A DNA stretch of 64,000 nt, taken from positions 1,674,001 to 1,738,000 of the forward strand of contig NC_009718.1 in assembly GCF_000017545.1 (NCBI RefSeq), written 5' to 3'. The stretch is from Fervidobacterium nodosum Rt17-B1 (lineage in GTDB: Bacteria; Thermotogota; Thermotogae; Thermotogales; Fervidobacteriaceae). Of this stretch, positions 1-64,000 are shown piece after piece. The position numbers and the translations under genes are program-made. Below the pieces are notes generated by a model. That model was not told the DNA's origin, made no database searches, and saw nothing but the letters and a program-made list of their open reading frames with translations. Each line of letters opens with the position of its first letter. The first letter of the stretch is position 1.

Positions 1-165
1 ATGCGAGTTAATACTTGCTCCTCTTTGGACTTCAATAGGATCTGAATCGATATCTTTTTTTGTTACGTTAAAACCTCCGAGGTTTAACGCGCTAACCATT
101 AAAGCAGATTTACCGGAACCGTTATGCCCTACAAGCACTACTGTGCGTTTATCCTTCGCAACCAT
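1..165 (-). CDS. EF-G-like translational GTPase, N-terminal fragment (runs off window)
   Basis: Only the first 55 codons lie in the window. The peptide starts MVAKDKRTVVLVGHNGSGKS, a G1 P-loop (GHNGSGKS) at residues 13-20, as in the EF-G paralogues (EF-G2-like) found beside the canonical fusA in many bacteria. Switch regions and the G4/G5 motifs would lie outside the window. The start is set by a strong ribosome-binding site, GGAGGTGGGG, just before the ATG. The gene has its own promoter (230-258). Another P-loop GTPase or ATPase cannot be excluded from this fragment, but the spacing and the residues after the P-loop fit the EF-G2 type best. Confidence 0.6.
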   Translation of the reverse strand, partial: MVAKDKRTVVLVGHNGSGKSALMVSALNLGGFNVTKKDIDSDPIEVQRGASINSH

Positions 166-229
166 TTCCCCACCTCCAACAGTTTATATAGTTAGAATTA
201 AAAATAAAATGTTAATAACTATCTTATGT

Positions 230-258
230 ATTTTACCAGATTATTTATCTTTTTTCAA
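230..258 (-). promoter_or_regulatory. Sigma-70-type promoter for the EF-G-like gene
   Basis: On the minus strand TTGAAA (253-258) and TAAAAT (230-235) are separated by exactly 17 bases. The expected start near 222 leaves a leader of about 56 nt before the ATG at 165. The same TTGAAA/TAAAAT type recurs before tRNA-Leu in this window. Confidence 0.6.
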
Positions 259-299
259 ACATCCGTTTAATTTTTCAGAATGAAGGATAAAGATTAAGT

Positions 300-821
300 T
301 CAGTATTTTATAATGTAATGTATGTTTATTGTCCCAACATCGTTCAATTTCCTTATATTTTGTAGAATTAAATCGAATTTTCTTGTGATTTCATTGGAAA
401 ATAAGTAAAAATTGCCGGGTAAAATTACAGGTTCAATGGTAAGATGGATGTCAGTAACTATACCTTCATTTAGAAATTGAGTGAAAACACTTTGACCACC
501 AATAACGCAAATATCATTATATCCCATCTTATTTAATGTTTCAACCGCCTCACGAGAACTACAAGATAGTATTAAATCAGGTTTATAATCTAAATTTTCA
601 AAATATTCAATTGTTTTTTTAGTCAACACAACATTAAATCTATTAGGGAGTTTTTTTCCAATGCTTTCAAATGTCTTTCGCCCCATAACTACAACGCCAG
701 AACTTGTGGTAATTTCTTTAAATAAAGCCTTATCTTCTCTACTCCCCCAACTAATGTCATCGCTTTCCATTGTAGCTATAACACCGTGGATATCTGTGAC
801 AGCTAAAAGCCTTACGCGCAT
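300..821 (-). CDS. folA: Dihydrofolate reductase
   Basis: 173-residue cytosolic enzyme that reduces dihydrofolate with NADPH. Family features visible: the N-terminal strand MRVRLLAVTDIHGVIA, an acidic substrate residue in the helix SREDKALFK, the NADPH segment GRKTFESIG, and VIGGQSVF near the second cofactor site. The frame stays open upstream to 989, but that part runs through the groEL terminator and has no initiation signal. The ATG at 821 is preceded by GTAGGTGA and begins the recognisable fold. It lies downstream of groEL on the same strand but is separated from it by a terminator, so it probably has a weak promoter of its own or depends on read-through. Confidence 0.85.
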   Translation of the reverse strand: MRVRLLAVTDIHGVIATMESDDISWGSREDKALFKEITTSSGVVVMGRKTFESIGKKLPNRFNVVLTKKTIEYFENLDYKPDLILSCSSREAVETLNKMGYNDICVIGGQSVFTQFLNEGIVTDIHLTIEPVILPGNFYLFSNEITRKFDLILQNIRKLNDVGTINIHYIIKY

Positions 822-873
822 AGCTTCACCTACTTTTTGAAAATATATTCCAATTAATTTTACCATAAAGAAT

Positions 874-905
874 GAAAAAGCGCCGAGGAACATTTCCTCG
901 ACGCT
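874..905 (-). terminator. Rho-independent terminator after groEL
   Basis: On the minus strand the stem GCGtCGAGGAA / TTCCTCGgCGC with loop ATG(T) is followed by TTTTTC. It lies about 30 nt past the groEL stop codon and before folA. Confidence 0.75.
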
Positions 906-936
906 GTTATTATTAATATTTTTTAAGTATTTAGTA

Positions 937-2553
937 TTAATATTCTGGCATTTCAGGTGCTGCTGGTTTCTTTTCTTCTGGTTTTTCAACTACGAGCACT
1001 TCTGTTGTAAGGAGCATACCCGCAATTGATGCTGCGTTTTGTAGAGCGCTTCTTGTAACCTTTGCTGGGTCGATAATTCCACGTTCGTACATGTTACAGT
1101 ATTCACCTTTAAGGGCATCAAAACCGTATGCTACATCATCTTTTGAAAGTACGTTGTGGATAATTATTGCACCATCGTAACCTGCGTTGAGAGCGATTTG
1201 TCTAATTGGTGCTTCGAGAGCATTGTAGACTATTTGAGCACCGAGTTTTTCGTCACCGGTAAGTTCATTGAGAACTGGTTCAAGAACTTTTCTTGCTCTA
1301 AGTAATGTAATTCCACCGCCAGGGACGATACCTTCTTCAACAGCTGCTCTTGTTGCGCTGAGTGCGTCTTCAATTCTGTGTTTCTTTTCTTTAAGTTCTG
1401 TTTCTGTTGCTGCACCAACCTTAATTACTGCGACACCACCAGCTAATTTTGCCATTCTTTCTTGGAGTGTTTCTTTTTCGTATTCGCTTGTTGTTTGCTC
1501 GATTTGTGCTTTGATTTGTGCAACTCTCTTCTTGATTTCTTCTGGCTTGCCTTTTCCGCCGACAATTATTGTTTCGTCTTTCTTAACTCTTACAACGTCT
1601 GCTCTACCAAGGTCTTGGAGTGTGAGGTCTTCGAGGTTAATTCCAACTTCTTCGCTTGCTACAATACCACCTGTGAGAATTGCTATATCTTGTAACATTG
1701 CTTTTCTTCTGTCACCGAAGCCAGGAGCTTTAACTGCTACGGTGTTAAGTGTTCCCTTGAGTTTGTTGAGAACTAACGTTGTGAGAACTTCACCTTCAAC
1801 ATCTTCTGCGATAATTACAAGTGGTCTTCCTGTTTGAGCTACTTTTTCAAGAATAGGGATGAGCGGTTTAACGTTTGAAAGTTTTCTATCTGTGATGAGT
1901 ATGAATGGTTCATTGTAAACGACTTCCATCTTTTCTGGGTCTGTTACAAAGTATGGTGAGATGTAACCTCTGTCGAATTGCATACCTTCTGTAAATTCAA
2001 CGTAAGTATCAATTGTTTTGCTATCTTCGACTGTGATAACTCCATCTTCGCCAACTTTTTCCATTGCTTCTGCGATTAATTTACCAATTTCTTCACTATT
2101 TGCACTGATTGATGCGACGTGTGCGATATCCTCTGTGCTTGAAAGTTTCTTTGAAATTTTCTTAATCTCTTCAACAACCTTTGATGTTGCTTTGTCGATA
2201 CCTTTTTTAATCAATATCGGATTTGCGCCAGCTGCTACCATCTTGAGTCCTTCTTTAATCATCGCTTGAGCAAGAACTGTAGCCGTTGTTGTACCGTCAC
2301 CAGCAACATCATTAGTCTTGCTTGCAACTTCTTTAACAAGTTGTGCACCAAGATTTGCAAATTTGTCTTCTAATTCAATTTCTTTTGCTATAGAGACACC
2401 ATCATTTGTAATTGTTGGGCTGCCCCATGATTTTTCAATAACAACATTTCTACCTTTTGGACCCAATGTAATCTTAACTGCATTAGCGACTGCATCTACA
2501 CCTGCTTCTAATGACCTTCTTGCTTCTTCACTGTATCTTAATAACTTTGCCAT
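937..2553 (-). CDS. groL: Chaperonin GroEL (60 kDa)
   Basis: 538 residues, full length for the family. It starts [18 protein letters not shown] and contains the ATP-site segments LGPKGRNVV and [10 protein letters not shown]. The apical domain is normal, and the late segment [10 protein letters not shown] is present. The C-terminus ends in a short charged and proline tail ([10 protein letters not shown]), not the Gly-Met repeat of proteobacterial GroEL. It forms the double-ring folding chamber with GroES in the cytosol. The ribosome-binding site AGGAGGTG precedes the ATG. The gene starts 21 nt after groES and shares its heat-shock promoter. A terminator follows at 874-905. Confidence 0.97.
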
Positions 2554-2574
2554 ATCTCACACCTCCTTGAATTT

Positions 2575-2844
2575 TTACTCTTCTATTTTTGCTAAAATAT
2601 CGCTTACATCAATGATGATGTAATCTTCATCATCTATCTTTATTTCCGTGCCAGAGTACTTGTTGTAAATTACCTTATCTCCAACTTTGAGTTGGCAATC
2701 CTCAGGAAGTTTACCAACTTCAACAATCTCTGCTTTCATGGGTTTTTCTTTTGCGGCATCTGGAAGGACAATTCCACCTGCTGTCTTTTTTTCTTCAATG
2801 ATGGGCTTAATAAGTAACCTTTCACCGAGTGGTTTCACTTTCAT
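2575..2844 (-). CDS. groS: Co-chaperonin GroES (10 kDa)
   Basis: 89 residues, the usual length. It starts [14 protein letters not shown], the mobile loop [19 protein letters not shown] is conserved, and the dome/roof segment continues [16 protein letters not shown]. It caps the GroEL ring during ATP-dependent folding. The ribosome-binding site AGGAGGGGG lies before the ATG. It is the first gene of the groES-groEL operon. The leader carries a promoter (2910-2937) and an imperfect CIRCE-type inverted repeat (2879-2905), which suggests HrcA control. Confidence 0.97.
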
Positions 2845-2878
2845 ACTCTTACCCCCTCCTGTCTAAGATTTGGTTTGA

Positions 2879-2905
2879 TTATCACTCTAATATTCCGTTT
2901 GTTAA
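2879..2905 (-). promoter_or_regulatory. Degenerate CIRCE operator (putative HrcA site)
   Basis: On the minus strand TTAACAAAC, then exactly 9 nt, then GAGTGATAA. Against the CIRCE consensus (TTAGCACTC-N9-GAGTGCTAA) the right half matches 8 of 9 and the left half 6 of 9. It sits 4 nt after the -10 box and overlaps the expected transcription start, the normal place for CIRCE before groESL. HrcA itself is not in the window. Confidence 0.55.
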
Positions 2906-2909
2906 TTTT

Positions 2910-2937
2910 AGTATAACAAAAAAGGGCAGTTTGTGAA
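2910..2937 (-). promoter_or_regulatory. groESL promoter
   Basis: Minus-strand TTCACA (2932-2937), 16-nt spacer, TATACT (2910-2915). It lies directly upstream of the CIRCE-like repeat and about 65 nt before the groES start codon. Confidence 0.65.
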
Positions 2938-3130
2938 TTGCCGTTTTGACTGAATATAGCTTAATGTTAAAATCTAAACAGAAATATTTGCACATTTCTT
3001 CTTTTTTCTTATTCTTTCTTTGGATAAAATTTTCAGATGTTCATCGTGCAGATAAATTCATGACATTTTGAGAAACTCAACAACATATTTGTACCTTAGT
3101 TTCTTAATACTCGATATATGAGTCACATCA

Positions 3131-3757
3131 TCATTCAAATACGTCTTTGATATTTTCATGAAACTCCTCAAAATCTTCAACTTGCTTCTCAACAAAGTCC
3201 TTCCACCTTTCAAAATCGCTTACAGCCAACTCTATACGTTTTTTCCAATCAACTAAGTGACTAACAAGCTGTTTCATGTTCGATAACGATTGGACATCAA
3301 CCTCATTTTGAAGTTTACTGACGGTCAAAAACATCTCTACAACTTTATTGTTTCCAGTTTTTACAAGTTCCATCAACTGAGAAAACTGTTTCTCCCAGGT
3401 TTCAAATACACTTACAACTTTTTCAGCTGTTTCTTCAAAATCGTACTCTTCATTATCATCTTCATCGTACTCACCGATTTGGTCTATTGAATTCTGTGCC
3501 ATATCTATAAATTGATCAACCATGTCGTAGAACTCCTCGAGCCAGTCGTCCATGTTGTCGGCTAAATCAGATACGTAATCAAGCCAGTCTTCTACCTTCT
3601 CAGAAACTTCTGAAACCATATCTGAAAGTTCGTCTAAGACCTCATTCAAAGAAGAGAGATAGTTGTTTTTTTGATTAACAACGAAGAGCTTTTTCTCAAG
3701 CTCGGTATGTTTGTTAATAATTTCTGAAATACGCTCATTAATAGCTTCAAAATCCAT
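3131..3757 (-). CDS. Acidic coiled-coil protein of unknown function
   Basis: 208 residues, not recognised. The protein is strongly acidic and almost entirely helical. Heptad-like Leu/Val spacing runs through most of it, and the middle is Asp/Glu/Trp-rich (segments such as VEDWLDYVSDLADNMDDW). No signal peptide, membrane segment or catalytic motif is visible. The start codon follows a GGGGGGAC ribosome-binding site. It is a single gene, with no clear terminator before the groES promoter region. A structural or scaffold protein, or a partner of a coiled-coil complex, would fit, but no function should be assigned. Confidence 0.7.
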   Translation of the reverse strand: MDFEAINERISEIINKHTELEKKLFVVNQKNNYLSSLNEVLDELSDMVSEVSEKVEDWLDYVSDLADNMDDWLEEFYDMVDQFIDMAQNSIDQIGEYDEDDNEEYDFEETAEKVVSVFETWEKQFSQLMELVKTGNNKVVEMFLTVSKLQNEVDVQSLSNMKQLVSHLVDWKKRIELAVSDFERWKDFVEKQVEDFEEFHENIKDVFE

Positions 3758-3905
3758 ATACGTCCCCCCTTGTAGCTGTTAAATATAGGCTCAAATGAAA
3801 GTGTTCAACTGTCTTAAGCAGTACCTGTAAATTTCTTCGCTTTATTATATCACAAATCTAAGAGGTCACATTTAATCTTGCTTCTAATCGACAAATTAAT
3901 AAACA

Positions 3906-3935
3906 AAAAGCCCTGAGAAGAATTCAGGGCTTTTT
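3906..3935. terminator. Bidirectional terminator between tRNA-Ala and the coiled-coil gene
   Basis: Perfect stem AAAAAGCCCTGA / TCAGGGCTTTTT around a short loop. T-runs occur on both strands. It most likely ends the minus-strand tRNA-Ala transcript, which lies 18 nt upstream in that direction. Confidence 0.75.
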
Positions 3936-3952
3936 CACGATCTATTGAAATT

Positions 3953-4028
3953 TGGTGGAGCCGATGGGACTTGAACCCACGACCTCTACCGTGCCATGGT
4001 AGCGCTCTCCCACCTGAGCTACGGCCCC
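3953..4028 (-). tRNA. tRNA-Ala (anticodon GGC)
   Basis: 76 nt including an encoded CCA. The acceptor arms GGGGCCG and CGGCTCC pair with one G-U. The D-arm segment TAGCTCAG and T-arm segment GGGTTCAAGTCC are canonical. The anticodon stem CTACC/GGTAG encloses ATGGCAC, giving GGC. It has its own promoter and a terminator. Confidence 0.95.
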
Positions 4029-4069
4029 ACTGGATATACCAATTGTTTGACGCTAATCATTTTACCATA

Positions 4070-4099
4070 TTTATACAAAAAATCAAGATATTTTGTCAA
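4070..4099 (-). promoter_or_regulatory. tRNA-Ala promoter
   Basis: Minus strand: consensus TTGACA (4094-4099), 18-nt spacer, TATAAA (4070-4075). An overlapping alternative is TTGATT with a 16-nt spacer and TAAAAT. Either places the start shortly before the tRNA. Confidence 0.6.
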
Positions 4100-4204
4100 T
4101 TTTAAGCATGATTAATGAAGCAAATATATTTTTACATAGGATTTTAGATAATATATGTAGAAATAAGATTTGGTGAATTTTATGGATAACTGGAGGTGTC
4201 AAGC

Positions 4205-5776
4205 ATGAAGAGAATTCATGCAAGTGGCTTTTTTGGAATATTTATTACCGTTATTTTAATAGTTTCATTAGCCTCTTGTGTTGCAAAAAAACTTGATGAT
4301 TCTAATAGTCAAAAAATATCTATTTCAATTCCTTCTGTTGCTGTTATTGGAACACCGATAAATATCAATGTGGAGCCAAGAGAACCGGGTATATCGAATA
4401 TAAAGGTAATTATTAGTAACAACAGTTATAACGAATTGATGTTGTTAAGCGCTTACCCTTATAGCAAAACCTGGTCACCTAAAATGCCAGGTGTGTATAC
4501 GGTAAAAGCCGAAGGGTATTCTATAACTGAAGGTAAATGGTATACTGCATCCTCGACTTTGACAGTATATGATTTGGTCCCACCTTACTTAAAAGATATA
4601 AAGCTTATTCCAGAGGTGCCATATGTTGGTGACGAGGTACTTTTACAACTGAAATTAGATGGTGAAAATCCTTTTGTAGATATCAATGTTAATGGAATTT
4701 TGAGTTCGAGCACGTCGTGGTTTAGTTCTTCGACAAAGACTTCTGATAAATACGTTTATCTAAGATTGCCAAGGATAACAGAACCCGGAAAGACTGAATT
4801 GTTTTTACGTTCGGTTGCTTACAAAAGTGAAGATGCGACAAAACTAATTTTTGATGTAAGGCCAAGAGATTTAACACCGCCTAATATAAGTGTTTATGCG
4901 GATACTTTTTATTCTGAAAACTCCAATGTCTCAGTTAGGATAGAGCTTACAGACGATATAAACTTGAAAAAGTACATGCTTACGTTTGATGATAAAGTTA
5001 TATCTGAGGAGAATATATCCGGTAAGAAATTTGTGAAAGAAGTCATGATAGGTAAAAGCGAGATTGGAACGCATGCGATAAATGTAGTAGCGTATGATGC
5101 AGAAGGTAATATGAATACATATGCAAAAAGGATATACATTGGTGGCACGGCGCTTAGCTTTAACGTTCAAGTTAGCCCATCTGAACCAACCGCAAACGCT
5201 TCCGCAGTTATTGCTATGGTGCCGAATGAGAAAAATGTTATCTATACGAGAATCGTTTTTCTTGTTGATGGTCATGAGATTGCTGATTTTAGCAGTAATG
5301 GGGATACATCGGCTCAGAGTTTTGCAATATGGTCAGTTGAAGAAGGTACACACTTTATAACGATATACGCAGAATCCAAAGATGGAAGGGCTGGAATCGC
5401 CGAGACATGGGTAAGTGTAAAAGATTACAATGGGCCAAGGTTTGTTTCTTTAAAGGCAAACGGAATAGAACTTAAAAAAACTGAGGATAACTATGTTTTC
5501 CCTGGTTTAGTAACTTTCTCGCTTACAGTAGAAGATCCAGGCGGAATTAGTTTAACTGCTTTGCCACGCTTGTTAGTTAAAGAAGATGAATTTGCTACTT
5601 ACTATAGAGATTTACAAATGGAAGTAGAGGAAGTTTCACCCAATGGTAGAGTAGTAACTTTCTCTGTGACAACACCTATGTCTTTAGGGCAATATTACAT
5701 ATCTGTCATGAACGTTCAAGATAAAAGTGGTAATTTGATGAGAGATATAGGTAGATTCTTATTGTATGTACAATGA
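4205..5776 (+). CDS. Exported lipoprotein with Ig-like domains
   Basis: 523 residues, function unknown. The N-terminus is a lipoprotein signal: basic MKRIH, a hydrophobic stretch, then the lipobox SLASC with the modified Cys at about residue 25. The rest is beta-rich and looks like serial Ig/FnIII-like modules (recurring patterns such as PGVYTVKAEGYS, VPPYLKDIKL, TPPNISVYAD, GTHAINVVAYDAEGN). The frame is open to a GTG at 4196, but GGAGGTG spaced 8 nt from the ATG at 4205 fixes the start. It is the first of three co-directional exported proteins, so a role at the outer sheath or periplasm is likely. Confidence 0.75.
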   Translation: MKRIHASGFFGIFITVILIVSLASCVAKKLDDSNSQKISISIPSVAVIGTPININVEPREPGISNIKVIISNNSYNELMLLSAYPYSKTWSPKMPGVYTVKAEGYSITEGKWYTASSTLTVYDLVPPYLKDIKLIPEVPYVGDEVLLQLKLDGENPFVDINVNGILSSSTSWFSSSTKTSDKYVYLRLPRITEPGKTELFLRSVAYKSEDATKLIFDVRPRDLTPPNISVYADTFYSENSNVSVRIELTDDINLKKYMLTFDDKVISEENISGKKFVKEVMIGKSEIGTHAINVVAYDAEGNMNTYAKRIYIGGTALSFNVQVSPSEPTANASAVIAMVPNEKNVIYTRIVFLVDGHEIADFSSNGDTSAQSFAIWSVEEGTHFITIYAESKDGRAGIAETWVSVKDYNGPRFVSLKANGIELKKTEDNYVFPGLVTFSLTVEDPGGISLTALPRLLVKEDEFATYYRDLQMEVEEVSPNGRVVTFSVTTPMSLGQYYISVMNVQDKSGNLMRDIGRFLLYVQ

Positions 5777-5882
5777 GAATTGAAAAGATAAAATTTATTC
5801 CAATAAAAAATACTCAATTGGTTCCGATAATATGTATGAATATATTATAAATAGTATCTGTTTTTAACATGGAGGTGGGTTT

Positions 5883-8555
5883 ATGAATAAAAGAAAACAG
5901 TTCTCTTTCTTGTTTTTTGTCCTTATTTCAGCATTTTTCGTACAAACTTTTGCTGCACTTAACACTTCAGGTTTATGGTCAACTACGAAGTACAGTTGGG
6001 TTCTTCCTGGAAAATACGGTCCGGGGGTTATAGCAAAGAACGGCGGCAACTTATTGGTACTTTCCAAGGATGGAGCGGTTTACGAACTTCAAATGTCTGG
6101 TGCTATGGTTGCTTTAGGTCAAGTTAGTGGTATAAACAACGTTGTTGCACCACCAACGTATGTAGAAAATGGTTCTAATAAGTATCTTATATGGGTAACA
6201 GCTCAGGAAACAGCACAAAATAAACTGAATGTTTTAAAAATAAATGGTTCATTTGGAACGCCAGAATCTTTTAATATTGATGGTTCTGCTTACGGGCTTG
6301 TCGCTTACGCTAATGGAGCAAATTTAGTTATAATTACCGCAACGATGAAAGGAACGGTTTACAAAGTAACGTTTGATGGTACTAACTTTACTCCTAGTTC
6401 CGTTACTGTTGGTGGACCTGTAAAAGTTCCGCCACTTATGAGTCCTTCCAAAGATAAAGTTTATATTTTAACGCAAAATGGAAAATTTTACAGTATTAAT
6501 GTCGCAGCATTCAGTACTCCTAATCTTATTCTTTCTATCGGTGATGAATTTTCAACACCTATGGCTATGGACGAAAGCGGTTTCATATATGCTCTAAGTA
6601 CGGCAGGATATCTTTATAAGATTGATCCTTCTGGGTCGGAAAATCACGTACGTTTCTTATCAGCTTCGAACAGTTCAGGCCCTCTTATAGATGGTGAAGG
6701 ATATATCTACATATTTGGTGATAATGGTAAAGTTGCTGCGCTAAACAAAAATTTGCTTAAACTTGGTGAATACTCCATCGGTCAGCAGATAACAACGACG
6801 CCAGCTATAGTGAAAGGGCGTGATGGGATAACTTACCTGATAATTCCCTCTTCTTCGACAGGTGGTACTGGAAAAATAACTATACTTAGTTTTAATCCTA
6901 CAAGGGGTGTATTTTCCAAAGAATGGGAGGTAACTACAACAAGTACATTCCCAATAAGCGCTGCTGTTAACGTTGCACCACTTGGAGCTCTTCACAATGA
7001 TAATTACTATTTTGCAACGGCAACGAACGATGGAACAATTTACGCATGGCAGTTTGATGCAATAGGGCCATACGGTGTTTGGGCAATGTACGGTCAGAAT
7101 ATAAACCACACAGGTTTTGTTGACTCAGCTTCTGGGTCATTTAAAAAGAGAATATTCATAACCGCCAAAGAAGGATTTTATGGAAAAGAATTGAGTGGAG
7201 CGTTATTCAATAATACAGGTACTTATGGACTACTTTACGATGCAAAATTAATAAATCCAGATAATACAATTGCTGTAACTCTTTCTAATTTAAGAACGAA
7301 TGAAACAAACTTAGCTAAAATTCCAGAAGGAATACCAGGATCTCAAAAACTCGAAGTAAAGTTCGCTACGCCAACCGGTGGATTATTATTATTTACTCCA
7401 TCGTTTAGTGTTCAAGGAGGTTCTAAACCAACCGTTGACTCGACTTTTACTTTCAGATTTTGGAAAACGGGACAAAATGAATATGAAGGTTCTGAGGGAG
7501 ATAATCCAGCCATATTAACTTACATGTTCAACGATAGGTATTTAACTGTTTTTACGGATGCTACTTACACCTTCTATATTTATAATAAATATCCATTGCA
7601 AACAAATAGTGAGGCTACAGATTCTATTGATGTTAAATTTGATTATAACACTTATCGTTCAAATCCAAATAGTGCAGTACACACTGTTGACGCTAACACA
7701 AATTATCAAGGTCAACAGTGGTATGCGTACAAATGGGTTGTCTATCAGTGGAACCCAGATGACCCAAGAGGTTTTGAGAAGAATACTTATTACGACAAAG
7801 ATAGTATCCGGTTACCTATAAAAGGTCCTGCTTACATTGAGATTTATTACGCGCAACTCAGTGCAACAGTTACTTTGTTATTGCCTGAGTTCGCAATCGG
7901 GAAAACTCGCGCTTATCTGTTCTTGGATGCTGCAACTAACTCTATAGCATACAACATTGATTTAAAACCGTTATCTGGTATAACAATAGATAGTGTATTA
8001 TCTGAGGAATTTGCGAACAATGTATCCAAAGTGAATTCACTAAGTTTTGTTAGGCCAACAGAATTGAAATACACTTTGAATAGTATGGAAAATCCGCTTC
8101 CTGGAACAACAAGGGTAGCAACTATCGTTGTCAACTTAAACTTCCCGGAGAAAACAACATTTGAATCAAATGGTGATAGCTTATTTTTGCAGAAATTTGA
8201 CTTATATGGTTACGCACAAATTCAAGGTCAGTTGGTTGATCCAGAAAACTTAAGGGCAAAACGTGTATTTAAAACTAACAAATACCTTTATGTTGTTGGC
8301 GATTTCAACGGTGATTTTGTAGTGGATATAAATGACTGGAACTTATTTGTGAATGTGCTAGGTACTACGGTGTCTGGAAACGATTTGATTTATAACATAG
8401 GACCGAGAGAAGATTTCAACCCGCCATATCCAAATTATACGAATTACAGGGCAGGTTACTTGACAGATACGACAAATGATATAACGGAATCTGATTTGTA
8501 CTATTTCACAACAATGTTTGGTTTTGCTGTTCCTGAAAGTGAAAGGGTTAAATAA
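5883..8555 (+). CDS. Secreted propeller-like protein with C-terminal dockerin-like module
   Basis: 890 residues. The signal peptide (MNKRKQFSFLFFVLISAFFV...FAA) is followed by about 400 residues of PQQ/beta-propeller-like repeats (segments such as GNLLVLSKDGAVYELQ, DKVYILTQNGKFYSIN, GEGYIYIFGDNGKVAALN). A beta-rich middle follows. The C-terminus has a dockerin type I-like calcium loop (DFNGDFVVDINDWNLF, near residue 805) and a degenerate second repeat about 60 residues later (NDITESDLYYF). The start is preceded by GGAGGTGGGTTT. It follows the lipoprotein gene and precedes another, probably one operon. Protein or glycan display is possible. No cohesin is visible in the window. Confidence 0.75.
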   Translation: MNKRKQFSFLFFVLISAFFVQTFAALNTSGLWSTTKYSWVLPGKYGPGVIAKNGGNLLVLSKDGAVYELQMSGAMVALGQVSGINNVVAPPTYVENGSNKYLIWVTAQETAQNKLNVLKINGSFGTPESFNIDGSAYGLVAYANGANLVIITATMKGTVYKVTFDGTNFTPSSVTVGGPVKVPPLMSPSKDKVYILTQNGKFYSINVAAFSTPNLILSIGDEFSTPMAMDESGFIYALSTAGYLYKIDPSGSENHVRFLSASNSSGPLIDGEGYIYIFGDNGKVAALNKNLLKLGEYSIGQQITTTPAIVKGRDGITYLIIPSSSTGGTGKITILSFNPTRGVFSKEWEVTTTSTFPISAAVNVAPLGALHNDNYYFATATNDGTIYAWQFDAIGPYGVWAMYGQNINHTGFVDSASGSFKKRIFITAKEGFYGKELSGALFNNTGTYGLLYDAKLINPDNTIAVTLSNLRTNETNLAKIPEGIPGSQKLEVKFATPTGGLLLFTPSFSVQGGSKPTVDSTFTFRFWKTGQNEYEGSEGDNPAILTYMFNDRYLTVFTDATYTFYIYNKYPLQTNSEATDSIDVKFDYNTYRSNPNSAVHTVDANTNYQGQQWYAYKWVVYQWNPDDPRGFEKNTYYDKDSIRLPIKGPAYIEIYYAQLSATVTLLLPEFAIGKTRAYLFLDAATNSIAYNIDLKPLSGITIDSVLSEEFANNVSKVNSLSFVRPTELKYTLNSMENPLPGTTRVATIVVNLNFPEKTTFESNGDSLFLQKFDLYGYAQIQGQLVDPENLRAKRVFKTNKYLYVVGDFNGDFVVDINDWNLFVNVLGTTVSGNDLIYNIGPREDFNPPYPNYTNYRAGYLTDTTNDITESDLYYFTTMFGFAVPESERVK

Positions 8556-8578
8556 TTGGTGGAAAGGTGGTGAAAAAT

Positions 8579-9202
8579 ATGAAGAGAAATATGAATAAGA
8601 TAATGTTTATAGCTTTACTGTCTTTGCTGTTTGTCTTTTCAAGTTGTGGCATTATTAAAAATAATAACTCAAATAGTAACTCAAGTACTGTGAAGACAAC
8701 AATCAATATCTACGATCCATATGGCAACAAGTTATTTATAGATGGAACAATAAATGGTTACAAGATTCAAGCTGATAAAGATGGTGTTTTCGTCGCAGCT
8801 AAGATAGAAAACGTTTCAAGTTACAAATTCAACGAAGAATTGACTTTGTTTAAAGTAAAAAGTGTTGACGTTGTGTCAGGTAAAGAAGTTAATATTGTTC
8901 TTGAAAGAAATGATAAAAATGGAATTAATATTTTAAGGACGGCTGATGGAAAGTTAATGTTCTATGCTATAGGATATGGTGATAAACCGTACTTCCAAGT
9001 TTGGCTCAAAGATAGATTAGCTGGATTTACTCAAATAAACTTGAATAAAGGCCAAACACTCTTAGCAGGTAACTGGCTAATTGGTGTTGGAAAAGGAATG
9101 GGGAAAGTTGGATTGGATATGAATCCTAACGAAATTGTTGTGAAACTAAATATACCAGCAACAAATGCTCCAAGGATAGCTAAGATTGAGGAAATTAAGT
9201 GA
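8579..9202 (+). CDS. Small exported lipoprotein
   Basis: 207 residues, not recognised by family. The lipoprotein signal ends in the lipobox FSSC, followed by an Asn/Ser linker (IIKNNNSNSNSS). The first half looks like a carboxypeptidase-regulatory or PEGA-type beta fold (TTINIYDPYGNKLFIDGTIN). The second half is beta-rich with no motif. A GTG at 8567 is in frame, but GGAAAGGTGG sits ideally for the ATG at 8579. It ends the three-gene exported-protein operon and is followed by a bidirectional terminator. Confidence 0.7.
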   Translation: MKRNMNKIMFIALLSLLFVFSSCGIIKNNNSNSNSSTVKTTINIYDPYGNKLFIDGTINGYKIQADKDGVFVAAKIENVSSYKFNEELTLFKVKSVDVVSGKEVNIVLERNDKNGINILRTADGKLMFYAIGYGDKPYFQVWLKDRLAGFTQINLNKGQTLLAGNWLIGVGKGMGKVGLDMNPNEIVVKLNIPATNAPRIAKIEEIK

Positions 9203-9222
9203 TAATGTGAATTAGAAACAAC

Positions 9223-9255
9223 AAAATAGCCTCTGCGTTAAGCAGAGGCTATTTT
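9223..9255. terminator. Bidirectional terminator between convergent genes
   Basis: Perfect stem AAAATAGCCTCTGC / GCAGAGGCTATTTT with a loop of about 4 nt. It separates the plus-strand lipoprotein gene from the minus-strand MFS gene and can serve both. Confidence 0.85.
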
Positions 9256-9256
9256 G

Positions 9257-10348
9257 TTAATTGCATAAATTTTGCGCGCATTTTCTACTTAAAATAAAGA
9301 TAATTAAAACGATTGTTAGTGGTATCAACCAAGCTATGAAGATACTTTTATCGAGTACTATTCCCATCGTTGTGCTTACTATATTTCCACCTAAAGATGT
9401 GAATGCGTACGTTGCACCGTTGAATATGGGAATGTATTTTTGGTTTATAGATTTTATCCCATTACTTTGAACGTATGGAAAGATTGGACCAAGAAATAGG
9501 CCAGAAAGTACAAATAATACGGGGTGTTTAGTTAGAATAAATAATATTATTATAATCGCAAGAGTAAATGTGTTGATTCTTACTAAATTCCCAACGAATT
9601 TTGCGATTAAGTTGACTGTAAACCTTCCAATCGTAAATAAAGACCAAAATAATGTGTAAGCCATGAAAGAGTTTATAAATTCTTGTTTCATCGACGTGCC
9701 AGCCCAAGTGATTGTGCCTATTTCTGCGGAAGAATATAGAATAAGCAAAGTAAGGAAAAATGCAAATGATTTGTCGTTGAACGCAAATTTTATATCGGTA
9801 AGCTTGAATGTATCGGTCTTTATATCCGGGAACGTTCTAAAAAATGCGTATATTGAAAATAATATGAACATTGCAGAATAAACAAAGTAGACATTTTTAA
9901 AGTTACCTGTGCTTTTTTCAACTAAAATTATTACGAACGGTGCAATTACTCCACCAAGTCCATACGCGCCATGAAAAAAACCGAAATTTGCTTTTTTACT
10001 TGTCGAAAGTAAAGTTGTTCCTCCTGTGAAGCCAAAACCCGTTGAAAGTCCAAATACAAACATTCCAAGGAGTGTTATATAGTAATTACTTCCGAATGCA
10101 ACTGTGATTGTTCCGATAATTGTAAGAATGCTCCCAATTATCAATGAACATTTGAGACCTAATTTATTTATGTATAGCCCTACTAAAATATTTGATAACA
10201 CCGTTCCTGTTAGTGAAAAAAATGGTAATAGTGAAGATGCAAAAGTTGATATCTCAAATAATTCTTTAAAAGATTTCAAAAGTGGAGCCATCGAGTTCAA
10301 AACTAATGAGTATGAGAAGATAATAAACATAGGTAAGAGATTTTCCAT
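9257..10348 (-). CDS. MFS transporter
   Basis: 363 residues of mostly hydrophobic sequence, consistent with about 11-12 membrane helices, slightly short for the superfamily. A motif-A-like loop follows helix 2 (GLYINKLGLKCSLIIG), and a glycine-rich helix (MFVFGLSTGFGFTGG) fits MFS helix 4-5. The sequence and the neighbouring PPi-phosphofructokinase suggest a sugar carrier of the FucP/GlcP kind, but the substrate cannot be read. AGGAGGTG precedes the ATG. It lies 37 nt after the phosphofructokinase gene on the same strand, so the two are probably co-transcribed. Confidence 0.8.
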   Translation of the reverse strand: MENLLPMFIIFSYSLVLNSMAPLLKSFKELFEISTFASSLLPFFSLTGTVLSNILVGLYINKLGLKCSLIIGSILTIIGTITVAFGSNYYITLLGMFVFGLSTGFGFTGGTTLLSTSKKANFGFFHGAYGLGGVIAPFVIILVEKSTGNFKNVYFVYSAMFILFSIYAFFRTFPDIKTDTFKLTDIKFAFNDKSFAFFLTLLILYSSAEIGTITWAGTSMKQEFINSFMAYTLFWSLFTIGRFTVNLIAKFVGNLVRINTFTLAIIIILFILTKHPVLFVLSGLFLGPIFPYVQSNGIKSINQKYIPIFNGATYAFTSLGGNIVSTTMGIVLDKSIFIAWLIPLTIVLIIFILSRKCAQNLCN

Positions 10349-10385
10349 TTATGCACCTCCTAATTTGTTTATTTCTATAATTTTT

Positions 10386-11570
10386 TTACTTTTTTCCTAG
10401 ATTTATGAGTTTGTAACTTGGCAATCCATTTTCAAATGGTGGATAGAACTCACCAGATATGAGTGGCAGCGCGTATTCAAAGAATTTATCGGTTACAGTA
10501 TAGCCTTCGTAGAAATCTTTTGGTAACATCTTTGTTTGATCGGCAACTAAATTCAGTGGGACACTGCTATATTTAATTTGATAGGGATTATTTGACACTC
10601 GTTCCATAGTTACCATAACACCATAATTGTCTTCAAGTGCGTATCTTACAGCCATACGTCCACACATCTCTGCTTCTTCTATATCTGTCTTACTCGCTAT
10701 ATGTCTGCCACTCCTTTGTAGGTAATCTGGAATGGCTACGTGTGTTTTAAGACCCAGTTCTGACCTTACCATACCGGCTATTGTAAACCCAACGCCTCCA
10801 AGTTGTCTATTTCCAAAGCTATCTGTGAAGCCCATATCGGAGACAAAAAATCCATCAGGGTATTTTAAACCTTCGGCTACGGCAATTGCACAGTATCCCT
10901 TTTCCGAGATAATTTTGTTCACAGTGCTTAGAAATTCATCTTTATTGAACGGTTTTTCGGGAAGGAGTATCACATCTGCACCTATTCCGTTAATCCATCC
11001 AAGACCAGCAGCAGCAGCAAGCCAACCTGCATGCCTTCCCATTATTTCCATTACAAAAACTTGCGTTGAGTCGACGTACATGCTTCTTAAATCGAGGGCG
11101 GCTTCCATCATCGATATCGCTATATATTTTGCGGCGGAGCCATAGCCAGGGCAATGGTCTGTATGGGGTAAATCATTATCGATAGTTTTGGGGACACCAA
11201 CTACCTTGAGTTCATATCCTCTTTTTTGAGCTTCCATTTGAACACGCCAAGCTGTATCCATTGAATCGTTACCACCGTTATAGAAGAAATATCTTATTTC
11301 ATTTTTTCTAAAAATCTCAAACAACTTTTCTATATCAGAATCATTTTTCATCTTTTTCCTGCAAGAACCAAAGGCACCCGCGGGAGTGTATCTGAGAAAT
11401 TCAATATCAAGATCACTAGCGTCCAAAAAGTTTTCTTTCAATATGCCAGTAACACCGTTGATTCCAACTAGTATCTCTAATCCGTTCTTTCTAGCTTCAT
11501 CAATTACACCGTATGCACTTGCGTTGATTACGCTTGTAACTCCCCCAGACTGTGCGTATAAAGCTTTCAT
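10386..11570 (-). CDS. pfp: Pyrophosphate-type 6-phosphofructokinase
   Basis: 394 residues. Converts fructose 6-phosphate to the 1,6-bisphosphate. The phosphate-donor loop is YNGGNDSMDTA (residues 98-108), with Asp where ATP enzymes have the key Gly. The catalytic loop is PKTIDND (127-133), with Lys where ATP enzymes have Gly. Both mark PPi as donor. GYGSAAKYIA and MGRHAGW follow as in the family. The frame extends 28 codons upstream, but the ATG at 11570 with AGGAGGGG upstream starts the fold (MKALYAQSGGVTSVIN). Probably co-transcribed with the MFS carrier. Confidence 0.9.
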   Translation of the reverse strand: MKALYAQSGGVTSVINASAYGVIDEARKNGLEILVGINGVTGILKENFLDASDLDIEFLRYTPAGAFGSCRKKMKNDSDIEKLFEIFRKNEIRYFFYNGGNDSMDTAWRVQMEAQKRGYELKVVGVPKTIDNDLPHTDHCPGYGSAAKYIAISMMEAALDLRSMYVDSTQVFVMEIMGRHAGWLAAAAGLGWINGIGADVILLPEKPFNKDEFLSTVNKIISEKGYCAIAVAEGLKYPDGFFVSDMGFTDSFGNRQLGGVGFTIAGMVRSELGLKTHVAIPDYLQRSGRHIASKTDIEEAEMCGRMAVRYALEDNYGVMVTMERVSNNPYQIKYSSVPLNLVADQTKMLPKDFYEGYTVTDKFFEYALPLISGEFYPPFENGLPSYKLINLGKK

Positions 11571-11673
11571 AAATACAATCCCCTCCTCTTTTGCTTCAAT
11601 TATTTTCAATATCAATAACTTATAAAATATTTTACCATATTTTTCATTTTTCATCTCTAAAAGTTTTAGGTAC

Positions 11674-11702
11674 TTGAAATTTCATAGTATTTATGATAAA
11701 AT
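11674..11702 (+). promoter_or_regulatory. tRNA-Leu promoter
   Basis: TTGAAA (11674-11679), 17-nt spacer, TAAAAT (11697-11702), ending 26 nt before the tRNA. Confidence 0.7.
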
Positions 11703-11727
11703 AACCACGCATAGGAAAATAAAAAAT

Positions 11728-11815
11728 GCCGAGGTGGCGGAACTGGCAGACGCGGTTGACTCAAAATCAACAGGAGCTAGGCTCCGTGCGGGTTCAAGTC
11801 CCGCCCTCGGCACCA
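11728..11815 (+). tRNA. tRNA-Leu (anticodon CAA)
   Basis: 88 nt with encoded CCA and the long variable arm of a class II tRNA. Acceptor GCCGAGG/CCTCGGC pairs fully. The anticodon stem GTTGA/TCAAC encloses CTCAAAA, giving CAA. The T-arm GGGTTCAAGTCC is canonical. Confidence 0.95.
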
Positions 11816-11826
11816 GTTAAAGAAGA

Positions 11827-11856
11827 AACGCGGTGGAATTTTCCACCGCGTTTTTT
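11827..11856 (+). terminator. Terminator after tRNA-Leu
   Basis: Perfect stem AACGCGGTGGAA / TTCCACCGCGTT with a 2-nt apex, followed by TTTTTTG. It lies between the tRNA and the convergent flagellin gene. Confidence 0.85.
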
Positions 11857-11882
11857 GTTTTACTTTCTAATAGTTTTTCAAC

Positions 11883-12686
11883 TTATCCAAGCAATCTTAG
11901 TACATTAGAACTGTTAACGTTTGATTGTGACAGCACACCTATCGTGGCTCGTGATTGTAACTGAGTTCTTATCCATTCCATAGTCGTACGAGCCATATCT
12001 GTTCCTGTTAAAATACTTACAGAGGAGGTGAGATTTATCATTGTTTCACTAAGATTTCTTGCAGCGCTTTCTAATCTGTTATTTACGGAACCTATGTAGT
12101 TACGTGTTGTAGAAACGTTAGATATAGCTTGATCAATAGCTTTTAATGCATTTTGAGCATTTTCTGTGCTGTTAAGATTTACACTTTCAAGCCCGAGAGA
12201 CTTAATGTCCATGCTTGGGAGGGTGACCTTCATATTCTGACCTTCATTTGGTCCAAGTTGCACTTGCATATTTCTAATTTCACCACCAAGTACTCTTTGG
12301 TTATTATATTTTGTTTGTTCAACAACTTTGTTTATACCTTGTGATAGTTGCGTGAATTCTTTCTGCAAAGCACTTCTTTCCGAATCAGAAAGTGTGCCAT
12401 TAGATGCCTGAATCGCTAATTCACGCATTCTTTGTAAATTTGAACTAATACTTTGTAAACCGCCTTCTGCGGTGTTCATCATGCCTATTGTATTGTACGT
12501 ACTTACCATAGCTTCGCGATAGCCATTAACTTGCGAACGTATCCTCTCAGCTATGACGTTGGAAGATATATTTTGATTTAAAGGTATAGTTGATTGTGCT
12601 AAGCTTTGTTGTTGTGTGTTTTGTTGGGTTTGTAAATTTTGAAGATATCGAATTGCCCACATTCCAACGTTGTTATTAATACGCAT
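11883..12686 (-). CDS. fliC: Flagellin
   Basis: 267 residues, a short flagellin consisting almost only of the D0/D1 core. The N-terminal helix starts MRINNNVGMWAIRYLQN, and the conserved D1 segment is GGLQSISSNLQRMRELAIQA (about residues 75-94). The C-terminal D0 helix ends SQSNVNSSNVLRLLG. There is no surface-exposed D2/D3 insertion. It polymerises into the filament outside the cell. GGGAGGTG precedes the ATG. A sigma-28-like -10 element (GCCGATTA) lies about 60 nt upstream, as expected for a late flagellar gene. No other flagellar gene is in the window. Confidence 0.92.
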   Translation of the reverse strand: MRINNNVGMWAIRYLQNLQTQQNTQQQSLAQSTIPLNQNISSNVIAERIRSQVNGYREAMVSTYNTIGMMNTAEGGLQSISSNLQRMRELAIQASNGTLSDSERSALQKEFTQLSQGINKVVEQTKYNNQRVLGGEIRNMQVQLGPNEGQNMKVTLPSMDIKSLGLESVNLNSTENAQNALKAIDQAISNVSTTRNYIGSVNNRLESAARNLSETMINLTSSVSILTGTDMARTTMEWIRTQLQSRATIGVLSQSNVNSSNVLRLLG

Positions 12687-12744
12687 AGGTCACACCTCCC
12701 AAAAACATGGACAGAAAGAACTAAAGAACTATTGAAAATTTTTT

Positions 12745-12771
12745 TAATCGGCGCATTATTTGTATTATTTT
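12745..12771 (-). promoter_or_regulatory. Sigma-28-like (FliA) promoter for flagellin
   Basis: On the minus strand GCCGATTA (12745-12752) matches the FliA -10 consensus GCCGATAA in 7 of 8. The -35 position 15 nt upstream reads AAAA instead of TAAA, so the -35 element is weak. Confidence 0.55.
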
Positions 12772-12820
12772 CTTGACTATTGATTTAGACAACATTAAGT
12801 CCAAAATCGTTCAATAATTT

Positions 12821-12857
12821 AAAAAAGAAAGTGGCCCTTTTTAAAGGGCCACTTTCA
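12821..12857 (-). terminator. Terminator of the FnIII/propeller gene
   Basis: Perfect stem GAAAGTGGCCCTTT / AAAGGGCCACTTTC with a tiny loop. On the minus strand it is followed by TTTTTT. It lies 15 nt past the stop codon of the 1131-residue gene. Confidence 0.85.
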
Positions 12858-12871
12858 GAGATTGGAAAAGA

Positions 12872-15800
12872 TCATTTGATTTTCAAAATTAATATGTCAC
12901 TACCACCTAAGTTAGTTGTTATATCATTATTTTTCGAGAACGTTGTTCCTAAAACAACTATCGATTTATCTTCTTCCACATATACGCTGTAAGAATAGTC
13001 TGCCAATGTTCCACCGTATGTTTTACTCCATCTGAGATTTCCATCGTTGTCGATATCAAGCACTAATATATCTACTCCACCTTTGTAATCATCGAACTTA
13101 GAGAGTGTATGACCAACTATTGCAAATCCACCATCTGGGAACTCTGCTACATTGTAAGCTATATCTTCTTCACTTCCACCGTATGTTTTTTGCCAAATTA
13201 TGTTACCAAGCATATCAACCTTTACAACCCATACATCCCAATATCCAGCGTTCTTTTGTACATCTCCATCGACAGATGTTGTGTAACCAACGATTAACAA
13301 GTTCCCATCTTTTGTCTTGAGTATTTTTGCTACTTCATCTTGGTCACTACCACCATAAGCTTTGTTGAGAGTTATTTCTTTTAAGTCTTTCGTTACTTTG
13401 AACAACCAGATATCGGAACTACCATGGTTGTATGGTATATTTCCTTCGAGAGAGTATGTAACATTAGCAACAATATAGCCATCTTCGACTTCGATAATGT
13501 CTACGCCTTTATCTCTATCAAGACCACCGAATGTTTTACTTGCAAGCATTTCACCATCTTTATTGATTTTTAAAATCCATGTATCCCAAGTTCCGATATT
13601 TCCACCAGTGTCACCATTTACTGAATTTGTTGTTCCCACAACTAAGAAGTTACCATCGGATGTAGCTAAACCTTTTTGTGCTATATCATTACCAGTGCCA
13701 CCGAAAAGTTTTGCCCATATTACGTTGCCTTGTTTATCAAGTTTTACAACGAGATAATCCCAACCACCTTTGTTCTTTTGATTATCTATTTCAGAGGAAA
13801 GTGTGTAACCAACTACAATGTATCCTTCATCGTATTCAAATACATCTGTTCCTTCATCCCAACCAGTTCCACCTAAGACTTTCTTCCATTCAACCTCTAA
13901 ATCTTTATTTAGTTTTACTACTAATATATCAGATTCACCTTTGAAACCTTCAACATCAGGTGATTGAGTGTTTCCAACAAGTATGTAACCACCATCAGAT
14001 GTTTTTATCAGCTTCTTACCTGCATCTGACTTTGTTCCACCGATAGATAACTGCTTTTCAACTTTTGGTAAAATTGTCATAAATTTGAATTCACTTTCAG
14101 TTTCTCCAAAGACATTTCTTGCAACAACTTTCCATTTGTACCACGTTCCGAAGTGTAATTCTGGTAGTTTATATTCATTTTCATTCAAAGTTGCAATCTT
14201 TTCAAAAGTTGTTGTACCAAAGAATAGGTCAAACTCTTCCGCTCTTTCGCTCTGCCACTTCAGTGTAACATCTATAGGTACAATGCTTCCATCTTCTGGA
14301 TAAATTGCGATTGGTTTTTCTGGAATTTGCCCAGTTGTAAATTTCCATATAGGCCCTTCTGTATTTCCAAATCTGTTTTTCGCGACAACTTTCCAATAGT
14401 ATGTTGTGCCAAATAGTAAGTCGTATAATTCAACAGCGCTCTCTTTAATGTCTGCTTGATAGAGCTCAAGTTTGTCTTCAGCAAATCCTATGTAAAGGTC
14501 ATAACTGTCCGCTTTTGAACTTTCCCATCTGAGGACAAGATTATTGAATTGATCAAGGGCACCATCGGTTGGTTCCGGGTTAAATGGTACAGCGGGCACA
14601 TTACCAACTGTAAACTTCCATACAGGACTTTCGGTTTCACCGAATCTATTCTTTCCAACGACTTTCCAATAGTATGTTTTACCAAGTTCAAGGTCTTTAA
14701 GTTCTAAGGTATTTGGTGTTGCATCTTGAGCGATGAGGTCTAATTCTTCCGATGAAGTACCGAGGTACACATCGTATTTATCTGCGCATTCGAATTCCCA
14801 TTCAAGAATTGGCGATTTCCAAACGTCTTCTTCACCATCGAGAGGTTGAACAACACCTATAAATATAGGTGCTTTTCCTGTTTTGAACATCTCGACATCG
14901 CTTACATTTTCGCCGAAGTCATTTTTAGCAACAACTTTCCAGAAGAACGTTGTATCCATTGGCAAATCGTATGGTATTGTGTATTCTGCATCTGTTGTCG
15001 TGGCAACAAGTTCTAAACTATCGTACTCTTGGCCAAGGTATAATTCATATTCGTTGGCATCTTCGCTTTCCCATCTGAATGTTGGTTGTATCCAAACTTT
15101 TTCGCCAGTTGGTTCTTTAAGCATGGGTTTTGTCGGTACATCACCTGTTGTGAATATCCATACTGGTCCCTCTGTTTCACCATATGCATTCTTTGCAATA
15201 ACTTTCCAATAATATGTTGTACCTAACTTTAGATTTTGTAAATCGTATTTTGGTTCTGATACGTTAGCTACAAATTCTAACTGATCTGGCCTTTCACTTA
15301 TAAAAATATCAAAACTTGCGGCTTTTTCAGATTCCCACATTAAGGTTGGTTGTATCCAAACTTTGGCAGCACCATCGTATGGCACAGGAGTCGCTGGGGC
15401 AGTTGGGGCGTCACCTATTCTGAAACTGAAGACAGGGCTTTCCACTTCGCCAAATGCATTTTTAGCAACAATTTTCCATTGATAAGTTGTACTTGGCTTA
15501 AGTCCTTCTATTGTGTATTCCTTGTCAAAGTAATTCTTTTCTTTAATTTCCAAATTGCCTTCTTCACCGAAATAGATATCGTAAGCTTTTGCGCGGAGCG
15601 AATCCCACTTGAGGGTTACAGTTGGTAAAACATCTTTTTCACCATCAGATGGCTCGATTGACCCAATATCTCCAGGAATAAATTCTGAATTTTGAAAATC
15701 GAGTAAAGCGTTTACAAGCACGCCTCCTGTTCCAATTATTACTTTAAGTGGTATGCTAGCCAGAGATATTTTATCTCTAACCACTTCAACACCATCTTCT

Positions 15801-16267
15801 CTTCCATACGCTACTATTCTTTCATTCTTGTTGTCAACAAGTCCAAGAACTTTAACTATTACATTGTATTTTCCAGCTTTTAATTTTGTAATTAAACCTG
15901 TAGCTTGACCGGTTTCACGATCGTAGTTAAGTTCAAATGGTCCTTCAACAATTTCCTGATTAAAAATCTCGACTGTTGCTCGCGTGATCCAAATGCCCAT
16001 TTCCTTTAACTCTTTATCTAACTGAGACATAGAAAGTGAATATTCTTCATATTCATCCGGAGGTAGTATTGGTTCAACTATAGGTGCGTACTTTTGTAAG
16101 ATTTGGTTAATTGCGTCTGATAGATTAGCATCAGGTTTCTCTAAAAGAGCTTTTAACTCGTAATATAACTTTGCTAATGGTGTTGTTTGAATTGTTTGAC
16201 TAAAAGATAAAGCCGCGAAGTTTATTAGCATCAAAACTACCAAAAAAAATACGGAAAATCTCTTCAT
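12872..16267 (-). CDS. Secreted protein with six FnIII-like modules and a seven-bladed propeller
   Basis: 1131 residues. A signal peptide (MKRFSVFFLVVLMLINFAALSFSQ) is followed by about 190 residues of unknown sequence. Then come six FnIII-like modules of about 90 residues, each with the pattern TLxWxSxxAxxYDLYxG ... TTYYWKVVAKNxFGE. The C-terminal 370 residues hold seven repeats with the pattern YGGSxxDxxxxxxxTxDGGYIVVGYT, each ending in W-x-K at the next blade. This should fold as a closed propeller. No enzyme motif is seen. It is probably an extracellular or outer-sheath adhesion or glycan-binding protein. GGAGGGGGGG precedes the ATG. It is monocistronic with a strong terminator. Confidence 0.8.
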   Translation of the reverse strand: MKRFSVFFLVVLMLINFAALSFSQTIQTTPLAKLYYELKALLEKPDANLSDAINQILQKYAPIVEPILPPDEYEEYSLSMSQLDKELKEMGIWITRATVEIFNQEIVEGPFELNYDRETGQATGLITKLKAGKYNVIVKVLGLVDNKNERIVAYGREDGVEVVRDKISLASIPLKVIIGTGGVLVNALLDFQNSEFIPGDIGSIEPSDGEKDVLPTVTLKWDSLRAKAYDIYFGEEGNLEIKEKNYFDKEYTIEGLKPSTTYQWKIVAKNAFGEVESPVFSFRIGDAPTAPATPVPYDGAAKVWIQPTLMWESEKAASFDIFISERPDQLEFVANVSEPKYDLQNLKLGTTYYWKVIAKNAYGETEGPVWIFTTGDVPTKPMLKEPTGEKVWIQPTFRWESEDANEYELYLGQEYDSLELVATTTDAEYTIPYDLPMDTTFFWKVVAKNDFGENVSDVEMFKTGKAPIFIGVVQPLDGEEDVWKSPILEWEFECADKYDVYLGTSSEELDLIAQDATPNTLELKDLELGKTYYWKVVGKNRFGETESPVWKFTVGNVPAVPFNPEPTDGALDQFNNLVLRWESSKADSYDLYIGFAEDKLELYQADIKESAVELYDLLFGTTYYWKVVAKNRFGNTEGPIWKFTTGQIPEKPIAIYPEDGSIVPIDVTLKWQSERAEEFDLFFGTTTFEKIATLNENEYKLPELHFGTWYKWKVVARNVFGETESEFKFMTILPKVEKQLSIGGTKSDAGKKLIKTSDGGYILVGNTQSPDVEGFKGESDILVVKLNKDLEVEWKKVLGGTGWDEGTDVFEYDEGYIVVGYTLSSEIDNQKNKGGWDYLVVKLDKQGNVIWAKLFGGTGNDIAQKGLATSDGNFLVVGTTNSVNGDTGGNIGTWDTWILKINKDGEMLASKTFGGLDRDKGVDIIEVEDGYIVANVTYSLEGNIPYNHGSSDIWLFKVTKDLKEITLNKAYGGSDQDEVAKILKTKDGNLLIVGYTTSVDGDVQKNAGYWDVWVVKVDMLGNIIWQKTYGGSEEDIAYNVAEFPDGGFAIVGHTLSKFDDYKGGVDILVLDIDNDGNLRWSKTYGGTLADYSYSVYVEEDKSIVVLGTTFSKNNDITTNLGGSDILILKIK

Positions 16268-16628
16268 AAATGTTCCCCCCCTCCTAATAGATAGATGTAT
16301 TATACTTAATACACATTAAATCTTATCATTAGACTTAATTATCAAACTCAAAATCTAATTAATACATATTAATACTTAACCAAACTTACAAATAACCAAT
16401 TTTATTATACCACATTAAATGTTAAATAATGCAACATATTTTTAAAGAAGATAGAAAATTTTCCAAAATTCAGTTCTGGTGAACTTTTCGATTTTCACGG
16501 CATTTTTTTTGAATTTTATAAAAAAAGTTCTGGAATTTGGTATTTTTATGAAGATGGAATGTAAATATTTTCATAAATATAATTATGTCAGCCCTATGGG
16601 CAATACATTGGCAAAAGGAGGGGATTTT
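16268..16628. promoter_or_regulatory. Divergent intergenic region upstream of the FnIII/propeller and sugar-uptake genes
   Basis: 361 bp, very AT-rich, no gene seen. Minus strand: a TATAAT -10 (16404-16409) with a poor -35, for the propeller gene. Plus strand: a TATAAT inside ATAAATATAATTATG near 16575 with a weak -35, for the uptake operon. There is also a palindrome ATTAATA-CA-TATTAAT (16358-16373), and split half-sites GTGAA...TTCAC (16479-16498) around a central CG, which could be a LacI-family operator. All assignments are tentative. Confidence 0.35.
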
Positions 16629-18308
16629 ATGAAAAAGGTTTTCATGACATTGTTATTGGTAGCAGTTTTCTCGACTTTGGTACTTTCTGACGTAGTTTAC
16701 AAAAGAGATGAGACGTTGTACGCTGGAGGAGGTATGTGGGCACCACCATCAAACTGGAACCCTATTACTCCTTGGAATGCTGTTACTGGTACTGTTGGGC
16801 TAATCTATGAAACTCTTTACGGTTACGACCCACTGAAAGACGAAATGATTCCATGGCTTGCTGAAAGCGGAAAGTGGACATCAAAGAACACTTACGAGAT
16901 TAAACTAAGAAAAGGAGTTACATGGCACGATGGTAAACCATTTACATCAAAAGATGTAAAATTTACATTTGAGATTGCAAAACAAATACCAGAGATTTCC
17001 TACAGCCCAGTTTGGACATGGCTTGCGAAGGTTGATACTCCAGATGATTACACTGTTGTTTTCACATTCTCATCTCCAAGATACCACGAATGGGCATACC
17101 AACTTTACCAGCTTCCAATTATCCCAGAACACATTTGGTCAAAGCGCTCAAAAGATGAAATATTAAGTGGAGCAAATGAAAAAGCGATAGGAACAGGGCC
17201 TTATATGTTTGAAACTTACAGTGACGACAGAATGGTTTACCTCAGAAATGATAATTGGTGGGGTAACAAAGTTTTTGGGCAACCAAAGCCAAAGAGAGTT
17301 GTTTATTTGAGAGTTCTTAGTAACAACGTTGCACTTGGAATGATAATGAAAGGTGAACTTGATATATCGAACTTCTTCCTTCCTGGTGTGCCGACACTTA
17401 AGAAAACTTACAGTGATATTCATACATGGTTTGACAAAGAACCTTACATGTTGTCAGACAACACAGCTTACTTGTTCATTAATACAACAAAGAAACCTCT
17501 GAATGATCCAAACTTCAGAAGAGCAATAGCATTTGCAATTGATCCAACAGTTATAGCGAAAACAGTATTTGAAGGTCAGGTCCTTCCATCTAATTCTATT
17601 GGTTTCTTACCAATTAAGGGTTGGATGAAATATTACCCAGAAAATGCCGTAAAACAATACGGATTTAGATACGACACAAAGACGGCAAAAGATCTTCTTG
17701 ATAAGGCAGGGTACAAAGATGTTAACAAAGACGGATATAGAGAGGCACCAGATGGTAGCAAATTCAAAGTTGAAATAATTGTTCCATATGGTTGGACAGA
17801 TTGGATGGAATCAATCAAAATAATTGCTTCTCAGCTTAGGATGGTTGGAATTAATGCAGAAGCAAAATTCCCAGATTACAGCAAATACTGGGAAGATTTG
17901 ACAACAGGAAAGTTTGATATGGCAATCAACAACTTCAACAGTCAGATGACGGTTTCACCATGGACAATGTTTAATTGGTTATTCAATTCTAACATAAGTG
18001 ACAATATGTACAATGGAAACTTCGGTAAATATAAAAATCAAAAACTCTTCGATTTGATTACACAACTTAACTCAACACCAATGGAAGATATAGCTGCAAA
18101 CAAGAAAGTATTGGAGCAAATCGCTGAAATTTTCTTAAAAGAAATGCCTGCTATTCCTCTTTGGTACAACGGTATGTGGTTCCAAGCAAGTACGCAAGTA
18201 TGGAAGAACTGGCCAAGTGAGAAAAAACCATATGCATATCCAGTTACATGGGGTGGAAGATGGCAGACTGGTGGAGTGTTAATGCTTATAGGAATTACCA
18301 ATAAATAA
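16629..18308 (+). CDS. Family 5 extracellular solute-binding protein (probably beta-glucan oligosaccharide)
   Basis: 559 residues, the usual size for the Opp/Dpp cluster. Signal peptide MKKVFMTLLLVAVFSTLVLS, with no lipobox. Family signatures: WLAESGKWTSKNTYEIKLRKG followed by GVTWHDGKPFTSKDVKFTF (about residues 95-115) and FRRAIAFAIDP (about 300). Periplasmic receptor for an ABC importer. In Thermotogae, Opp-type systems next to beta-glycosidases carry cello- or laminari-oligosaccharides. The GH1 and GH5 genes downstream support that here. AGGAGGGG fixes the ATG at 16629, although the frame opens at 16479. First gene of the operon. Confidence 0.88.
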   Translation: MKKVFMTLLLVAVFSTLVLSDVVYKRDETLYAGGGMWAPPSNWNPITPWNAVTGTVGLIYETLYGYDPLKDEMIPWLAESGKWTSKNTYEIKLRKGVTWHDGKPFTSKDVKFTFEIAKQIPEISYSPVWTWLAKVDTPDDYTVVFTFSSPRYHEWAYQLYQLPIIPEHIWSKRSKDEILSGANEKAIGTGPYMFETYSDDRMVYLRNDNWWGNKVFGQPKPKRVVYLRVLSNNVALGMIMKGELDISNFFLPGVPTLKKTYSDIHTWFDKEPYMLSDNTAYLFINTTKKPLNDPNFRRAIAFAIDPTVIAKTVFEGQVLPSNSIGFLPIKGWMKYYPENAVKQYGFRYDTKTAKDLLDKAGYKDVNKDGYREAPDGSKFKVEIIVPYGWTDWMESIKIIASQLRMVGINAEAKFPDYSKYWEDLTTGKFDMAINNFNSQMTVSPWTMFNWLFNSNISDNMYNGNFGKYKNQKLFDLITQLNSTPMEDIAANKKVLEQIAEIFLKEMPAIPLWYNGMWFQASTQVWKNWPSEKKPYAYPVTWGGRWQTGGVLMLIGITNK

Positions 18309-18349
18309 TATTACGGCATAATTTACAATCAATCTAAGAGGTGTAAGAG

Positions 18350-19339
18350 ATGAAAAAGTATTTAAGAACAAAAATATTAGTCTACATTCTTACTTTTATT
18401 TTCGCAGTTACTATAGATTGGTTGATTCCCAGGCTCATGCCTGGGAATCCCATTCTTGTTTTAGTTTCGAGGTTCTCAGGTTTGCCAGAATCTGCAAGAG
18501 TAATGTACAGTTATTTAACTAAAGCGTTTGGTTTAGATTTGCCGATGTGGAAACAATACATAAATTTCTGGGTGGCTCTATTTAAAGGAGACCTTGGAAT
18601 AAGTATATACCTTTATCCGAAACCAGTTTTGGATATCCTCAAAAGTGCGCTTCCTTATTCTTTAAGTATCCTAATTCCAGCTATTTTGCTGAGTTGGTTT
18701 GTAGGTAACAATCTTGGTGCTATTGCTGCCAGACGAAAAAAATTAGACTCGATTATGCTCCCTATAATGTACTTTTTAACTGGTGCACCTTATTTATGGT
18801 TTGGTATTTTACTCGCTTACTTTTTAGGCTTCTTATTAGGATGGTTTCCAATATCTGGTGCTTATAGTTTTTCCTTGAGACCACATCTTTCTTGGCTTTT
18901 CATAGGAGATTATTTAAGACATTGGTTTCTTCCATTTTTCTCACTTTTTATAGTACAACTTGGTGGTTGGGCAATAGGAATGAGAAACATGGTTATTTAT
19001 GAACTTGAGAATAATTATGTACGATACTTAGAAACTTTAGGTGTTAAGAGAAATTTGATAAGGAAGTATGCTTTTAGGAACGCAATACTTCCGCAAGTTA
19101 CAGGTTTGGCATTGCAACTTGGAACCGTTATAGCTGGTCAAGTTACCACAGAAGTTGTTTTTTCATATCCTGGAATAGGGTACGTGCTAACGCAGGGAAT
19201 ACTCAATCAAGATTATTTTCTTATACAAGGTTGTTTCCTTTTCATAATAATAGGAGTTTTAGTTGCCAATTTTACCGTTGACTTGGTATACATGATTCTT
19301 GATCCGAGAGTTAGATATTCTTACGGTGGTGAGATTTGA
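18350..19339 (+). CDS. ABC transporter permease (OppB/DppB type)
   Basis: 329 residues with about six membrane helices. The N-terminus (KYLRTKILVYILTFIFAVTI) and the early RLMPGNPILV loop are typical for the B-type subunit. The EAA loop that contacts the ATPase is LETLGVKRNLIRKYAFRNAILPQ (near residue 225). The C-terminus LVYMILDPRVRYS is conserved. It pairs with the next gene as the membrane channel. The start follows GAGGTGTAAGAG. A perfect 11-bp hairpin (18424-18449) lies about 75 nt into the reading frame. Confidence 0.9.
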   Translation: MKKYLRTKILVYILTFIFAVTIDWLIPRLMPGNPILVLVSRFSGLPESARVMYSYLTKAFGLDLPMWKQYINFWVALFKGDLGISIYLYPKPVLDILKSALPYSLSILIPAILLSWFVGNNLGAIAARRKKLDSIMLPIMYFLTGAPYLWFGILLAYFLGFLLGWFPISGAYSFSLRPHLSWLFIGDYLRHWFLPFFSLFIVQLGGWAIGMRNMVIYELENNYVRYLETLGVKRNLIRKYAFRNAILPQVTGLALQLGTVIAGQVTTEVVFSYPGIGYVLTQGILNQDYFLIQGCFLFIIIGVLVANFTVDLVYMILDPRVRYSYGGEI

Positions 19340-20181
19340 TGAGAGAAATATTGTTTTTCGCATTTAGAAATAATAAACTCAGAATAGGTCTTTCAATTGT
19401 TTTGCTTTTCTTGCTCCTTGGACTTTTTGGGCCTTACATATCAAAATATAAAGATCCTCTTGATTACGTTGGGATGGGTTCACAACCTCCCAGTAAAGAA
19501 CATTGGCTCGGTACAACAACTTTTGGCCAAGATGTGTTTACACAGTTAGTTTATGGCCTTAGGTCTTCTTTTTTTGTTGGGCTTGTTGGTGGTGGGTTAG
19601 CGACGTTGATAGGGATAATTATAGGTTTTTTTGCAGGTTATGAAGGTGGAATAATAGATGAACTTTTGATGATGCTAACAAATATATTACTTGTTGTCCC
19701 AACCCTTGCTCTATTGATAATAGTCGCGTCATATCTTCCATACAGAGGTATTTTAATACAGAGCATAATCATAGGCTTTACAGCATGGCCTTGGACTGCT
19801 CGGGCGGTTAGAGCTCAAACACTTTCATTAAGAACTCGTGAATTTGTAAACCTTGCCAGGATCACTGGGAGGTCTCATTTAAAGATAATTTTATTTGAGA
19901 TAATGCCTAATATGCTCTCGTACATCTTTATGGTATTTATTTTACAGTTCGGCGGTGCGATACTTGCAGCTGTTGGTCTGGACTTTATTGGTTTAGGACC
20001 AACAAGGGGTATTTCACTTGGCTTAATGATGCAAAATGCTGTTTTGTGGAATGCGATTCAACTTGGAATGTGGTGGTGGGCAATTCCTCCTGGATTAGTT
20101 ATAACACTTGTTGTAGGTGCACTTTACTTTATGAACACAGGGCTTGATGAGGTATTTAATCCTAAGCTGAGAGAAATGTAA
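19339..20181 (+). CDS. ABC transporter permease (OppC/DppC type)
   Basis: 280 residues with about six helices. It contains the C-type signature HWLGTTTFGQDVFTQLVYGLR (about residues 50-70) and the EAA loop ARITGRSHLKIILFEIMPNM. The start ATG overlaps the stop of the preceding permease (TGATG), which implies translational coupling. An upstream in-frame TTG at 19336 is less likely. Forms a heterodimeric channel with the 18350 gene product in the inner membrane. Confidence 0.9.
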   Translation: MREILFFAFRNNKLRIGLSIVLLFLLLGLFGPYISKYKDPLDYVGMGSQPPSKEHWLGTTTFGQDVFTQLVYGLRSSFFVGLVGGGLATLIGIIIGFFAGYEGGIIDELLMMLTNILLVVPTLALLIIVASYLPYRGILIQSIIIGFTAWPWTARAVRAQTLSLRTREFVNLARITGRSHLKIILFEIMPNMLSYIFMVFILQFGGAILAAVGLDFIGLGPTRGISLGLMMQNAVLWNAIQLGMWWWAIPPGLVITLVVGALYFMNTGLDEVFNPKLREM

Positions 20182-20224
20182 TAAATAAAGAGATTTACCG
20201 AATCTTAAGGAGTTGATAAATAAG

Positions 20225-21181
20225 ATGTTAGAGGTTAAAAATTTAAAGATATACTATAAAACTCTTAAGGGTTATGTGAAAGCTCTCGATGATGTGACTT
20301 TCGATGTTAAAGATGGGGAACTATTAGGAGTTGCAGGTGAATCGGGATGTGGAAAATCAACGCTTGTCAATAGCTTAACACTGTTGAAACCACCTATGAA
20401 TTATTTTGGTGGAAATGTGTACTTAGACTCCGAGCTTCTACCAATAAATGATTTTGAAAAGATGAATGATTTTAGATTTAAAAAAATCTCTATAATCCCG
20501 CAGTACGCTATGGACGCCCTTAACCCAACAAGGAAGATAGGTGTTTACATCAGGGAAATTCTTGAGAGCAGAAATGTTAATTACGAAAGTATTGAAGATA
20601 CTCTGATGGAACGGTTGAGGTATGTTAAACTTCCAGAAAGAATCTTAAAAATGTATCCAATCGAACTTTCTGGAGGAATGAAACAGAGACTTGTTATGGT
20701 AATTAGCACCCTACTTAATCCTTCTTTGCTTATCGCTGATGAAATCACATCCGCATTGGACGTATCTACTCAAAAGTCTGTTTGTTTAATGATTAAAGGT
20801 TTCAAAGATCAGCAAATTGTTAAATCCCTTATATTCGTTACTCACGATTTGTCAGTGCTTTATCAAATAGCTGATAGGATTATGGTCATGTACGCAGGAA
20901 AAGTTGCTGAAATTGGAACGACACAACAACTCATAGAAAATCCGGTACATCCGTATACAAAAATGCTCTTATTGTCTCTTCCCGAGGTTGGAGTAAGATA
21001 TACTGAAACCAAACTAAAGGGTATACCAGGTCAACCACCTCAATTGTTGAATCCGCCAGAGGGTTGTAGGTTCAAAGACAGATGTCCACTTCGCACAAAA
21101 GAGTGTGATGAAGAACCACCTATGGTGGAAATTGAAGAAGGGCATGTAGCTTATTGTTGGAAGGTGAAATCTAATGCTTGA
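20225..21181 (+). CDS. ABC transporter ATPase (OppD/DppD type)
   Basis: 318 residues. Walker A GESGCGKST (about residues 38-46), Q-loop IIPQYAMDALNP, signature LSGGMKQR, Walker B LLIADEIT, and H-loop VTHD. The C-terminal oligopeptide-transporter extension with the Cys cluster CRFKDRCPLRTKEC is present. Supplies ATP hydrolysis for the importer. The ATG at 20225 is preferred over the TTG at 20213 because AAGGAG lies 12 nt before it. Overlaps the next ATPase by 8 nt. Confidence 0.92.
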   Translation: MLEVKNLKIYYKTLKGYVKALDDVTFDVKDGELLGVAGESGCGKSTLVNSLTLLKPPMNYFGGNVYLDSELLPINDFEKMNDFRFKKISIIPQYAMDALNPTRKIGVYIREILESRNVNYESIEDTLMERLRYVKLPERILKMYPIELSGGMKQRLVMVISTLLNPSLLIADEITSALDVSTQKSVCLMIKGFKDQQIVKSLIFVTHDLSVLYQIADRIMVMYAGKVAEIGTTQQLIENPVHPYTKMLLLSLPEVGVRYTETKLKGIPGQPPQLLNPPEGCRFKDRCPLRTKECDEEPPMVEIEEGHVAYCWKVKSNA

Positions 21182-22094
21182 AGTAATCAATTTGACAAAA
21201 GCTTACAATATAGGAGCATTTGGCAAAGAAAAGCTTTACGCAGTTGATAATGTGTCTTTTAAAATTGAAGATAACGAAATAGTTTCGTTAATAGGTGAAA
21301 GTGGCAGTGGGAAGACTACCATTGGAAAGCTTATATTACGCCTTACAAAACCGACTTCCGGGAAAATTATTTACAATGGTACCGATATTTCAACATTTAA
21401 AAATATTAAGGAATACTATAGGTATGTTCAAGGAATTTTTCAAGATCCATTTAGCTCGTACAATCCAATTTTTAAAATTGATAGAATATTTGAAATGGTA
21501 AGGGAAGAATTTTATCCATCTGAAAATCATGATAAATGGATGGGAAAAGTTGAAAGCACTATAAAAGATATTGGATTGAACCCAAAAGAGATAATTGGAA
21601 AGTTCCCACATCAACTGAGTGGTGGACAACTCCAAAGGTTACTTATCGCTCGTGCATTACTTATGAACGCAAAATTTTTGGTTGCTGATGAGATTATAAG
21701 TATGTTAGATGCTTCAACACGGATAGATATCTTAAACCTTTTGATAAGTCTAAAGGAGAAGGGATTGTCTGTTTTATTTATTACCCACGACCTTTCGTTG
21801 GGTTACTATACAAGCGACAAGACAATAATATTATACCGTGGATCGATAATGGAGTATGGAGACACAGTAAAAGTTTTCAATAATCCATTGCATCCTTACA
21901 CCAAAATGCTACTTGAGTCCGTTCCAACAACACATAAGAAATGGACAAGGGAAGAATTAATAGCTGAAAGCAGAAGAACTCCGCCAGGATATTGTAAATA
22001 CTATGATAGATGTCCTTTGGGCGACAGCAATTGTAAAAATGTAGAACTACGTCAAGTTGAAGATAATCATTTTGTTGCATGTGCCAAGGTTTAA
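21174..22094 (+). CDS. ABC transporter ATPase (OppF/DppF type)
   Basis: 306 residues. Walker A GESGSGKTT, Q-loop GIFQDPFSSYNP, signature LSGGQLQR, Walker B FLVADEII, H-loop ITHD, and the C-terminal Cys motif CKYYDRCPLGDSNC. After the Walker B Glu the usual TSALD is IISMLD, a mild deviation. Partner of the preceding ATPase. Its start lies inside the end of that gene, which suggests coupled translation. The GH1 gene follows after 56 nt. Confidence 0.92.
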   Translation: MLEVINLTKAYNIGAFGKEKLYAVDNVSFKIEDNEIVSLIGESGSGKTTIGKLILRLTKPTSGKIIYNGTDISTFKNIKEYYRYVQGIFQDPFSSYNPIFKIDRIFEMVREEFYPSENHDKWMGKVESTIKDIGLNPKEIIGKFPHQLSGGQLQRLLIARALLMNAKFLVADEIISMLDASTRIDILNLLISLKEKGLSVLFITHDLSLGYYTSDKTIILYRGSIMEYGDTVKVFNNPLHPYTKMLLESVPTTHKKWTREELIAESRRTPPGYCKYYDRCPLGDSNCKNVELRQVEDNHFVACAKV

Positions 22095-22150
22095 AAAGTT
22101 TAAGTAGTAAATTAAACAATTTTTTCAAAAAACTGTGAAAGAGGTGGTTG

Positions 22151-23554
22151 ATGATGTTTCCGAAAGATTTTTTATTTGGTGTTTCGATGTCTGGGTTTCA
22201 GTTTGAGATGGGAAATCCTCAAGATGCAGAAGAGGTTGATCTAAATACAGATTGGTATGTATGGGTTAGGGATATTGGAAATATTGTAAATGGAGTCGTA
22301 AGTGGGGACTTGCCTGAAAATGGTTCATGGTACTGGAAGCAGTACGGCAAAGTCCACCAATTAGCTGCCGATTTTGGGATGGATGTAATACGAATTGGAA
22401 CCGAATGGTCTAGGATTTTCCCAGTTAGTACGCAAAGTGTTGAGTACGGCTCACCGGATATGCTCGAAAAATTGGATAAATTAGCAAACCAAAAAGCGGT
22501 AAGTCATTACAGGAAAATAATGGAGGATATAAAAGCAAAGGGGTTAAAATTGTTCGTTAACCTTTACCACTTTACTTTACCTATTTGGTTGCACGACCCT
22601 ATAGCTGTTCACAAAGGTGAGAAGACAGATAAAATTGGTTGGATTTCTGATGCTACACCTATTGAGTTTGCGAAGTATGCAGAGTACATGGCGTGGAAAT
22701 TTGCCGATATAGTTGATATGTGGGCTTCTATGAACGAACCACACGTTGTAAGTCAGCTTGGATATTTTGCAATAAATGCGGGATTTCCACCAAGTTATTT
22801 TAATCCTTCATGGTATATCAAAAGTTTAGAAAACGAAGCGAAAGCACATAACTTATCTTATGATGCTATAAAAAAGTATACAAATAATCCTGTTGGAGTT
22901 ATATACTCTTTTACATGGTACGATACTGTTAATAAAGATGACAAGGAATCTTTTGAAAATGCTATGGATCTCACAAATTGGCGATTTATAGATATGGTAA
23001 AAGATAAAACTGATTACATAGGTGTAAATTATTACACAAGAGCGGTTATCGATAGACTTCCCACCACTATTGACTTTGGCGAATTTAAAATGAATTGGTA
23101 TACTTTGAGAGGTTACGGTTATTCTTGCGAAGAAGGAGGATTCTCACTCTCCGGAAGGCCGGCAAGCGAATTTGGATGGGAAATATACCCTGAAGGGCTG
23201 TACAATATTTTGATACATGTTTATAATAGATACAAAAAAGATATTTATGTTACGGAGAACGGTATAGCTGATTCGAAGGATAAATACAGAAGTCTTTTTA
23301 TCATATCGCATCTTTATGCTATAGAAAAAGCATTAAACGAAGGAATACCAATAAAAGGTTATTTGCACTGGTCGATTATAGACAATTTCGAATGGGCGAA
23401 GGGCTACAGTAAAAGATTTGGACTTGCTTACACAGATTTGTCAACCAAAAAATATATACCTAGACCTTCTATGTACATTTTTAGAGAGATAATAAAGGAT
23501 AAATCAATCGACAAATTCAAAGGTTACGATCCATATAACTTGATGAAATTCTGA
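22151..23554 (+). CDS. GH1 beta-glycosidase, archaeal (LacS/CelB) type
   Basis: 467 residues, cytosolic (no signal peptide). It hydrolyses beta-linked di- and oligosaccharides. The acid/base Glu is in ASMNEPHV (E196), and the nucleophile Glu is in YVTENGIAD (E369). The N-terminus FPKDFLFGVSMSGFQFEMG and the IRIGTEWSRIFP segment resemble the Sulfolobus LacS and Pyrococcus CelB branch more than the usual bacterial BglA/B branch. Starts at 22151 and 22154 are both possible after AGAGGTGG; the first aligns with CelB. It should act on sugars brought in by the upstream ABC system. Confidence 0.9.
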   Translation: MMFPKDFLFGVSMSGFQFEMGNPQDAEEVDLNTDWYVWVRDIGNIVNGVVSGDLPENGSWYWKQYGKVHQLAADFGMDVIRIGTEWSRIFPVSTQSVEYGSPDMLEKLDKLANQKAVSHYRKIMEDIKAKGLKLFVNLYHFTLPIWLHDPIAVHKGEKTDKIGWISDATPIEFAKYAEYMAWKFADIVDMWASMNEPHVVSQLGYFAINAGFPPSYFNPSWYIKSLENEAKAHNLSYDAIKKYTNNPVGVIYSFTWYDTVNKDDKESFENAMDLTNWRFIDMVKDKTDYIGVNYYTRAVIDRLPTTIDFGEFKMNWYTLRGYGYSCEEGGFSLSGRPASEFGWEIYPEGLYNILIHVYNRYKKDIYVTENGIADSKDKYRSLFIISHLYAIEKALNEGIPIKGYLHWSIIDNFEWAKGYSKRFGLAYTDLSTKKYIPRPSMYIFREIIKDKSIDKFKGYDPYNLMKF

Positions 23555-23585
23555 GGAGAGAATATAAAAGAGGTGGAATGTCCAT

Positions 23586-24587
23586 ATGGTAACAATCAAA
23601 GACGTAGCAAGAGAAGCAGGAGTTTCTATAGCAACGGTTTCGAGGGTCATAAATGGCTTCAGTAACGTAAATGAAGAGACAAGAAAGAAAGTCTTGCGGG
23701 CGATAAAATCACTTGGTTACAAGCCGATGCCTTCACTTAGGAAGGCATCGGAACTTCTTTATACTATAGGGGTTTTATTACCAAATTTAAAGGGCGATCA
23801 TTACAACGAAATACTTATGGCTATAGAAGATTACGCAAAGAGAAATGATTTCGAAGTGATGGTCTCGGTTCCTAATATGCTTCCAGAAGAGGAAAAGCAT
23901 GTTTTGGATCAGTACTTTAAAAGAAAGATCGATGGGATAATTTTGTGTGAATTATTTGGAGGTGTTGAGTATCTTAAACCTTTCATAAACAGTGGAGTGC
24001 CAATTGTGGCCCTCGATTACTATATAGAAGAGGTTGTTTGCGATTCCGTAAATATAGATAATTTAACAGGTGCGATGAATGCTATGAAATATCTGTACAA
24101 AATGGGGCACAGAAAGATACTTTACGTAAAGGGACCACAGTATTCACCAGCCTCGAGAAATAGAGAAAAAGGTATTAAAAAGTTCTTAGACAGACATAAA
24201 GATGTTGAGGTATTTTTTAGCGAACATGAAGGGTTTAATCCTGAAGATGGATATCAATCCGTAAGTGAATTTTTGAAAAAAAGAGGGAAGTTATTTACAG
24301 CTGTTTTTTCTGTAAATGATTGGTCAGCGATAGGAGCGATTAGAGCGTTAAAGGAAAATGGGTTAGAGATACCAGAAGATGTTTCAATTATTGGTTACGA
24401 TGATGCACCGTATTCTGAATATCTTTACCCACCGTTGACAACTATCCGACAACCGCGTTGGGAAATGGGACAAATGGCAGCTCAGTTACTAATCGACAGG
24501 ATTCTTGGAAAGGGACCAAAGATTGCAAGAAATGTACTTTTACCTACTCAATTGATTGAAAGACAGTCTGTCAAGAAAATTGGATAA
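23586..24587 (+). CDS. LacI-family transcriptional regulator
   Basis: 333 residues. N-terminal HTH MVTIKDVAREAGVSIATVSR, hinge helix near residues 47-55, then a periplasmic-binding-protein-like sensor domain ending with the VSIIGYDDAPYSEYLYPPLTTIRQP signature. It lies between GH1 and GH5, so it probably controls this beta-glucan locus in response to a di- or oligosaccharide. GAGGTGG lies 9 nt before the ATG. The hinge-coding region contains a perfect 11-bp inverted repeat (23724-23751). Confidence 0.9.
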   Translation: MVTIKDVAREAGVSIATVSRVINGFSNVNEETRKKVLRAIKSLGYKPMPSLRKASELLYTIGVLLPNLKGDHYNEILMAIEDYAKRNDFEVMVSVPNMLPEEEKHVLDQYFKRKIDGIILCELFGGVEYLKPFINSGVPIVALDYYIEEVVCDSVNIDNLTGAMNAMKYLYKMGHRKILYVKGPQYSPASRNREKGIKKFLDRHKDVEVFFSEHEGFNPEDGYQSVSEFLKKRGKLFTAVFSVNDWSAIGAIRALKENGLEIPEDVSIIGYDDAPYSEYLYPPLTTIRQPRWEMGQMAAQLLIDRILGKGPKIARNVLLPTQLIERQSVKKIG

Positions 24588-24600
24588 AGAAGGTGGAATT

Positions 24601-25632
24601 ATGAAGAAAAAAATATTGAATGTTTTGCTTGGTTTTGCTTTAATTTTTCTTATGAATGGTAATTGCAAAGCTGACCAAAGTGTGAGTAATGTTGATAAAA
24701 GTAGTGCTTTTGAATATAATAAAATGATTGGACATGGGATAAACATGGGGAATGCTTTAGAAGCCCCTGTAGAAGGTTCTTGGGGAGTTTATATTGAGGA
24801 TGAATATTTTAAAATAATAAAAGAAAGAGGCTTTGATTCTGTAAGGATTCCTATCAGATGGTCTGCACACATTTCTGAGAAGTATCCTTACGAAATTGAT
24901 AAATTCTTTTTAGACAGAGTGAAACACGTTGTCGATGTCGCGTTGAAGAATGATTTGGTTGTAATAATCAATTGTCATCATTTCGAGGAATTATATCAAG
25001 CCCCTGATAAATATGGTCCTGTATTAGTTGAAATTTGGAAACAAGTTGCCCAAGCTTTTAAAGATTATCCAGACAAATTGTTCTTTGAAATATTTAACGA
25101 ACCAGCTCAAAATTTGACTCCGACTAAGTGGAATGAGCTTTATCCAAAAGTTTTAGGTGAAATTCGAAAAACGAATCCATCAAGAATTGTAATTATAGAC
25201 GTTCCAAATTGGTCGAACTACAGCTACGTAAGAGAGTTAAAGCTTGTTGATGATAAAAATATAATTGTTTCATTCCATTATTACGAACCTTTTAATTTTA
25301 CTCACCAAGGTGCTGAATGGGTTAGTCCAACGCTTCCAATTGGCGTTAAATGGGAAGGAAAAGATTGGGAAGTGGAACAGATTAGAAATCATTTCAAATA
25401 TGTTAGTGAGTGGGCAAAGAAAAACAATGTTCCGATATTTTTAGGTGAGTTTGGCGCATATTCAAAAGCAGATATGGAATCACGGGTGAAATGGACCAAA
25501 ACTGTTAGGAGAATCGCTGAAGAATTCGGATTTTCGCTTGCATATTGGGAATTTTGTGCGGGGTTCGGGTTGTACGATAGATGGACAAAAACATGGATAG
25601 AACCTCTTACTACCTCTGCACTTGGAAAATAA
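24601..25632 (+). CDS. Secreted GH5 endoglucanase (Cel5A-like)
   Basis: 343 residues. The signal peptide is MKKKILNVLLGFALIFLMNG followed by NCKA. The TIM-barrel cellulase has GINMGNALEAP, RIPIRWS, NCHHFEE, the acid/base in FEIFNEP (E167) and the nucleophile in LGEFGAYS (E283). The numbers and length agree with my memory of F. nodosum FnCel5A. It should cleave beta-1,4-glucan (and possibly mannan) outside the cytoplasm, producing substrate for the importer. The frame opens at 24556, but AAGGTGG just before 24601 sets the start. Last gene of the plus-strand operon, 13 nt after lacI. Confidence 0.93.
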   Translation: MKKKILNVLLGFALIFLMNGNCKADQSVSNVDKSSAFEYNKMIGHGINMGNALEAPVEGSWGVYIEDEYFKIIKERGFDSVRIPIRWSAHISEKYPYEIDKFFLDRVKHVVDVALKNDLVVIINCHHFEELYQAPDKYGPVLVEIWKQVAQAFKDYPDKLFFEIFNEPAQNLTPTKWNELYPKVLGEIRKTNPSRIVIIDVPNWSNYSYVRELKLVDDKNIIVSFHYYEPFNFTHQGAEWVSPTLPIGVKWEGKDWEVEQIRNHFKYVSEWAKKNNVPIFLGEFGAYSKADMESRVKWTKTVRRIAEEFGFSLAYWEFCAGFGLYDRWTKTWIEPLTTSALGK

Positions 25633-25662
25633 ATTTCCAATACTAGAAAATGAGAGTAAAAT

Positions 25663-25693
25663 AAAAGTGGCGGTTAAAAACCGCCACTTTTTT
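25663..25693. terminator. Bidirectional terminator between GH5 and the second ABC operon
   Basis: Perfect stem AAAAGTGGCGGTT / AACCGCCACTTTT with an AAA loop, followed by TTTG on plus and TTTTATTTT on minus. It sits between two convergent operons. Confidence 0.85.
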
Positions 25694-27594
25694 GTTTGTT
25701 TGATTGTTTATTTCTCGTTATTTTATCCTAATGCCCTTGGGTCAAAAGCGTCTCTTAAACCGTCACCAACGAAGTTAAATGCAAGAACCACTATGAATAT
25801 GAATGCACCTGGAATAAGTAGCCACGGGGCTTTTTCTAGTATGTATACATCTTGAGCAGCTGTAAGCATATTACCCCATGAAGCAGAAGGTTCTCTTATA
25901 CCAAGTCCGAGGTATGAAAGACCTGCCTCACCAAGGATATATCCAGGTATAGAGAGTGTGGAACTTACGATTATATACGTTGCAAGGTTTGGAATTATAT
26001 GTCTCCACATGATGCGCATATCTGGGAAGCCAAGCGCGATAGCTGCTTCTACATATTCCCTTTGTCTTTCTGCCAGTATTTGACCCCTGATAATCCTTGC
26101 TCTTCCAGGCCAACCCAAGAATGCAAGTATGAATATCAACAACATGTATATTTGCGAGCTTGGTAAATCAATTGGTAACAACGCGCGTAACATAAGAAGC
26201 AGATAAAAACCAGGAATAGCCATTAAAATTTCACAAAATCTCATGATTATTTCATCTACAAGTCCGCCGTAGAAACCTGCGAGCGCCCCGAAGAAGAGTG
26301 ACAATACAAGTGTAACAAACAAACCGATGAAACCTATTGTTAGCGATACGCGTGATGCAAATATAATTCTACTCCAGACATCTCTACCGTACCTATCCGA
26401 ACCAAAGATGTTGAGAGAAACATACTCGTTGTTATCGTAGTTATCGACACCGAAAAGATGATAGTGAAGTGGGATTATCCAGAATAGATAACCTACACGT
26501 TCTGGGTCAGTTCTGTCTGGACCCCAAGATTTAACAAAGAATTTAACTGGATAGTATTTGTAATCGTAAGAAACAATTTTAGCCTCATCAAGTGAAATTT
26601 CATGTTCATTGAATTCTTCATCGTAGTATTTTATACCTATAACTTCTTGCTCTATTCTTATTGCTGTGAGTCTTTCCATAGCTTCTTGTTCGTCTACAGC
26701 ATAAAATCCTATCTTCCAACCTTCATTTTGTGCAACAACTGATCTTGCAGTTCTTGAGGTTGTTTCTCTAATGTTTTTACCTTTTTCAATAAGCGAATTA
26801 TCAACACCAAATACGAGTTTTTCAATATCTTCTGTTTCGTCTGAATACTGTTTCCATTCACCATCTATTTTCGCGTATTTTATAGTTCTTACAACAAGCT
26901 TTATTGAATTCGCGAGTACAAATTGTTCGTCCAATTTCCTACCCTTTGGTAAGTATTTTGGGACAATTGTACCGTCATCTTTAACCTCAACGACGTTTTT
27001 GTCTATTATAGCTAATTCTCTTCCATCACTGTATTTTACCTTAATTCTACTTGGGAAGAGCATAGATTTAAAATTCTGTGTAAAATCTAAACTATCGATG
27101 TAACTAATTTCTGGCAGAACGTAAGGCGCCATCTTCGTTTTTAAATCTGCAACTTCGTATTTTGAAAGCACTGTTGTTGGCTTTTTCAAAGAGTGGTTCA
27201 AATTTTGTTGGAAAGGATTGTACGGTGCGAGAAAATCTGCAAAAATCATTGCAATGTATATTACTATAAGTACCCACATTCCAAACATAGCCAACTTATT
27301 CTTCTTAAAAGCACGCCACATTAACTGCCCACGTGATAGGTAAACATCTTCAAAATCTACAGCTCCTGAGTCTTCGTTAGAAATATTTTGACTTTGTGCC
27401 GAATTTAGTTCATTTTTAAGTTTTTTGGCTCTTTGTCAAGTAGTGGGGTGGGTATTCTGAATGCCCACCTTTTTAGCTTTTTCAAGCATACATTAAATGT
27501 TATTAATGTATATTATAGGCAATCAAATCTAAAAAAACTAATACCACTTTTGCCCACTCATATAGTGGGTTTTTAAATATTCAACTTTTTCAAC

Positions 27595-28782
27595 TTATCT
27601 ACCACAACTGTACAAAATCCTCTTCCTGAATCTTTCAAAATTCCTGTATCCAAATCCATTCCTCTTTAATACTTTTATCTTGTTGTTAAAACCCTCTGTC
27701 GTACTATTCGTATATGGAACATCAAATGCATTTACTATCTCAGAAAACCAGCTCCTAAAAACCTTTACACATCTCATAAATTCAGAAAGTCCACTTTGCT
27801 CTGCTCTCTCTATCCACTTTTTTAATACGAGTCTTGCTTCTTCAGAATTACTGCTCTTTAACACTCTCTTAAATTCTTCTTTGAGTTGATGGGCTTTCCT
27901 CAAATCTTGACTATACCAAAACATTACTTCTAATTCTTCTCTTTGCTCAGGCTCAAGTTCTTCATAATTCTTCAATAACAACTTCCTACTCCTCTTAAAA
28001 TATCTCCTCAAATTACTTCCTAATTCCTTTTGTACCCTTTTCCTCACATTTTCTAAAGCCCAATAAACGTATCGGGTAAAATGAAATTTGTCTATCACTA
28101 TTTTAGCGTTTTTAAAATATGTTTTTGCTACCTCTACAAATGGTCTCCACATATCACAGATAAAATATTTTACTTTATCTCTACCTTTCAGCCTCTTAAA
28201 ATACTCAATTAAAATATTTTGCTTTCTATCTTTCAAAATCTCGATTATTTGCCCTTTTACAGGATCTACAAATATACATTGATATTTTGCTCCACCTGCA
28301 TTGCCTTTAAACTCGTCTACACATATTGCTTCAGAAGAAAACTCATCTACAGTTTGACCTGGATTTACTTTATCAAACAATCTCATAACTGTTGTCACTG
28401 AAACATTTGTGTATTTTGCTACCTCCTTCATACTTGTTAAACTTCCAAGTTGACTTATAATATATGCTGCAAGTCTATTTGTCATCCTTTGAGATTTGCC
28501 TAAAAAACTTATGTGTTCAAAAAACTTCTTCCCACATGCTTTGCAGACATATCTTCTCTTTCTTATAATCAAATATGTTTTCTTGCCCATTATAGGTACG
28601 TCTTTTACCTTCTGTGTGTGATAATCATGTACCTTACTTGTAATATTACCACATTTAGGACATTTGTGGGGCTTTTGTACCTGACTTATGTGAAGTTCTA
28701 TTTCACTTTCATTCTCATTCATTTGGTGAAGAATAATATCTTTCGATTTTAAAAGTTCAGTGATATAATTAGATTTGAGCAC
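27595..28782 (-). CDS. ISL3-family transposase
   Basis: 395 residues. N-terminal zinc ribbon (CPKCGNITSKVHDY and VCKACGKKFF), a helix-turn-helix (TSMKEVAKYTNVSVTTVMRLF), then the DDE catalytic region. The first Asp is in CVDEFKG, the second probably in CDMWRPF or VIDKFHF, and the Glu in NSTTEGFNNKIKVLKR. Full length and intact. The start is GTG at 28782 with AGGAGG 12 nt upstream; both lie in an inverted repeat that could mask them (28779-28865). Confidence 0.92.
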   Translation of the reverse strand: MLKSNYITELLKSKDIILHQMNENESEIELHISQVQKPHKCPKCGNITSKVHDYHTQKVKDVPIMGKKTYLIIRKRRYVCKACGKKFFEHISFLGKSQRMTNRLAAYIISQLGSLTSMKEVAKYTNVSVTTVMRLFDKVNPGQTVDEFSSEAICVDEFKGNAGGAKYQCIFVDPVKGQIIEILKDRKQNILIEYFKRLKGRDKVKYFICDMWRPFVEVAKTYFKNAKIVIDKFHFTRYVYWALENVRKRVQKELGSNLRRYFKRSRKLLLKNYEELEPEQREELEVMFWYSQDLRKAHQLKEEFKRVLKSSNSEEARLVLKKWIERAEQSGLSEFMRCVKVFRSWFSEIVNAFDVPYTNSTTEGFNNKIKVLKRNGFGYRNFERFRKRILYSCGR

Positions 28783-28865
28783 TTATTCTGGATGCCTCCT
28801 TTCTTTTTGAGTGTTTTTTTTGTCATAAAACAGTTTTTATTATAGCAGGCATTCAGAATAAGTGC
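28779..28865 (-). promoter_or_regulatory. Inverted repeat masking the transposase start, with promoter inside
   Basis: Arms 28779-28796 and 28848-28865 are complementary over 17 of 18 bases. On the minus strand the 3' arm contains the GTG start (28780-28782) and overlaps the AGGAGG site (28795-28800). A TATAAT -10 (28839-28844) lies between the arms, so the element's own transcript would lack the 5' arm, while read-through transcripts would carry both. This resembles the protection of IS10/IS50 against external transcription. Confidence 0.6.
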
Positions 28866-28944
28866 TATATTTTTTCCTTTTTACCCACCCCAATATTTAT
28901 TATAGAGCCAGTTTTTTCTTTTCACTCATTTCAACGGGACCTCC

Positions 28945-29910
28945 TTATTCGTATCTAATTCTTGGATCAACTGCTGCGAGGAGTATATCACCAACGAGGT
29001 TACCGATTATAAGTAAAACTGTACTAATTACTGTACTTGCCATAACAACGTAATAATCTTTTTGTAGAAGGGCTTGATAGGTTAACCTTCCAAGTCCAGG
29101 CCATGAGAAGATTGTTTCTGTAATAACTGCACCACTGAGTAATCCTGCCAAACTACCACCAAACATTGTAACAAGGGGGTTAATAGCATTTCGTAATGCA
29201 TGTTTATATATAACAACCCTTTCGGGCATTCCTTTCGCTCTTGCAAATTCTACGTAATCTTCATTAAGAACATCAAGAAGAGTACCTCTTTGGTATCTCA
29301 TTAAACCGGCAAAACCACCAAACGTAAGTGTAAAAGCGGGTAATTGCAACCTCCAAAAGATATCTTTAAATGCATTCCAGACATCGAGTCGAGATGTTTC
29401 GGGACTGTACATTCCACCTATTGGGAACCAGCCTGTTCTTGCGGCCATGTAAAGTAAAACAAGCGCAAGGAAAAATCCGGGAAGCGCTAATCCACTAAAT
29501 GCTATAACTGTTAGTATTTTATCTGTAAGGGTATATTTTTTTAACGCTGAAACTACACCTAATACAACACCGATTATCCATGAAATAACAAATGAATAAA
29601 GTGATAGTACAAAAGTTCCAAGTAGCCTTTCTGATATAAGACTTGCTACAGGACGTCTATAGTAGAAAGAGTAGCCAAAATCTAGTTTAAGTAATTTTCC
29701 AAACCAGTAAAAATATTGTACTACGGCTGGTTTATCAAGTCCAAGTTCTTTTTCCATCGCTTGCAATGTCTCCTTTGAGACAGAAGGGTCAAGCCTGTAC
29801 TGATCTAAAAAATCACCAGGGGATAGTTGCATGAGGGTAAAAACAATTACTGTTATTATCCATAACTCTGGTAGAAGTATTATAAGCCTGCGTGCTATGT
29901 ACTTAATCAA
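28945..29910 (-). CDS. ABC transporter permease (OppB/DppB type)
   Basis: 321 residues with about six helices. N-terminus MIKYIARRLIILLPELWIIT and the following MQLSPGDFLDQYR are typical B-type features. The EAA loop is ARAKGMPERVVIYKHALRNAINP, and the C-terminus is AAVDPRIRYE. The start is TTG at 29910, with GGAGGTG upstream; no ATG fits. It lies downstream of the binding-protein gene and 16 nt before the broken permease gene, so its heterodimer partner may be missing. Confidence 0.9.
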   Translation of the reverse strand: MIKYIARRLIILLPELWIITVIVFTLMQLSPGDFLDQYRLDPSVSKETLQAMEKELGLDKPAVVQYFYWFGKLLKLDFGYSFYYRRPVASLISERLLGTFVLSLYSFVISWIIGVVLGVVSALKKYTLTDKILTVIAFSGLALPGFFLALVLLYMAARTGWFPIGGMYSPETSRLDVWNAFKDIFWRLQLPAFTLTFGGFAGLMRYQRGTLLDVLNEDYVEFARAKGMPERVVIYKHALRNAINPLVTMFGGSLAGLLSGAVITETIFSWPGLGRLTYQALLQKDYYVVMASTVISTVLLIIGNLVGDILLAAVDPRIRYE

Positions 29911-29942
29911 CCCTATTCACCTCCGAAGATTATTAAAAATGC

Positions 29943-29994
29943 TCAATTAAAAAAGTCAATTAAAAAAGTCAATTAAAAAAGTCAATTAAAAAAG
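29943..29994. repeat. Four tandem copies of a 13-bp repeat
   Basis: Unit TCAATTAAAAAAG repeated four times without change, between the binding-protein gene and the permease gene. It lies about 30 nt upstream of the permease ribosome-binding site. Copy number could vary by slippage. Confidence 0.9.
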
Positions 29995-30008
29995 CATGAT
30001 TACTATTA

Positions 30009-30034
30009 ATAAACGCGGGGCGGGATGCCCCGCG
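30009..30034 (-). terminator. GC-rich hairpin after the binding-protein gene
   Basis: Stem CGCGGGGC / GCCCCGCG with a 5-nt loop, followed on minus by TTTATTAATA. The U-tract is short. It probably attenuates transcription into the permeases or protects the 3' end of the binding-protein message, as is common in Opp-type operons. Confidence 0.65.
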
Positions 30035-30069
30035 GTTGTAATGTTTTAATAATGTGTAAAAACTAAATA

Positions 30070-31806
30070 TTATTCTTCTTTATAGAGCCAGTCAAGGTTC
30101 CAAGTTGTTCCTCCCAAGAGTGTTATTTTAACGTTCTTAATTGTATTTCTCCATGCAAAGAGTCTTAAGCTGTTAACTGTGTAAATAAGTGGTATATTTT
30201 CAGATGCGAGTTTTTGGAATTTTGCCCAGTAGTCTTTCACAACATTTTCGTCAAGGATTCTAACGTTTTCTTTGAATATCTTATCAATTTCTTTTTCAAA
30301 ATCTGGTACCCAGTAAATTTTTGGATCAACCCAGTTTGCATTTTCTGGCGAGAGGTTCCAGAAGTGTAACGAACCGTCAAGTGCCCATACGTTTCTTCCA
30401 CCTTGTGGTTCATCTCCACCTGTTAGACCAATGATTATAGCATCCCAGTCGCCAACGTTGAGCATTCTGTTGACAAGTGTGTTGAAATCACCAGGTACAA
30501 ATGTGATATCCATACCAAGTTGTTTTAGAGCAGCTGCTATAATGTTACCTATACCTTCACGGATTGTGTTACCGGCGTTTGTTTCGATTGTGAATTTGAC
30601 TGGTCTACCTTTGCTGTCTATGAGTTTTCCATTCTTGTCCCAGCTAAATCCACCGAGTTTAAGTTCTGCTCTTGCTTTATTTAAATCGTATGGATATTTT
30701 ACTGTGACTTTCTCGTTGTAGAATGGTGAAGCCATTGAAACTGGTGACCATTGTTCAATTGCAAGACCGTTGAAGAGTGTATCAATCATCTTTTTCTTAT
30801 CCATTGCGTAAGCGACTGCTTTTCTGAAGTGTACATTTCTGAACCAGTCTCTCTTTGCCTCGTCTTTGTTGTTCCAGTTGAATGTTATGAATTGTGTACC
30901 ATATGCTGGACCATATGAGAGAACGGTTATGTTGAATTTCTTTTCGTTTTCTTTAAAGTAGTTAAATTCTGTACCTCTTGGTGAGTAAATATCAACTTCT
31001 CCTTTTTCAAATGCCAATTTTTGTGCATCTTGTGAAGATATAATTTTGTAAACTACTTCTTTCAAATATGGCAATTGTGTTCCGTTTTTATCTTTCTTCC
31101 AGTAATTCGGATTTGCTACAAATCTTACGTATTGGTCTGGTACATACTCTACTGGAATGAATGGTCCTAAACCAACAATTTCTTTCTTATTGATTGAATC
31201 GACTGTCCAGAATTCTGCGAATTTTTTGTTTTTAACCCAGCTTTCGGCCTTGTGTTTTGGGAATATGTACATTCCGCCAAGGTATCTGAGAGCAAGCCTA
31301 AATGGTTCTGGATAGTACATTCTAACTGTGTAATCGTTTATCTTTGTTGCTTTTGGTAAGTAATTATTTGTACTCTTTATGACATCTTTGAATGAACTTG
31401 GGATATCTGGGTTTGTGTAAATATCGTTGAGTGTGAAGACAACGTCATCTGCTGTGAATGGTGTACCATCACTCCACTTTACACCTTTTCTAAGGTACCA
31501 TATAATTTCCATACCGCCATCTTTTGTTAGACGTGGACCATCCCATTTTTCCGCGAGTGCTGGATAGAACTTACCGTCTCTCGCATCTCTTTCGATAAGT
31601 GTTCCACCCCAGCTCATGAACATGGCAATGACATCAGAAGAACTTGTTTCTTTGGACACTGTGTCGTTAACTGTTCTTGGACCACTAAGTGTTGGAAGAA
31701 TGAGTGTCCCACCTTTTTTACCCGTTGCATCTGCACCGATGTAGCTTGCAGCAAAAGCGAAGAATACAAATAAAGAAACAAGAAGCGTTACGAGAACCTT
31801 CTTCAT
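30070..31806 (-). CDS. Family 5 extracellular solute-binding protein
   Basis: 578 residues. Signal peptide MKKVLVTLLVSLFVFFAFAASYIGA, no lipobox. The family patterns WYLRKGVKWSDGTPFTADDV (about residues 95-115) and FRKAVAYAMDKKKMI (about 330) are present. The receptor of an Opp/Dpp-type importer; peptides or oligosaccharides are possible and no gene nearby decides which. GGGAGGTG precedes the ATG. It is the third gene of the minus operon, after the two ATPases and before the permeases, and is separated from the latter by a hairpin and tandem repeats. Confidence 0.88.
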   Translation of the reverse strand: MKKVLVTLLVSLFVFFAFAASYIGADATGKKGGTLILPTLSGPRTVNDTVSKETSSSDVIAMFMSWGGTLIERDARDGKFYPALAEKWDGPRLTKDGGMEIIWYLRKGVKWSDGTPFTADDVVFTLNDIYTNPDIPSSFKDVIKSTNNYLPKATKINDYTVRMYYPEPFRLALRYLGGMYIFPKHKAESWVKNKKFAEFWTVDSINKKEIVGLGPFIPVEYVPDQYVRFVANPNYWKKDKNGTQLPYLKEVVYKIISSQDAQKLAFEKGEVDIYSPRGTEFNYFKENEKKFNITVLSYGPAYGTQFITFNWNNKDEAKRDWFRNVHFRKAVAYAMDKKKMIDTLFNGLAIEQWSPVSMASPFYNEKVTVKYPYDLNKARAELKLGGFSWDKNGKLIDSKGRPVKFTIETNAGNTIREGIGNIIAAALKQLGMDITFVPGDFNTLVNRMLNVGDWDAIIIGLTGGDEPQGGRNVWALDGSLHFWNLSPENANWVDPKIYWVPDFEKEIDKIFKENVRILDENVVKDYWAKFQKLASENIPLIYTVNSLRLFAWRNTIKNVKITLLGGTTWNLDWLYKEE

Positions 31807-31808
31807 AC

Positions 31809-32816
31809 CTACACCTCCCTTTTATCTACCAGGTAGCACGAAACCTGGTGATTTGAAGAAACTGATTTCATTTGTGGATATTCTTTTTCACATATATCCA
31901 TTTTAAATGGGCACCTTGGATGGAAGAAACAGCCACTTGGTCTTGCTATTGGGCTTGGTACATTACCTGTTAATATTATACGTTTTCTCTTCTTTTCTAT
32001 TGCAGGGTCTGGAATTGGTGATGCTGATAATAACGCTTTTGTATATGGATGAATAGGATTGTCAAATACTTCATTTACATCTCCCATTTCCACAATTTTT
32101 CCAAGGTACATAACAGCAACGTTGTTACTAATAAATCTAACGAGTGCAAGGTTATGTGAGATAAATACATATGTTAATCCAAGCTCTTGTTGGAACTTCA
32201 AGAGCAAATTTACTATTTGTGCTTGAACAGACACATCAAGTGCAGAAGTTGGTTCATCAAGGTATATTATCTCTGGGTCAACGCTAAGAGCACGTGCGAT
32301 AGCAATTCTTTGTTTTTGCCCACCACTAAATTGGTGTGGATATCTATCCATATGAAATGCTTTTAAACCAACCATCTTCAAAAGTTCAACCGCTTTTTCG
32401 TTTGCTTCTTGTTGATTTTGAACAATTTTGTGGAAGAGCATCGGTTCCGTAAGAATTTGTCCAACTGTCATTCTTGGATTAAGAGAACCAATAGGGTTTT
32501 GGAAAACTATTTGCATTTTTCTTCTAAATGGTAGAAGCTCTTCTCTTGACATTTTTGAAATATCCGTACCAAGGACTTCTATTTTTCCATCTGTTGGATC
32601 AATCAATCTTAGCATTACTCTTGCAGTTGTTGTCTTTCCACAACCAGATTCTCCAACCAATGCGAATGTTTCCCCACGCTTTACTTCAAATGAAACATCG
32701 TCAACTGCTTTAACATCAGCAACATGTTTCTTCATTAGAAATCCTTTGTATATGGGAAAGTATTTTTTTAGGTTTTCTACTTTAATTATTACTTCGTTAT
32801 TTTTTTTATCAGGCAT
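31809..32816 (-). CDS. ABC transporter ATPase (OppF/DppF type)
   Basis: 335 residues. Walker A GESGCGKTT, Q-loop IVFQNPIGSLNPRM, signature FSGGQKQR, Walker B IIYLDEPTSALD, H-loop FISHN (Asn after His instead of Asp). C-terminal domain with CFFHPRCPFKMDIC. Second gene of the operon, overlapping the preceding ATPase gene by 8 nt and ending 2 nt before the binding-protein gene. Confidence 0.93.
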   Translation of the reverse strand: MPDKKNNEVIIKVENLKKYFPIYKGFLMKKHVADVKAVDDVSFEVKRGETFALVGESGCGKTTTARVMLRLIDPTDGKIEVLGTDISKMSREELLPFRRKMQIVFQNPIGSLNPRMTVGQILTEPMLFHKIVQNQQEANEKAVELLKMVGLKAFHMDRYPHQFSGGQKQRIAIARALSVDPEIIYLDEPTSALDVSVQAQIVNLLLKFQQELGLTYVFISHNLALVRFISNNVAVMYLGKIVEMGDVNEVFDNPIHPYTKALLSASPIPDPAIEKKRKRIILTGNVPSPIARPSGCFFHPRCPFKMDICEKEYPQMKSVSSNHQVSCYLVDKREV

Positions 32817-33807
32817 TTACATCCCCTCCGGCTTCTACTGGGTTAAAGCATCTTACAAAATGTCCTGGTTCTAATTCTTCAAATTTTGGTAGTTCTTTAG
32901 TACATTTATCTAATCTTCTTGGGCACCTTGGTGCAAATGGACATACGTCGGGAACATCTATCATTCTTGGCGGTTGTCCGGGTATCGCTTCAATTTTATC
33001 TTGTTTTATATCAACACGTGGTATTGATTTAAGAAGCATATTTGTGTAAGGATGCATCGGTTTGTGGAAGATATCTTCAGCTGGACCAAGTTCCATCTGT
33101 CTTCCACCGTACATGACCATAACCCTGTCAGCCATAGCAGATATAACCCCAAGGTCGTGAGTTATGAATAGCGTTCCTGTTTTTAATTCTTTTTGTAAAT
33201 CTTTCATAAGTTCAAGGACTTGTGCTTGTATTGTAACGTCCAAAGCCGTTGTTGGCTCATCAGCTATAAGTATTTTTGGATTACATGAAAGTGCTATAGC
33301 AATTACCACACGTTGTTTCATTCCACCGCTGAACTCAAATGGGTATGAATTCATTCGTTTTTCAGGTTCGGGTATTTGAACTTTTTCAAGCATCTCGACA
33401 GCAAGCTTCCAAGCAGTTGGTCTATCGACATCTTGATGTTGCATAATCGTTTCTATAAGCTGGTCACCTATTGTATATAACGGGTTAAGTGATGTCAACG
33501 GGTCTTGGAATATCATTGAAATTTCTTTACCTCTTATTTGTGTCAATTCATCTTCGCTCATTTTAACTATGTCTTCTTCTTTACCACGGCCTCTATATAT
33601 AACTTGACCTTGGACAATTTTACCAGGATGATGGATAAGTCTCATAATACTTCTAACTGTTATACTCTTTCCTGATCCGGTTTCGCCAACTATCCCAAGA
33701 ACCTCATTTTCGGAAAGTTCAAAGGAAACATCGTTAACAGCTTTTAATACCCCTTCTTCTAAATAAAACCAGGTACTAAGGTTTCTAACGCTGAGTATCG
33801 ATTCCAA
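32809..33807 (-). CDS. ABC transporter ATPase (OppD/DppD type)
   Basis: 332 residues. Walker A GETGSGKSI, Q-loop MIFQDPLTSLNPLY, signature FSGGMKQR, Walker B ILIADEPTTALD, H-loop ITHDLG, and the C-terminal motif CPFAPRCPRRLDKC. The frame opens at a TTG at 33816, but AGGAGG then sits only 1 nt away; the TTG at 33807 gives a 10-nt spacing and begins MESILSVRNLS. First gene of the minus-strand importer operon, behind a consensus-like promoter. Confidence 0.92.
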   Translation of the reverse strand: MESILSVRNLSTWFYLEEGVLKAVNDVSFELSENEVLGIVGETGSGKSITVRSIMRLIHHPGKIVQGQVIYRGRGKEEDIVKMSEDELTQIRGKEISMIFQDPLTSLNPLYTIGDQLIETIMQHQDVDRPTAWKLAVEMLEKVQIPEPEKRMNSYPFEFSGGMKQRVVIAIALSCNPKILIADEPTTALDVTIQAQVLELMKDLQKELKTGTLFITHDLGVISAMADRVMVMYGGRQMELGPAEDIFHKPMHPYTNMLLKSIPRVDIKQDKIEAIPGQPPRMIDVPDVCPFAPRCPRRLDKCTKELPKFEELEPGHFVRCFNPVEAGGDVNA

Positions 33808-33906
33808 AACTACCAAGCCTCCTTATATAATTATATGATATTAGAAAGGAAGTTAAAAAATATTTAGTTCAAGTTTTTTTATCTATATTTTTAGTATATT
33901 TTAATA

Positions 33907-33970
33907 CTAGCTTCTTAAGCGACACATTTTACCTCTTTTTATTATATCATATTAATTTTAACTAAATCAA
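33907..33970 (-). promoter_or_regulatory. Promoter and possible leader peptide of the minus ABC operon
   Basis: Minus strand TTGATT (33965-33970), 18-nt spacer, TATAAT (33941-33946). About 13 nt later the leader has AGAGG and a six-residue open frame MCRLRS followed by TAG (33907-33927). The promoter is fairly convincing. The leader peptide may be chance. The rest of 33808-34081 is AT-rich with no gene seen. Confidence 0.5.
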
Positions 33971-34081
33971 CTTTACTTTTTTCAAATATAACATAAAATT
34001 TGAGATTTCTAAATTTCTAATTTTGCTGTTTTCCGTTTTCCTTAAGTATGCCAGCCTAATTACAAAAAAATTCAATATAAT

Positions 34082-34813
34082 TTAGAGTAATTCTTTGTTT
34101 AGATATTTTAAGAGCGTCATTACTTTCAGCGAGTATTCTTCCCTTAACGGTGATATATTACCGTAGTTGCTGAGTAATTCTTCCTCAAAAATTGGAATTT
34201 TAATAGTCCCAGAGGAATGGATTATCTCAATAAAATTAACTTTTGCCACAGCATCACCCATTAATGAAGGAAAAAATATTCTATCTTGAGAGAGGTTTGC
34301 GGAAACAATGTTTGATAAATGGACTAAATAATAACCTGATATACGGTAATCTTTTGAGTTTATACTAACTTCGGCTTCTATAATGTAAAGAATATCATTT
34401 TTAATTGTAAATGAAACCAAGTAGATTGGTATAAAAATTTTTGGAATACCTTTCACTGATTTTACATAAAATTCCTGGTTCATCCAAGGTCTAAAGGATA
34501 CAAAGTCAGCTATCAATTTACCATCTTTAGATTTAATATTGTCGAGGAAATTTTTCTTAACTTCTTCAAGGTTCATTTCAAATTTCTTTTTGTTTGGAAA
34601 CTTTATGAAGTACATTAAGATGAAAGGGATAGAATAAACAATTAAAACGAATGCAATCGAATTTTTTGCAAAATGCACTAGATAATTGTATTCTCTTAAG
34701 TATTTGATTTGCTCAACAAAGCTTAAATTTACCAGGAAAAGGAAAATCCCAACAAGGAGTGTTATGACAGAACCTATTGGAAATTTTTGAAAGAAGTATT
34801 TATCAGAATGCAT
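34082..34813 (-). CDS. Membrane protein of unknown function
   Basis: 243 residues, not recognised. Two membrane helices near the N-terminus (about residues 14-36, IGSVITLLVGIFLFLVNLSF, and about 48-68, NSIAFVLIVYSIPFILMYF) are followed by a soluble alpha/beta-looking domain of about 170 residues without motifs. GGGGGGAA precedes the ATG at 34813; an in-frame ATG five codons upstream lacks a site. It lies after xseB on the same strand with a 70-nt gap, so co-transcription is possible but nothing links it to DNA repair. Confidence 0.65.
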   Translation of the reverse strand: MHSDKYFFQKFPIGSVITLLVGIFLFLVNLSFVEQIKYLREYNYLVHFAKNSIAFVLIVYSIPFILMYFIKFPNKKKFEMNLEEVKKNFLDNIKSKDGKLIADFVSFRPWMNQEFYVKSVKGIPKIFIPIYLVSFTIKNDILYIIEAEVSINSKDYRISGYYLVHLSNIVSANLSQDRIFFPSLMGDAVAKVNFIEIIHSSGTIKIPIFEEELLSNYGNISPLREEYSLKVMTLLKYLNKELL

Positions 34814-34883
34814 GCAAGTTCCCCCCATAATATAGATGTGTTAAGGATAAATTTAAATTTTTAGCTAACTTTAGTTAAACTAG

Positions 34884-35150
34884 TTAGTCTAAATCAATTC
34901 TATTTATGAATTCTTCGTATTTTCTGTCGATTTCTTCTTTTTGTTTTTTTATCATCGTTAATTTTTCTTTTGCTTTTGTAAGTAGTAATATTGCTTTTGA
35001 ATAGAGCTCTATCTGTTTTTCTATCTCCAATTCTGATGATAGAAAAGTCGTTTTTATGAATTCAACTAATTCCATTAGTTCTTTAAAGGTTAACTTTTGA
35101 ATGTCTTCTTCAGTCATATTTAGTAATTTTTCGACGCTTTTAATTTCCAT
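34884..35150 (-). CDS. xseB: Exodeoxyribonuclease VII small subunit
   Basis: 88 residues, mostly helical. It shows the XseB pattern: an amphipathic helix ending LSSELEIEKQIELYSKAILLLTKAKEKL (in shape similar to the family LSLEESLxLYExGxxLxxxCxxxL). The N-terminus is a little longer than usual. It lies 47 nt after the large-subunit gene, which supports the assignment. Several copies bind the large subunit to form the nuclease that degrades single-stranded DNA. AGGTATAG before the ATG is a weak ribosome-binding site. Confidence 0.8.
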   Translation of the reverse strand: MEIKSVEKLLNMTEEDIQKLTFKELMELVEFIKTTFLSSELEIEKQIELYSKAILLLTKAKEKLTMIKKQKEEIDRKYEEFINRIDLD

Positions 35151-35197
35151 TATCTATACCTCCATATATCTTTATATATTTTTATCGTGTTTAAACT

Positions 35198-36685
35198 TTA
35201 ATCTTTTCCGGAAATAGTTGCCTGTGCTTTTCCGTCGATAAAGTTTATTATAACATTTTCTCCTGTAGATAGTTCTTTTTTGCTTTGAATAATCTTTCTA
35301 CCTTTTAAGACCACCGCTCCACCGAAAGATAACGCAGAAAGTGGCCCACCAATTTTTACGAATTCTTCTTTTTTCTCTTCAACTAAATTAGATAAATTTG
35401 AATACTCTTTTTCTAAGGTATCTGAAAGTTTAGTGTATCGTTCTACTTGTTGATTGATATTGTTAATTTTTAGCTCTAATGTATCTTTTAAGTATTTATA
35501 GTCTAGCATTAATTTTTTTGAAAATTCAGATATATCGTATTTCATCTTTTCTGAAAGATTTTTAATAAAGTCCATAGATATCATTTTTTCGTATTCTTTA
35601 AGTGAGAATCTTTTGTACAAAACTTCGGCACTATCAATTAATTCCTCTTCTACAGATTGAATTTTGCCTCTGAATATTTCTTTTACTGTTTTATAATTTG
35701 TATCACTCAATTTGGCATTTAGTAGTTCTATTGCATTTTCCATGTATCGTGATAAGTCTGATACATTTCTTTCAACTTTATCTTGATAGCCTTTTATTTG
35801 ATTTGATATTTCTTTGGCTACAGCTGTTGGTGTTGGAAATCTTCTCCAAGCAACGAAATCAGGGATAGTTTCATCTTTTTCGTGACCAATTCCTGTCAAT
35901 ACTGGAATGAAATTATTCATTTGTGCTATCCTTCTGGCTAAGTTGTAGTCGTCAAAGTACATTAAATCGCTGGGCCCACCCCCACCTCTTATTATAACTA
36001 TAACATCATATTTTACCATAAATTCTCTGCAGAATGTTTCTATTCTGTTTAAAGCTGATATAACTTCCTCTGCGGTTGTTGCGCCTTGCATTGATGATTC
36101 GTAAAGATGAATCACCGGCCTTAATTCATCAGGAACGAGTATATTAGAAAGAAAATCGAAATATCCCTGAGCGGTTTTCGATGTTATTACTGCTATGTAT
36201 TTTATTGGTTCTAGTTCATCTAAATTGTGTAAAACCTCCATTAATAGTCTTTCTTTTTTTAATAGTTCTTTTATTTTTTGACGACGTTGTAATATGTCTG
36301 ATTCCCCTTGTGGAGCTATGGAATCCGCCCAAAAACTAAATTGCGCTCTATCTGGATAGAATGAAAGTTTTCCTTGGAATTCCCATTTTTTGTGTTCTAA
36401 TTCGTATTCAGACTTTAATCCAAGAGAATTTAGCACAATTTTTGTTAGGTTTTTCCAAAGTATAATAGTTAGTTCTGTTTTCTTTCCATCGACAGTTTCC
36501 TGAGAAACGGTAATATACAAAGAGCCGTTGTAAGGTTTAACCTTAACAACATCAGCAACGAATTTAAAGCGCAATTTTAGTAAGTCAGTTTCTCTAAGTC
36601 TTAGTTCTATGTATTCAACGAATTCGCGTAATGTTTGAAACTCTAACAAATAAGAATCACCGTATCGGAATGGTATACTCTCCAT
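35198..36685 (-). CDS. xseA: Exodeoxyribonuclease VII large subunit
   Basis: 495 residues. N-terminal OB-fold (to about 110), then the catalytic core with VIIRGGGGPSDLMYFDDYNLAR (near residue 235) and PVLTGIGHEKDETIPDFVAW, both family signatures. A long coiled-coil region of about 150 residues and a short C-terminal domain (LKGRKIIQSKKELSTGENV) follow. The catalytic segment ends RRFPTPTAVAKEI. The ATG at 36685 overlaps the GH31 gene by 29 nt; a TTG at 36694 is less likely because the GAGG site then lies too close. Coupled translation with the glucosidase gene is probable. Confidence 0.93.
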   Translation of the reverse strand: MESIPFRYGDSYLLEFQTLREFVEYIELRLRETDLLKLRFKFVADVVKVKPYNGSLYITVSQETVDGKKTELTIILWKNLTKIVLNSLGLKSEYELEHKKWEFQGKLSFYPDRAQFSFWADSIAPQGESDILQRRQKIKELLKKERLLMEVLHNLDELEPIKYIAVITSKTAQGYFDFLSNILVPDELRPVIHLYESSMQGATTAEEVISALNRIETFCREFMVKYDVIVIIRGGGGPSDLMYFDDYNLARRIAQMNNFIPVLTGIGHEKDETIPDFVAWRRFPTPTAVAKEISNQIKGYQDKVERNVSDLSRYMENAIELLNAKLSDTNYKTVKEIFRGKIQSVEEELIDSAEVLYKRFSLKEYEKMISMDFIKNLSEKMKYDISEFSKKLMLDYKYLKDTLELKINNINQQVERYTKLSDTLEKEYSNLSNLVEEKKEEFVKIGGPLSALSFGGAVVLKGRKIIQSKKELSTGENVIINFIDGKAQATISGKD

Positions 36686-38804
36686 CGTTCCCAACCTCTA
36701 TACTCACATTTTTTGTTGAACCATCAATGTATGTGATACTAAAGTTCCAAGTTCTATTCCTTACGTTATAGTCAGCTTGCTTTGTCTTAATTATTATATT
36801 ATTTTCTTTTATGAGAATTTGTTTCAAGTTGTATTCTCTTTTTTTGTACCCTAAGCTTATTCCGTCATCTTCGTAAAAATATGACATTATTCTGGATTTA
36901 CCATCGCTGAAAACGTTCCAAGATATTGTGTCAACTTTCAACATATCTACGTAACTTTGTGGTTCCATAGTAGGTATCGCTGTGTTTATAAGCTGAAACG
37001 CAGGGATATATTCTATTGGGGTATTAACAATCCTCCATCCGTTTTTATAAATATTTCCGTCAAATAAGTTAATTGCGGTTTTTGGAAGCCAAACGAGCCT
37101 TTTCTCAATGTTAGGTCTATCGACTGGCGCGACTAATATACTATCTCCAAACATAAACTCATCTTCTATTTTTAACGCTTCTTTTTTTGAAAAGTCATAA
37201 AATAGAGGTCTTACTAGCGGAATGTTTTTCTTGATACCGAGCATGTACTGAGTATAAATGTATGGTATCAATCTGTACCTGAATTTTATAACATCTCTCA
37301 GTATGTTCTTTACTTCTTCACCAAATTGCCATGGCTCTTGTCTTTTAGTTCCTATAGCTGAGTGATTTCTAAACATTGGAGAAAACACGCCAAGTTGCAT
37401 AAATCTTATAAGTAGTTCTGCGTTTACATCACCACCGAAACCACCAACATCAAATCCAGAATAAAATACTCCCGCAAGACTTAGCGAATTTATTCTTATT
37501 ATCTCTTGTCTGATATGTTCCCACCAACTGTGGTTATCCCCTGTCCAAACTCCACCGTACCTTTGAATACCAGAATAAGCCGACCTAGAAATTAAAAACG
37601 GTCTTTTGTTAAGGTCTTTTTGTATCATCTCGCTTGTTGCTTTTGTCATATTCAACCCATATGTGTTTTTAACCTTCCAATGCGGTGTGCCATCTAAATG
37701 AACTATATCATCACCATGCCCCTGTCTGCCTATTTCACCTATAGAACCAAGTGTGCCAGCTAATTTAATTCCATCTTCTAATTTAGCATTTTTTAATTTT
37801 TTCCTAGCTTCTTTTATGTCATCTTCAGTTGCAAATATTGCAATTTCGTTCATATCATTCCAAAAACCATCTATACCATCTTCGAGATATTTTTTTGCAT
37901 TTCTTGCCCACCAAATCCTGACTTTCTTATCTCTGAAGTCTGGGAACCTAACTCTTCCGGGCCATACGGCACCCTCGAAATCTCCACCGTAAATATCTTT
38001 TAAAAAATACCTTCCATTACCGTTTTCAAATATTTTATAAAATCTTTCTACTTTGACGCCCGGATCAAGTATAGAGATTACTTTAAATCCTTCTTGATGT
38101 AGTTTTTCTAACATTTCTCTATAATTTGGAAAGTTATTCTTATTCCAAGTGAAGACTTTGTAATCTTGCATGTAGTCTATATCAAGGTAAATGACATCAC
38201 ATGGTATATCTTCTTTTCTAAATTTGTTTGCTATATCTAAAACTTCATCTTGAGTCATGTAGCTCCACCTTGATTGTTGATAACCAAATGCCCAGATAGG
38301 AAATGCTATGTTTTGTCCAGTAAGTCTGAGATATTGTTTTAATATTTCTCGTACGTTTTTCCCAGTTATTATATACTGATTAAATCCTTTACCACGTATT
38401 TTAAAAGAAATAGTTTTGTCATTTTTCGAATCTATATCAATTTCCATCCATCCTGGGTAATCTGTGAAACAACCATAAACTTTATTAAAATCTTTTGATA
38501 TGTATACAAAGAACGGAAAACTCTTGTAAAGGGGATCTGCTGATGGATGGTGTGTGAAATTATCTGTATTCCAAAAAACATACCGCCTTCCTTTTCTATC
38601 AAGCGGACCAACTTTATCACCAAACCCGAAAAAATATCCTTCGTTTTCTATACGTCTTTTTAATGTTATATATTCGCCATCTACCTTATACTCTATATCT
38701 TTGAATAATTCGGAAAAATCGTTGGGTGAAGTTTCTTGAAATACATACCTGACAACTGCCTCACTATTGATGTCCGGTTCTCCATAAGTGATTTTGTATA
38801 TCAT
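36657..38804 (-). CDS. GH31 alpha-glucosidase
   Basis: 715 residues, cytosolic (no signal peptide). The (beta/alpha)8 barrel has the GH31 motifs: PCDVIYLDIDYMQDYKVFTW, the nucleophile Asp in GFWNDMNE (about residue 319) and the acid/base Asp in WTGDNHSWW (about 417). The N-terminal beta-sandwich contains RKGRRYVFWNTDNFTHHPS. Releases glucose from the non-reducing ends of alpha-glucans such as maltodextrins. CGGAGG precedes the ATG. Overlaps xseA; follows panC by 16 nt, so the whole minus block dprA-panC-GH31-xseA-xseB is likely one transcript. Confidence 0.93.
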   Translation of the reverse strand: MIYKITYGEPDINSEAVVRYVFQETSPNDFSELFKDIEYKVDGEYITLKRRIENEGYFFGFGDKVGPLDRKGRRYVFWNTDNFTHHPSADPLYKSFPFFVYISKDFNKVYGCFTDYPGWMEIDIDSKNDKTISFKIRGKGFNQYIITGKNVREILKQYLRLTGQNIAFPIWAFGYQQSRWSYMTQDEVLDIANKFRKEDIPCDVIYLDIDYMQDYKVFTWNKNNFPNYREMLEKLHQEGFKVISILDPGVKVERFYKIFENGNGRYFLKDIYGGDFEGAVWPGRVRFPDFRDKKVRIWWARNAKKYLEDGIDGFWNDMNEIAIFATEDDIKEARKKLKNAKLEDGIKLAGTLGSIGEIGRQGHGDDIVHLDGTPHWKVKNTYGLNMTKATSEMIQKDLNKRPFLISRSAYSGIQRYGGVWTGDNHSWWEHIRQEIIRINSLSLAGVFYSGFDVGGFGGDVNAELLIRFMQLGVFSPMFRNHSAIGTKRQEPWQFGEEVKNILRDVIKFRYRLIPYIYTQYMLGIKKNIPLVRPLFYDFSKKEALKIEDEFMFGDSILVAPVDRPNIEKRLVWLPKTAINLFDGNIYKNGWRIVNTPIEYIPAFQLINTAIPTMEPQSYVDMLKVDTISWNVFSDGKSRIMSYFYEDDGISLGYKKREYNLKQILIKENNIIIKTKQADYNVRNRTWNFSITYIDGSTKNVSIEVGNDGEYTIPIR

Positions 38805-38820
38805 AAATTTACCTCCGATA

Positions 38821-39663
38821 TTAGCAGTTAATAATCATGTTATCTATCAATCTTGCCTTACCTACAAAAACAGCCAACGCAATTATTACTTTCCCTTCTA
38901 TTTTTTCAATTGGTTTCAATGTCTCTTCATCAACGATTTCTACGTAATCTATTTTCAAAAGTGGATGATTAAGTATCTCTAGCATAGAGTTTTTAATCTT
39001 TGATACATCTCTCTCTCCGCTTTCTATCAATTCTTTCGCTTTTAAAAGGGATTTATGCAGTCTTGTTGCTTCCTTTCTTTCTTCTTCGTTTAAATAGACG
39101 TTTCTTGAAGACATGGCAAGTCCATCTGATTCACGAACAATTGGCATTTCAATCATTTCAACGTCCATATTAAGATTTTGGACCATCCTTCTGAGTATTC
39201 TAAATTGCTGTGCATCTTTTTGACCGAAATAAGCACGTGTGGGTTTCACTATGTTAAATAATTTTGTGACGACTGTGCATACACCTCTAAAATGTCCAGG
39301 CCTTTTGGCGCCGCATAGATATTTTGAAAGTTCAACTTCATCAACATATACGGAATAATTTTTCGGGTACATTTCTTCAACGCTTGGATAGAAAACATAA
39401 TCTACATTTAAAGGTTCAAGTAATCTTAAATCCCTTTCCAAATCTCGTGGATATCTGTTAAAATCTTCGTTAGGACCAAATTGAGTAGGGTTAACAAATA
39501 TACTTACAACGACTATATCGTTATCTTCCCTGGCTTTTTTTACGAGACTCAAATGTCCTTCGTGTAAATAACCCATTGTTGGCACAAAACCGATAGTTTT
39601 TCCCTTATTAATAGCTTCTTTGGATAATCTTTTCATTTCATTTATCGTTTGAACAAGCCTCAT
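38821..39663 (-). CDS. panC: Pantothenate synthetase (pantoate-beta-alanine ligase)
   Basis: 280 residues. Joins pantoate and beta-alanine with ATP for coenzyme A synthesis in the cytosol. HIGH-type nucleotide motif [14 protein letters not shown] (about residues 30-43), pantoate motif [28 protein letters not shown], and KMSKS-like [11 protein letters not shown] (Ser-Ser-Arg, preceded by AMS). The frame opens at a GTG at 39672, but AGGAGGTG is best spaced for the ATG at 39663. Lies 16 nt after dprA. No panB or panD is in the window. Confidence 0.95.
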
Positions 39664-39679
39664 GTTATTCACCTCCTAG

Positions 39680-40681
39680 CTATATTGCTCTTGCGTAAGT
39701 ACCGTCTTCGACTCTGTAAACAAGCCCTTTTAATTCCATAATTGTGAGTAAAAGCAAAATTTCCGAAAGTGGTTTTGAAATCTTTTCTGATAATTGTTCA
39801 GGATTTAAGTTTGTTTCCAAAGCTTCGAGTAGTAATTTTTCGTCATAATTCAACTCTATGATTTTTCGATGTTCTTTAAATCCATAATATTCCAAAATTT
39901 CAGATGGATGTGTTACAAGAAAAGCACCATTTTTGATTAAATAATTTGTACCTGTACTTGTTGATTTGAATATATCACCCGGAACTGCAAATATATCTTT
40001 ACCCTGTTCTACACCAAATTTTGCGGTTATCAATGCGCCACTATCCGTTCCCGCTTCCGTTACCAAAACACCCTTTGAAACACCGGAAATAATTCTATTT
40101 CTTGCTACAAATGTATATTTTTGAGGTTTTTCCCATGGTAAATATTCACTTATAACGCAACCATTTTTTATAATTTCTTGGTAAAGTCTTTCGTTTGATT
40201 TTGGGTATATGTAATCTACACCGCATCCTAAGACAGCTATTGTTGGTCTTAAGTTTCTCAAAGCTGTTGCGTGTGCGATACTATCAACCCCATAAGCCAT
40301 GCCACTCACAATCACAAAGTGTTTTGATAAATCTGTTGAGAACATTTCCGTAACTTGTTTACCGTAATTGGTCATCTTGCGTGTCCCAACTACGGCAAAC
40401 AAATCGTATGATAAAAATTCAACATTTCCCTTTGCGAATATAAAAACCGGAGGATCTGGAATATGCCTAAGCTCCTCCGGATATTCTTCATCCCAGTAAG
40501 TAATTAAGGAAATATCACCCTTTGATAATCTCATTTCAAGTTTGTGAACTAAATCATTGAACTCTTTAATTTGCTCTGGGGTAATTAAAAAGTCACTCTT
40601 GTTATAAGAAATTAATTCGTCGATATCTTCAAGCTTTTTCTTACAAATTTTATGAATAGCTACTATTTCTGCTTTTTCCAT
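39680..40681 (-). CDS. dprA: DNA-processing protein DprA (Smf)
   Basis: 333 residues. Loads RecA onto incoming single-stranded DNA in natural transformation. Rossmann-like core: VVGTRKMTNYGKQV, IVSGMAYGVDSIAHATAL, VLGCGVDYIYPKSN, FVARNRIISGVSKGVLVTEAG, ALITAKFGVEQGKDIFAVPG. The C-terminal winged-helix (about residues 275-333) is short. GAGGGAT precedes the ATG. The gene starts the dprA-panC-GH31-xse block. Together with cinA at 56905 it is one of two competence-linked genes here, though both are widespread outside competent species. Confidence 0.95.
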   Translation of the reverse strand: MEKAEIVAIHKICKKKLEDIDELISYNKSDFLITPEQIKEFNDLVHKLEMRLSKGDISLITYWDEEYPEELRHIPDPPVFIFAKGNVEFLSYDLFAVVGTRKMTNYGKQVTEMFSTDLSKHFVIVSGMAYGVDSIAHATALRNLRPTIAVLGCGVDYIYPKSNERLYQEIIKNGCVISEYLPWEKPQKYTFVARNRIISGVSKGVLVTEAGTDSGALITAKFGVEQGKDIFAVPGDIFKSTSTGTNYLIKNGAFLVTHPSEILEYYGFKEHRKIIELNYDEKLLLEALETNLNPEQLSEKISKPLSEILLLLTIMELKGLVYRVEDGTYARAI

Positions 40682-40744
40682 TAAAAAATATCCCTCGCAT
40701 GTGTGTAATACTAATCGAAATAAACGATATAATATAAAATATTT

Positions 40745-41023
40745 TTACTTTTTGTTTGCCAGTATTTCTTTGATTTTTTCTTCTACGCCATTTTTCTTAC
40801 CAGGCAAACATTTGTCAGGCTTATCTCCTTTTGCGATAGCCTTTGCGTAACCTTCACAGCCAGGATATCCACATGCGCCACAATTTATACCTGGTAATGC
40901 TTCTAAGATTAGTTTAACAGTAGGATCCTCCTCTACTTTGAACTTTTCACTAACATAAGATAAGAAAAGACCAAATGCAAAGCCTATACCACCAAGTAAA
41001 ATAGCTGAATAAACGACCACCAC
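40745..41023 (-). CDS. Small membrane Fe-S protein, RnfB N-terminal type
   Basis: 92 residues. One N-terminal helix (VVVVYSAILLGGIGFAFGLFL) followed by a 4Fe-4S domain with CGACGYPGCEGYAKAIAKG and a final CLPG: Cys pattern C-x2-C-x4-C-x16-C, as in the first part of RnfB. The ferredoxin domains of full RnfB are absent and no Rnf genes are near. GTG at 41023 with GGAGGTG is the natural start; the frame continues into the neighbouring IS to an ATG at 41089, which is an insertion artefact. Probably an electron-transfer subunit; partner unknown. Confidence 0.75.
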   Translation of the reverse strand: MVVVYSAILLGGIGFAFGLFLSYVSEKFKVEEDPTVKLILEALPGINCGACGYPGCEGYAKAIAKGDKPDKCLPGKKNGVEEKIKEILANKK

Positions 41024-41048
41024 ACCGTTCACCTCCAGACAATATGGG

Positions 41049-42094
41049 GATTTTGTTAACCAAAGGTATTGATAAATTTCAAAAATCATATTATCTTCTT
41101 AAATAGGGGACACCCCCCAATATACTCTCAATAAGGGGGTATCCCGACATGACTAATATCCAACTCAAATGCCCTCATTGTGGCTCTTCTAACTTCATCA
41201 AAAACGGTCATGATAAGTTCAAAAACCAAATCTTCTTTTGCAAAGACTGCAAGCGTTACTTTAAACTTTCTTTCACCAAAAAACACAAACTCTTCTCTTT
41301 CCCTTACCCTCGTTGTGTTCATTGTAACCATGTCATGGAAATTTACAAAATCCGCCGTTATTTCGTTCGTTTCAGATGCAGAAAGTGCAACTTCAAAACT
41401 TCTGTTCCACTTTCTCTTCCTCAGCCTGTGCCTTTCAACTTTCATCCTTTCAAATTCTTCCGTTTCCCTATCTATATCGTTCTCAAAGCTTTCATCTTGT
41501 ACTTCAAATACAACCTTTCTCTTCGTGCTATTAAAGCTTGCTTGAATATCAATGTCTCTCATGTTGCTATTTACAAATGGATTATCAAGTTATCTTCTGT
41601 TATTTCGCTTTTTGAGTTTGAGAATGTATTTAAAGTTCACGGTGATGAAACAGTTATTGTATTTCGAGACAAAAAGTACTATGTGTGGCTATTAGTTGAG
41701 CATGGTACGAATTTAATAGTAGCTTGGCATGTATCAAGATATCGTGATATGTCACAAGTTAAGATATTGTTAGATAAATACTTTAGTCAAAGAAAACAAA
41801 ACACACAAATAGAGTTAATAACCGATGGACTAAAAGCGTACGAGATAGCAGTAAAACTAAATTTTGATAATGTTGAGCACAGAGAAGTAAGACTAGGTAA
41901 AAACAACGAATGTGAATCGAAATTTTCGTTATTTAAGATGTTTGTTAGAGCGAAAAGGAGCTTCAAGAAATTTAGCAACATACGGTACTATGTAAATGGT
42001 TTTTGTGTAGTAAGGAACCTATGCAAGTTATATGAGAACGAAAATGAGATGATTACAGCTTTAGCTTCCATCATCACTACTAGTTAACAGCATC
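41049..42094 (+). mobile_element. IS6-like insertion sequence, copy 1 (1046 bp)
   Basis: Ends GATTTTGTTAAC (left) and GATGCTGTTAAC (right end, complement) form a 12-bp imperfect inverted repeat. It is flanked by the 8-bp direct repeat AATATGGG (41041-41048 and 42095-42102). It carries one transposase gene (41149-42087). It lies just upstream of the RnfB-like gene's ribosome-binding site. Copy 2 at 50883-51928 is the same length, in the same orientation, and differs by roughly ten bases. Confidence 0.9.
41149..42087 (+). CDS. IS6/IS240-like DDE transposase (copy 1)
   Basis: 312 residues. Two N-terminal zinc ribbons (CPHCGSSNF...CKDC and CVHCNHVM...CRKCNFK), a helix-turn-helix (LSLRAIKACLNINVSHVAIYKW), and the DDE domain: VHGDET, ITDGLKAY, and the Glu in NNECESKFSLFK. 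Residues around the third motif resemble the IS240 domain of the IS6 family. Intact. The start ATG follows AAGGGGGT, which can pair with an upstream C-tract (41110-41115). Confidence 0.88.
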   Translation: MTNIQLKCPHCGSSNFIKNGHDKFKNQIFFCKDCKRYFKLSFTKKHKLFSFPYPRCVHCNHVMEIYKIRRYFVRFRCRKCNFKTSVPLSLPQPVPFNFHPFKFFRFPIYIVLKAFILYFKYNLSLRAIKACLNINVSHVAIYKWIIKLSSVISLFEFENVFKVHGDETVIVFRDKKYYVWLLVEHGTNLIVAWHVSRYRDMSQVKILLDKYFSQRKQNTQIELITDGLKAYEIAVKLNFDNVEHREVRLGKNNECESKFSLFKMFVRAKRSFKKFSNIRYYVNGFCVVRNLCKLYENENEMITALASIITTS

Positions 42095-42265
42095 AATATG
42101 GGAAATGTATAAATTAAATCGTCAATTTTATACGAATTACAATACAATTATAACTTAAATTTTTTTACAATGCAAATTGAGTTTTTTATCTAGTAATTTT
42201 GCTAAAACTGATTGCCGATTTTCTGATTTTGATGAATTCGTTTCATATAGTTAACACTAAACATC

Positions 42266-42380
42266 TTGAAATTTTACACTTTACAAGGTATAAATATATT
42301 GCAGCGACCCCCCTATCCCCCCTTGGAAGAGTTGGAAAACTTTTTCAAGATACCCCCGGAAAAAACCGGGGGATTTTTTG
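42266..42380 (+). ncRNA. Candidate small RNA with own promoter and terminator
   Basis: Promoter TTGAAA (42266-42271), exactly 17 nt, TATAAA (42289-42294). The expected RNA starts near 42301. It contains two CCCCCC tracts (42308-42313, 42317-42322) and an 11-bp hairpin with a GGAA loop (42323-42348, every position pairable with G-U allowed). It ends in an intrinsic terminator CCCCCGG-A6-CCGGGGG-A-TTTTTT (42353-42379), total about 80 nt. No convincing reading frame. A separate promoter for pelG follows, so it looks like an independent transcript; an attenuator leader for pelG is the alternative. Confidence 0.5.
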
Positions 42381-42382
42381 TT

Positions 42383-42411
42383 TTTAAATTCTTTTATTGG
42401 TATGATATAAT
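42383..42411 (+). promoter_or_regulatory. pelG promoter
   Basis: TATAAT (42406-42411) with TTTAAA 17 nt upstream (42383-42388). It begins right after the T-run of the upstream terminator, 35 nt before the pelG ATG. Confidence 0.5.
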
Positions 42412-42445
42412 AACAACGGAAAAATTTAATATTTCGGGGGATAAG

Positions 42446-43855
42446 ATGGCAGGGATAGGATTTGAATTAAACAAACTGTTAAAACGAAATTCTTTTTTCT
42501 CGGAAGCTGTCGCATTCTTTTATTCTGCAAATATATCTGCAGGACCATGGATAATATCTTCGTTGACACTTTTTCTAATACAAGTTTATATACCTCAACA
42601 GAATATTCCATTCCTAGTCTCAGGAATTATTTATACTTTCATTTTTTCAACAATACTTTTTGGAAGCGTTGCAACTTCCGTTACACGTTATTTATCTGAT
42701 TTGATTTATAAGAAGGAATTTAATAATATATATAAACTTTACACTTCGTTGGTTGGTTATGCGTTTATATCTTCTGGGATATTTCTTACCTTGTTCTTCC
42801 TTATCAACAAAATTTCTGAGTGGCAAAAAATTATTCTTTTTTCATATTCTTTGATTGTTCTTTCGATAATTTGGGTTCAAGTCATTTTTATATCCGCTAT
42901 TAGAAAATTTTCTCCCGTTATTCTAAGTTTTTTATTCGGTGGTACTGCTGGTTTCTTTTTAACTTTGTACCTTTATAAAACCAAAAATGAATATTATGCT
43001 TACGCAGGTTACAATTTTGGTTTAATGATTATACTTACAATTCTTCAACTTTACATTCGAAGATATCTTTATTTAGGAGAAGAGGTGGAAAAAGAACAAA
43101 AAAATATTAATCCTCCGCTTTTTATACTCTCGATTAAGGCATACAAAAAACAGGCACTATCAGGTTTTTTTACTTATATGGCTGCTTGGGTTGATGATTT
43201 TATCGCTTGGATTTATTTCAGATACAGTATTTCAAAAGGTTTTGTATTTGCGCCCCAGTATGATATTCCAATGTTTATCTCATACCTTTTTATAATTCCA
43301 ACCTTGTCACTTTTCGTTCTAAACTTGGAAACGGAATTTTATTTTTACTATAGAGCTTTTTACAAATCTATCGAAGAAAATCGCACTTTGAACTTTATAA
43401 GGATAAGTAAAAATAATTTAGACGAAAGTCTTTATTCTTCAACTAAACTTGTATTAGCGGTTCAATTTTCATTTATGTTAACTGGTCTTATTCTTTCTGA
43501 TAGTTTAGCTGATTTGTTGAGGCTTGATAGCTACGGCTCAACGGCTTTAAAATTTGGTATTGTTGGTGCTGCTGCAAATGGAATTTATCTTTACATTTCT
43601 TTGATAGCGCATTACTTTGACTTGCCTGGTATACCACTTAAATCTTCTATAATGGCCTTTTTGATTAATTTATTTTTATCACCACTCACTGTCAAGCGTT
43701 TGCCTGGAATCGGTTTTGTCATTGGTTTTATTTTTGCCACGATATACAGTTTTATTAGATTTAATCGCATTTATTCTAATTTGCTCATGTTTGAGTTTTC
43801 AAGAAACAGGCTGAAACTTCCGAAGGTAGGGGTTATAATTCATGAAAACAAATAA
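42446..43855 (+). CDS. pelG: PelG-like exopolysaccharide transport membrane protein
   Basis: 469 residues, close to the roughly 456 of P. aeruginosa PelG. The N-terminus MAGIGFELNKLLKRNSFFSE followed by SANISAGPWIISSL is the family hallmark. It has about 12-14 membrane helices, like MATE/Wzx flippases. In the Pel system PelG moves the growing polysaccharide across the inner membrane with PelD, PelE and the glycosyltransferase PelF. The ATG at 42446 has CGGGGGAT upstream; the frame is open further 5' by chance. pelD and pelE homologues follow; pelF, A, B and C are not in the window. Confidence 0.85.
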   Translation: MAGIGFELNKLLKRNSFFSEAVAFFYSANISAGPWIISSLTLFLIQVYIPQQNIPFLVSGIIYTFIFSTILFGSVATSVTRYLSDLIYKKEFNNIYKLYTSLVGYAFISSGIFLTLFFLINKISEWQKIILFSYSLIVLSIIWVQVIFISAIRKFSPVILSFLFGGTAGFFLTLYLYKTKNEYYAYAGYNFGLMIILTILQLYIRRYLYLGEEVEKEQKNINPPLFILSIKAYKKQALSGFFTYMAAWVDDFIAWIYFRYSISKGFVFAPQYDIPMFISYLFIIPTLSLFVLNLETEFYFYYRAFYKSIEENRTLNFIRISKNNLDESLYSSTKLVLAVQFSFMLTGLILSDSLADLLRLDSYGSTALKFGIVGAAANGIYLYISLIAHYFDLPGIPLKSSIMAFLINLFLSPLTVKRLPGIGFVIGFIFATIYSFIRFNRIYSNLLMFEFSRNRLKLPKVGVIIHENK

Positions 43856-43947
43856 GTTTGGGACAAAATCAAGGTTTGGAGAAAAAATGAAAAAAAATAG
43901 TATTCTCTGGCTCGTTTTCCATATGGTTTATAGAATATTTTTTGGTG

Positions 43948-45078
43948 ATGTTTTTCGTATATATACTTTTCTTAATGCATTGGTTAAATGTAAATATATT
44001 TGTTTCTCTGCTCATAGGCTTGGTTTTTATATGGTCTGCTCGTCATGGTCTTCTTGCGTTTATAGTCTCTATGCTTTCTTTTGAGATGATATTTTTATAT
44101 ATTTTGAAAAAAACTGGAAATCTTATTTTTCCTGCAAATGCAACATCTGTTTACGTTATAGTTCTTGGGCTTTTCATTGGTATTATAGGAGAGATTTTAA
44201 ATAAAAGGCTTAGAACAACGGAAAACGAGAGAAAAAAGCTTGAAATGGAGAGGAAAAATCTCGTTGAACATATTGAAACGTTAAAGTCTGTTATTAGCCA
44301 GCTTGAGCTTAGAATATATTTTGAAGGTCAAGGGATGATAGACCTTCTTGAGAGATTGCAAGAACTTGAAATATTAGATCTTGATGAGATGCTTACAAGA
44401 GCAGTAAGTATAATTGCGGAGTTTTTTGAAATTGAAAATTTGAAACTTTACAGTGTGGATAAATATTTTCTAAGGTATGTTGCTGGTATAGGCAAGAAGA
44501 ATCTGCCAAATTCTTTTGAAGCGAAAAATTCAAAAGTAATATCAAGGGCTTTGGAAAAAGGATATGCTTCTTTACCAGAGGTTTTGCTTGAAATGGAAAT
44601 AGAAAATTTTGAACCGTGGTTTGCTGTTTCAGTTGGAAGAGGAGATGACACATTTGGAGTTTTTGTGGTTGAAGATATAACTCCTGACAAGTTTTCCCAA
44701 ACGCTGATACTTTATATGCAGTCTATTGCGTCCTGGCTTAATGCAAATATTAAAATAGTCAAAGAAGAGACGAAACTGCTCGAAGAACGATTTAAGAATA
44801 CCGACGGTACATGGAGTGAGGAGTATTACATTAAAAAGAAATCAGTACTCGACAAGAGAAGAGAAAAGTTCGGAATTCCATACGAAGAGCTATGTCTAAT
44901 ATACGATAAAACAATTCATGGCTCAGTTATAAAAGAATTTAGAGCATCTGATATAGCTACTGCTAAGGGAATCGGTGATAGAGTTCAACTTAAGGTGTTG
45001 TTGTCTGTTTGTGATGAAATTGGTAAAAAGAAGATTATTGAGAGGTTGGTTAGTAAATATGAAATCCAAATGTGTTAA
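43948..45078 (+). CDS. pelD: PelD-like c-di-GMP receptor, 5' end frameshifted
   Basis: 376 residues from the ATG at 43948, which has no ribosome-binding site. Layout fits PelD: membrane helices (about 1-85), coiled coil (85-125), GAF domain (about 130-270), and a degenerate GGDEF domain (about 285-376) that keeps an RxxD motif (RASD, R332-D335), the I-site type c-di-GMP contact. The only good start signal, GTTTGGAGAAAA before the ATG at 43887, is in the other frame. A loss of one base in the A8 run (43890-43897) or the T6 run (43938-43943) would join them. Phase variation, a sequencing error, or a decayed 5' end are possible. Confidence 0.75.
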   Translation: MFFVYILFLMHWLNVNIFVSLLIGLVFIWSARHGLLAFIVSMLSFEMIFLYILKKTGNLIFPANATSVYVIVLGLFIGIIGEILNKRLRTTENERKKLEMERKNLVEHIETLKSVISQLELRIYFEGQGMIDLLERLQELEILDLDEMLTRAVSIIAEFFEIENLKLYSVDKYFLRYVAGIGKKNLPNSFEAKNSKVISRALEKGYASLPEVLLEMEIENFEPWFAVSVGRGDDTFGVFVVEDITPDKFSQTLILYMQSIASWLNANIKIVKEETKLLEERFKNTDGTWSEEYYIKKKSVLDKRREKFGIPYEELCLIYDKTIHGSVIKEFRASDIATAKGIGDRVQLKVLLSVCDEIGKKKIIERLVSKYEIQMC

Positions 45079-45961
45079 TAAAGAGGAGAAGTATAGAAAG
45101 AGGGAAGGTATAAATTATATTATCTTGCTGAATATTACTAATGTATTCCTTATATTGATAAACCTAATAACCATTTACCTCTACGGGTTTCGTTTCCAGA
45201 ATTTTTTAGTTTATTTAATTTCAGCAGCGATTTACTATCTCTATAGGAAAAATCTTCCGGAAATTATCGTATTTACGCTTTCATATCCTCTTGCTTGGCT
45301 TTATATGATACCTTTAAAAAATGAAGAAATTGAAGATTTTTTCAACATTCCGCTTATGCCTGAAATTGTTATGAAAATTGATAAAGAAGCGCTATCTACT
45401 TTACCAATAAAAACTGTTCTGACTATTGGAGCGATTTCAGAAAGAAAAGCTGTGACTTATGATATATTTGCCCAAGTAACAAGAGGTATAAATATAGAAC
45501 AAAACATGAAATATCTACAGCAACTATTGAAGGATCCTCATATGGATGTCTCATTATACGCTGGCCAAGCTCTCGAAGATATAGAAAATTATTTTGAGTA
45601 CCATATTTCAAAGACAAAAAATGAAAATACAATTCATTCGTGTTTGTTCATATATAACTACCTTCGAACTGGGATATTGCGCGGGTCTTTAAAAGAAAAA
45701 TATAAGCTTTTGCTTATGGAAAAGCTTGGTAAGGTAAGTGATAGAGTACATCTTTACTATGAAATGATGTATTATTTGACAGGCGATATAAATTATCTTT
45801 TGGAAAGTTTCAAAAAGACTAAGAATATGGAACATTTAAGATTATTTGTCTTTGAGAAACTTAAAAGACAAGATTACAAAGAAGCAAGAGCTATATTATT
45901 CCAACATACAAAAGCATTGGTACGTGATATTTCTAATCTAATAAGCAATTCAAGGAAGTGA
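45059..45961 (+). CDS. pelE: PelE-like membrane protein
   Basis: 300 residues. Two or three N-terminal membrane helices (IILLNITNVFLILINLITIYL and further to about residue 80) are followed by about 220 helical residues with TPR/HEAT-like repeats (KYLQQLLKDPHMDVSLYAGQALEDIENYFEYHI). This order of membrane anchor then helical repeats, directly after a PelD-like gene, fits PelE, the partner of PelD in the inner-membrane synthase complex. Sequence identity alone would not prove it. The ATG overlaps pelD by 20 nt; longer starts in pelD are unlikely. The next gene starts 5 nt after the stop. Confidence 0.7.
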   Translation: MKSKCVNKEEKYRKREGINYIILLNITNVFLILINLITIYLYGFRFQNFLVYLISAAIYYLYRKNLPEIIVFTLSYPLAWLYMIPLKNEEIEDFFNIPLMPEIVMKIDKEALSTLPIKTVLTIGAISERKAVTYDIFAQVTRGINIEQNMKYLQQLLKDPHMDVSLYAGQALEDIENYFEYHISKTKNENTIHSCLFIYNYLRTGILRGSLKEKYKLLLMEKLGKVSDRVHLYYEMMYYLTGDINYLLESFKKTKNMEHLRLFVFEKLKRQDYKEARAILFQHTKALVRDISNLISNSRK

Positions 45962-45966
45962 AATGT

Positions 45967-46848
45967 GTGGATTTACAGGAAATAAGTGATTTCTATAAAA
46001 AAAGATTTATCCTTGAGACTTTACCACCACGTGGGGTTGTTTTAGAAAAATACGTTGATTTTTGTATTAAAGCAGTTGAATCTGGTGCGGAGATTATAGC
46101 TGTAACGGATCTTCCAATGGGTAGTGCGCGTGTATCACCTATAGCTCCTGCACATATTTTAGTCGAAAAAGGTATAGATGTAATAATGCATTTTTCCAGA
46201 ACGACAAGAAATGCGATAAGAATTGAGGGAGATTTGATAGCATCTCACATGCTTGGTATAAAAAATTTATTGATTTTATCAGGTGATGATCCACGCGTCG
46301 GTACTTATCCTTTTTCATCATGCATTGAAGATTTCAGTATATACGATGTATTTAAATTAGTAAAACTTTTAAATGAAAAAGGGGAAGATCTTGCTGGATT
46401 AAAGATATTTGGTAAATTTTCATTTAACTCCGGAGGCGTATTTAGCCCTTTTGAAAAAGACTATAAGCAAACGATTCAAAGAATGAATACAAAAATAGAA
46501 ACCGGTTGTTTATTTTTCGTTTCGCAACCGGTGTTTAATGAATCAACAATTCTTAATTTCTTAAAAAAGGCTGAAGGGGATTTGAATGAAACAAAGATAT
46601 ACGTCTCTCTAATGGTTTTTGAGAGTGTTCAACAACTCGAGTACTTTTCCAAAGTTCCAGGGGTTTTCGTTCCGAAAGAGTATTTTCATCAGAAAGATGA
46701 TAGAGCACTAAAAAATTATTCATACAAAAATTGTTTGGGCATTATAGAAAAACTTTCGCCTTATGTACAAGGATTCTATTTAACGTCTACTACAAAAGAT
46801 TTAGAAATAATTAAAGGGTTAGCTGAAGTTATTCAAGGAGCTGATTAA
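45967..46848 (+). CDS. metF: Methylenetetrahydrofolate reductase-family protein
   Basis: 293 residues forming the MetF TIM barrel. It reduces 5,10-methylene-THF to 5-methyl-THF with FAD. Family features: RFILETLPPRGVVLEKYV, AVTDLPMGSARVSPIA, LIASHMLGIKNLLILSGDDPR, and MNTKIETGCLFFVSQPVFNE. The GTG at 45967 with AAGGAAG upstream is preferred; a GTG at 45958 overlaps the pelE stop. It follows pelE and precedes priA by 5 nt, so it is part of the same plus-strand run, without functional link to Pel. Confidence 0.85.
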   Translation: MDLQEISDFYKKRFILETLPPRGVVLEKYVDFCIKAVESGAEIIAVTDLPMGSARVSPIAPAHILVEKGIDVIMHFSRTTRNAIRIEGDLIASHMLGIKNLLILSGDDPRVGTYPFSSCIEDFSIYDVFKLVKLLNEKGEDLAGLKIFGKFSFNSGGVFSPFEKDYKQTIQRMNTKIETGCLFFVSQPVFNESTILNFLKKAEGDLNETKIYVSLMVFESVQQLEYFSKVPGVFVPKEYFHQKDDRALKNYSYKNCLGIIEKLSPYVQGFYLTSTTKDLEIIKGLAEVIQGAD

Positions 46849-46853
46849 TTAAT

Positions 46854-49181
46854 ATGATTTACATAGTAGCATTATCAAATTCAAGTCAAATCGAACCTGT
46901 CTTTTGTGAGTACAATGGGCACATTGAAATAGGTGAAAGAGTTTTACTTCAGCATAAAGGTAAAAAGGTTTTAGGTTATGTAATTGGTAATCAAGAATGG
47001 GCCCCTTGCGATGAATTTTTACCTAACCAGAAATCAAGTTCAGAATATTCAAAAATCGTTGAGCGAATGGATTATATATCCTTCCTTGAAAAATCAAGGG
47101 TAAAAGCTTTATACGGTTTAGCGAATTTTTACTTTTCTGGATTAGGTAAGTATTTTGATATATCTTTTCCAAATAAATTTGATGATTATTTTTCACTTTT
47201 TGTTGAAAGTGTAAGTCCTTTTGTAAATATCGAGAAAATGCCATACGAAGAATTCAAAAAAATCAAAAATTATAAAGAGTATATCAATAACGGTTTGGTC
47301 AAAGTTTACAGAGATTTTGAAACGAAAAAGCCAAGACCAAGAAAAAGAGGAGAATGTGTTTACTTAAAAATTTCTTCAATTGAATTGTCAAAATTAAAAC
47401 TAACGGTATCGCAGAGTACGGTTGTTAATTATTTACTTTTCAAAGGCCCTACCGAAGTTGAGCAAATAATAGAAGATTTAGATGTAAAAAAAGATGTTGT
47501 TGTACAATTAAAAAATAAAGGAATAATTGAGATTTTAGAGCAATGTAGTGATTTTGAAACACTTAATATAAAACCACAGAGAGTTATTTTAAGTGACGAA
47601 CAAAAGAGTATAGTTGACAAAATACTTTCATACGATTTTAGAAAAGAAAAGAAACACCTTGTTTTTGGACCAACTGGAAGTGGCAAGACAGAGGTTTATC
47701 TCGAGGTCATTGAAAAATACTTACCATTTGGCAATGTACTATATTTAGTTCCAGAGGTATCTTTAACTGAACAAACGATAGCAAGGCTTAGAAAAAGATT
47801 TCCAGATTTATCTATAGCGGTTTACCATAGCTATTTAACAGAATCAAAGCGCGTTGAAATTTGGGCGAAAGCGGTTAAAGGTGAGATAAATATATTAGTT
47901 GGTCCAAGAAGTGCTGCGTTTGTGCCTTTAAAAAACCTTAATCTTGCAATTGTTGATGAAGAACATGATGAAGGCTATTACAATAATTCTGAGCCTTTTT
48001 ACGAAATTCACACATTTCTTAATGCTTTACCAATTACTGTTGTGTATGGTTCAGCTACCCCTTCTTTGGAAAGTTATAAGAAAGCCAAAGATGGGGAATA
48101 TGTATTTCACAAGCTTACTAAACGTTACAACGTTGAATTACCAGAAGTTGAAATTGTGGACATGAATAAAACAAAGAAAGTTACTTTCTCTATATCTGAA
48201 ATCTTGTACAATAATCTAAGTAAAGTGCTTGAAGCTGATAAATCAGCCATAATATTCACGAGGCGAAAAGGTTTTTCAAGGGTGCAATGTGCTGTATGCG
48301 GTTATATAGTAAAATGCGAACATTGTGATGTTGCAATGACTTATCATTTGGATTCGAATAATTTGAAATGTCACATCTGTGGAAGTGAGAAAGAATTATC
48401 CTTAAATTGTCCTAACTGTGGTTCAAATATGTTCATAGATAGAGGAACTGGTAGTGAGAAAGTTGAAAAAGAACTCCAGCAACTCTTTCCATCGAGAAAT
48501 ATTGGAAGGATTGATGCAGAAATAGCTGATACCCCAGAAAAACTGAAAAAACTCTTAGACTATTTAAGAGAAGGGAAAATCGATATAGTTGCTGGGACAA
48601 AGATGATTACGAAGGGGTTAGATATATACAGAATAGCGCTCATTGGTGTTGTGGATGTTGATGCTTTAATTTCTTATCCTGATATAAACGCTCCACTGAG
48701 AACATTTCAACTTTTAGTTCAGGTAATTGGTAGAGCAGGGCGAAATGAAAAGGGAAAGGCGATAATTCAAACTTATAAGCCAACCGATCCAGTAATAACA
48801 TTTGCGAGTAATCAAGATGTTGAAGGGTTCTATGAGAGAGAACTTGAGATAAGAAAACAACTGAATTATCCACCTTTTGCGTCTGTAGTTGTATTAACTT
48901 ACGCCAATCTGAATCAGGAAATAGCGCGAGAAACAATTGACACTGTTGCAGATGAAATAGAAAACATTGAAAAAAAAGAGAAAAAGGTCCAAGAAGTTTA
49001 TAAATATTACTTAGAACTTCTTGGACCTTCTGAACATCCTATATTTAAAGCAAATAATAAGTACCGATATCAAATATTTTTCAAGACAAACAACGTACCA
49101 GAATTAGTAAGGCTTTTGAAAAAGATAATCTCAAATTACTCTGGGGAATGGATTATAAAGGTGAATCCAAACGAAATATGA
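46854..49181 (+). CDS. priA: Primosomal helicase PriA (replication restart)
   Basis: 775 residues. The N-terminal DNA-fork domain is followed by helicase motifs: Walker A FGPTGSGKTEVYLE (about residue 271), VPEVSLTEQ, DEEHDEGYYN, GSATPSLES, and TRRKGFSRVQCAVCG. It contains the paired zinc sites CxxC between CAVCGYIVKCEHC and CHICGSEKELSLNCPNCG. It restarts stalled forks by recognising the 3' end and loading the replicative helicase. The ATG has GGAG upstream. Near its 3' end the gene contains a perfect 15-bp inverted repeat (48984-49029). It converges with the MetS-like gene, ending 7 nt before it. Confidence 0.95.
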   Translation: MIYIVALSNSSQIEPVFCEYNGHIEIGERVLLQHKGKKVLGYVIGNQEWAPCDEFLPNQKSSSEYSKIVERMDYISFLEKSRVKALYGLANFYFSGLGKYFDISFPNKFDDYFSLFVESVSPFVNIEKMPYEEFKKIKNYKEYINNGLVKVYRDFETKKPRPRKRGECVYLKISSIELSKLKLTVSQSTVVNYLLFKGPTEVEQIIEDLDVKKDVVVQLKNKGIIEILEQCSDFETLNIKPQRVILSDEQKSIVDKILSYDFRKEKKHLVFGPTGSGKTEVYLEVIEKYLPFGNVLYLVPEVSLTEQTIARLRKRFPDLSIAVYHSYLTESKRVEIWAKAVKGEINILVGPRSAAFVPLKNLNLAIVDEEHDEGYYNNSEPFYEIHTFLNALPITVVYGSATPSLESYKKAKDGEYVFHKLTKRYNVELPEVEIVDMNKTKKVTFSISEILYNNLSKVLEADKSAIIFTRRKGFSRVQCAVCGYIVKCEHCDVAMTYHLDSNNLKCHICGSEKELSLNCPNCGSNMFIDRGTGSEKVEKELQQLFPSRNIGRIDAEIADTPEKLKKLLDYLREGKIDIVAGTKMITKGLDIYRIALIGVVDVDALISYPDINAPLRTFQLLVQVIGRAGRNEKGKAIIQTYKPTDPVITFASNQDVEGFYERELEIRKQLNYPPFASVVVLTYANLNQEIARETIDTVADEIENIEKKEKKVQEVYKYYLELLGPSEHPIFKANNKYRYQIFFKTNNVPELVRLLKKIISNYSGEWIIKVNPNEI

Positions 49182-49188
49182 TTTAAAA

Positions 49189-49290
49189 TTATTTCTTTGA
49201 TTTTTTCATTATCGTTCCAACGGATAATGCCGTGAGGAGAATTATTATTCCCCAACTCCAAGCCATAAAAACGAGCGCTGTGCTTGACAT
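49189..49290 (-). CDS. metS: MetS-like small subunit of NSS transporter (33 residues)
   Basis: 33 residues, too short for routine gene calling: starts MSSTALVFMAWSWGIII, one membrane helix, ends TIMKKSKK. GGGGTGA lies just before the ATG. It begins 10 nt after the stop of an NSS-family sodium symporter, exactly where the MetS-type single-helix subunit of the MetPS methionine/alanine transporter class is found. Size, topology (helix with a basic C-terminus) and position all agree. No other function is suggested. Confidence 0.75.
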   Translation of the reverse strand: MSSTALVFMAWSWGIIILLTALSVGTIMKKSKK

Positions 49291-49300
49291 ATTATCACCC

Positions 49301-50857
49301 CTATTTATCTTTTTGCGTTTCTAATTTTTTACTGATACTTCTGTATGTAAGGATAAAGCTCGATATGAAAATTACTATAAGAACAATTCTCGCTGCGATG
49401 ACCCAAGGAATTAGTACAGAGTTATCTTTAACAAAATCCGGTATCAATTTGAAGTAACCATTCTTTGCGTAATCTATCGTTGAGAAAACAAGTAAAATGA
49501 TTATAAATGCTGGGGTTATGAAGCTCATTATTAACTTATAGAACCACATTGGTATTTTCCAGTAGCTTCCTTTGTTTATCTCTTCAAGGCCTTTTGCTTT
49601 AAACAACCATACAGCCGCAATGACTTCAATTAATCCGAGCAAGACGAGGAAATAAGTACCAACCCAATTATCAAGCTCTGTTAAGTACATTAAATCAGCT
49701 GTTTTCGTGAGAATAGGTTCTAATGCAACAGGTAAACCACCGATGATGTACATGAGAAAAACAAACAACGAGCCTTTCTTTCTTTCAACGCCAAATTCTT
49801 CTTCTAAAAATGCAGTTAGATAATTAAACATTGCTATTGAACTTGTTATTCCAGCAAAGAAAAGTAGCAGGAACCAGAATGTTCCAAAAATCTGTCCACC
49901 AGCCATGTTTCTAAATACGTTTGGAAGCGCTATGAAAGATAATCCAACTCCACTCTTTAAACCCTCGGCGCCAAGGAAAGTAAAAGCAATGGGGATAACT
50001 ATTGTACCAGCTAGTATGACCTCTGCGAATTCATTTAATGAAGCTGTTGCAACTGCTGATGTTACGATGTCATCCTCGTCTCTCATGTAAGAAGCATAGT
50101 TTTGGATTATTCCCATACCTAGGGATAGCGTAAAGAATATCTGCCCTGCTGCTGCTAATGTTGCCGACCAATTCAACTCGTTCCATCTTGGAGACCATAA
50201 GAAATCAAGCCCCTTAATTGGATTCCATTCAGGGTTCACTGGTGATCCTAATGTAAGCGCTCTCACAAGAAGAATAATTGCGAATATATAAATAGCTGGC
50301 ATAGCGATTATTGCTAATCTTTCCAAGCCTTTGTTAACACCATTACTTGTTATGTAATATAAAATTGCGAGTGTTATTATCCAGAATATTAATACTCTAA
50401 AAGGACTTTGAATGTATCCGACAAAATAACCAGCTGTATCGATTGATTTATCCATGTATTTTCCAACGGCTGTTTCAAAAGAATAACCAAGCGTCCAACC
50501 AATAACATGATTGTAATAGGAGTTTAGGAGTATAACTACCGAAAGTGCGATTGCGCCAGCCAACGCGCCAAGTACTTTCGCAAACTTATGGCCAACGCTC
50601 TCTTTTGCTTGTAAGTAAATCATTGGACCTAATGTACCATGTCCATACTTTCCACCGTATCTACCTTGAGCCCATTCAATTATTAGCAGAGGGATACCCA
50701 TAAAAAGGAAAGCGATGAAATATGGTATCATAAAGGCTCCCCCACCGTTTTTGGCTGCTTGATACGGGAATCTCCAGAAATTCCCAAGACCTATAGCGTT
50801 ACCTGCCATAGCTAATATCAAACCTATCTTACTTCCCCAGTGTTCTCTCTTCTTCAC
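49301..50857 (-). CDS. NSS-family sodium-dependent amino-acid symporter
   Basis: 518 residues with 11-12 membrane helices. The family signature GNAIGLGNFWRFPYQAAKNG (about residues 17-36, sodium and substrate site of helix 1) is perfect, followed by GGAFMIPYFIAFLFMGIPLL. Length and the small subunit downstream fit the MetP branch. Imports amino acids (methionine or alanine are candidates) with sodium. The natural start is GTG at 50857 with GAGGAGGTGG upstream; the open frame continues to an ATG at 50923 inside the IS. The insertion 18 nt upstream of the ribosome-binding site must have removed the original promoter. Confidence 0.93.
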   Translation of the reverse strand: MKKREHWGSKIGLILAMAGNAIGLGNFWRFPYQAAKNGGGAFMIPYFIAFLFMGIPLLIIEWAQGRYGGKYGHGTLGPMIYLQAKESVGHKFAKVLGALAGAIALSVVILLNSYYNHVIGWTLGYSFETAVGKYMDKSIDTAGYFVGYIQSPFRVLIFWIITLAILYYITSNGVNKGLERLAIIAMPAIYIFAIILLVRALTLGSPVNPEWNPIKGLDFLWSPRWNELNWSATLAAAGQIFFTLSLGMGIIQNYASYMRDEDDIVTSAVATASLNEFAEVILAGTIVIPIAFTFLGAEGLKSGVGLSFIALPNVFRNMAGGQIFGTFWFLLLFFAGITSSIAMFNYLTAFLEEEFGVERKKGSLFVFLMYIIGGLPVALEPILTKTADLMYLTELDNWVGTYFLVLLGLIEVIAAVWLFKAKGLEEINKGSYWKIPMWFYKLIMSFITPAFIIILLVFSTIDYAKNGYFKLIPDFVKDNSVLIPWVIAARIVLIVIFISSFILTYRSISKKLETQKDK

Positions 50858-50882
50858 AACGGCCACCTCCTCGAAAGTTTGG

Positions 50883-51928
50883 GATTTTGTTAACCAAAGG
50901 TATTGATAAATTTCAAAAATCATATTATCTTCTTAAATAGGGGACACCCCCCAATATACTCTCAATAAGGAGGTATCCCGACATGACTAATATCCAACTC
51001 AAATGCCCCCATTGCGGCTCTTCTAACTTCATCAAAAATGGTCATGATAAATTCAAAAACCAAATCTTCTTTTGCAAAGACTGCAAGCGTTACTTTAAAC
51101 TTTCTTTCACCAAAAAACACAAACTTTTCTCTTTCCCTTACCCTCGTTGTGTTCATTGTAACCATGTCATGGAAATTTACAAAATCCGCCGTTATTTCGT
51201 TCGTTTCAGATGCAGAAAGTGCAACTTCAAAACTTCTGTTCCACTTTCTCTTCCTCAGCCTGTGCCTTTCAACTTTCATCCTTTCAAATTCTTCCGTTTC
51301 CCTATCTATATCATTCTCAAAGCTTTCATCTTGTACTTCAAATACAACCTTTCTCTTCGTGCTATTAAAGCTTGCTTGAATATCAATGTCTCTCATGTCG
51401 CTATTTACAAATGGATTATCAAGTTATCTTCTGTTATTTCGCTTTTTGAGTTTGAGAATGTATTTAAAGTTCACGGTGATGAAACAGTTATTGTATTTCG
51501 AGACAAAAAGTACTATGTGTGGCTATTAGTTGAGCATGGTACGAATTTAATAGTAGCTTGGCATGTATCAAGATATCGTGATATGTCACAAGTTAAGATA
51601 TTGTTAGATAAATACTTTAGTCAAAGAAAACAAAACACACAAATAGAGTTAATAACCGATGGACTAAAAGCGTACGAGATAGCAGTAAAACTAAATTTTG
51701 ATAATGTTGAGCACAGAGAAGTAAGACTAGGTAAAAACAACGAATGTGAATCGAAATTTTCGTTATTTAAGATGTTTGTTAGAGCGAAAAGGAGCTTCAA
51801 GAAATTTAGCAACATACGGTACTATGTAAATGGTTTTTGTGTAGTAAGGAACCTATGCAAGTTATATGAGAACGAAAATGAGATGATTACAGCTTTAGCT
51901 TCCATCATCACTACTAGTTAACAACTTC
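50883..51928 (+). mobile_element. IS6-like insertion sequence, copy 2 (1046 bp)
   Basis: Same ends as copy 1 (GATTTTGTTAAC at the left, GAAGTTGTTAAC at the right end complement) with its own 8-bp duplication AAGTTTGG (50875-50882 and 51929-51936). It differs from copy 1 at about eight positions in the first half and a few at the right tip; the last ~500 bp of the gene are identical. Orientation is the same as copy 1. It lies just upstream of the NSS symporter start. Confidence 0.9.
50983..51921 (+). CDS. IS6/IS240-like DDE transposase (copy 2)
   Basis: 312 residues, one amino-acid difference from copy 1 (Ile for Val in the segment FPIYIILKAF). All zinc ligands and the DDE residues are kept. 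Six of the seven coding differences between the copies are silent, which suggests selection on the protein. The ribosome-binding site here is AAGGAGGT, stronger than the AAGGGGGT of copy 1 and less able to pair with the upstream C-tract. Confidence 0.88.
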   Translation: MTNIQLKCPHCGSSNFIKNGHDKFKNQIFFCKDCKRYFKLSFTKKHKLFSFPYPRCVHCNHVMEIYKIRRYFVRFRCRKCNFKTSVPLSLPQPVPFNFHPFKFFRFPIYIILKAFILYFKYNLSLRAIKACLNINVSHVAIYKWIIKLSSVISLFEFENVFKVHGDETVIVFRDKKYYVWLLVEHGTNLIVAWHVSRYRDMSQVKILLDKYFSQRKQNTQIELITDGLKAYEIAVKLNFDNVEHREVRLGKNNECESKFSLFKMFVRAKRSFKKFSNIRYYVNGFCVVRNLCKLYENENEMITALASIITTS

Positions 51929-51979
51929 AAGTTTGGGAATATTAGAGAAATACAGGATAATATGATATAAAAATGAGAT

Positions 51980-52013
51980 AAAAAAAGGCGTGTAATATAA
52001 ATATATACACGCC
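51980..52013 (-). terminator. Terminator of the CotH gene
   Basis: Stem GGCGTGTA / TACACGCC around an AT-rich loop of 11 nt, followed on minus by TTTTTTT. It lies 177 nt after the CotH stop. The rest of 51929-52189 holds no gene. Confidence 0.65.
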
Positions 52014-52189
52014 AAAAATTTTACCATATAATTCATTGTTATTTAAGGTTAATTTTTTACACAAATGCACTATTAGTATATTTTGGCGTAACTTTTACCA
52101 AATTGTGAAAACAGATCCAAGATTATTTAATTTACAGAAAATAGTTTTTACAAATTTCCATAATTAATTTTTATTCAGCTTGAGAGACT

Positions 52190-53773
52190 TCATTTTTTCA
52201 TGGAATATTTAATAAAGTTTTCCTCAAAAATGCTTCGTATTATATCACGCCTATATTCCACAAATTTTTTTACCCATTCCGATTCATTTTGCCATGCTTC
52301 GTAAGTTGGTTTACCCCATCTTTGAGAATGCCTTTTCATTTCGTCATTTAATTTTCCGATAATATCGTCAGCTATACTTTCAGCCAATTCTGGTATAAAG
52401 ATGTTATTCAAGATATAGTAAAATCTTTCAGTGAACTTGGCTCTAAATTCTTCGTTTTCTAAAAGTTTCTTTAAGATTAAGGTTGCTTCTTCTGTCGTTG
52501 TCCAAGGTATTTCAGGGTCACCAAATATAGCTGTTTTTAAGGTGTCATGTGTCGGATCCCACATCGCCAAATCCATATCGTACATCATCCATCGCCATTT
52601 ACCATCGCCATATTTATTATTTTCTGGTTTTAGGACACGCCATATGCGTTCGTTGTTGCCTAGCCAGTCCGTGTTAGCCGATAATATTTCTGCGATTTTG
52701 AAATCAATGAAATTGTCGATATCGATCATTTCACAGACTTTATCATAGTTTTCTTTGATGGATAAATCATTATTTCTAACAAAATCCATCAAATCAAGGA
52801 AACTTTTTTGATCACCTTCTTTTCCATCTTGTATGGTTAAGTCATAGTTGATTATAACTGTATTTTTTTCATTTACACCGTATTTGACCTGTAAATAACG
52901 CTGGTCGTAATATTCCATTAAGTATGAAATACCCCAATATTCACCGTTTATGTAATGAACAACTGAATAGTTGTCTTGTGTGTCAAAGTTTAGATTTTTG
53001 AAAAGTCTTTGCGTAAAAACATCTCTCATATAAGCTGTTTCCCAATCGTTTCCAGCGTTTCTCAACAATAATTTTTTATATCCTATTCTTCCGAAGAACG
53101 GATATCTAAACTCTTTCTCTTTGTTTCGCGCATACAATCTTAATGATTTTATAGGCAAGCTTCTTGTGAATTCCCCATGGATTCTTATACCTATCTCTGT
53201 TCTATACTTCAATTTCCCTTCCTCAAAGTATTCCATTATCGCAGGTCTTTCCGATGTATCACCACGTTGTTGATAATTTCCGGTCCAAAAAGGATTTGAT
53301 GGATCAAATAACTTACCGGGTACATATATACCTTTTTCATCATCGAAGAGATTTTCAGGATCTGTTATTATTGAGAAGACTGGTAATTTGTGATTTACTC
53401 CTATGAAATACGTTCTTACCGTTGAGTCTGTTATATTGCCATTGCTTACCTCTATTACTCTTAAAACCGTTGCCTTTTCAAATGTGCCAGAAGGTTTTTC
53501 CCAAATAGGGGATGTTGGTATGTACATATACTCATTTTCATAATTTTTTTGGATAACTAATGGTTGAGAATATTTAAAAGTATTTTTTGAATCTATCCTA
53601 GGAGTTGAACCATCTATTGTGTAATAAATCTCTCCGCCAACTGTTGATTTGATTTCAACAGTTATGGTTATATCGTAAAAACCAGATTCGTGGGATATTA
53701 ATAGTTGTGAAAATAGTGATACTGATAAAAAACACAATATGGTTATTGCTAATAACAATAAAATTTTTTTCAT
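52190..53773 (-). CDS. Secreted CotH-family protein kinase-like protein
   Basis: 527 residues. Signal peptide MKKILLLLAITILCFLSVS. Residues about 30-115 resemble the chitobiase C-terminal beta module (GGEIYYTIDGSTPRIDS). The rest is a CotH domain: LPVFSIITDPENLFDDEKGIY, KSLRLYARNKE, LLRNAGNDWETAYMRDVF, INGEYWGISYLMEYYDQRYL, and the metal-binding segment WRWMMYDMDLAMWDP. CotH proteins phosphorylate surface proteins in Bacillus spores; here it acts outside the cytoplasm on unknown targets. GAGGTGA precedes the ATG. Last of four co-directional genes. Confidence 0.85.
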   Translation of the reverse strand: MKKILLLLAITILCFLSVSLFSQLLISHESGFYDITITVEIKSTVGGEIYYTIDGSTPRIDSKNTFKYSQPLVIQKNYENEYMYIPTSPIWEKPSGTFEKATVLRVIEVSNGNITDSTVRTYFIGVNHKLPVFSIITDPENLFDDEKGIYVPGKLFDPSNPFWTGNYQQRGDTSERPAIMEYFEEGKLKYRTEIGIRIHGEFTRSLPIKSLRLYARNKEKEFRYPFFGRIGYKKLLLRNAGNDWETAYMRDVFTQRLFKNLNFDTQDNYSVVHYINGEYWGISYLMEYYDQRYLQVKYGVNEKNTVIINYDLTIQDGKEGDQKSFLDLMDFVRNNDLSIKENYDKVCEMIDIDNFIDFKIAEILSANTDWLGNNERIWRVLKPENNKYGDGKWRWMMYDMDLAMWDPTHDTLKTAIFGDPEIPWTTTEEATLILKKLLENEEFRAKFTERFYYILNNIFIPELAESIADDIIGKLNDEMKRHSQRWGKPTYEAWQNESEWVKKFVEYRRDIIRSIFEENFIKYSMKK

Positions 53774-53795
53774 TTAATCACCTCGCTTTTTTAGT

Positions 53796-54452
53796 TTATT
53801 TATATGCTTTTATCCAAAACACATACTCTAATCCATTCTCAGTTATGTAAACCTTTTCTTTTTTCAATAAATCATCCATTAAGGTTGAGTCTATATCAAA
53901 TTTGGGTTTAATAGATATTTCATACCCATCTCCGGATAATCTAAATGAAATATCGTATTTTTTGTATAGTTCTTCGCTAATGAGATTTTTATTATATACA
54001 TTTTCGCTATTTAATGTTGAGATTTTGTATCCAGAGCTTATATATTTTCTTGCTGCTTTTTCAACTTGTATCATTTCATCGTATATTAAATCTGCCGAGA
54101 GTGAAATACTTTCAGTTGCGCTACTTTCTAAAGAAATATTTGTTGAAGTATCATCAGGTTTAATTTGAATTTCAATTTGTTCAATGTTAGTTTGGGAAGA
54201 TGTTGTAGATGATTCATGAGAAACACTTTGTTCATTAGTGTTTGTTTTTTCTGAATAGTATTGAGCCACTGGTTGTTCTGAGGTATTTCCTTGGCTAATT
54301 GATTTATTTGTTTCGTCAGCAATTACCGTATTGGTTGAATCGGCTTTATTCGGTGCGTAGTCAAAAACAATAGGTCTATTAGATAAGTTAGATATTATAA
54401 TTAAAACAGTTAGAATAAGAAAAATTATTACTACTTTGACAAAAATTTCCAT
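53796..54452 (-). CDS. Membrane-anchored protein with Ser/Thr-rich linker, unknown
   Basis: 218 residues, not recognised. One N-terminal helix (VKVVIIFLILTVLIIISNL) with no clear cleavage site, a Ser/Thr/Gln/Asn-rich linker of about 100 residues, then a small alpha/beta C-terminal domain (about 115-218: EKAARKYISSGYKISTLNSE ... YEISIKPKFD). It probably projects to the outside. GGATGGTGG precedes the ATG. It lies 22 nt upstream of the CotH gene; the Ser/Thr-rich linker could be a kinase target, which is only a guess. Confidence 0.6.
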   Translation of the reverse strand: MEIFVKVVIIFLILTVLIIISNLSNRPIVFDYAPNKADSTNTVIADETNKSISQGNTSEQPVAQYYSEKTNTNEQSVSHESSTTSSQTNIEQIEIQIKPDDTSTNISLESSATESISLSADLIYDEMIQVEKAARKYISSGYKISTLNSENVYNKNLISEELYKKYDISFRLSGDGYEISIKPKFDIDSTLMDDLLKKEKVYITENGLEYVFWIKAYK

Positions 54453-54483
54453 AGTTGTAAACCACCATCCTAATTATCGAGTA

Positions 54484-55614
54484 TCATTTACTTTCTTTAT
54501 TTATCCTGTCTGGCAAAAGTGTAAAATTTAATCTTCCCCAGCTTATTAGAAGAAATAAAATAGATATAGTTATTGATAAAAGAATAAATTTTGATTCGTT
54601 TTTCAACATGTTTGTTGGTTTTCCAAAAAATTGTACACTTCTTATTATATAACTACCTCTGAATGTAGGTAATAGCTCTACAAATTTTCTGAAAAAACTT
54701 GGAATTTCGGATAAATTGACAAATGGACCATTTATAAGCAAAAAGAACACGGAAATGGTTGAGCTGAGAAGATTTGAAGTCAAAGTATTTTGTGAAAATG
54801 AAGAGATAAATATACCAAATGAAGAATAAAATATGGCGTTCAAAGCTATAAATAAAACGACTAATATTGTGGACATATTAAATCCTTTTAGTAAAAAGTA
54901 CATATATACTAATAATCCCGACATGAAGCTCAAAATTAAAGTAGTGAAAAATTTTATAATTAGATAGTTTAGTATGCTGAAATTTGAAAGTGTAAACTGT
55001 TTAAGAATTCCAATTTCTTTGTCTCGAGTTATTAGTCCAGCCCCAATAAGTAAACCAATAAACATTGTTATTATAAATATCATGCTTGTAGCGAATACTT
55101 GAGAAAAATCAATAGATTTTTCTGTGACAAGTTCCGGTGCTGGTACATTTGAAGCTGTGTACATTTCTCTTAAAACTTTTGGATTGAAGAATGGGCCACC
55201 ACCGAGGTCTTCAAACATCCTTTTAAAAACTAAATAAGCGGCTGCTGAGAGCTCTGTGTTTACTGGGCTTGGGATATATTTTAGCATCGTCTTTTTTCCG
55301 GCAAATAATGAATTAGTAAAATCTTTTGGTATAACAACAACCGCATTGAGATTTCCAATTTGCAATTCTTTTTCATAGTTTTCATCAACATACTTTATAG
55401 TTCCACCTTTAAACAAAGAAACTATAACTCCAACGGTGAATTTTGAAAGTGGAGATTTATCCAAAGTGTAAATTCCTATTCTTAGATCTGATTCGCTGAG
55501 TGAACGGAAAAAAGATGAACTAATTAGAGCAAATATTAATGGTACAATAAAAAGCACAATATAAGTAAAAGGTCTTGAGAACAATCTTTTGAACTCGAAT
55601 TTTAAAAATTCCAA
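54484..55614 (-). CDS. ABC-2 type exporter permease
   Basis: 376 residues with the YhhJ/DrrB-like layout: an N-terminal helix (TYIVLFIVPLIFALISSSFF), an extracytoplasmic domain of about 130 residues (RIGIYTLDKSPLSKFTVGV ...), then five helices and the LLPTFRGSYIIRSV segment near the C-terminus. Exports an unknown substrate with an ATPase that is not in the window. The start is TTG at 55614, with GGGAG 11 nt upstream. Between the barrel-protein gene and the anchored-protein gene, so it may export or assemble an envelope component. Confidence 0.85.
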   Translation of the reverse strand: MEFLKFEFKRLFSRPFTYIVLFIVPLIFALISSSFFRSLSESDLRIGIYTLDKSPLSKFTVGVIVSLFKGGTIKYVDENYEKELQIGNLNAVVVIPKDFTNSLFAGKKTMLKYIPSPVNTELSAAAYLVFKRMFEDLGGGPFFNPKVLREMYTASNVPAPELVTEKSIDFSQVFATSMIFIITMFIGLLIGAGLITRDKEIGILKQFTLSNFSILNYLIIKFFTTLILSFMSGLLVYMYFLLKGFNMSTILVVLFIALNAIFYSSFGIFISSFSQNTLTSNLLSSTISVFFLLINGPFVNLSEIPSFFRKFVELLPTFRGSYIIRSVQFFGKPTNMLKNESKFILLSITISILFLLISWGRLNFTLLPDRINKESK

Positions 55615-55652
55615 AGTTTGTCAACTCCCATATCATTGATGTTTAGGATTTT

Positions 55653-56348
55653 TTAAAATCTTACTCTTAACAAAATAGTGTGACTCATTCTTGAGAAAGT
55701 TCTTTCAAATTCTATGTTTTCCATAATTTTGAAATCTGGTAAATATGGTCCATAAATAGTTGTTCCGATATCATAACTCGCTATATAACTTATAAATGGA
55801 AAATTGTTAGAGTTTACAGGTATGTCTACGCGAAATTTAATACTTCCAATCAAATTTATTGTAGATACAACATTGTAATGCCTAAGCTCAACTTTATTAA
55901 AATCATTGTAATCGTGAGAATTTCCTGTTAATAAACTAAGACTTTCAAAGTTAATTCCAAACGCTCCTCCAAAGCTGAAAATAGTTTCTGAGATTGAATT
56001 CCCTATTCTAACCCCTAGTAATTTTACCCAGATATCGTAATTTACTCCAAGTGTATCGTAAATAATTTTATCAGGTATAAAAGATAGAATACTTTTATAC
56101 ATTGTGAATCCGCTTGTTAGAACGGATGGGTTCCTTGGATTAGCGTTTGTTTCAAATGTATAAATGCCAATTAAACGTTTAAACAAGTCGATTTGGTCTG
56201 TATTTTCTAGAATTTTTGAAATAGCTGGCGAAGTATCAGTCAAAGCTAATCCATAAAAATCTGCGAATGTGTTTGTGTAAGAAAAGGCAAAAGTACTGAA
56301 CAATGTAAAGAGAAATAAAACGAATTTGAATAATCTACCAATTTTCAT
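55653..56348 (-). CDS. Probable outer-membrane (toga) beta-barrel protein
   Basis: 231 residues, family unknown. Signal peptide MKIGRLFKFVLFLFTLFSTFAFS, then alternating hydrophobic beta-strands with aromatic ends. The C-terminus SHTILLRVRF ends in Phe with alternating hydrophobics, the usual signal for outer-membrane barrel insertion. Size suggests an 8-10-strand barrel. TTGGAGGTG precedes the ATG. First gene of the minus run that includes the ABC-2 permease, anchored protein and CotH. Confidence 0.6.
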   Translation of the reverse strand: MKIGRLFKFVLFLFTLFSTFAFSYTNTFADFYGLALTDTSPAISKILENTDQIDLFKRLIGIYTFETNANPRNPSVLTSGFTMYKSILSFIPDKIIYDTLGVNYDIWVKLLGVRIGNSISETIFSFGGAFGINFESLSLLTGNSHDYNDFNKVELRHYNVVSTINLIGSIKFRVDIPVNSNNFPFISYIASYDIGTTIYGPYLPDFKIMENIEFERTFSRMSHTILLRVRF

Positions 56349-56441
56349 ATATACACCTCCAAATTTACTATTTATAGATTACAGTTGCTTACTCAAAAAT
56401 ATATTATAACACATAAATTTATATTTTAATTACTTAGATAC

Positions 56442-56469
56442 TTGAAATTTTTCAAGTCTGTGGTACAAT
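56442..56469 (+). promoter_or_regulatory. Promoter for the tRNA-Ser/tRNA-Arg pair
   Basis: TTGAAA (56442-56447), 16-nt spacer, TACAAT (56464-56469), 48 nt before tRNA-Ser. Confidence 0.65.
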
Positions 56470-56517
56470 TTCTAAGCGGGCATATTCTTTATTTAATAAT
56501 TTTACCGTTTTTTTAAC

Positions 56518-56607
56518 GGAGAGATGGCCGAGTGGTCGAAGGCGCTTGCCTGCTAAGCAAGTGTGGAGGTTTCTCCACCGAGGGTTCGAATCCCTCTCTC
56601 TCCGCCA
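56518..56607 (+). tRNA. tRNA-Ser (anticodon GCT)
   Basis: 90 nt with encoded CCA and the long variable arm of class II tRNAs. Acceptor GGAGAGA / TCTCTCC pairs. Anticodon stem CTTGC/GCAAG encloses CTGCTAA, giving GCT. The T-arm GGGTTCGAATCC is canonical. Confidence 0.95.
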
Positions 56608-56613
56608 AAGTTG

Positions 56614-56649
56614 TGGTAGATGGTAGATTACTTTTTAAGCCATCTACCA
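56614..56649 (+). other. Hairpin between the two tRNAs
   Basis: Perfect 10-bp stem TGGTAGATGG / CCATCTACCA with a 16-nt loop, followed by TTTATTATT. It could be a weak terminator or a processing signal between tRNA-Ser and tRNA-Arg. Confidence 0.5.
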
Positions 56650-56681
56650 TTTATTATTAGAGCTTTCAATTAAAGTTAGAC

Positions 56682-56758
56682 GTGCCCGTAGCTCAACTGG
56701 ATAGAGCGTCAGACTGCGGATCTGGAGGTTGTGGGTTCAAGTCCCGCCGGGCACGCCA
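56682..56758 (+). tRNA. tRNA-Arg (anticodon GCG)
   Basis: 77 nt with encoded CCA. Acceptor GTGCCCG / CGGGCAC pairs. The anticodon stem TCAGA/TCTGG (one T-G) encloses CTGCGGA, giving GCG. D-arm and T-arm (GGGTTCAAGTCC) are canonical. No promoter of its own is seen. Confidence 0.93.
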
Positions 56759-56795
56759 AGATTTTTAATATCTTAATATCAATACTTTAAATGTA

Positions 56796-56832
56796 AAAAC
56801 TACACGAAGATTCGTGTAGTTTTTATTTTTTT
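56796..56832 (+). terminator. Terminator after tRNA-Arg
   Basis: Stem AACTACACGAA / TTCGTGTAGTT with a 2-nt loop, followed by TTTTATTTTTTT. A TATAAT -10 box for cinA (56837-56842) follows directly. Confidence 0.85.
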
Positions 56833-56904
56833 ATGATATAATTTATTTTGACTAACTTTTAAAATTTAATCTTAATCTTTTTACCAACTTGAGGGGGTTT
56901 ACTT

Positions 56905-58131
56905 GTGAAGAAAGCTATTATTTTAGCCATAGGAAATGAATTAGTTGAGGGTTTAATTGTTGATACAAATTCTAAATATCTTGCTCAAAGACTTAAAGAA
57001 TTTGGTTATTATATAGTTCGTACGGAAACACTTCCAGATAATTTTGATATAATGGTTTTGCGGATAAAAGAAGCTATAAAAGATGCTGATTTGATAATTA
57101 CGAGTGGCGGTTTAGGACCAACAGAAGATGATTTAACAAGAGAAGCTGTGGCTCATTCGATTGGTAGAAAACTTTTAAAGAATGAAGCAATCGCTCAAGA
57201 ACTTATAAACAGAGCCATAAAATATTATGGTAAAGCGCCTGAAAGTGTTGTAAAGCAGGCCTTTGTGATAGAAAATGCCGAAGTAATAGATAATAAGGTT
57301 GGAACAGCACCAGGTCAAATGTTAAAATATGATGGAAAAATAATAATCCTTTTACCAGGCCCCCCCGTCGAATTAATTCCCATGTTTGAAAGTATTTTGG
57401 AAAAGCTTAAAACAAACGATTCGCTTTACACGAGAAGAATAAAAACCATAGGGATACCCGAAGCTGTCTTGATGGATGAGTATAAGGATATATTATACTC
57501 AAATTCTCGTATTACTATAGCAACAATGGCTTCTTACGAACGAGGTGTTGAAGTTAGATTTACCGGTCCTATTGAAATTAAAGATGAGATAGACTATGTT
57601 GTAAACACACTTTTACCAAAGCTTGGTGAGAGTGTGTATGCTTTGGATGACAAGGAAATGCACGACGTTGTATATGAATTACTTGTCAAAAATAATTATA
57701 CAGTCTCTTTTGCTGAATCATGTACAGGAGGACTGATTTCATCTACTTTCGTTGATATACCTGGGGTTTCTTCTGTGTTCAAAGGTAGCGTTGTTGCTTA
57801 TTCTAATGAAGCAAAGATAGAAATATTAGGTGTTAGTAAAGAAACCATAGAGAAATTTGGAGCGGTTAGTGAAGAGTGCGTAATAGAAATGGCACAGGGC
57901 GCTAAAAAAATTTTCAATTCAAATTTTTCTGTCGCGGTATCAGGTATAGCTGGACCGTCTGGTGGTAGTGAGAAAAAGCCTGTAGGGACAGTGTGCATAG
58001 CTGTTTGTAGCCCTAACGGTATTAATTCAGCCACTTATAATTTGAGAGGCGATAGGCAGATGATCAGGAAAAGAAGTACATTAATTGCTTTTGATATGCT
58101 AAGGAGAGGGATTATCAAATGCCAAGGTTAA
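56905..58131 (+). CDS. cinA: CinA-like NMN amidohydrolase / molybdopterin-binding-fold protein
   Basis: 408 residues, full two-domain form. The N-terminal MoCF-like domain (IILAIGNELVEGLIVDTNSK, TSGGLGPTEDDLTREAVA, GTAPGQML, LLPGPPVELIPMF) is followed by the C-terminal PncC deamidase domain (FAESCTGGLISSTFVDIPGVSSVFKGS, AVSGIAGPSGGSEKKPVGTV). Recycles nicotinamide mononucleotide in pyridine nucleotide salvage. The start is GTG at 56905 with GAGGGGG upstream. First gene of a plus-strand run; the LacI gene overlaps its end by 13 nt. Confidence 0.95.
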   Translation: MKKAIILAIGNELVEGLIVDTNSKYLAQRLKEFGYYIVRTETLPDNFDIMVLRIKEAIKDADLIITSGGLGPTEDDLTREAVAHSIGRKLLKNEAIAQELINRAIKYYGKAPESVVKQAFVIENAEVIDNKVGTAPGQMLKYDGKIIILLPGPPVELIPMFESILEKLKTNDSLYTRRIKTIGIPEAVLMDEYKDILYSNSRITIATMASYERGVEVRFTGPIEIKDEIDYVVNTLLPKLGESVYALDDKEMHDVVYELLVKNNYTVSFAESCTGGLISSTFVDIPGVSSVFKGSVVAYSNEAKIEILGVSKETIEKFGAVSEECVIEMAQGAKKIFNSNFSVAVSGIAGPSGGSEKKPVGTVCIAVCSPNGINSATYNLRGDRQMIRKRSTLIAFDMLRRGIIKCQG

Positions 58132-59120
58132 AACAAAAGATTAGGAGAATAACGATAAAGGATGTTGCAGAATTTGCTGGAGTTGGTGTTGGTACTGTCT
58201 CTCGAGTTTTGAATAATAACCCGCATGTAGATTCTAAAACAAGGCAGAAGGTTTTAGATGCCATTAAAAAATTAGGGTATATTCCCAACCCACATGCACG
58301 ACGGCTATCAACTGGTGAGAGTAATCTTATAACGGTAATTACCCCAGAGATGAAAGGTGATTTTTATCAAATACTGTTATCTGCTATCGATGAAGTACTT
58401 ATTAAAAATGGTTACTCTTCATTACTCTATCCATTGTACAATGAAAGGAAATACGAAGGATTAAAAAAATCATCTGATATATTACTTTCAACGGATGGCA
58501 TAATAGTTGATGGTGTTAATGTAGACAATATTCTAAAGGGGTTTATCAACCCTCAAACGCCAGTTGTGTGTCTTGAGCAGGATTCAGACAAATATGATTC
58601 TGTGATTGTTGATAATTATTATGGTGGTATACTTGCCGGTGATTATTTTTCCGATTTTGATATGGATATATTTGTTGTTACTCATAGAAAATCACATGAA
58701 CTTGAAAGTACGGTTTTTGACGAACGTTTAGAGGGGTTTCAAGAATCTCTTGAAAGAAAAGGAAGGAGTATAGATAAGATATATTACGTTCCACTCGATT
58801 GGGAAAGCACATTTGAAGTTGCAAGGCGCATTTTTTCGAGATACAAAAGATGTGCCATATTTACAACAACAGATTATCTGGCGGTACCTATCATCGAGGT
58901 AGCAAGAACTATGGAATTAAAGGTAGGAAAAGATGTTAAAGTTTGTGGATTTGATGATCTTCCAATAGCTCAGATATTGGAAATAACAACTATAAAACAG
59001 CCTATATACGATATGGGGAAAATTGCTGCGGATTTATTAATTAAGCGCATTAACGGTCGAATTAAAGAAAAAATAAAAAGGTATGTTTTAAAACCAGAAC
59101 TTGTTGTAAGATCTACTTAA
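58119..59120 (+). CDS. LacI-family transcriptional regulator
   Basis: 333 residues. A basic N-terminus precedes the HTH ITIKDVAEFAGVGVGTVSRVLN, hinge, then the sensor domain ending with CGFDDLPIAQILEITTIKQP. Overlap with cinA implies coupled translation, an unusual partner for a sugar-type repressor. Regulated genes cannot be read from context; ddl follows after 40 nt. The ATG at 58119 has AGGAGAGG upstream. Confidence 0.9.
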   Translation: MPRLKQKIRRITIKDVAEFAGVGVGTVSRVLNNNPHVDSKTRQKVLDAIKKLGYIPNPHARRLSTGESNLITVITPEMKGDFYQILLSAIDEVLIKNGYSSLLYPLYNERKYEGLKKSSDILLSTDGIIVDGVNVDNILKGFINPQTPVVCLEQDSDKYDSVIVDNYYGGILAGDYFSDFDMDIFVVTHRKSHELESTVFDERLEGFQESLERKGRSIDKIYYVPLDWESTFEVARRIFSRYKRCAIFTTTDYLAVPIIEVARTMELKVGKDVKVCGFDDLPIAQILEITTIKQPIYDMGKIAADLLIKRINGRIKEKIKRYVLKPELVVRST

Positions 59121-59160
59121 TTAATGAAAAATTAAGACAAGAACTTAGGGAGGCAAAAAA

Positions 59161-60111
59161 ATGTACTTAGGTGTTTTACTTGGTGGAATTTCAAGAGAAA
59201 GGGAGATTTCTATTAGGAGTGGAAAAAGGATAGCGCAGGCTTTAAGAAATATGGGACATGTAGTTGACGAAATCGATGTCGATGATAATTTTATCTACAA
59301 GCTCTCCGAATTGAAAAAATACGATGCATTATTTAATATTCTCCATGGAACTTTTGGTGAAGATGGTAAAATGCAAGCGATATTGGACTCCATAGGCATA
59401 CCTTACACTGGTTCTGGAGTAGAAACGAGTGTTATTGCTTTTGATAAATATTTATGCAACCTTTTTGTTGAAAATACTATAGAAAGATATGAGGAACTAA
59501 GCGTTGTAAAGATACCTAATTTTCTTTTAATCAGCTCAGAGGAATTTGAAGAATCGAAAATATATATGATTGAAGAAAAAATAGGGTTACCATGTGTTGT
59601 GAAGCCAAGGAAAGAAGGATCAAGTATAGGAACACACATTTGTTTTTCAAAAGAAGAACTTTTAGATGCCCTTAAGAACGAATTCAAAAATTATGACGAA
59701 ATGATTGTTCAGGAATACATTAAAGGAAAGGAAATAACAGTTTCTGTGATAGATATTAATGGTACTCCAACCGTTCTTCCGATACTTGAATTGAGGCCCA
59801 AAAAATTATTTTACGATTATGAAGCTAAATACACGGATGGAATGACAGAATTTATTATACCGGCTGAACTTGATGGAGAAACAACGGAAAAAATAAACCA
59901 CGCAGTATTGAAGATATATAAATCACTTGGTTGTAAACACTTTTCGAGAATAGATGGAATAGTTAAGGATGGTGTTTTTTATTTTCTTGAAGTTAATACT
60001 CTGCCTGGTATGACTGAGCTAAGCGATTTGCCAATGTCAGCAAATGCTTTTGGTATTTCTTTCGATGAACTTGTTGATTTGATAATCAAAGAAGCATGCA
60101 GGAAGCTTTAG
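59161..60111 (+). CDS. ddl: D-alanine-D-alanine ligase
   Basis: 316 residues. ATP-grasp enzyme making D-Ala-D-Ala for peptidoglycan. N-terminal LLGGISREREISIRSG, HGTFGEDGKMQAILDSIGIPYTG, the ATP-binding loop KPRKEGSSIGTHI, and the metal/active site SRIDGIVKDGVFYFLEVNTLPGM followed by TELSDLPMSA. GGAGG precedes the ATG. Part of the cinA-lacI-ddl run; other cell-wall genes are not nearby. Confidence 0.95.
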   Translation: MYLGVLLGGISREREISIRSGKRIAQALRNMGHVVDEIDVDDNFIYKLSELKKYDALFNILHGTFGEDGKMQAILDSIGIPYTGSGVETSVIAFDKYLCNLFVENTIERYEELSVVKIPNFLLISSEEFEESKIYMIEEKIGLPCVVKPRKEGSSIGTHICFSKEELLDALKNEFKNYDEMIVQEYIKGKEITVSVIDINGTPTVLPILELRPKKLFYDYEAKYTDGMTEFIIPAELDGETTEKINHAVLKIYKSLGCKHFSRIDGIVKDGVFYFLEVNTLPGMTELSDLPMSANAFGISFDELVDLIIKEACRKL

Positions 60112-60138
60112 TTTAATAAAAATTCAGGGGTTGATTCA

Positions 60139-61122
60139 ATGAGAGAATTTGGTAAAAAAGTACTTTGGGATAGGCAGAAAATAAACAAGGTTTCAACATA
60201 CATTATATTATCCATGTTTATAATTTTCGCTATGCTTTTCGGAGTTTTACTTGACATTTGGTTGAAAACAAATGTTTTTTTTACAATACTATTTTTTATC
60301 TTCTCTGTCTTTCAAATTCTATTTGGTTTGTCTTTAACAGGCAGTTTTATAATAAAACTCCTTGATGCAAAGCGTTTAGGAGAAGAAAATTTGAGGGAAA
60401 TAATAAAAAATAGTACTTATTTTTCTGATCCAGAATATATTAAAAACATTATTGACGAAGTTAAAAGAGTAGTTGATTGCGATAGTGATATTGAAGTATT
60501 TGTCATTCCATCTCAAATGATAAATGCGCTTTTAGTTGGGAGAACAAAACACGATTATAAATTATGCTTAACATATGGCACAATTGAAAAGTTGCCCCTT
60601 AATGAATTTAAAGCATTACTTTATCATGAATTTTTCCATATAATTACCAAAGATACAGAGTATCTTACAACTGTTAGTGGGACATTTGGAAGCCCGATGT
60701 TGTTATTTAAACTTTCATCAAATGCGATGAAGAACATTATTAAAAGTAAAAACAAAGTTTCAAATATGGATTTTTATAGAGATTTTATAATTTTTTCTTT
60801 TATATGTGCAGTCAGTGTTTTATTCCTTCCTTTATCATTATTAACAAACTTTTTTGTAAGCGTGAGAAAAGAATTCGATGCTGACATGTTTTCTGTAAAC
60901 AATGTTGGGAAGGAAAGTATGATAAGTTTGTTGAAAAAAATTAAGGAGTCATGCCAAAGTTTGGACACAAGCTATTTCTTTATGCGGCATTTATTCTTTT
61001 CACATCCAAATTGTAAAGATATTACCAATAAGGTGAACAAAGCTATTGAAACATATCCAACAATAGATGAGAGAATTGAGTTTATAGAAAAGAGTTATTC
61101 TCAGGACAATAGAGTGGAGTGA
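60139..61122 (+). CDS. M48-family membrane metalloprotease (HtpX-like)
   Basis: 327 residues. Two helices near the N-terminus (about 20-75), the zinc motif HEFFH (163-167), a further hydrophobic segment (about 215-240) and the third ligand in RKEFDADMF (E245). This is the HtpX/Ste24-type layout, an inner-membrane protease facing the cytosol that degrades membrane or misfolded proteins. CAGGGG precedes the ATG. It lies 27 nt after ddl. Confidence 0.85.
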   Translation: MREFGKKVLWDRQKINKVSTYIILSMFIIFAMLFGVLLDIWLKTNVFFTILFFIFSVFQILFGLSLTGSFIIKLLDAKRLGEENLREIIKNSTYFSDPEYIKNIIDEVKRVVDCDSDIEVFVIPSQMINALLVGRTKHDYKLCLTYGTIEKLPLNEFKALLYHEFFHIITKDTEYLTTVSGTFGSPMLLFKLSSNAMKNIIKSKNKVSNMDFYRDFIIFSFICAVSVLFLPLSLLTNFFVSVRKEFDADMFSVNNVGKESMISLLKKIKESCQSLDTSYFFMRHLFFSHPNCKDITNKVNKAIETYPTIDERIEFIEKSYSQDNRVE

Positions 61123-61128
61123 TTGAAA

Positions 61129-61686
61129 ATGCCGAATTTGTTAACTCACCTTAGATTTGGGATGGTATCATACCCATTTTATTTAATTATTTATATTTCA
61201 TTTTTAAGGTTTTTCAAAACGAATATATCACTATCTGTTTTGGATATCTCGTTAAGTTATTTGTTTTATATAGTTGGAAGTGATTTACCTGATCTTGATA
61301 GCAACAATGCTCCTTTGAGGGGTTTTACAAAAGCTTTGTCTTTAGGTTTTTCTATATACATATTTACAAATTTTATAATGGAAAAACTTTCTAATCTTCC
61401 CCAATTGAAAATTCCAGAAATTTTATTATTACCTATATCTGTTGCCATCTCGATGCTTATAGGTGCAGGGCTTATAAACCTTTTTTTGTCGATGCCGATA
61501 TTTTCGCACAGAGGATTTGCTCATTCGGTAACTTTCGCTGGAATTTATGGCCTTTTAATTTATCTTTTCTCAACAGGAAAGAGCGATAACGCAATATTTT
61601 TAGGAATAAGTGCCTTTGCTGGAGTTATGAGCCACATGATTGCCGATTATAGAAAAAATCCAACAAAAATATTTAAACTATGGTAG
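61129..61686 (+). CDS. Membrane-bound metal-dependent hydrolase-like protein (YdjM/DUF457 type)
   Basis: 185 residues with about five membrane segments. Metal-ligand motifs of the YdjM family: an N-terminal LLTHLRFG, GSDLPDLDSNNAPLRG, and HRGFAHSVTF followed by SHMIADY. It should be an inner-membrane protein; the substrate is unknown. A TTG at 61123 is in frame, but GGAGTGA suits the ATG at 61129. The stop of the protease gene lies 6 nt before the start, so the two are coupled. Confidence 0.75.
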   Translation: MPNLLTHLRFGMVSYPFYLIIYISFLRFFKTNISLSVLDISLSYLFYIVGSDLPDLDSNNAPLRGFTKALSLGFSIYIFTNFIMEKLSNLPQLKIPEILLLPISVAISMLIGAGLINLFLSMPIFSHRGFAHSVTFAGIYGLLIYLFSTGKSDNAIFLGISAFAGVMSHMIADYRKNPTKIFKLW

Positions 61687-61722
61687 ACTTATAAATAATT
61701 ACACATTTGAAGGAGTGATAAG

Positions 61723-62232
61723 ATGAGATTTTTAGACGGAGTAAATGTTACTTACATTAAAAAGAGCGAGAAAGAAAAATATTCTAAAGTTCTTCGAGAA
61801 ATTTCAAAAAGTGGCACAAGTTTAGAATTTAGACCAGTGAATGGTAAAGATTATGGTCATTATCGAATAGAATTTTACGAACCAACGGATAAATTACCAA
61901 CAATGAAGGTCATAGGTTTTCTTACACAAGAAGCACCTTTAGACTGGTTAATGAGTTTGGATAATCAATCCGAAATTACTTTAAATGATGTTTTTCATGT
62001 TGTTGACACAGAGATCATTGAGGTTAACCAAGCTGATTTTATACATTCTGTTGTGATTGAACAGTATAAAGTTTATTCAATAATAAATAAGGAAAAAACC
62101 CAAGGATTAACGGTAAATGAACTTGTTAAATTAACACTTGAGAAGATGTTTGAAGTATATTTTGATGAAAAGTTCAATGAAGAAGAATATGATATAGAGG
62201 TTCATCCTGAGTTAACTGATTACTTTGTTTGA
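61723..62232 (+). CDS. Hypothetical protein
   Basis: 169 residues, not recognised. No signal peptide or membrane helix. An alpha/beta profile with a charged, acidic C-terminus (EVYFDEKFNEEEYDIEVHPEL). AAGGAGTG precedes the ATG. Last gene of the cinA run, 36 nt after the YdjM-like gene and before a bidirectional terminator. Confidence 0.65.
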   Translation: MRFLDGVNVTYIKKSEKEKYSKVLREISKSGTSLEFRPVNGKDYGHYRIEFYEPTDKLPTMKVIGFLTQEAPLDWLMSLDNQSEITLNDVFHVVDTEIIEVNQADFIHSVVIEQYKVYSIINKEKTQGLTVNELVKLTLEKMFEVYFDEKFNEEEYDIEVHPELTDYFV

Positions 62233-62245
62233 TTTTAAAAAATAA

Positions 62246-62290
62246 AAAACGGTCGGCTGAATAAAATCTTACACCGACCGTTTTGTTTTT
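62246..62290. terminator. Bidirectional terminator between convergent genes
   Basis: Perfect stem AAAACGGTCGG / CCGACCGTTTT around a 17-nt loop, with TTTTGTTTTT on plus and TTTTTTATTTTTTAAAA on minus. Confidence 0.8.
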
Positions 62291-62299
62291 TAGTATAAT

Positions 62300-63370
62300 T
62301 TAATCTTCAGGTATTATCTTGGCTATATCTGGTACTATATCGATTTTTACTTCACTACCTTCGACTAATTCACTTTCAAATGGTGGAACAATTTTAATCA
62401 TAACTTCACCAAACTCTGTGTCTATATAGTATTCGATGAAATTACCAAGATAAACCACAGTTTTGATTTTTCCACTTATTGGTCCTTCTTTTGATATCTT
62501 TAACCCTTCTGGCCTACAACCTAATATATATTTTTCAGATTTGGCTGTTGGGAGAGCAGAAATTTTGTATGTTTTCCCTTTTAATCTTATCGTTGTTTCT
62601 TCTTTTCCAATTTCAAGAACTTCAATTGGGAAGAAGTTGATTTTTCCTATGAATTCAGCTGCAAACTTACTTGCAGGTCTTTCGTATATATCCTCTGGTG
62701 TGCCGATTTGCTCTATTTTTCCTTTATTCATTAACACGATTTTATCGGATAATGTCAAAGCTTCCGTTCTATCATGAGTAACATATATCGCAGTGATGCC
62801 TACTTCTCTTTGTATTCTCTTTATTTCAACTCTCATCTGTTCTCTCAACAGAACATCTAAATTTGATAAAGGTTCATCAAAGAGCAATACAGATGGTTCA
62901 ACTACAAGGGCTCTTGCAAGCGCAACTCTTTGTTGTTGCCCACCAGAAAGGCTTGATGGTGGTCTATCGCCAAACCCTTCTAAACCAACTATTTTTAAAA
63001 TGTTTTCAACCCTTTTATTTATTTCTTCTTTTGGAATTTTTCTCATCTTGAGTCCGTATGCTATGTTTTCTTTTACATTCATATGTGGAAATAATCCGTA
63101 GCTTTGAAAGACCATCGCGGTGTCTCGTTTCCATGGTGGAATTTCAACAACATTCGTATCATTTATCAAAATGCGCCCACTTGTAGGTTTTTCAAATCCA
63201 GCAATCATTCTCAATGTTGTTGTTTTGCCGCAGCCAGATGGCCCAAGTAATGTTACAAACTCACCTGGTTTGACTTCAAAACTTATATTATCAACAGCTT
63301 TTATTTCCCTACCCTTGTAGTCTTTGAATATCTTTGAGACACTTTCTATTTTTAAAGATACTTGCTTCAC
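62300..63370 (-). CDS. ABC transporter ATPase (FbpC/PotA/thiamine type)
   Basis: 356 residues. Walker A GPSGCGKTT, Q-loop MVFQSYGLFPHM, signature LSGGQQQR, Walker B VLLFDEPLSNLD, H-loop VTHD, and the C-terminal TOBE-type domain (GCRPEGLKISKEGPISGKI) of the CUT1/iron/polyamine importers. Energises uptake of an unknown substrate; iron or polyamine types fit the permease downstream-coded at 63412. The start is GTG at 63370. Read on the minus strand it follows the permease gene by 41 nt. Confidence 0.9.
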   Translation of the reverse strand: MKQVSLKIESVSKIFKDYKGREIKAVDNISFEVKPGEFVTLLGPSGCGKTTTLRMIAGFEKPTSGRILINDTNVVEIPPWKRDTAMVFQSYGLFPHMNVKENIAYGLKMRKIPKEEINKRVENILKIVGLEGFGDRPPSSLSGGQQQRVALARALVVEPSVLLFDEPLSNLDVLLREQMRVEIKRIQREVGITAIYVTHDRTEALTLSDKIVLMNKGKIEQIGTPEDIYERPASKFAAEFIGKINFFPIEVLEIGKEETTIRLKGKTYKISALPTAKSEKYILGCRPEGLKISKEGPISGKIKTVVYLGNFIEYYIDTEFGEVMIKIVPPFESELVEGSEVKIDIVPDIAKIIPED

Positions 63371-63411
63371 TCTCTATTCACGCCCCTTCTATAAATGAAT
63401 AATCTTCTAGT

Positions 63412-64000
63412 TTACTGTACAATTGTTTTTTCAAGGTATTCGCTTTTTTTGACAAGAATTCTAAGTAGTCCAAATACTGTTAGTATTATTATTATGAGCA
63501 CTGAAGATAAAACACTTGCAAGTCCGAATCTTAAATTTTCGGAGAAATTGTATATTTGCATTGTTATGTGATACCACTTGGCTGAAATTAAGAAAACCAC
63601 AGCACTAACTGCTGTCATTGACCTAACGAAAGTGTAAGACAAACTTGAAATAAATGCAGGTCGTATCAGTGGTAAAATAATAGTTGAAAATACTGTTTGT
63701 GGGTTTGCACCTAAGTTTTGAGCGGCTTCCTCTATAGATGGATCTATCTGCTTTAATGTTGCAACTCCACCTTCTACCCCAACGGGTAATTCTCTAATAA
63801 CGTAATTTATTACAATTATTGCGGCCGTGCCTACTAAAATAATTGGTGGTTTATTAAACGCTATAACGTAACTAATACCTATAAGTGTACCAGGTATTGA
63901 AAACGGTAGTAATACCAATCCTTGCAAAATCTTCTTTCCTGGAAATTTCTTTCTTACGAATAAAAATGCGACAATCATTGAAAAAATACCAGCTATTGGC
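63412..64000 (-). CDS. ABC transporter permease, C-terminal part (FbpB/PotB type; runs off window)
   Basis: The frame continues past 64000, so only about 196 C-terminal residues are seen. At least four membrane helices. EAA loop EEAAQNLGANPQTVFSTIILPLIRPA (about 70 residues from the C-terminus region's middle) is that of iron(III)/thiamine/polyamine permeases. The ATG at 63978 is internal, not the start. Cotranscribed with the ATPase gene at 62300. Confidence 0.85.
   Translation of the reverse strand, partial: PIAGIFSMIVAFLFVRKKFPGKKILQGLVLLPFSIPGTLIGISYVIAFNKPPIILVGTAAIIVINYVIRELPVGVEGGVATLKQIDPSIEEAAQNLGANPQTVFSTIILPLIRPAFISSLSYTFVRSMTAVSAVVFLISAKWYHITMQIYNFSENLRFGLASVLSSVLIIIILTVFGLLRILVKKSEYLEKTIVQ

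Follow-up and report, generated by a model that had tools for sequence, protein, structure and literature searches.

We confirm that the promoter-hairpin-terminator unit at 42266-42380 of the window (the whole stretch of DNA analysed, 64,000 nucleotides) is real, and we propose, with a probability of roughly 0.6, that it is the gene for a trans-acting small RNA (type A) whose C-rich core would cover G-run Shine-Dalgarno sites, and that it has a paralog, type B. The proposal draws on computed features, namely an RNA family and its conservation, the terminator, a predicted open core, changing gene neighbours, the paralogs, an Hfq gene, and upstream boxes in excess of shuffled sequence; transcription of A and B is deduced from the sequence.

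Organization of the type A locus

A first-pass annotation had described a near-consensus promoter with 17-nt spacing followed by about 80 nt running to a terminator, two CCCCCC tracts, an 11-bp GGAA-capped hairpin, and a second promoter serving pelG. All of these are present, with the correction that the hairpin has 12 pairs in the predicted fold; both promoters are sequence matches only. The features of the region are:

41149..42087, plus strand: IS transposase (Pfam DDE_Tnp_IS240, E 3.2e-32), outside the sRNA unit
42251..42256, plus strand: TTAACA box, 57 bases 5' of the first C-tract and 22 bp from the next box
42266..42294, plus strand: putative sRNA promoter, TTGAAA (42266-42271), 17 nt, TATAAA (42289-42294)
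42273 and 42280: TTTACA boxes within the sRNA promoter spacer
42302..42380, plus strand: sRNA gene, type A, about 75-80 nt; a conserved block with a predicted 5' end
42308..42322, plus strand: core CCCCCC-UAU-CCCCCC (CCCCCC 42308-42313, UAU 42314-42316, CCCCCC 42317-42322), predicted to be unpaired and common to type B
42322..42349, plus strand: predicted hairpin CUUGGAAGAGUU-GGAA-AACUUUUUCAAG, 12 pairs
42353..42380, plus strand: intrinsic terminator, with stem-loop arms CCCCCGG-AAAAAA-CCGGGGG (42353-42372) and a T-run (ATTTTTT)
42383..42411, plus strand: promoter-like site before pelG, TTTAAA, 17 nt, TATAAT, with TG
42436..42443, plus strand: pelG ribosome binding site GGGGGATA, a perfect complement of sRNA UAUCCCCC and possible target site
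42446..43855, plus strand: pelG, a gene for sugar-polymer export (start ATG 42446; Pfam PF16933, PelG, E 5.9e-111), outside the sRNA gene

The order along the strand is promoter, GCAGCGACCCCCCTATCCCCCCTTGGAAGAGTTGGAAAACTTTTTCAAG, terminator, second promoter-like site and pelG. The IS transposase sits between a gene for an Fe-S protein and the sRNA, and leaves the sRNA promoter and boxes intact. The same transposase is present in two window copies (41149-42087 and 50983-51921), whose ribosome binding sites differ by one base, AAGGGGGTATCCCGACATG in the copy near the sRNA and AAGGAGGTATCCCGACATG in the other.

Conservation of two RNA types across Thermotogota

The promoter does not by itself distinguish the unit from its surroundings: 14 kb of the window contain 56 promoter-like sites compared with 59.3 expected in shuffles, and by pattern alone the sRNA promoter is no better than chance. 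The unit's terminator is the only one with seven G-C pairs among the 4 terminators in the scanned 14 kb. We judge the unit to be real because it is conserved on comparison, and not because of its promoter pattern. A blastn comparison with 41 genomes recovers the block, at E 2e-25 or better, in 7 of the 8 other genomes of the window's genus; in other genera and in a second family its 5' part, CAGCGACCCCCCTATCCCCCCTTGGA, is exact or near-exact. Allowing at most 2 mismatches, CGACCCCCCTATCCCCC occurs in 76 of 103 Thermotogota genomes, often twice, and the annotation's description of an orphan unit understates it, as many species carry two related RNAs, across the phylum.

Type A consists of the 5' motif GCAGCGACCCCCCUAUCCCCCCUUGGA and a terminator, and recurs across the order; its copies (n=29) are mostly CAGCGACCCCCCUAUCCCCCCUUGGA, most with a short hairpin before the terminator, and the CUUGGA...UCCAAG-like stem is found again in other type A copies. 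Type B consists of CCCCCUAUCCCCCUUGAGAUACACCCCCCACGGC and a terminator, is located in the same genome as type A, and reaches most of the phylum; its copies (n=24) are mostly ACCCCCUAUCCCCCUUGAGAUACACCCCCCACGGC followed by the terminator, and include a third C-tract. The two types have the core C5-6-UAU-C4-6 in common. Another 19 copies are divergent (group O, mainly in families f6, f8, f9 and f10); they contain the core and terminator and have fewer upstream boxes. Type A is distributed over families f1, f2 and part of f9, and type B over f1, f2, part of f3, f4, f5, f9 and f10, with one A and one B per genome as a rule. The type B copy of the window's genome is at G000:C1 410126-410198 on the minus strand (L049, L361), tail to tail with mnmE.

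The annotation had proposed a covariance-model search in other Thermotogae, with a lack of conservation counting against a small RNA, and matches are found across the phylum. At E<=1e-6 the type B model (R1) matches 70 of 103 genomes and the type A model (R2) 31 of 103, both matching in 29, counts that include the 23 (B) and 27 (A) copies from which the models were built; at E<=0.05 the numbers are 90 of 103 and 79 of 103, a level at which R1 and R2 cross-match. R2 places the window copy at G000:C1:1716302-1716383. With only 4 pairs in R1 and 8 in R2, the models are in effect sequence profiles. The type A alignment holds 26 of the 29 copies plus L045 (the near duplicates L022, L037 and L043 are omitted), and the type B alignment 20 of 24 plus L067, L068 and L079 (L081, L084, L086 and L089 are omitted). 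The 27 aligned type A sequences share nine invariant C, and the 23 of type B an invariant C5-UAU-C5; terminators are poorly aligned in the type A set, and conservation rests on sequence and not on covariation counts. To look beyond Thermotogota, genome contigs were scanned with the pattern CCCCCCTATCCCCCYT, which matched at least 119 stretches, and R1 run on 94 of these loci found nothing below E 0.08 except two Thermotogae/Kosmotogaceae records, the 25 loci outside this run being L101, L114, L139, L146, L172, L175 (taken as Thermotogota) and L200-L218. Rarer relatives outside Thermotogota may exist.

Under one fixed rule, a terminator is present in 72 of 73 core-bearing copies, and the sole copy without one runs off the end of its contig. 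Applied to 70-72 flanking windows at each of five offsets, this rule yields 1, 6, 1, 2 and 1, and in shuffles 1.5 of 72. Terminator sequence is wholly different between families and the pairing is kept. This regularity also bears on whether the conserved block could be a DNA-level element such as a repeat or transposon end, a reading favoured by the IS transposase lying 219 bases upstream in the window, but to which we give virtually no credence: that transposase is absent from the corresponding interval in relatives L017-L023, which have the RNA nonetheless, single A and B copies are the rule, and a terminator follows the core almost without exception.

The C-tracts vary slightly: in some Thermosipho-type copies their lengths differ by one or two bases. 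They could in principle encode a short proline-rich peptide (PPYPP), and one frame in the window's genus gives QRPPYPPLEE. However, single-base changes in tract length (CCCCC, CCCCCC, CCCCCCC) would shift the frame, no start codon with a ribosome binding site was seen at a conserved place in the copies examined, and wobble-position bases are conserved too, so that a coding function deserves hardly any weight.

Predicted structure and Hfq

The annotation's claim that the C-tracts are exposed agrees with predicted folds at 37 and 70 C, in which the core is mostly unpaired. Mean unpaired values at 37 C and 70 C are 0.75 and 0.81 for type A (n=29), 0.75 and 0.95 for type B (n=24), and 0.79 and 0.89 for group O (n=19), with 2 of the 29 type A copies not exceeding 0.5 at 37 C. 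For the window copy, the predicted fold includes both hairpin and terminator and leaves the C-tracts free. The annotation had further suggested that the GGGGG arm of the terminator might pair instead with either C-tract as a switch. We rejected this candidate, as only 9 of the 29 type A terminators contain GGGGG and none of the 24 of type B do, and the fold of the window copy keeps terminator and C-tracts apart at both temperatures.

An Hfq gene is present in 98 of 103 Thermotogota genomes (E 1.9e-30 in the window's genome), and together with the U-rich terminator tail this provides the features expected of an Hfq-dependent sRNA; the RNA pair would give Thermotogota Hfq a likely client. Most genomes have one Hfq-like gene, and three of family f8 (G048, G049 and G050) have 3-4 each.

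Gene neighbourhoods

In the window's genus, type A lies between a divergent gene for a small Fe-S protein (with dprA behind it) and pelG; in Thermosipho-type genera it is upstream of dnaB, and in the Pseudothermotoga group beside a gene for an Fe-S-binding oxidoreductase subunit. Type B has mnmE as a neighbour in f1 and a miaB-like radical SAM gene in f2, and in f3 it is divergent from a gene for a PHO4-type phosphate permease, one representative of each having been checked by Pfam. The gene upstream of type B in the window's genome is presumably flhA-like.

These arrangements address the possibility that the RNA is a cis-acting leader or attenuator of pelG, terminating early with signal-dependent read-through. 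The RNA is directly 5' of pelG and in the same direction in the window's genus, as such a leader would be, but the constant association with pelG expected of a leader or riboswitch is lacking, with neighbours varying between genera and the RNA standing before dnaB or other genes elsewhere. Furthermore, pelG has a promoter-like site of its own, the alternative terminator pairing is not conserved, and the neighbours of type B are wholly different, and we find this reading very unlikely. Because the neighbours change between genera while the RNA stays, we favour a stand-alone trans-acting sRNA gene over a pelG leader, and the annotation's view, that of an independent gene for a small RNA that has a promoter and a terminator to itself, holds good.

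Promoter boxes

Boxes of the form [GT]T[AT]AC[AC] are located upstream of 26 of 29 type A copies, where shuffles give 6.8 (sd 2.3), and for type B the figure is 22 of 24, where shuffles give 5.3 (sd 1.9); because the copies share descent, both comparisons overstate independence. The -57/-35 box pair of the window copy is also found in 6 other type A copies of its genus. With a slightly looser form of the box, the spacings by group are 22, 32-34, 33, 44, 45 and 20-21 bp; others are 7 (and 13) in f3 type B and 17 and 26 in f9, with further distances too. The main spacings are near multiples of the helical turn, a post hoc observation that was not predicted. The phased TTAACA-like boxes suggest that one shared regulator, which might be a response regulator of the OmpR/PhoB type, may act on both A and B by binding phased direct repeats.

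A 10-bp direct repeat, for example CTTAACATTTCTTAACA, is found in several Thermotogota pstS promoters, and those at L398, L400, L402, L403, L405 and L406 contain 10-bp direct repeats of CTTAACATTT / CTTAATATTT; this repeat is probably a Pho box. Membership of the sRNAs in the Pho regulon was considered and rejected: the half-site is similar, but the sRNA boxes are mostly 20-22, 32-34 or 44-45 bp apart and the pstS repeat is 10 bp.

Candidate targets of the core

The proposal that the C-tracts target ribosome binding sites is plausible if weakly supported, although the GGAGG sites that the annotation had in mind fit less well than G-run sites do. Target prediction against ribosome binding sites, which it had also recommended, reveals a modest G-run enrichment and no target kept beyond chance. 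Among 12 genomes, GGGGGATA is found 0-9 nt before ATG 202 times against 38 in the backward control (some of the 202 being 16S-like sites), GGGGGAAT 165 against 54, and GGGGGTAA 116 against 42, and GGGGGAUA before AUG is modestly above permuted controls. As the G-run patterns are all enriched before ATG, G-runs are the main effect and the ATA adds little; such an excess would accompany any Shine-Dalgarno sequence as well. Extending the complement to GGGGATAGGG before ATG brings no enrichment (63 compared with 72 in the backward control, 103 genomes), and GGGGATAGGG-ATG was rejected as a general target rule.

At pelG, TTTCGGGGGATAAGATG is an 8-nt perfect complement of sRNA UAUCCCCC. Its duplex energy ranks 6 among 50 window genes, with stronger pairings at unrelated genes, and the pelG GGGGGATA site was not found in G004, G007 and G008. 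Targets were compared across families using 60 site stretches (15 from G000, 17 from G008, 11 from G030 and 17 from G024) that leave out the pelG site itself and 16S-like sites. Only a ComM-like Mg-chelatase gene has a site in two families, which is about chance, and five further gene pairs are within one genus, genome or family. Given this small enrichment and the absence of a target kept beyond chance, we put direct Shine-Dalgarno pairing of the core with mRNAs no higher than the probability given at the outset, that is, somewhat favoured.

Both ComM-like genes (L296 in G008 and L320 in G030) have GGGGGATA as their ribosome binding site. Three curious cases concern dprA, or its positional counterpart, next to type A: the sequence GGGGGATAGGG(G/A)ATG is present there in G004 (C1:1899560-1899574), G007 (C1:1357352-1357366) and G008 (L304), with an 11-12 nt complement of the core; L304 was identified as dprA by Pfam, and the G004 and G007 genes by place. 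The window dprA (39680-40681, minus strand) has GAGGGATA only. The ComM-like genes and dprA hint at targets among DNA-uptake genes, at chance level. Four genomes of the window's genus each have two occurrences of GGGGGATATTGGACAATG, at sites that we take to be 16S rRNA. As a partner, 16S rRNA was rejected, with no GGGGGATATTGGACAATG among the matches listed for G024, G030, G059 and G078.

Proposed mechanism

The near-invariant core exceeds what pairing with variable ribosome binding sites strictly needs, and this counts against the pairing view. An explanation that would account for it is that the core is the binding site of a protein, either a C-tract-binding regulator or Rho, with the RNAs acting as a sponge or scaffold. 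The length, spacing and UAU of the core are near-invariant phylum-wide while outside the core A and B are unlike, no mRNA target is conserved beyond chance, and type B has an additional C-tract, all in keeping with such a site, but the shifts of a base or two in C-tract length in some Thermosipho-type copies argue against it, and we regard it as unlikely. A broader version, possible but doubtful, is that the core is kept for one invariant partner, whether a C-tract-binding protein or a conserved RNA, and that one TTAACA-box regulator induces both RNAs as an ancient phylum-wide switch. If true, a deep-branching phylum would have a post-transcriptional switch that acts globally, with a reach like that of 6S or Csr.

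According to the preferred reading of Shine-Dalgarno pairing, the core C5-6-UAU-C4-6 would be presented single-stranded near the 5' end of both A and B, with the intrinsic terminator last. The core would most likely act on many mRNAs, by pairing with their G-run Shine-Dalgarno sequences (GGGGG, GGGGGAUA, AAGGGGG), and such pairing would block ribosome binding and thereby repress the messages, probably assisted by Hfq bound to the terminator U tail. Promoters with TTAACA/GTAACA boxes look coordinated, such that A and B may be induced together by a common signal. The pair would make riboregulation at 65-80 C directly testable, namely how pairing by G-C alone tells ribosome binding sites apart at high temperature.

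Comparison with known systems

In Rfam release 15, only four tRNAs reach the gathering score in the whole window, and the 17 matches up to E 5 in the stretch 42240-42460 are all far below gathering. A full-text literature search with the core in DNA or RNA letters gave no match, and no title or abstract in the Thermotoga/Thermotogota sRNA literature describes a C-rich pair, a search that covered titles and abstracts and not the T. maritima ncRNA table. The pair of C-rich RNAs appears to be previously unlisted, and type A belongs to no known RNA family; by analogy, it would work like the C-rich Shine-Dalgarno-pairing sRNAs of the IsrR, FsrA and RsaE kind, whose features (exposed conserved C-tracts, a short RNA and an intrinsic terminator) are present in sequence and predicted fold.

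Conservation of trans-acting small RNAs does not usually extend beyond a genus or family, and a pair of RNAs with a near-invariant core of 13-15 nt across a deep-branching thermophilic phylum would be a first global riboregulator there. RepG of Helicobacter pairs a C/U-rich single-stranded stretch with a G-run in a leader, but unlike the Thermotogota pair it has a single main target with a variable G-run, and its sequence is unrelated. RsaE/RoxS is C-rich, acts on translation or mRNA decay, and is controlled by Rex, and the LhrC paralogs have C-rich pairing motifs in common.

A transcriptome study of T. maritima lists 12-13 putative ncRNAs and reports a paucity of non-coding RNAs (PMC3636130). 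These are from the same phylum, and the accessible parts of that study describe no definable structure and name no C-rich pair; type B may stand in its ncRNA table, unrecognised as a family. The staphylococcal IsrR is alike in combining an intrinsic terminator with several C-rich regions that are conserved and single-stranded, and these regions pair with Shine-Dalgarno sequences (PMC9410917). In contrast, IsrR is from staphylococci and not Thermotogota, it shows no match at Rfam level to the RNAs described here, the available portions of that paper mention no CCCCCC-UAU-CCCCC core, and Fur control and iron targets are features of IsrR and not ones established for the Thermotogota pair. RsaE/RoxS is likewise a conserved sRNA, although it belongs to Bacillales and differs in sequence (PMC6435200, PMC5419742). 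The LhrC sRNAs of Listeria (PMC4132741) are likewise multicopy within one genome and are under the two-component system LisRK, but their sequence and phylum are different, and it is the Thermotogota pair that is spread phylum-wide.

Follow-up and report, generated by a model that had tools for sequence, protein, structure and literature searches.

Three adjacent pel genes in Fervidobacterium nodosum as the very probable membrane export half of a Pel system dispersed over three loci

A short run of Pel polysaccharide genes in Fervidobacterium nodosum Rt17-B1 raises the question of whether it is a truncated export core served by some other synthase or one part of a complete system whose remaining genes lie elsewhere. 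The window, the 64,000-nucleotide stretch of DNA that was analysed, covers positions 1,674,001-1,738,000 of the 1,948,941-base contig, and within it the interval 42446-45961 is filled exactly by three consecutive plus-strand genes, pelG, pelD, and pelE, followed by a metF-like gene and then priA. The initial annotation, which was made from the window alone, had given these three inner-membrane Pel genes with exact coordinates, and its idea of a c-di-GMP-gated export core gained support in the analyses below; its description of the locus as truncated did not. It is very probable that pelGDE encodes the export half, seated in the inner membrane and controlled by c-di-GMP, of a complete Pel system of the Gram-positive type whose genes are spread over three loci, and an apparently crippled locus thereby becomes part of a complete, dispersed one.

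The first gene, pelG (42446..43855, plus strand), encodes a polytopic membrane protein of 469 amino acids, and its assignment was borne out by a match to Pfam PF16933 at 372 bits (E = 5.9e-111; cut-off, 29). Identity to the PelG proteins found in other Thermotogota was 28-68%. NCBIfam profiles gave nothing useful for PelG, PelD, or PelE of the window. An extended -10 box, TGaTATAAT (42403..42411, plus strand), read from the sequence and situated 3' of the terminator of a small RNA gene, belongs to a likely pelG promoter, and a TATAAT-like box was present at the same spot before pelG across the genus.

The second gene, pelD (43842..45078, plus strand), encodes membrane helices, a coiled coil, a GAF domain, and a degenerate GGDEF domain with an RxxD motif; apart from the coiled coil, the initial annotation had described these features. 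The profile search identified GAF_3 (E = 1.3e-8), and sequence profiles missed the GGDEF part. Searches of the PDB with the single sequence and with a profile returned no PelD match, in agreement with the B. cereus PelD GGDEF fold, which is likewise invisible to BLAST and HMMER (PMC7112168). In an AlphaFold2 model of the protein (pLDDT, 81; pTM, 0.55), the fold was closest to that of P. aeruginosa PelD: the best six Foldseek matches were all to that protein (E = 7e-8 to 5e-7), and the high overall rmsd between the two arose because their two domains were placed differently. VIA-align found many GAF domains at Z values similar to that of PelD, which shows the common GAF fold only. The I-site motif RASD, R334-A-S-D337 in the 378-amino-acid frame (44941..44952, plus strand), was invariant in both PelD alignments, and R368 (45043..45045, plus strand), the third c-di-GMP residue, was invariant in alignment A3 and nearly so in A2. 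All three residues were invariant across 14 PelD sequences, including those of Legionella and Persephonella. By motif and spacing, R334, D337, and R368 match R363, D366, and R395 of B. cereus PelD, which are required for c-di-GMP binding and biofilm formation, and R368 is the counterpart of R395/R402 (PMC7112168). Fold model and conserved residues thus support the window PelD as a predicted c-di-GMP receptor with its three binding residues kept.

Compared with relatives, the pelD gene carries a frame break near its start, a detail absent from the initial annotation. As in relatives, an ATG at 43842 lies within the end of pelG, but it is in a different frame from the body of the gene, 43942-45078, which encodes 378 amino acids from a TTG codon, with a further in-frame ATG at 43948. 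Upstream, the body frame runs into a stop codon at 43888-43890; the first usual start codons within it are at 43942-43948. The most likely site of a one-base break is an A8 run at 43890..43897 (plus strand), one of 7 A/T runs of at least 8 bases in the window. A one-base shift there restored a PelD of 411 amino acids resembling those of relatives; the A8 run was favored only slightly in profile score (554 bits versus 550 bits for a nearby T6 run). The break may be a sequencing error, a true mutation with a shortened PelD, or a site of slippage, and given this break the PelD of this strain may be shortened or off.

The third gene (45059..45961, plus strand) is pelE-like, and the claim that it is PelE stood in part. 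Its 300-amino-acid product has an N-terminal membrane helix followed by a helical region, its start overlaps pelD by 20 nucleotides as in relatives, and related proteins occupy the same place in other Thermotogota pel loci. The protein matched no Pfam family, and the PelE profile gave no match to PelE of Gram-negative loci, homology to which was undetectable by sequence. Position, topology, and relatives make it very likely that the third gene is PelE.

The absence of pelF and pelA noted in the initial annotation was true of the window but false if extended to the genome. On the same chromosome, approximately 1.0 Mb from pelGDE, lies a standard PelF and PelA-type deacetylase pair (G000:C1:704608-708235). 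The GT4 synthase gene pelF (G000:C1:706844-708235, minus strand) encodes a protein matching PF11997 at 277 bits and the NCBIfam PelF equivalog NF038011 at 310 bits (cut-off, 100), which argues strongly against the suggested different synthase. The adjoining gene (G000:C1:704608-706851) encodes a DUF2194 protein (PF09960, 667 bits) that matched the B. cereus deacetylase PelADA (9ZAU; E = 7e-35) and retained the DD, HxxxH (HGYNH), and HPDD motifs, the metal and catalytic motifs of PelADA-type deacetylases (PMC13254593). With both genes found, the locus is one side of an ordinary split operon, the outcome that the initial annotation had itself set against a truncated locus. GGDEF domains matched 17 times over the cut-off in the genome.

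A third locus (734779-735747), beside an era-like gene and approximately 27 kb from pelF, encodes a GH114-type (PF03537; 96.7 bits; cut-off, 27), or GH191, hydrolase with an N-terminal hydrophobic segment. It scored 147 bits against TIGR01370, below the cut-off of 181, and matched TM1410 (E = 6e-36), one of two structures on which family GH191 was founded (PMC12054363), with catalytic Asp156 and Glu225 kept. This relationship bears on the possibility that the genes form a Pel-like machine that makes another amino-sugar polymer: no Thermotogota polymer is known, and TM1410 is inactive on fungal GAG (PMC12054363). Such a product is unlikely, however, given a PelF that scores 310 bits against an equivalog cut-off of 100, a GH191 relative, Env-GH191, that cuts Pel (PMC12054363), and a GH114-type gene directly beside pelA in genome G090. 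The cell's own Pel-type polymer is suggested as the substrate of TM1410 (GH191).

The distribution of the dispersed parts was compared in 103 Thermotogota genomes, 40 of which had PelG over the cut-off; the counts are raw with respect to phylogeny. PelF was present in 40/40 genomes with PelG versus 1/63 others, DUF2194 over the cut-off in 35/40 versus 0/63, and GH114/GH191 in 34/40 versus 4/63 (Fisher 1e-16, kinship ignored). The PelG genomes without DUF2194 were G053, G054, G055, G059, and G062. From the rnfB side, genomes G071 and G073 aligned at 95% identity until immediately ahead of pelG, where G071 had no G-D-E block; G071 also lacked pelF, DUF2194, and the GH114 hydrolase, all of which G073 has. 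Genome G072 lacked every Pel part. In G068 (L037:7330-9889), the pelG match stopped after residue 227, pelD was not found, half of pelE remained, and an RRXRR-HNH (IscB-like) open reading frame lay in between; pelF and pelA were intact. The two halves are thus not strictly bound, since G068 has a damaged G-D-E block and an intact F-A pair. Concerted loss from separate places, together with the movement of the block as a unit described below, is evidence that the Pel parts work together.

These genomes also speak to the possibility that the system is decaying and the genus is losing Pel, as the pelD frame break at A8, the damaged block of G068 (short pelG, unmatched pelD, half pelE, with the RRXRR-HNH frame between), and the absence of all parts from G071 and G072 might suggest. 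General decay is improbable, given that G067, G069, G070, and G074 all have unbroken frames for G, D, E, F, and A and that the window genome itself has kept its conserved residues at the active site and the I-site. A truncated export core working with a synthase other than PelF, which the lack of pelF and pelA in the window and the separate G-D-E block throughout the genus where testable would favor, is hardly credible in view of the PelF and PelA-type deacetylase in the genome, their co-occurrence with PelG, and the joint loss of all loci in G071.

Gene order in the phylum indicated how the complete but dispersed set could have arisen. In the sister genus (g2), genome G076 has an FKBP-like gene, pelF, pelA, pelG, pelD, pelE, and a 5'-nucleotidase gene in one run, and in G075 the same genes are divided between two contigs, with pelA interrupted at the contig ends. 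In the genus of the window (g1), the corresponding run consists of the FKBP-like gene, pelF, pelA, a DUF155 gene, and the 5'-nucleotidase gene, without G-D-E, which instead is flanked by an rnfB-like gene and metF-priA in the window and in G067, G068 (damaged), G069, G070, and G074. The separation of F-A from G-D-E was found throughout the genus wherever it was testable. In both the PelG and the PelF trees, the two genera fell into one strongly supported clade that included G059. Because the sister genus keeps F-A-G-D-E in one run, the simplest reading is that G-D-E moved out of this ancestral run as a block in the genus of the window. Other Thermotogota commonly had A-G-D-E with F as a neighbor, and D-E-x-F-G-A was the other arrangement. 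The order G-D-E, which had been called unusual, is therefore ordinary in the phylum, A-G-D-E being the usual run in many Thermotogota.

Several further arrangements were seen. In a genus outside the family, G059 (L047) and G062 (L061-L062) have an F-G-D-E set very near the Fervidobacterium type and without DUF2194; horizontal transfer and a Pel set that dispenses with the DUF2194 deacetylase are possible, and G059 was probably the recipient of its pel genes by transfer. Tandem pel loci were present in the T. maritima relatives G091 (L051) and, by coordinates, G093 and G094, with two pelF and two pelG genes approximately 8 kb apart. In one Thermotogota group, a gene for a small protein lies between pelE and pelF (L045:6906-7409, L048:7244-7831, and L044:11496-12056); the protein matched no Pfam family and is a candidate envelope part.

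The absence of pelB, and probably that of pelC, is usual in Thermotogota, as it is in Gram-positive Pel clusters. The PelB barrel (PF24604) was found in 0/103 Thermotogota genomes, and as a positive control the same profile matched 5/7 control genomes carrying PelG. In Thermotogales the outer membrane is part of the toga (PMC5487896), which raises the question of the route by which Pel, made without PelB, would pass the outer membrane. As a tentative proposal, Thermotogota might make Pel with a PelB-less gene set of the kind found in Gram-positive bacteria, the polymer either leaving by a novel route or remaining in the periplasm or toga, where it would form a structural or adhesive layer.

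Under the preferred reading, of a complete but dispersed system, diguanylate cyclases would make c-di-GMP, which would bind the RxxD site in the degenerate GGDEF domain of PelD. PelD, PelE, and PelG would then let the GT4 synthase PelF polymerize UDP-GalNAc-type precursors, with the chain crossing the membrane; the PelA-type deacetylase (DUF2194) would strip acetyl groups at the outer face, and the GH191-type hydrolase, presumably secreted, would trim the polymer. The split into separate loci would reflect departure of the G-D-E block from the ancestral F-A-G-D-E run. The gene identities, the I-site and catalytic residues, the co-occurrence, and the block movement were computed here, and we infer Pel activity, its substrate, complex formation, and regulation in the window genome.

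The closest counterpart is pelDEA_DAFG of B. cereus ATCC 10987 (PMC7112168), which has the same five-gene set, counting the pelE-like gene, without PelB or PelC, a PelD with an intact RxxD motif and third Arg, a separate PelA-type deacetylase, and a separate hydrolase gene. In B. cereus these genes form one operon, whereas in the window genome they lie at three loci in a host with an outer membrane, and the hydrolase resembles TM1410/GH191 rather than PelAH/GH166. With pelABCDEFG of P. aeruginosa the window genome shares the PelD fold, PelF, PelG, and the deacetylase function; it differs in that no PelB barrel was found, the deacetylase and hydrolase are separate proteins, and the genes do not form a single operon. 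The GH191 enzyme TM1410/TmGH191 (PDB 2AAM and 9EUX; PMC12054363) is a relative of the window genome hydrolase, which stands alone by the era-like gene, in contrast to the TM1410-type gene beside pelA in G090. Pel operons of Thermotogae had already been counted in a 2020 operon survey (PMC7112194), whose main text covers the same phylum and describes neither Fervidobacterium nor the F-A/G-D-E split, and no description of Fervidobacterium pel genes was found in the main texts compared. As far as these main texts go, Pel in Thermotogae is itself known, and the dispersed arrangement and the proposed GH191 link are new.

Directly upstream of pelG lies an apparently independent, strongly conserved C-rich small RNA gene (42266..42380, plus strand) with a promoter of its own, TTGAAA-17-TATAAA, and a terminator hairpin followed by a T run. 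The RNA, starting at approximately 42301, contains GCAGCGACCCCCCUAUCCCCCC, a 12-bp hairpin, and a terminator (z = -3.2). Seven more Fervidobacterium genomes carry it unchanged, one of them without pelGDE; outside the genus and the family it was detected as a single copy in each genome (E down to 1e-9), with relatives at L138-L162 and L164-L167. Its core of 19 consecutive bases, CCCCCTATCCCCCCTTGGA, was invariant among 13 diverse members from Thermotogota, and no exact copy of the core was found in viral contigs. A c-di-GMP riboswitch or other known RNA before pelG was rejected, as nothing in the upstream region came near the Rfam gathering score. The RNA was also rejected as a part of pel: G071 keeps it without pelGDE, and in other genera it lies by other genes (dnaB-like and pyrK-like by eye). 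Since its neighbors change between genera, the RNA is probably trans-acting rather than a pel leader. Base pairing of its C tracts with ribosome-binding sites rich in G, such as GGGGGATAAG before the pelG ATG, is conceivable, and the RNA is a candidate for a new RNA family.

An insertion element of the DDE_Tnp_IS240 type is present as two nearly identical direct copies, at approximately 41047-42089 and 50881-51923 and 9834 bases apart, which flank pelGDE-metF-priA and a transporter gene. The ends of these copies give the open reading frames 40745-41089 and 49301-50923 an identical first 14 residues (MIFEIYQYLWLTKS).
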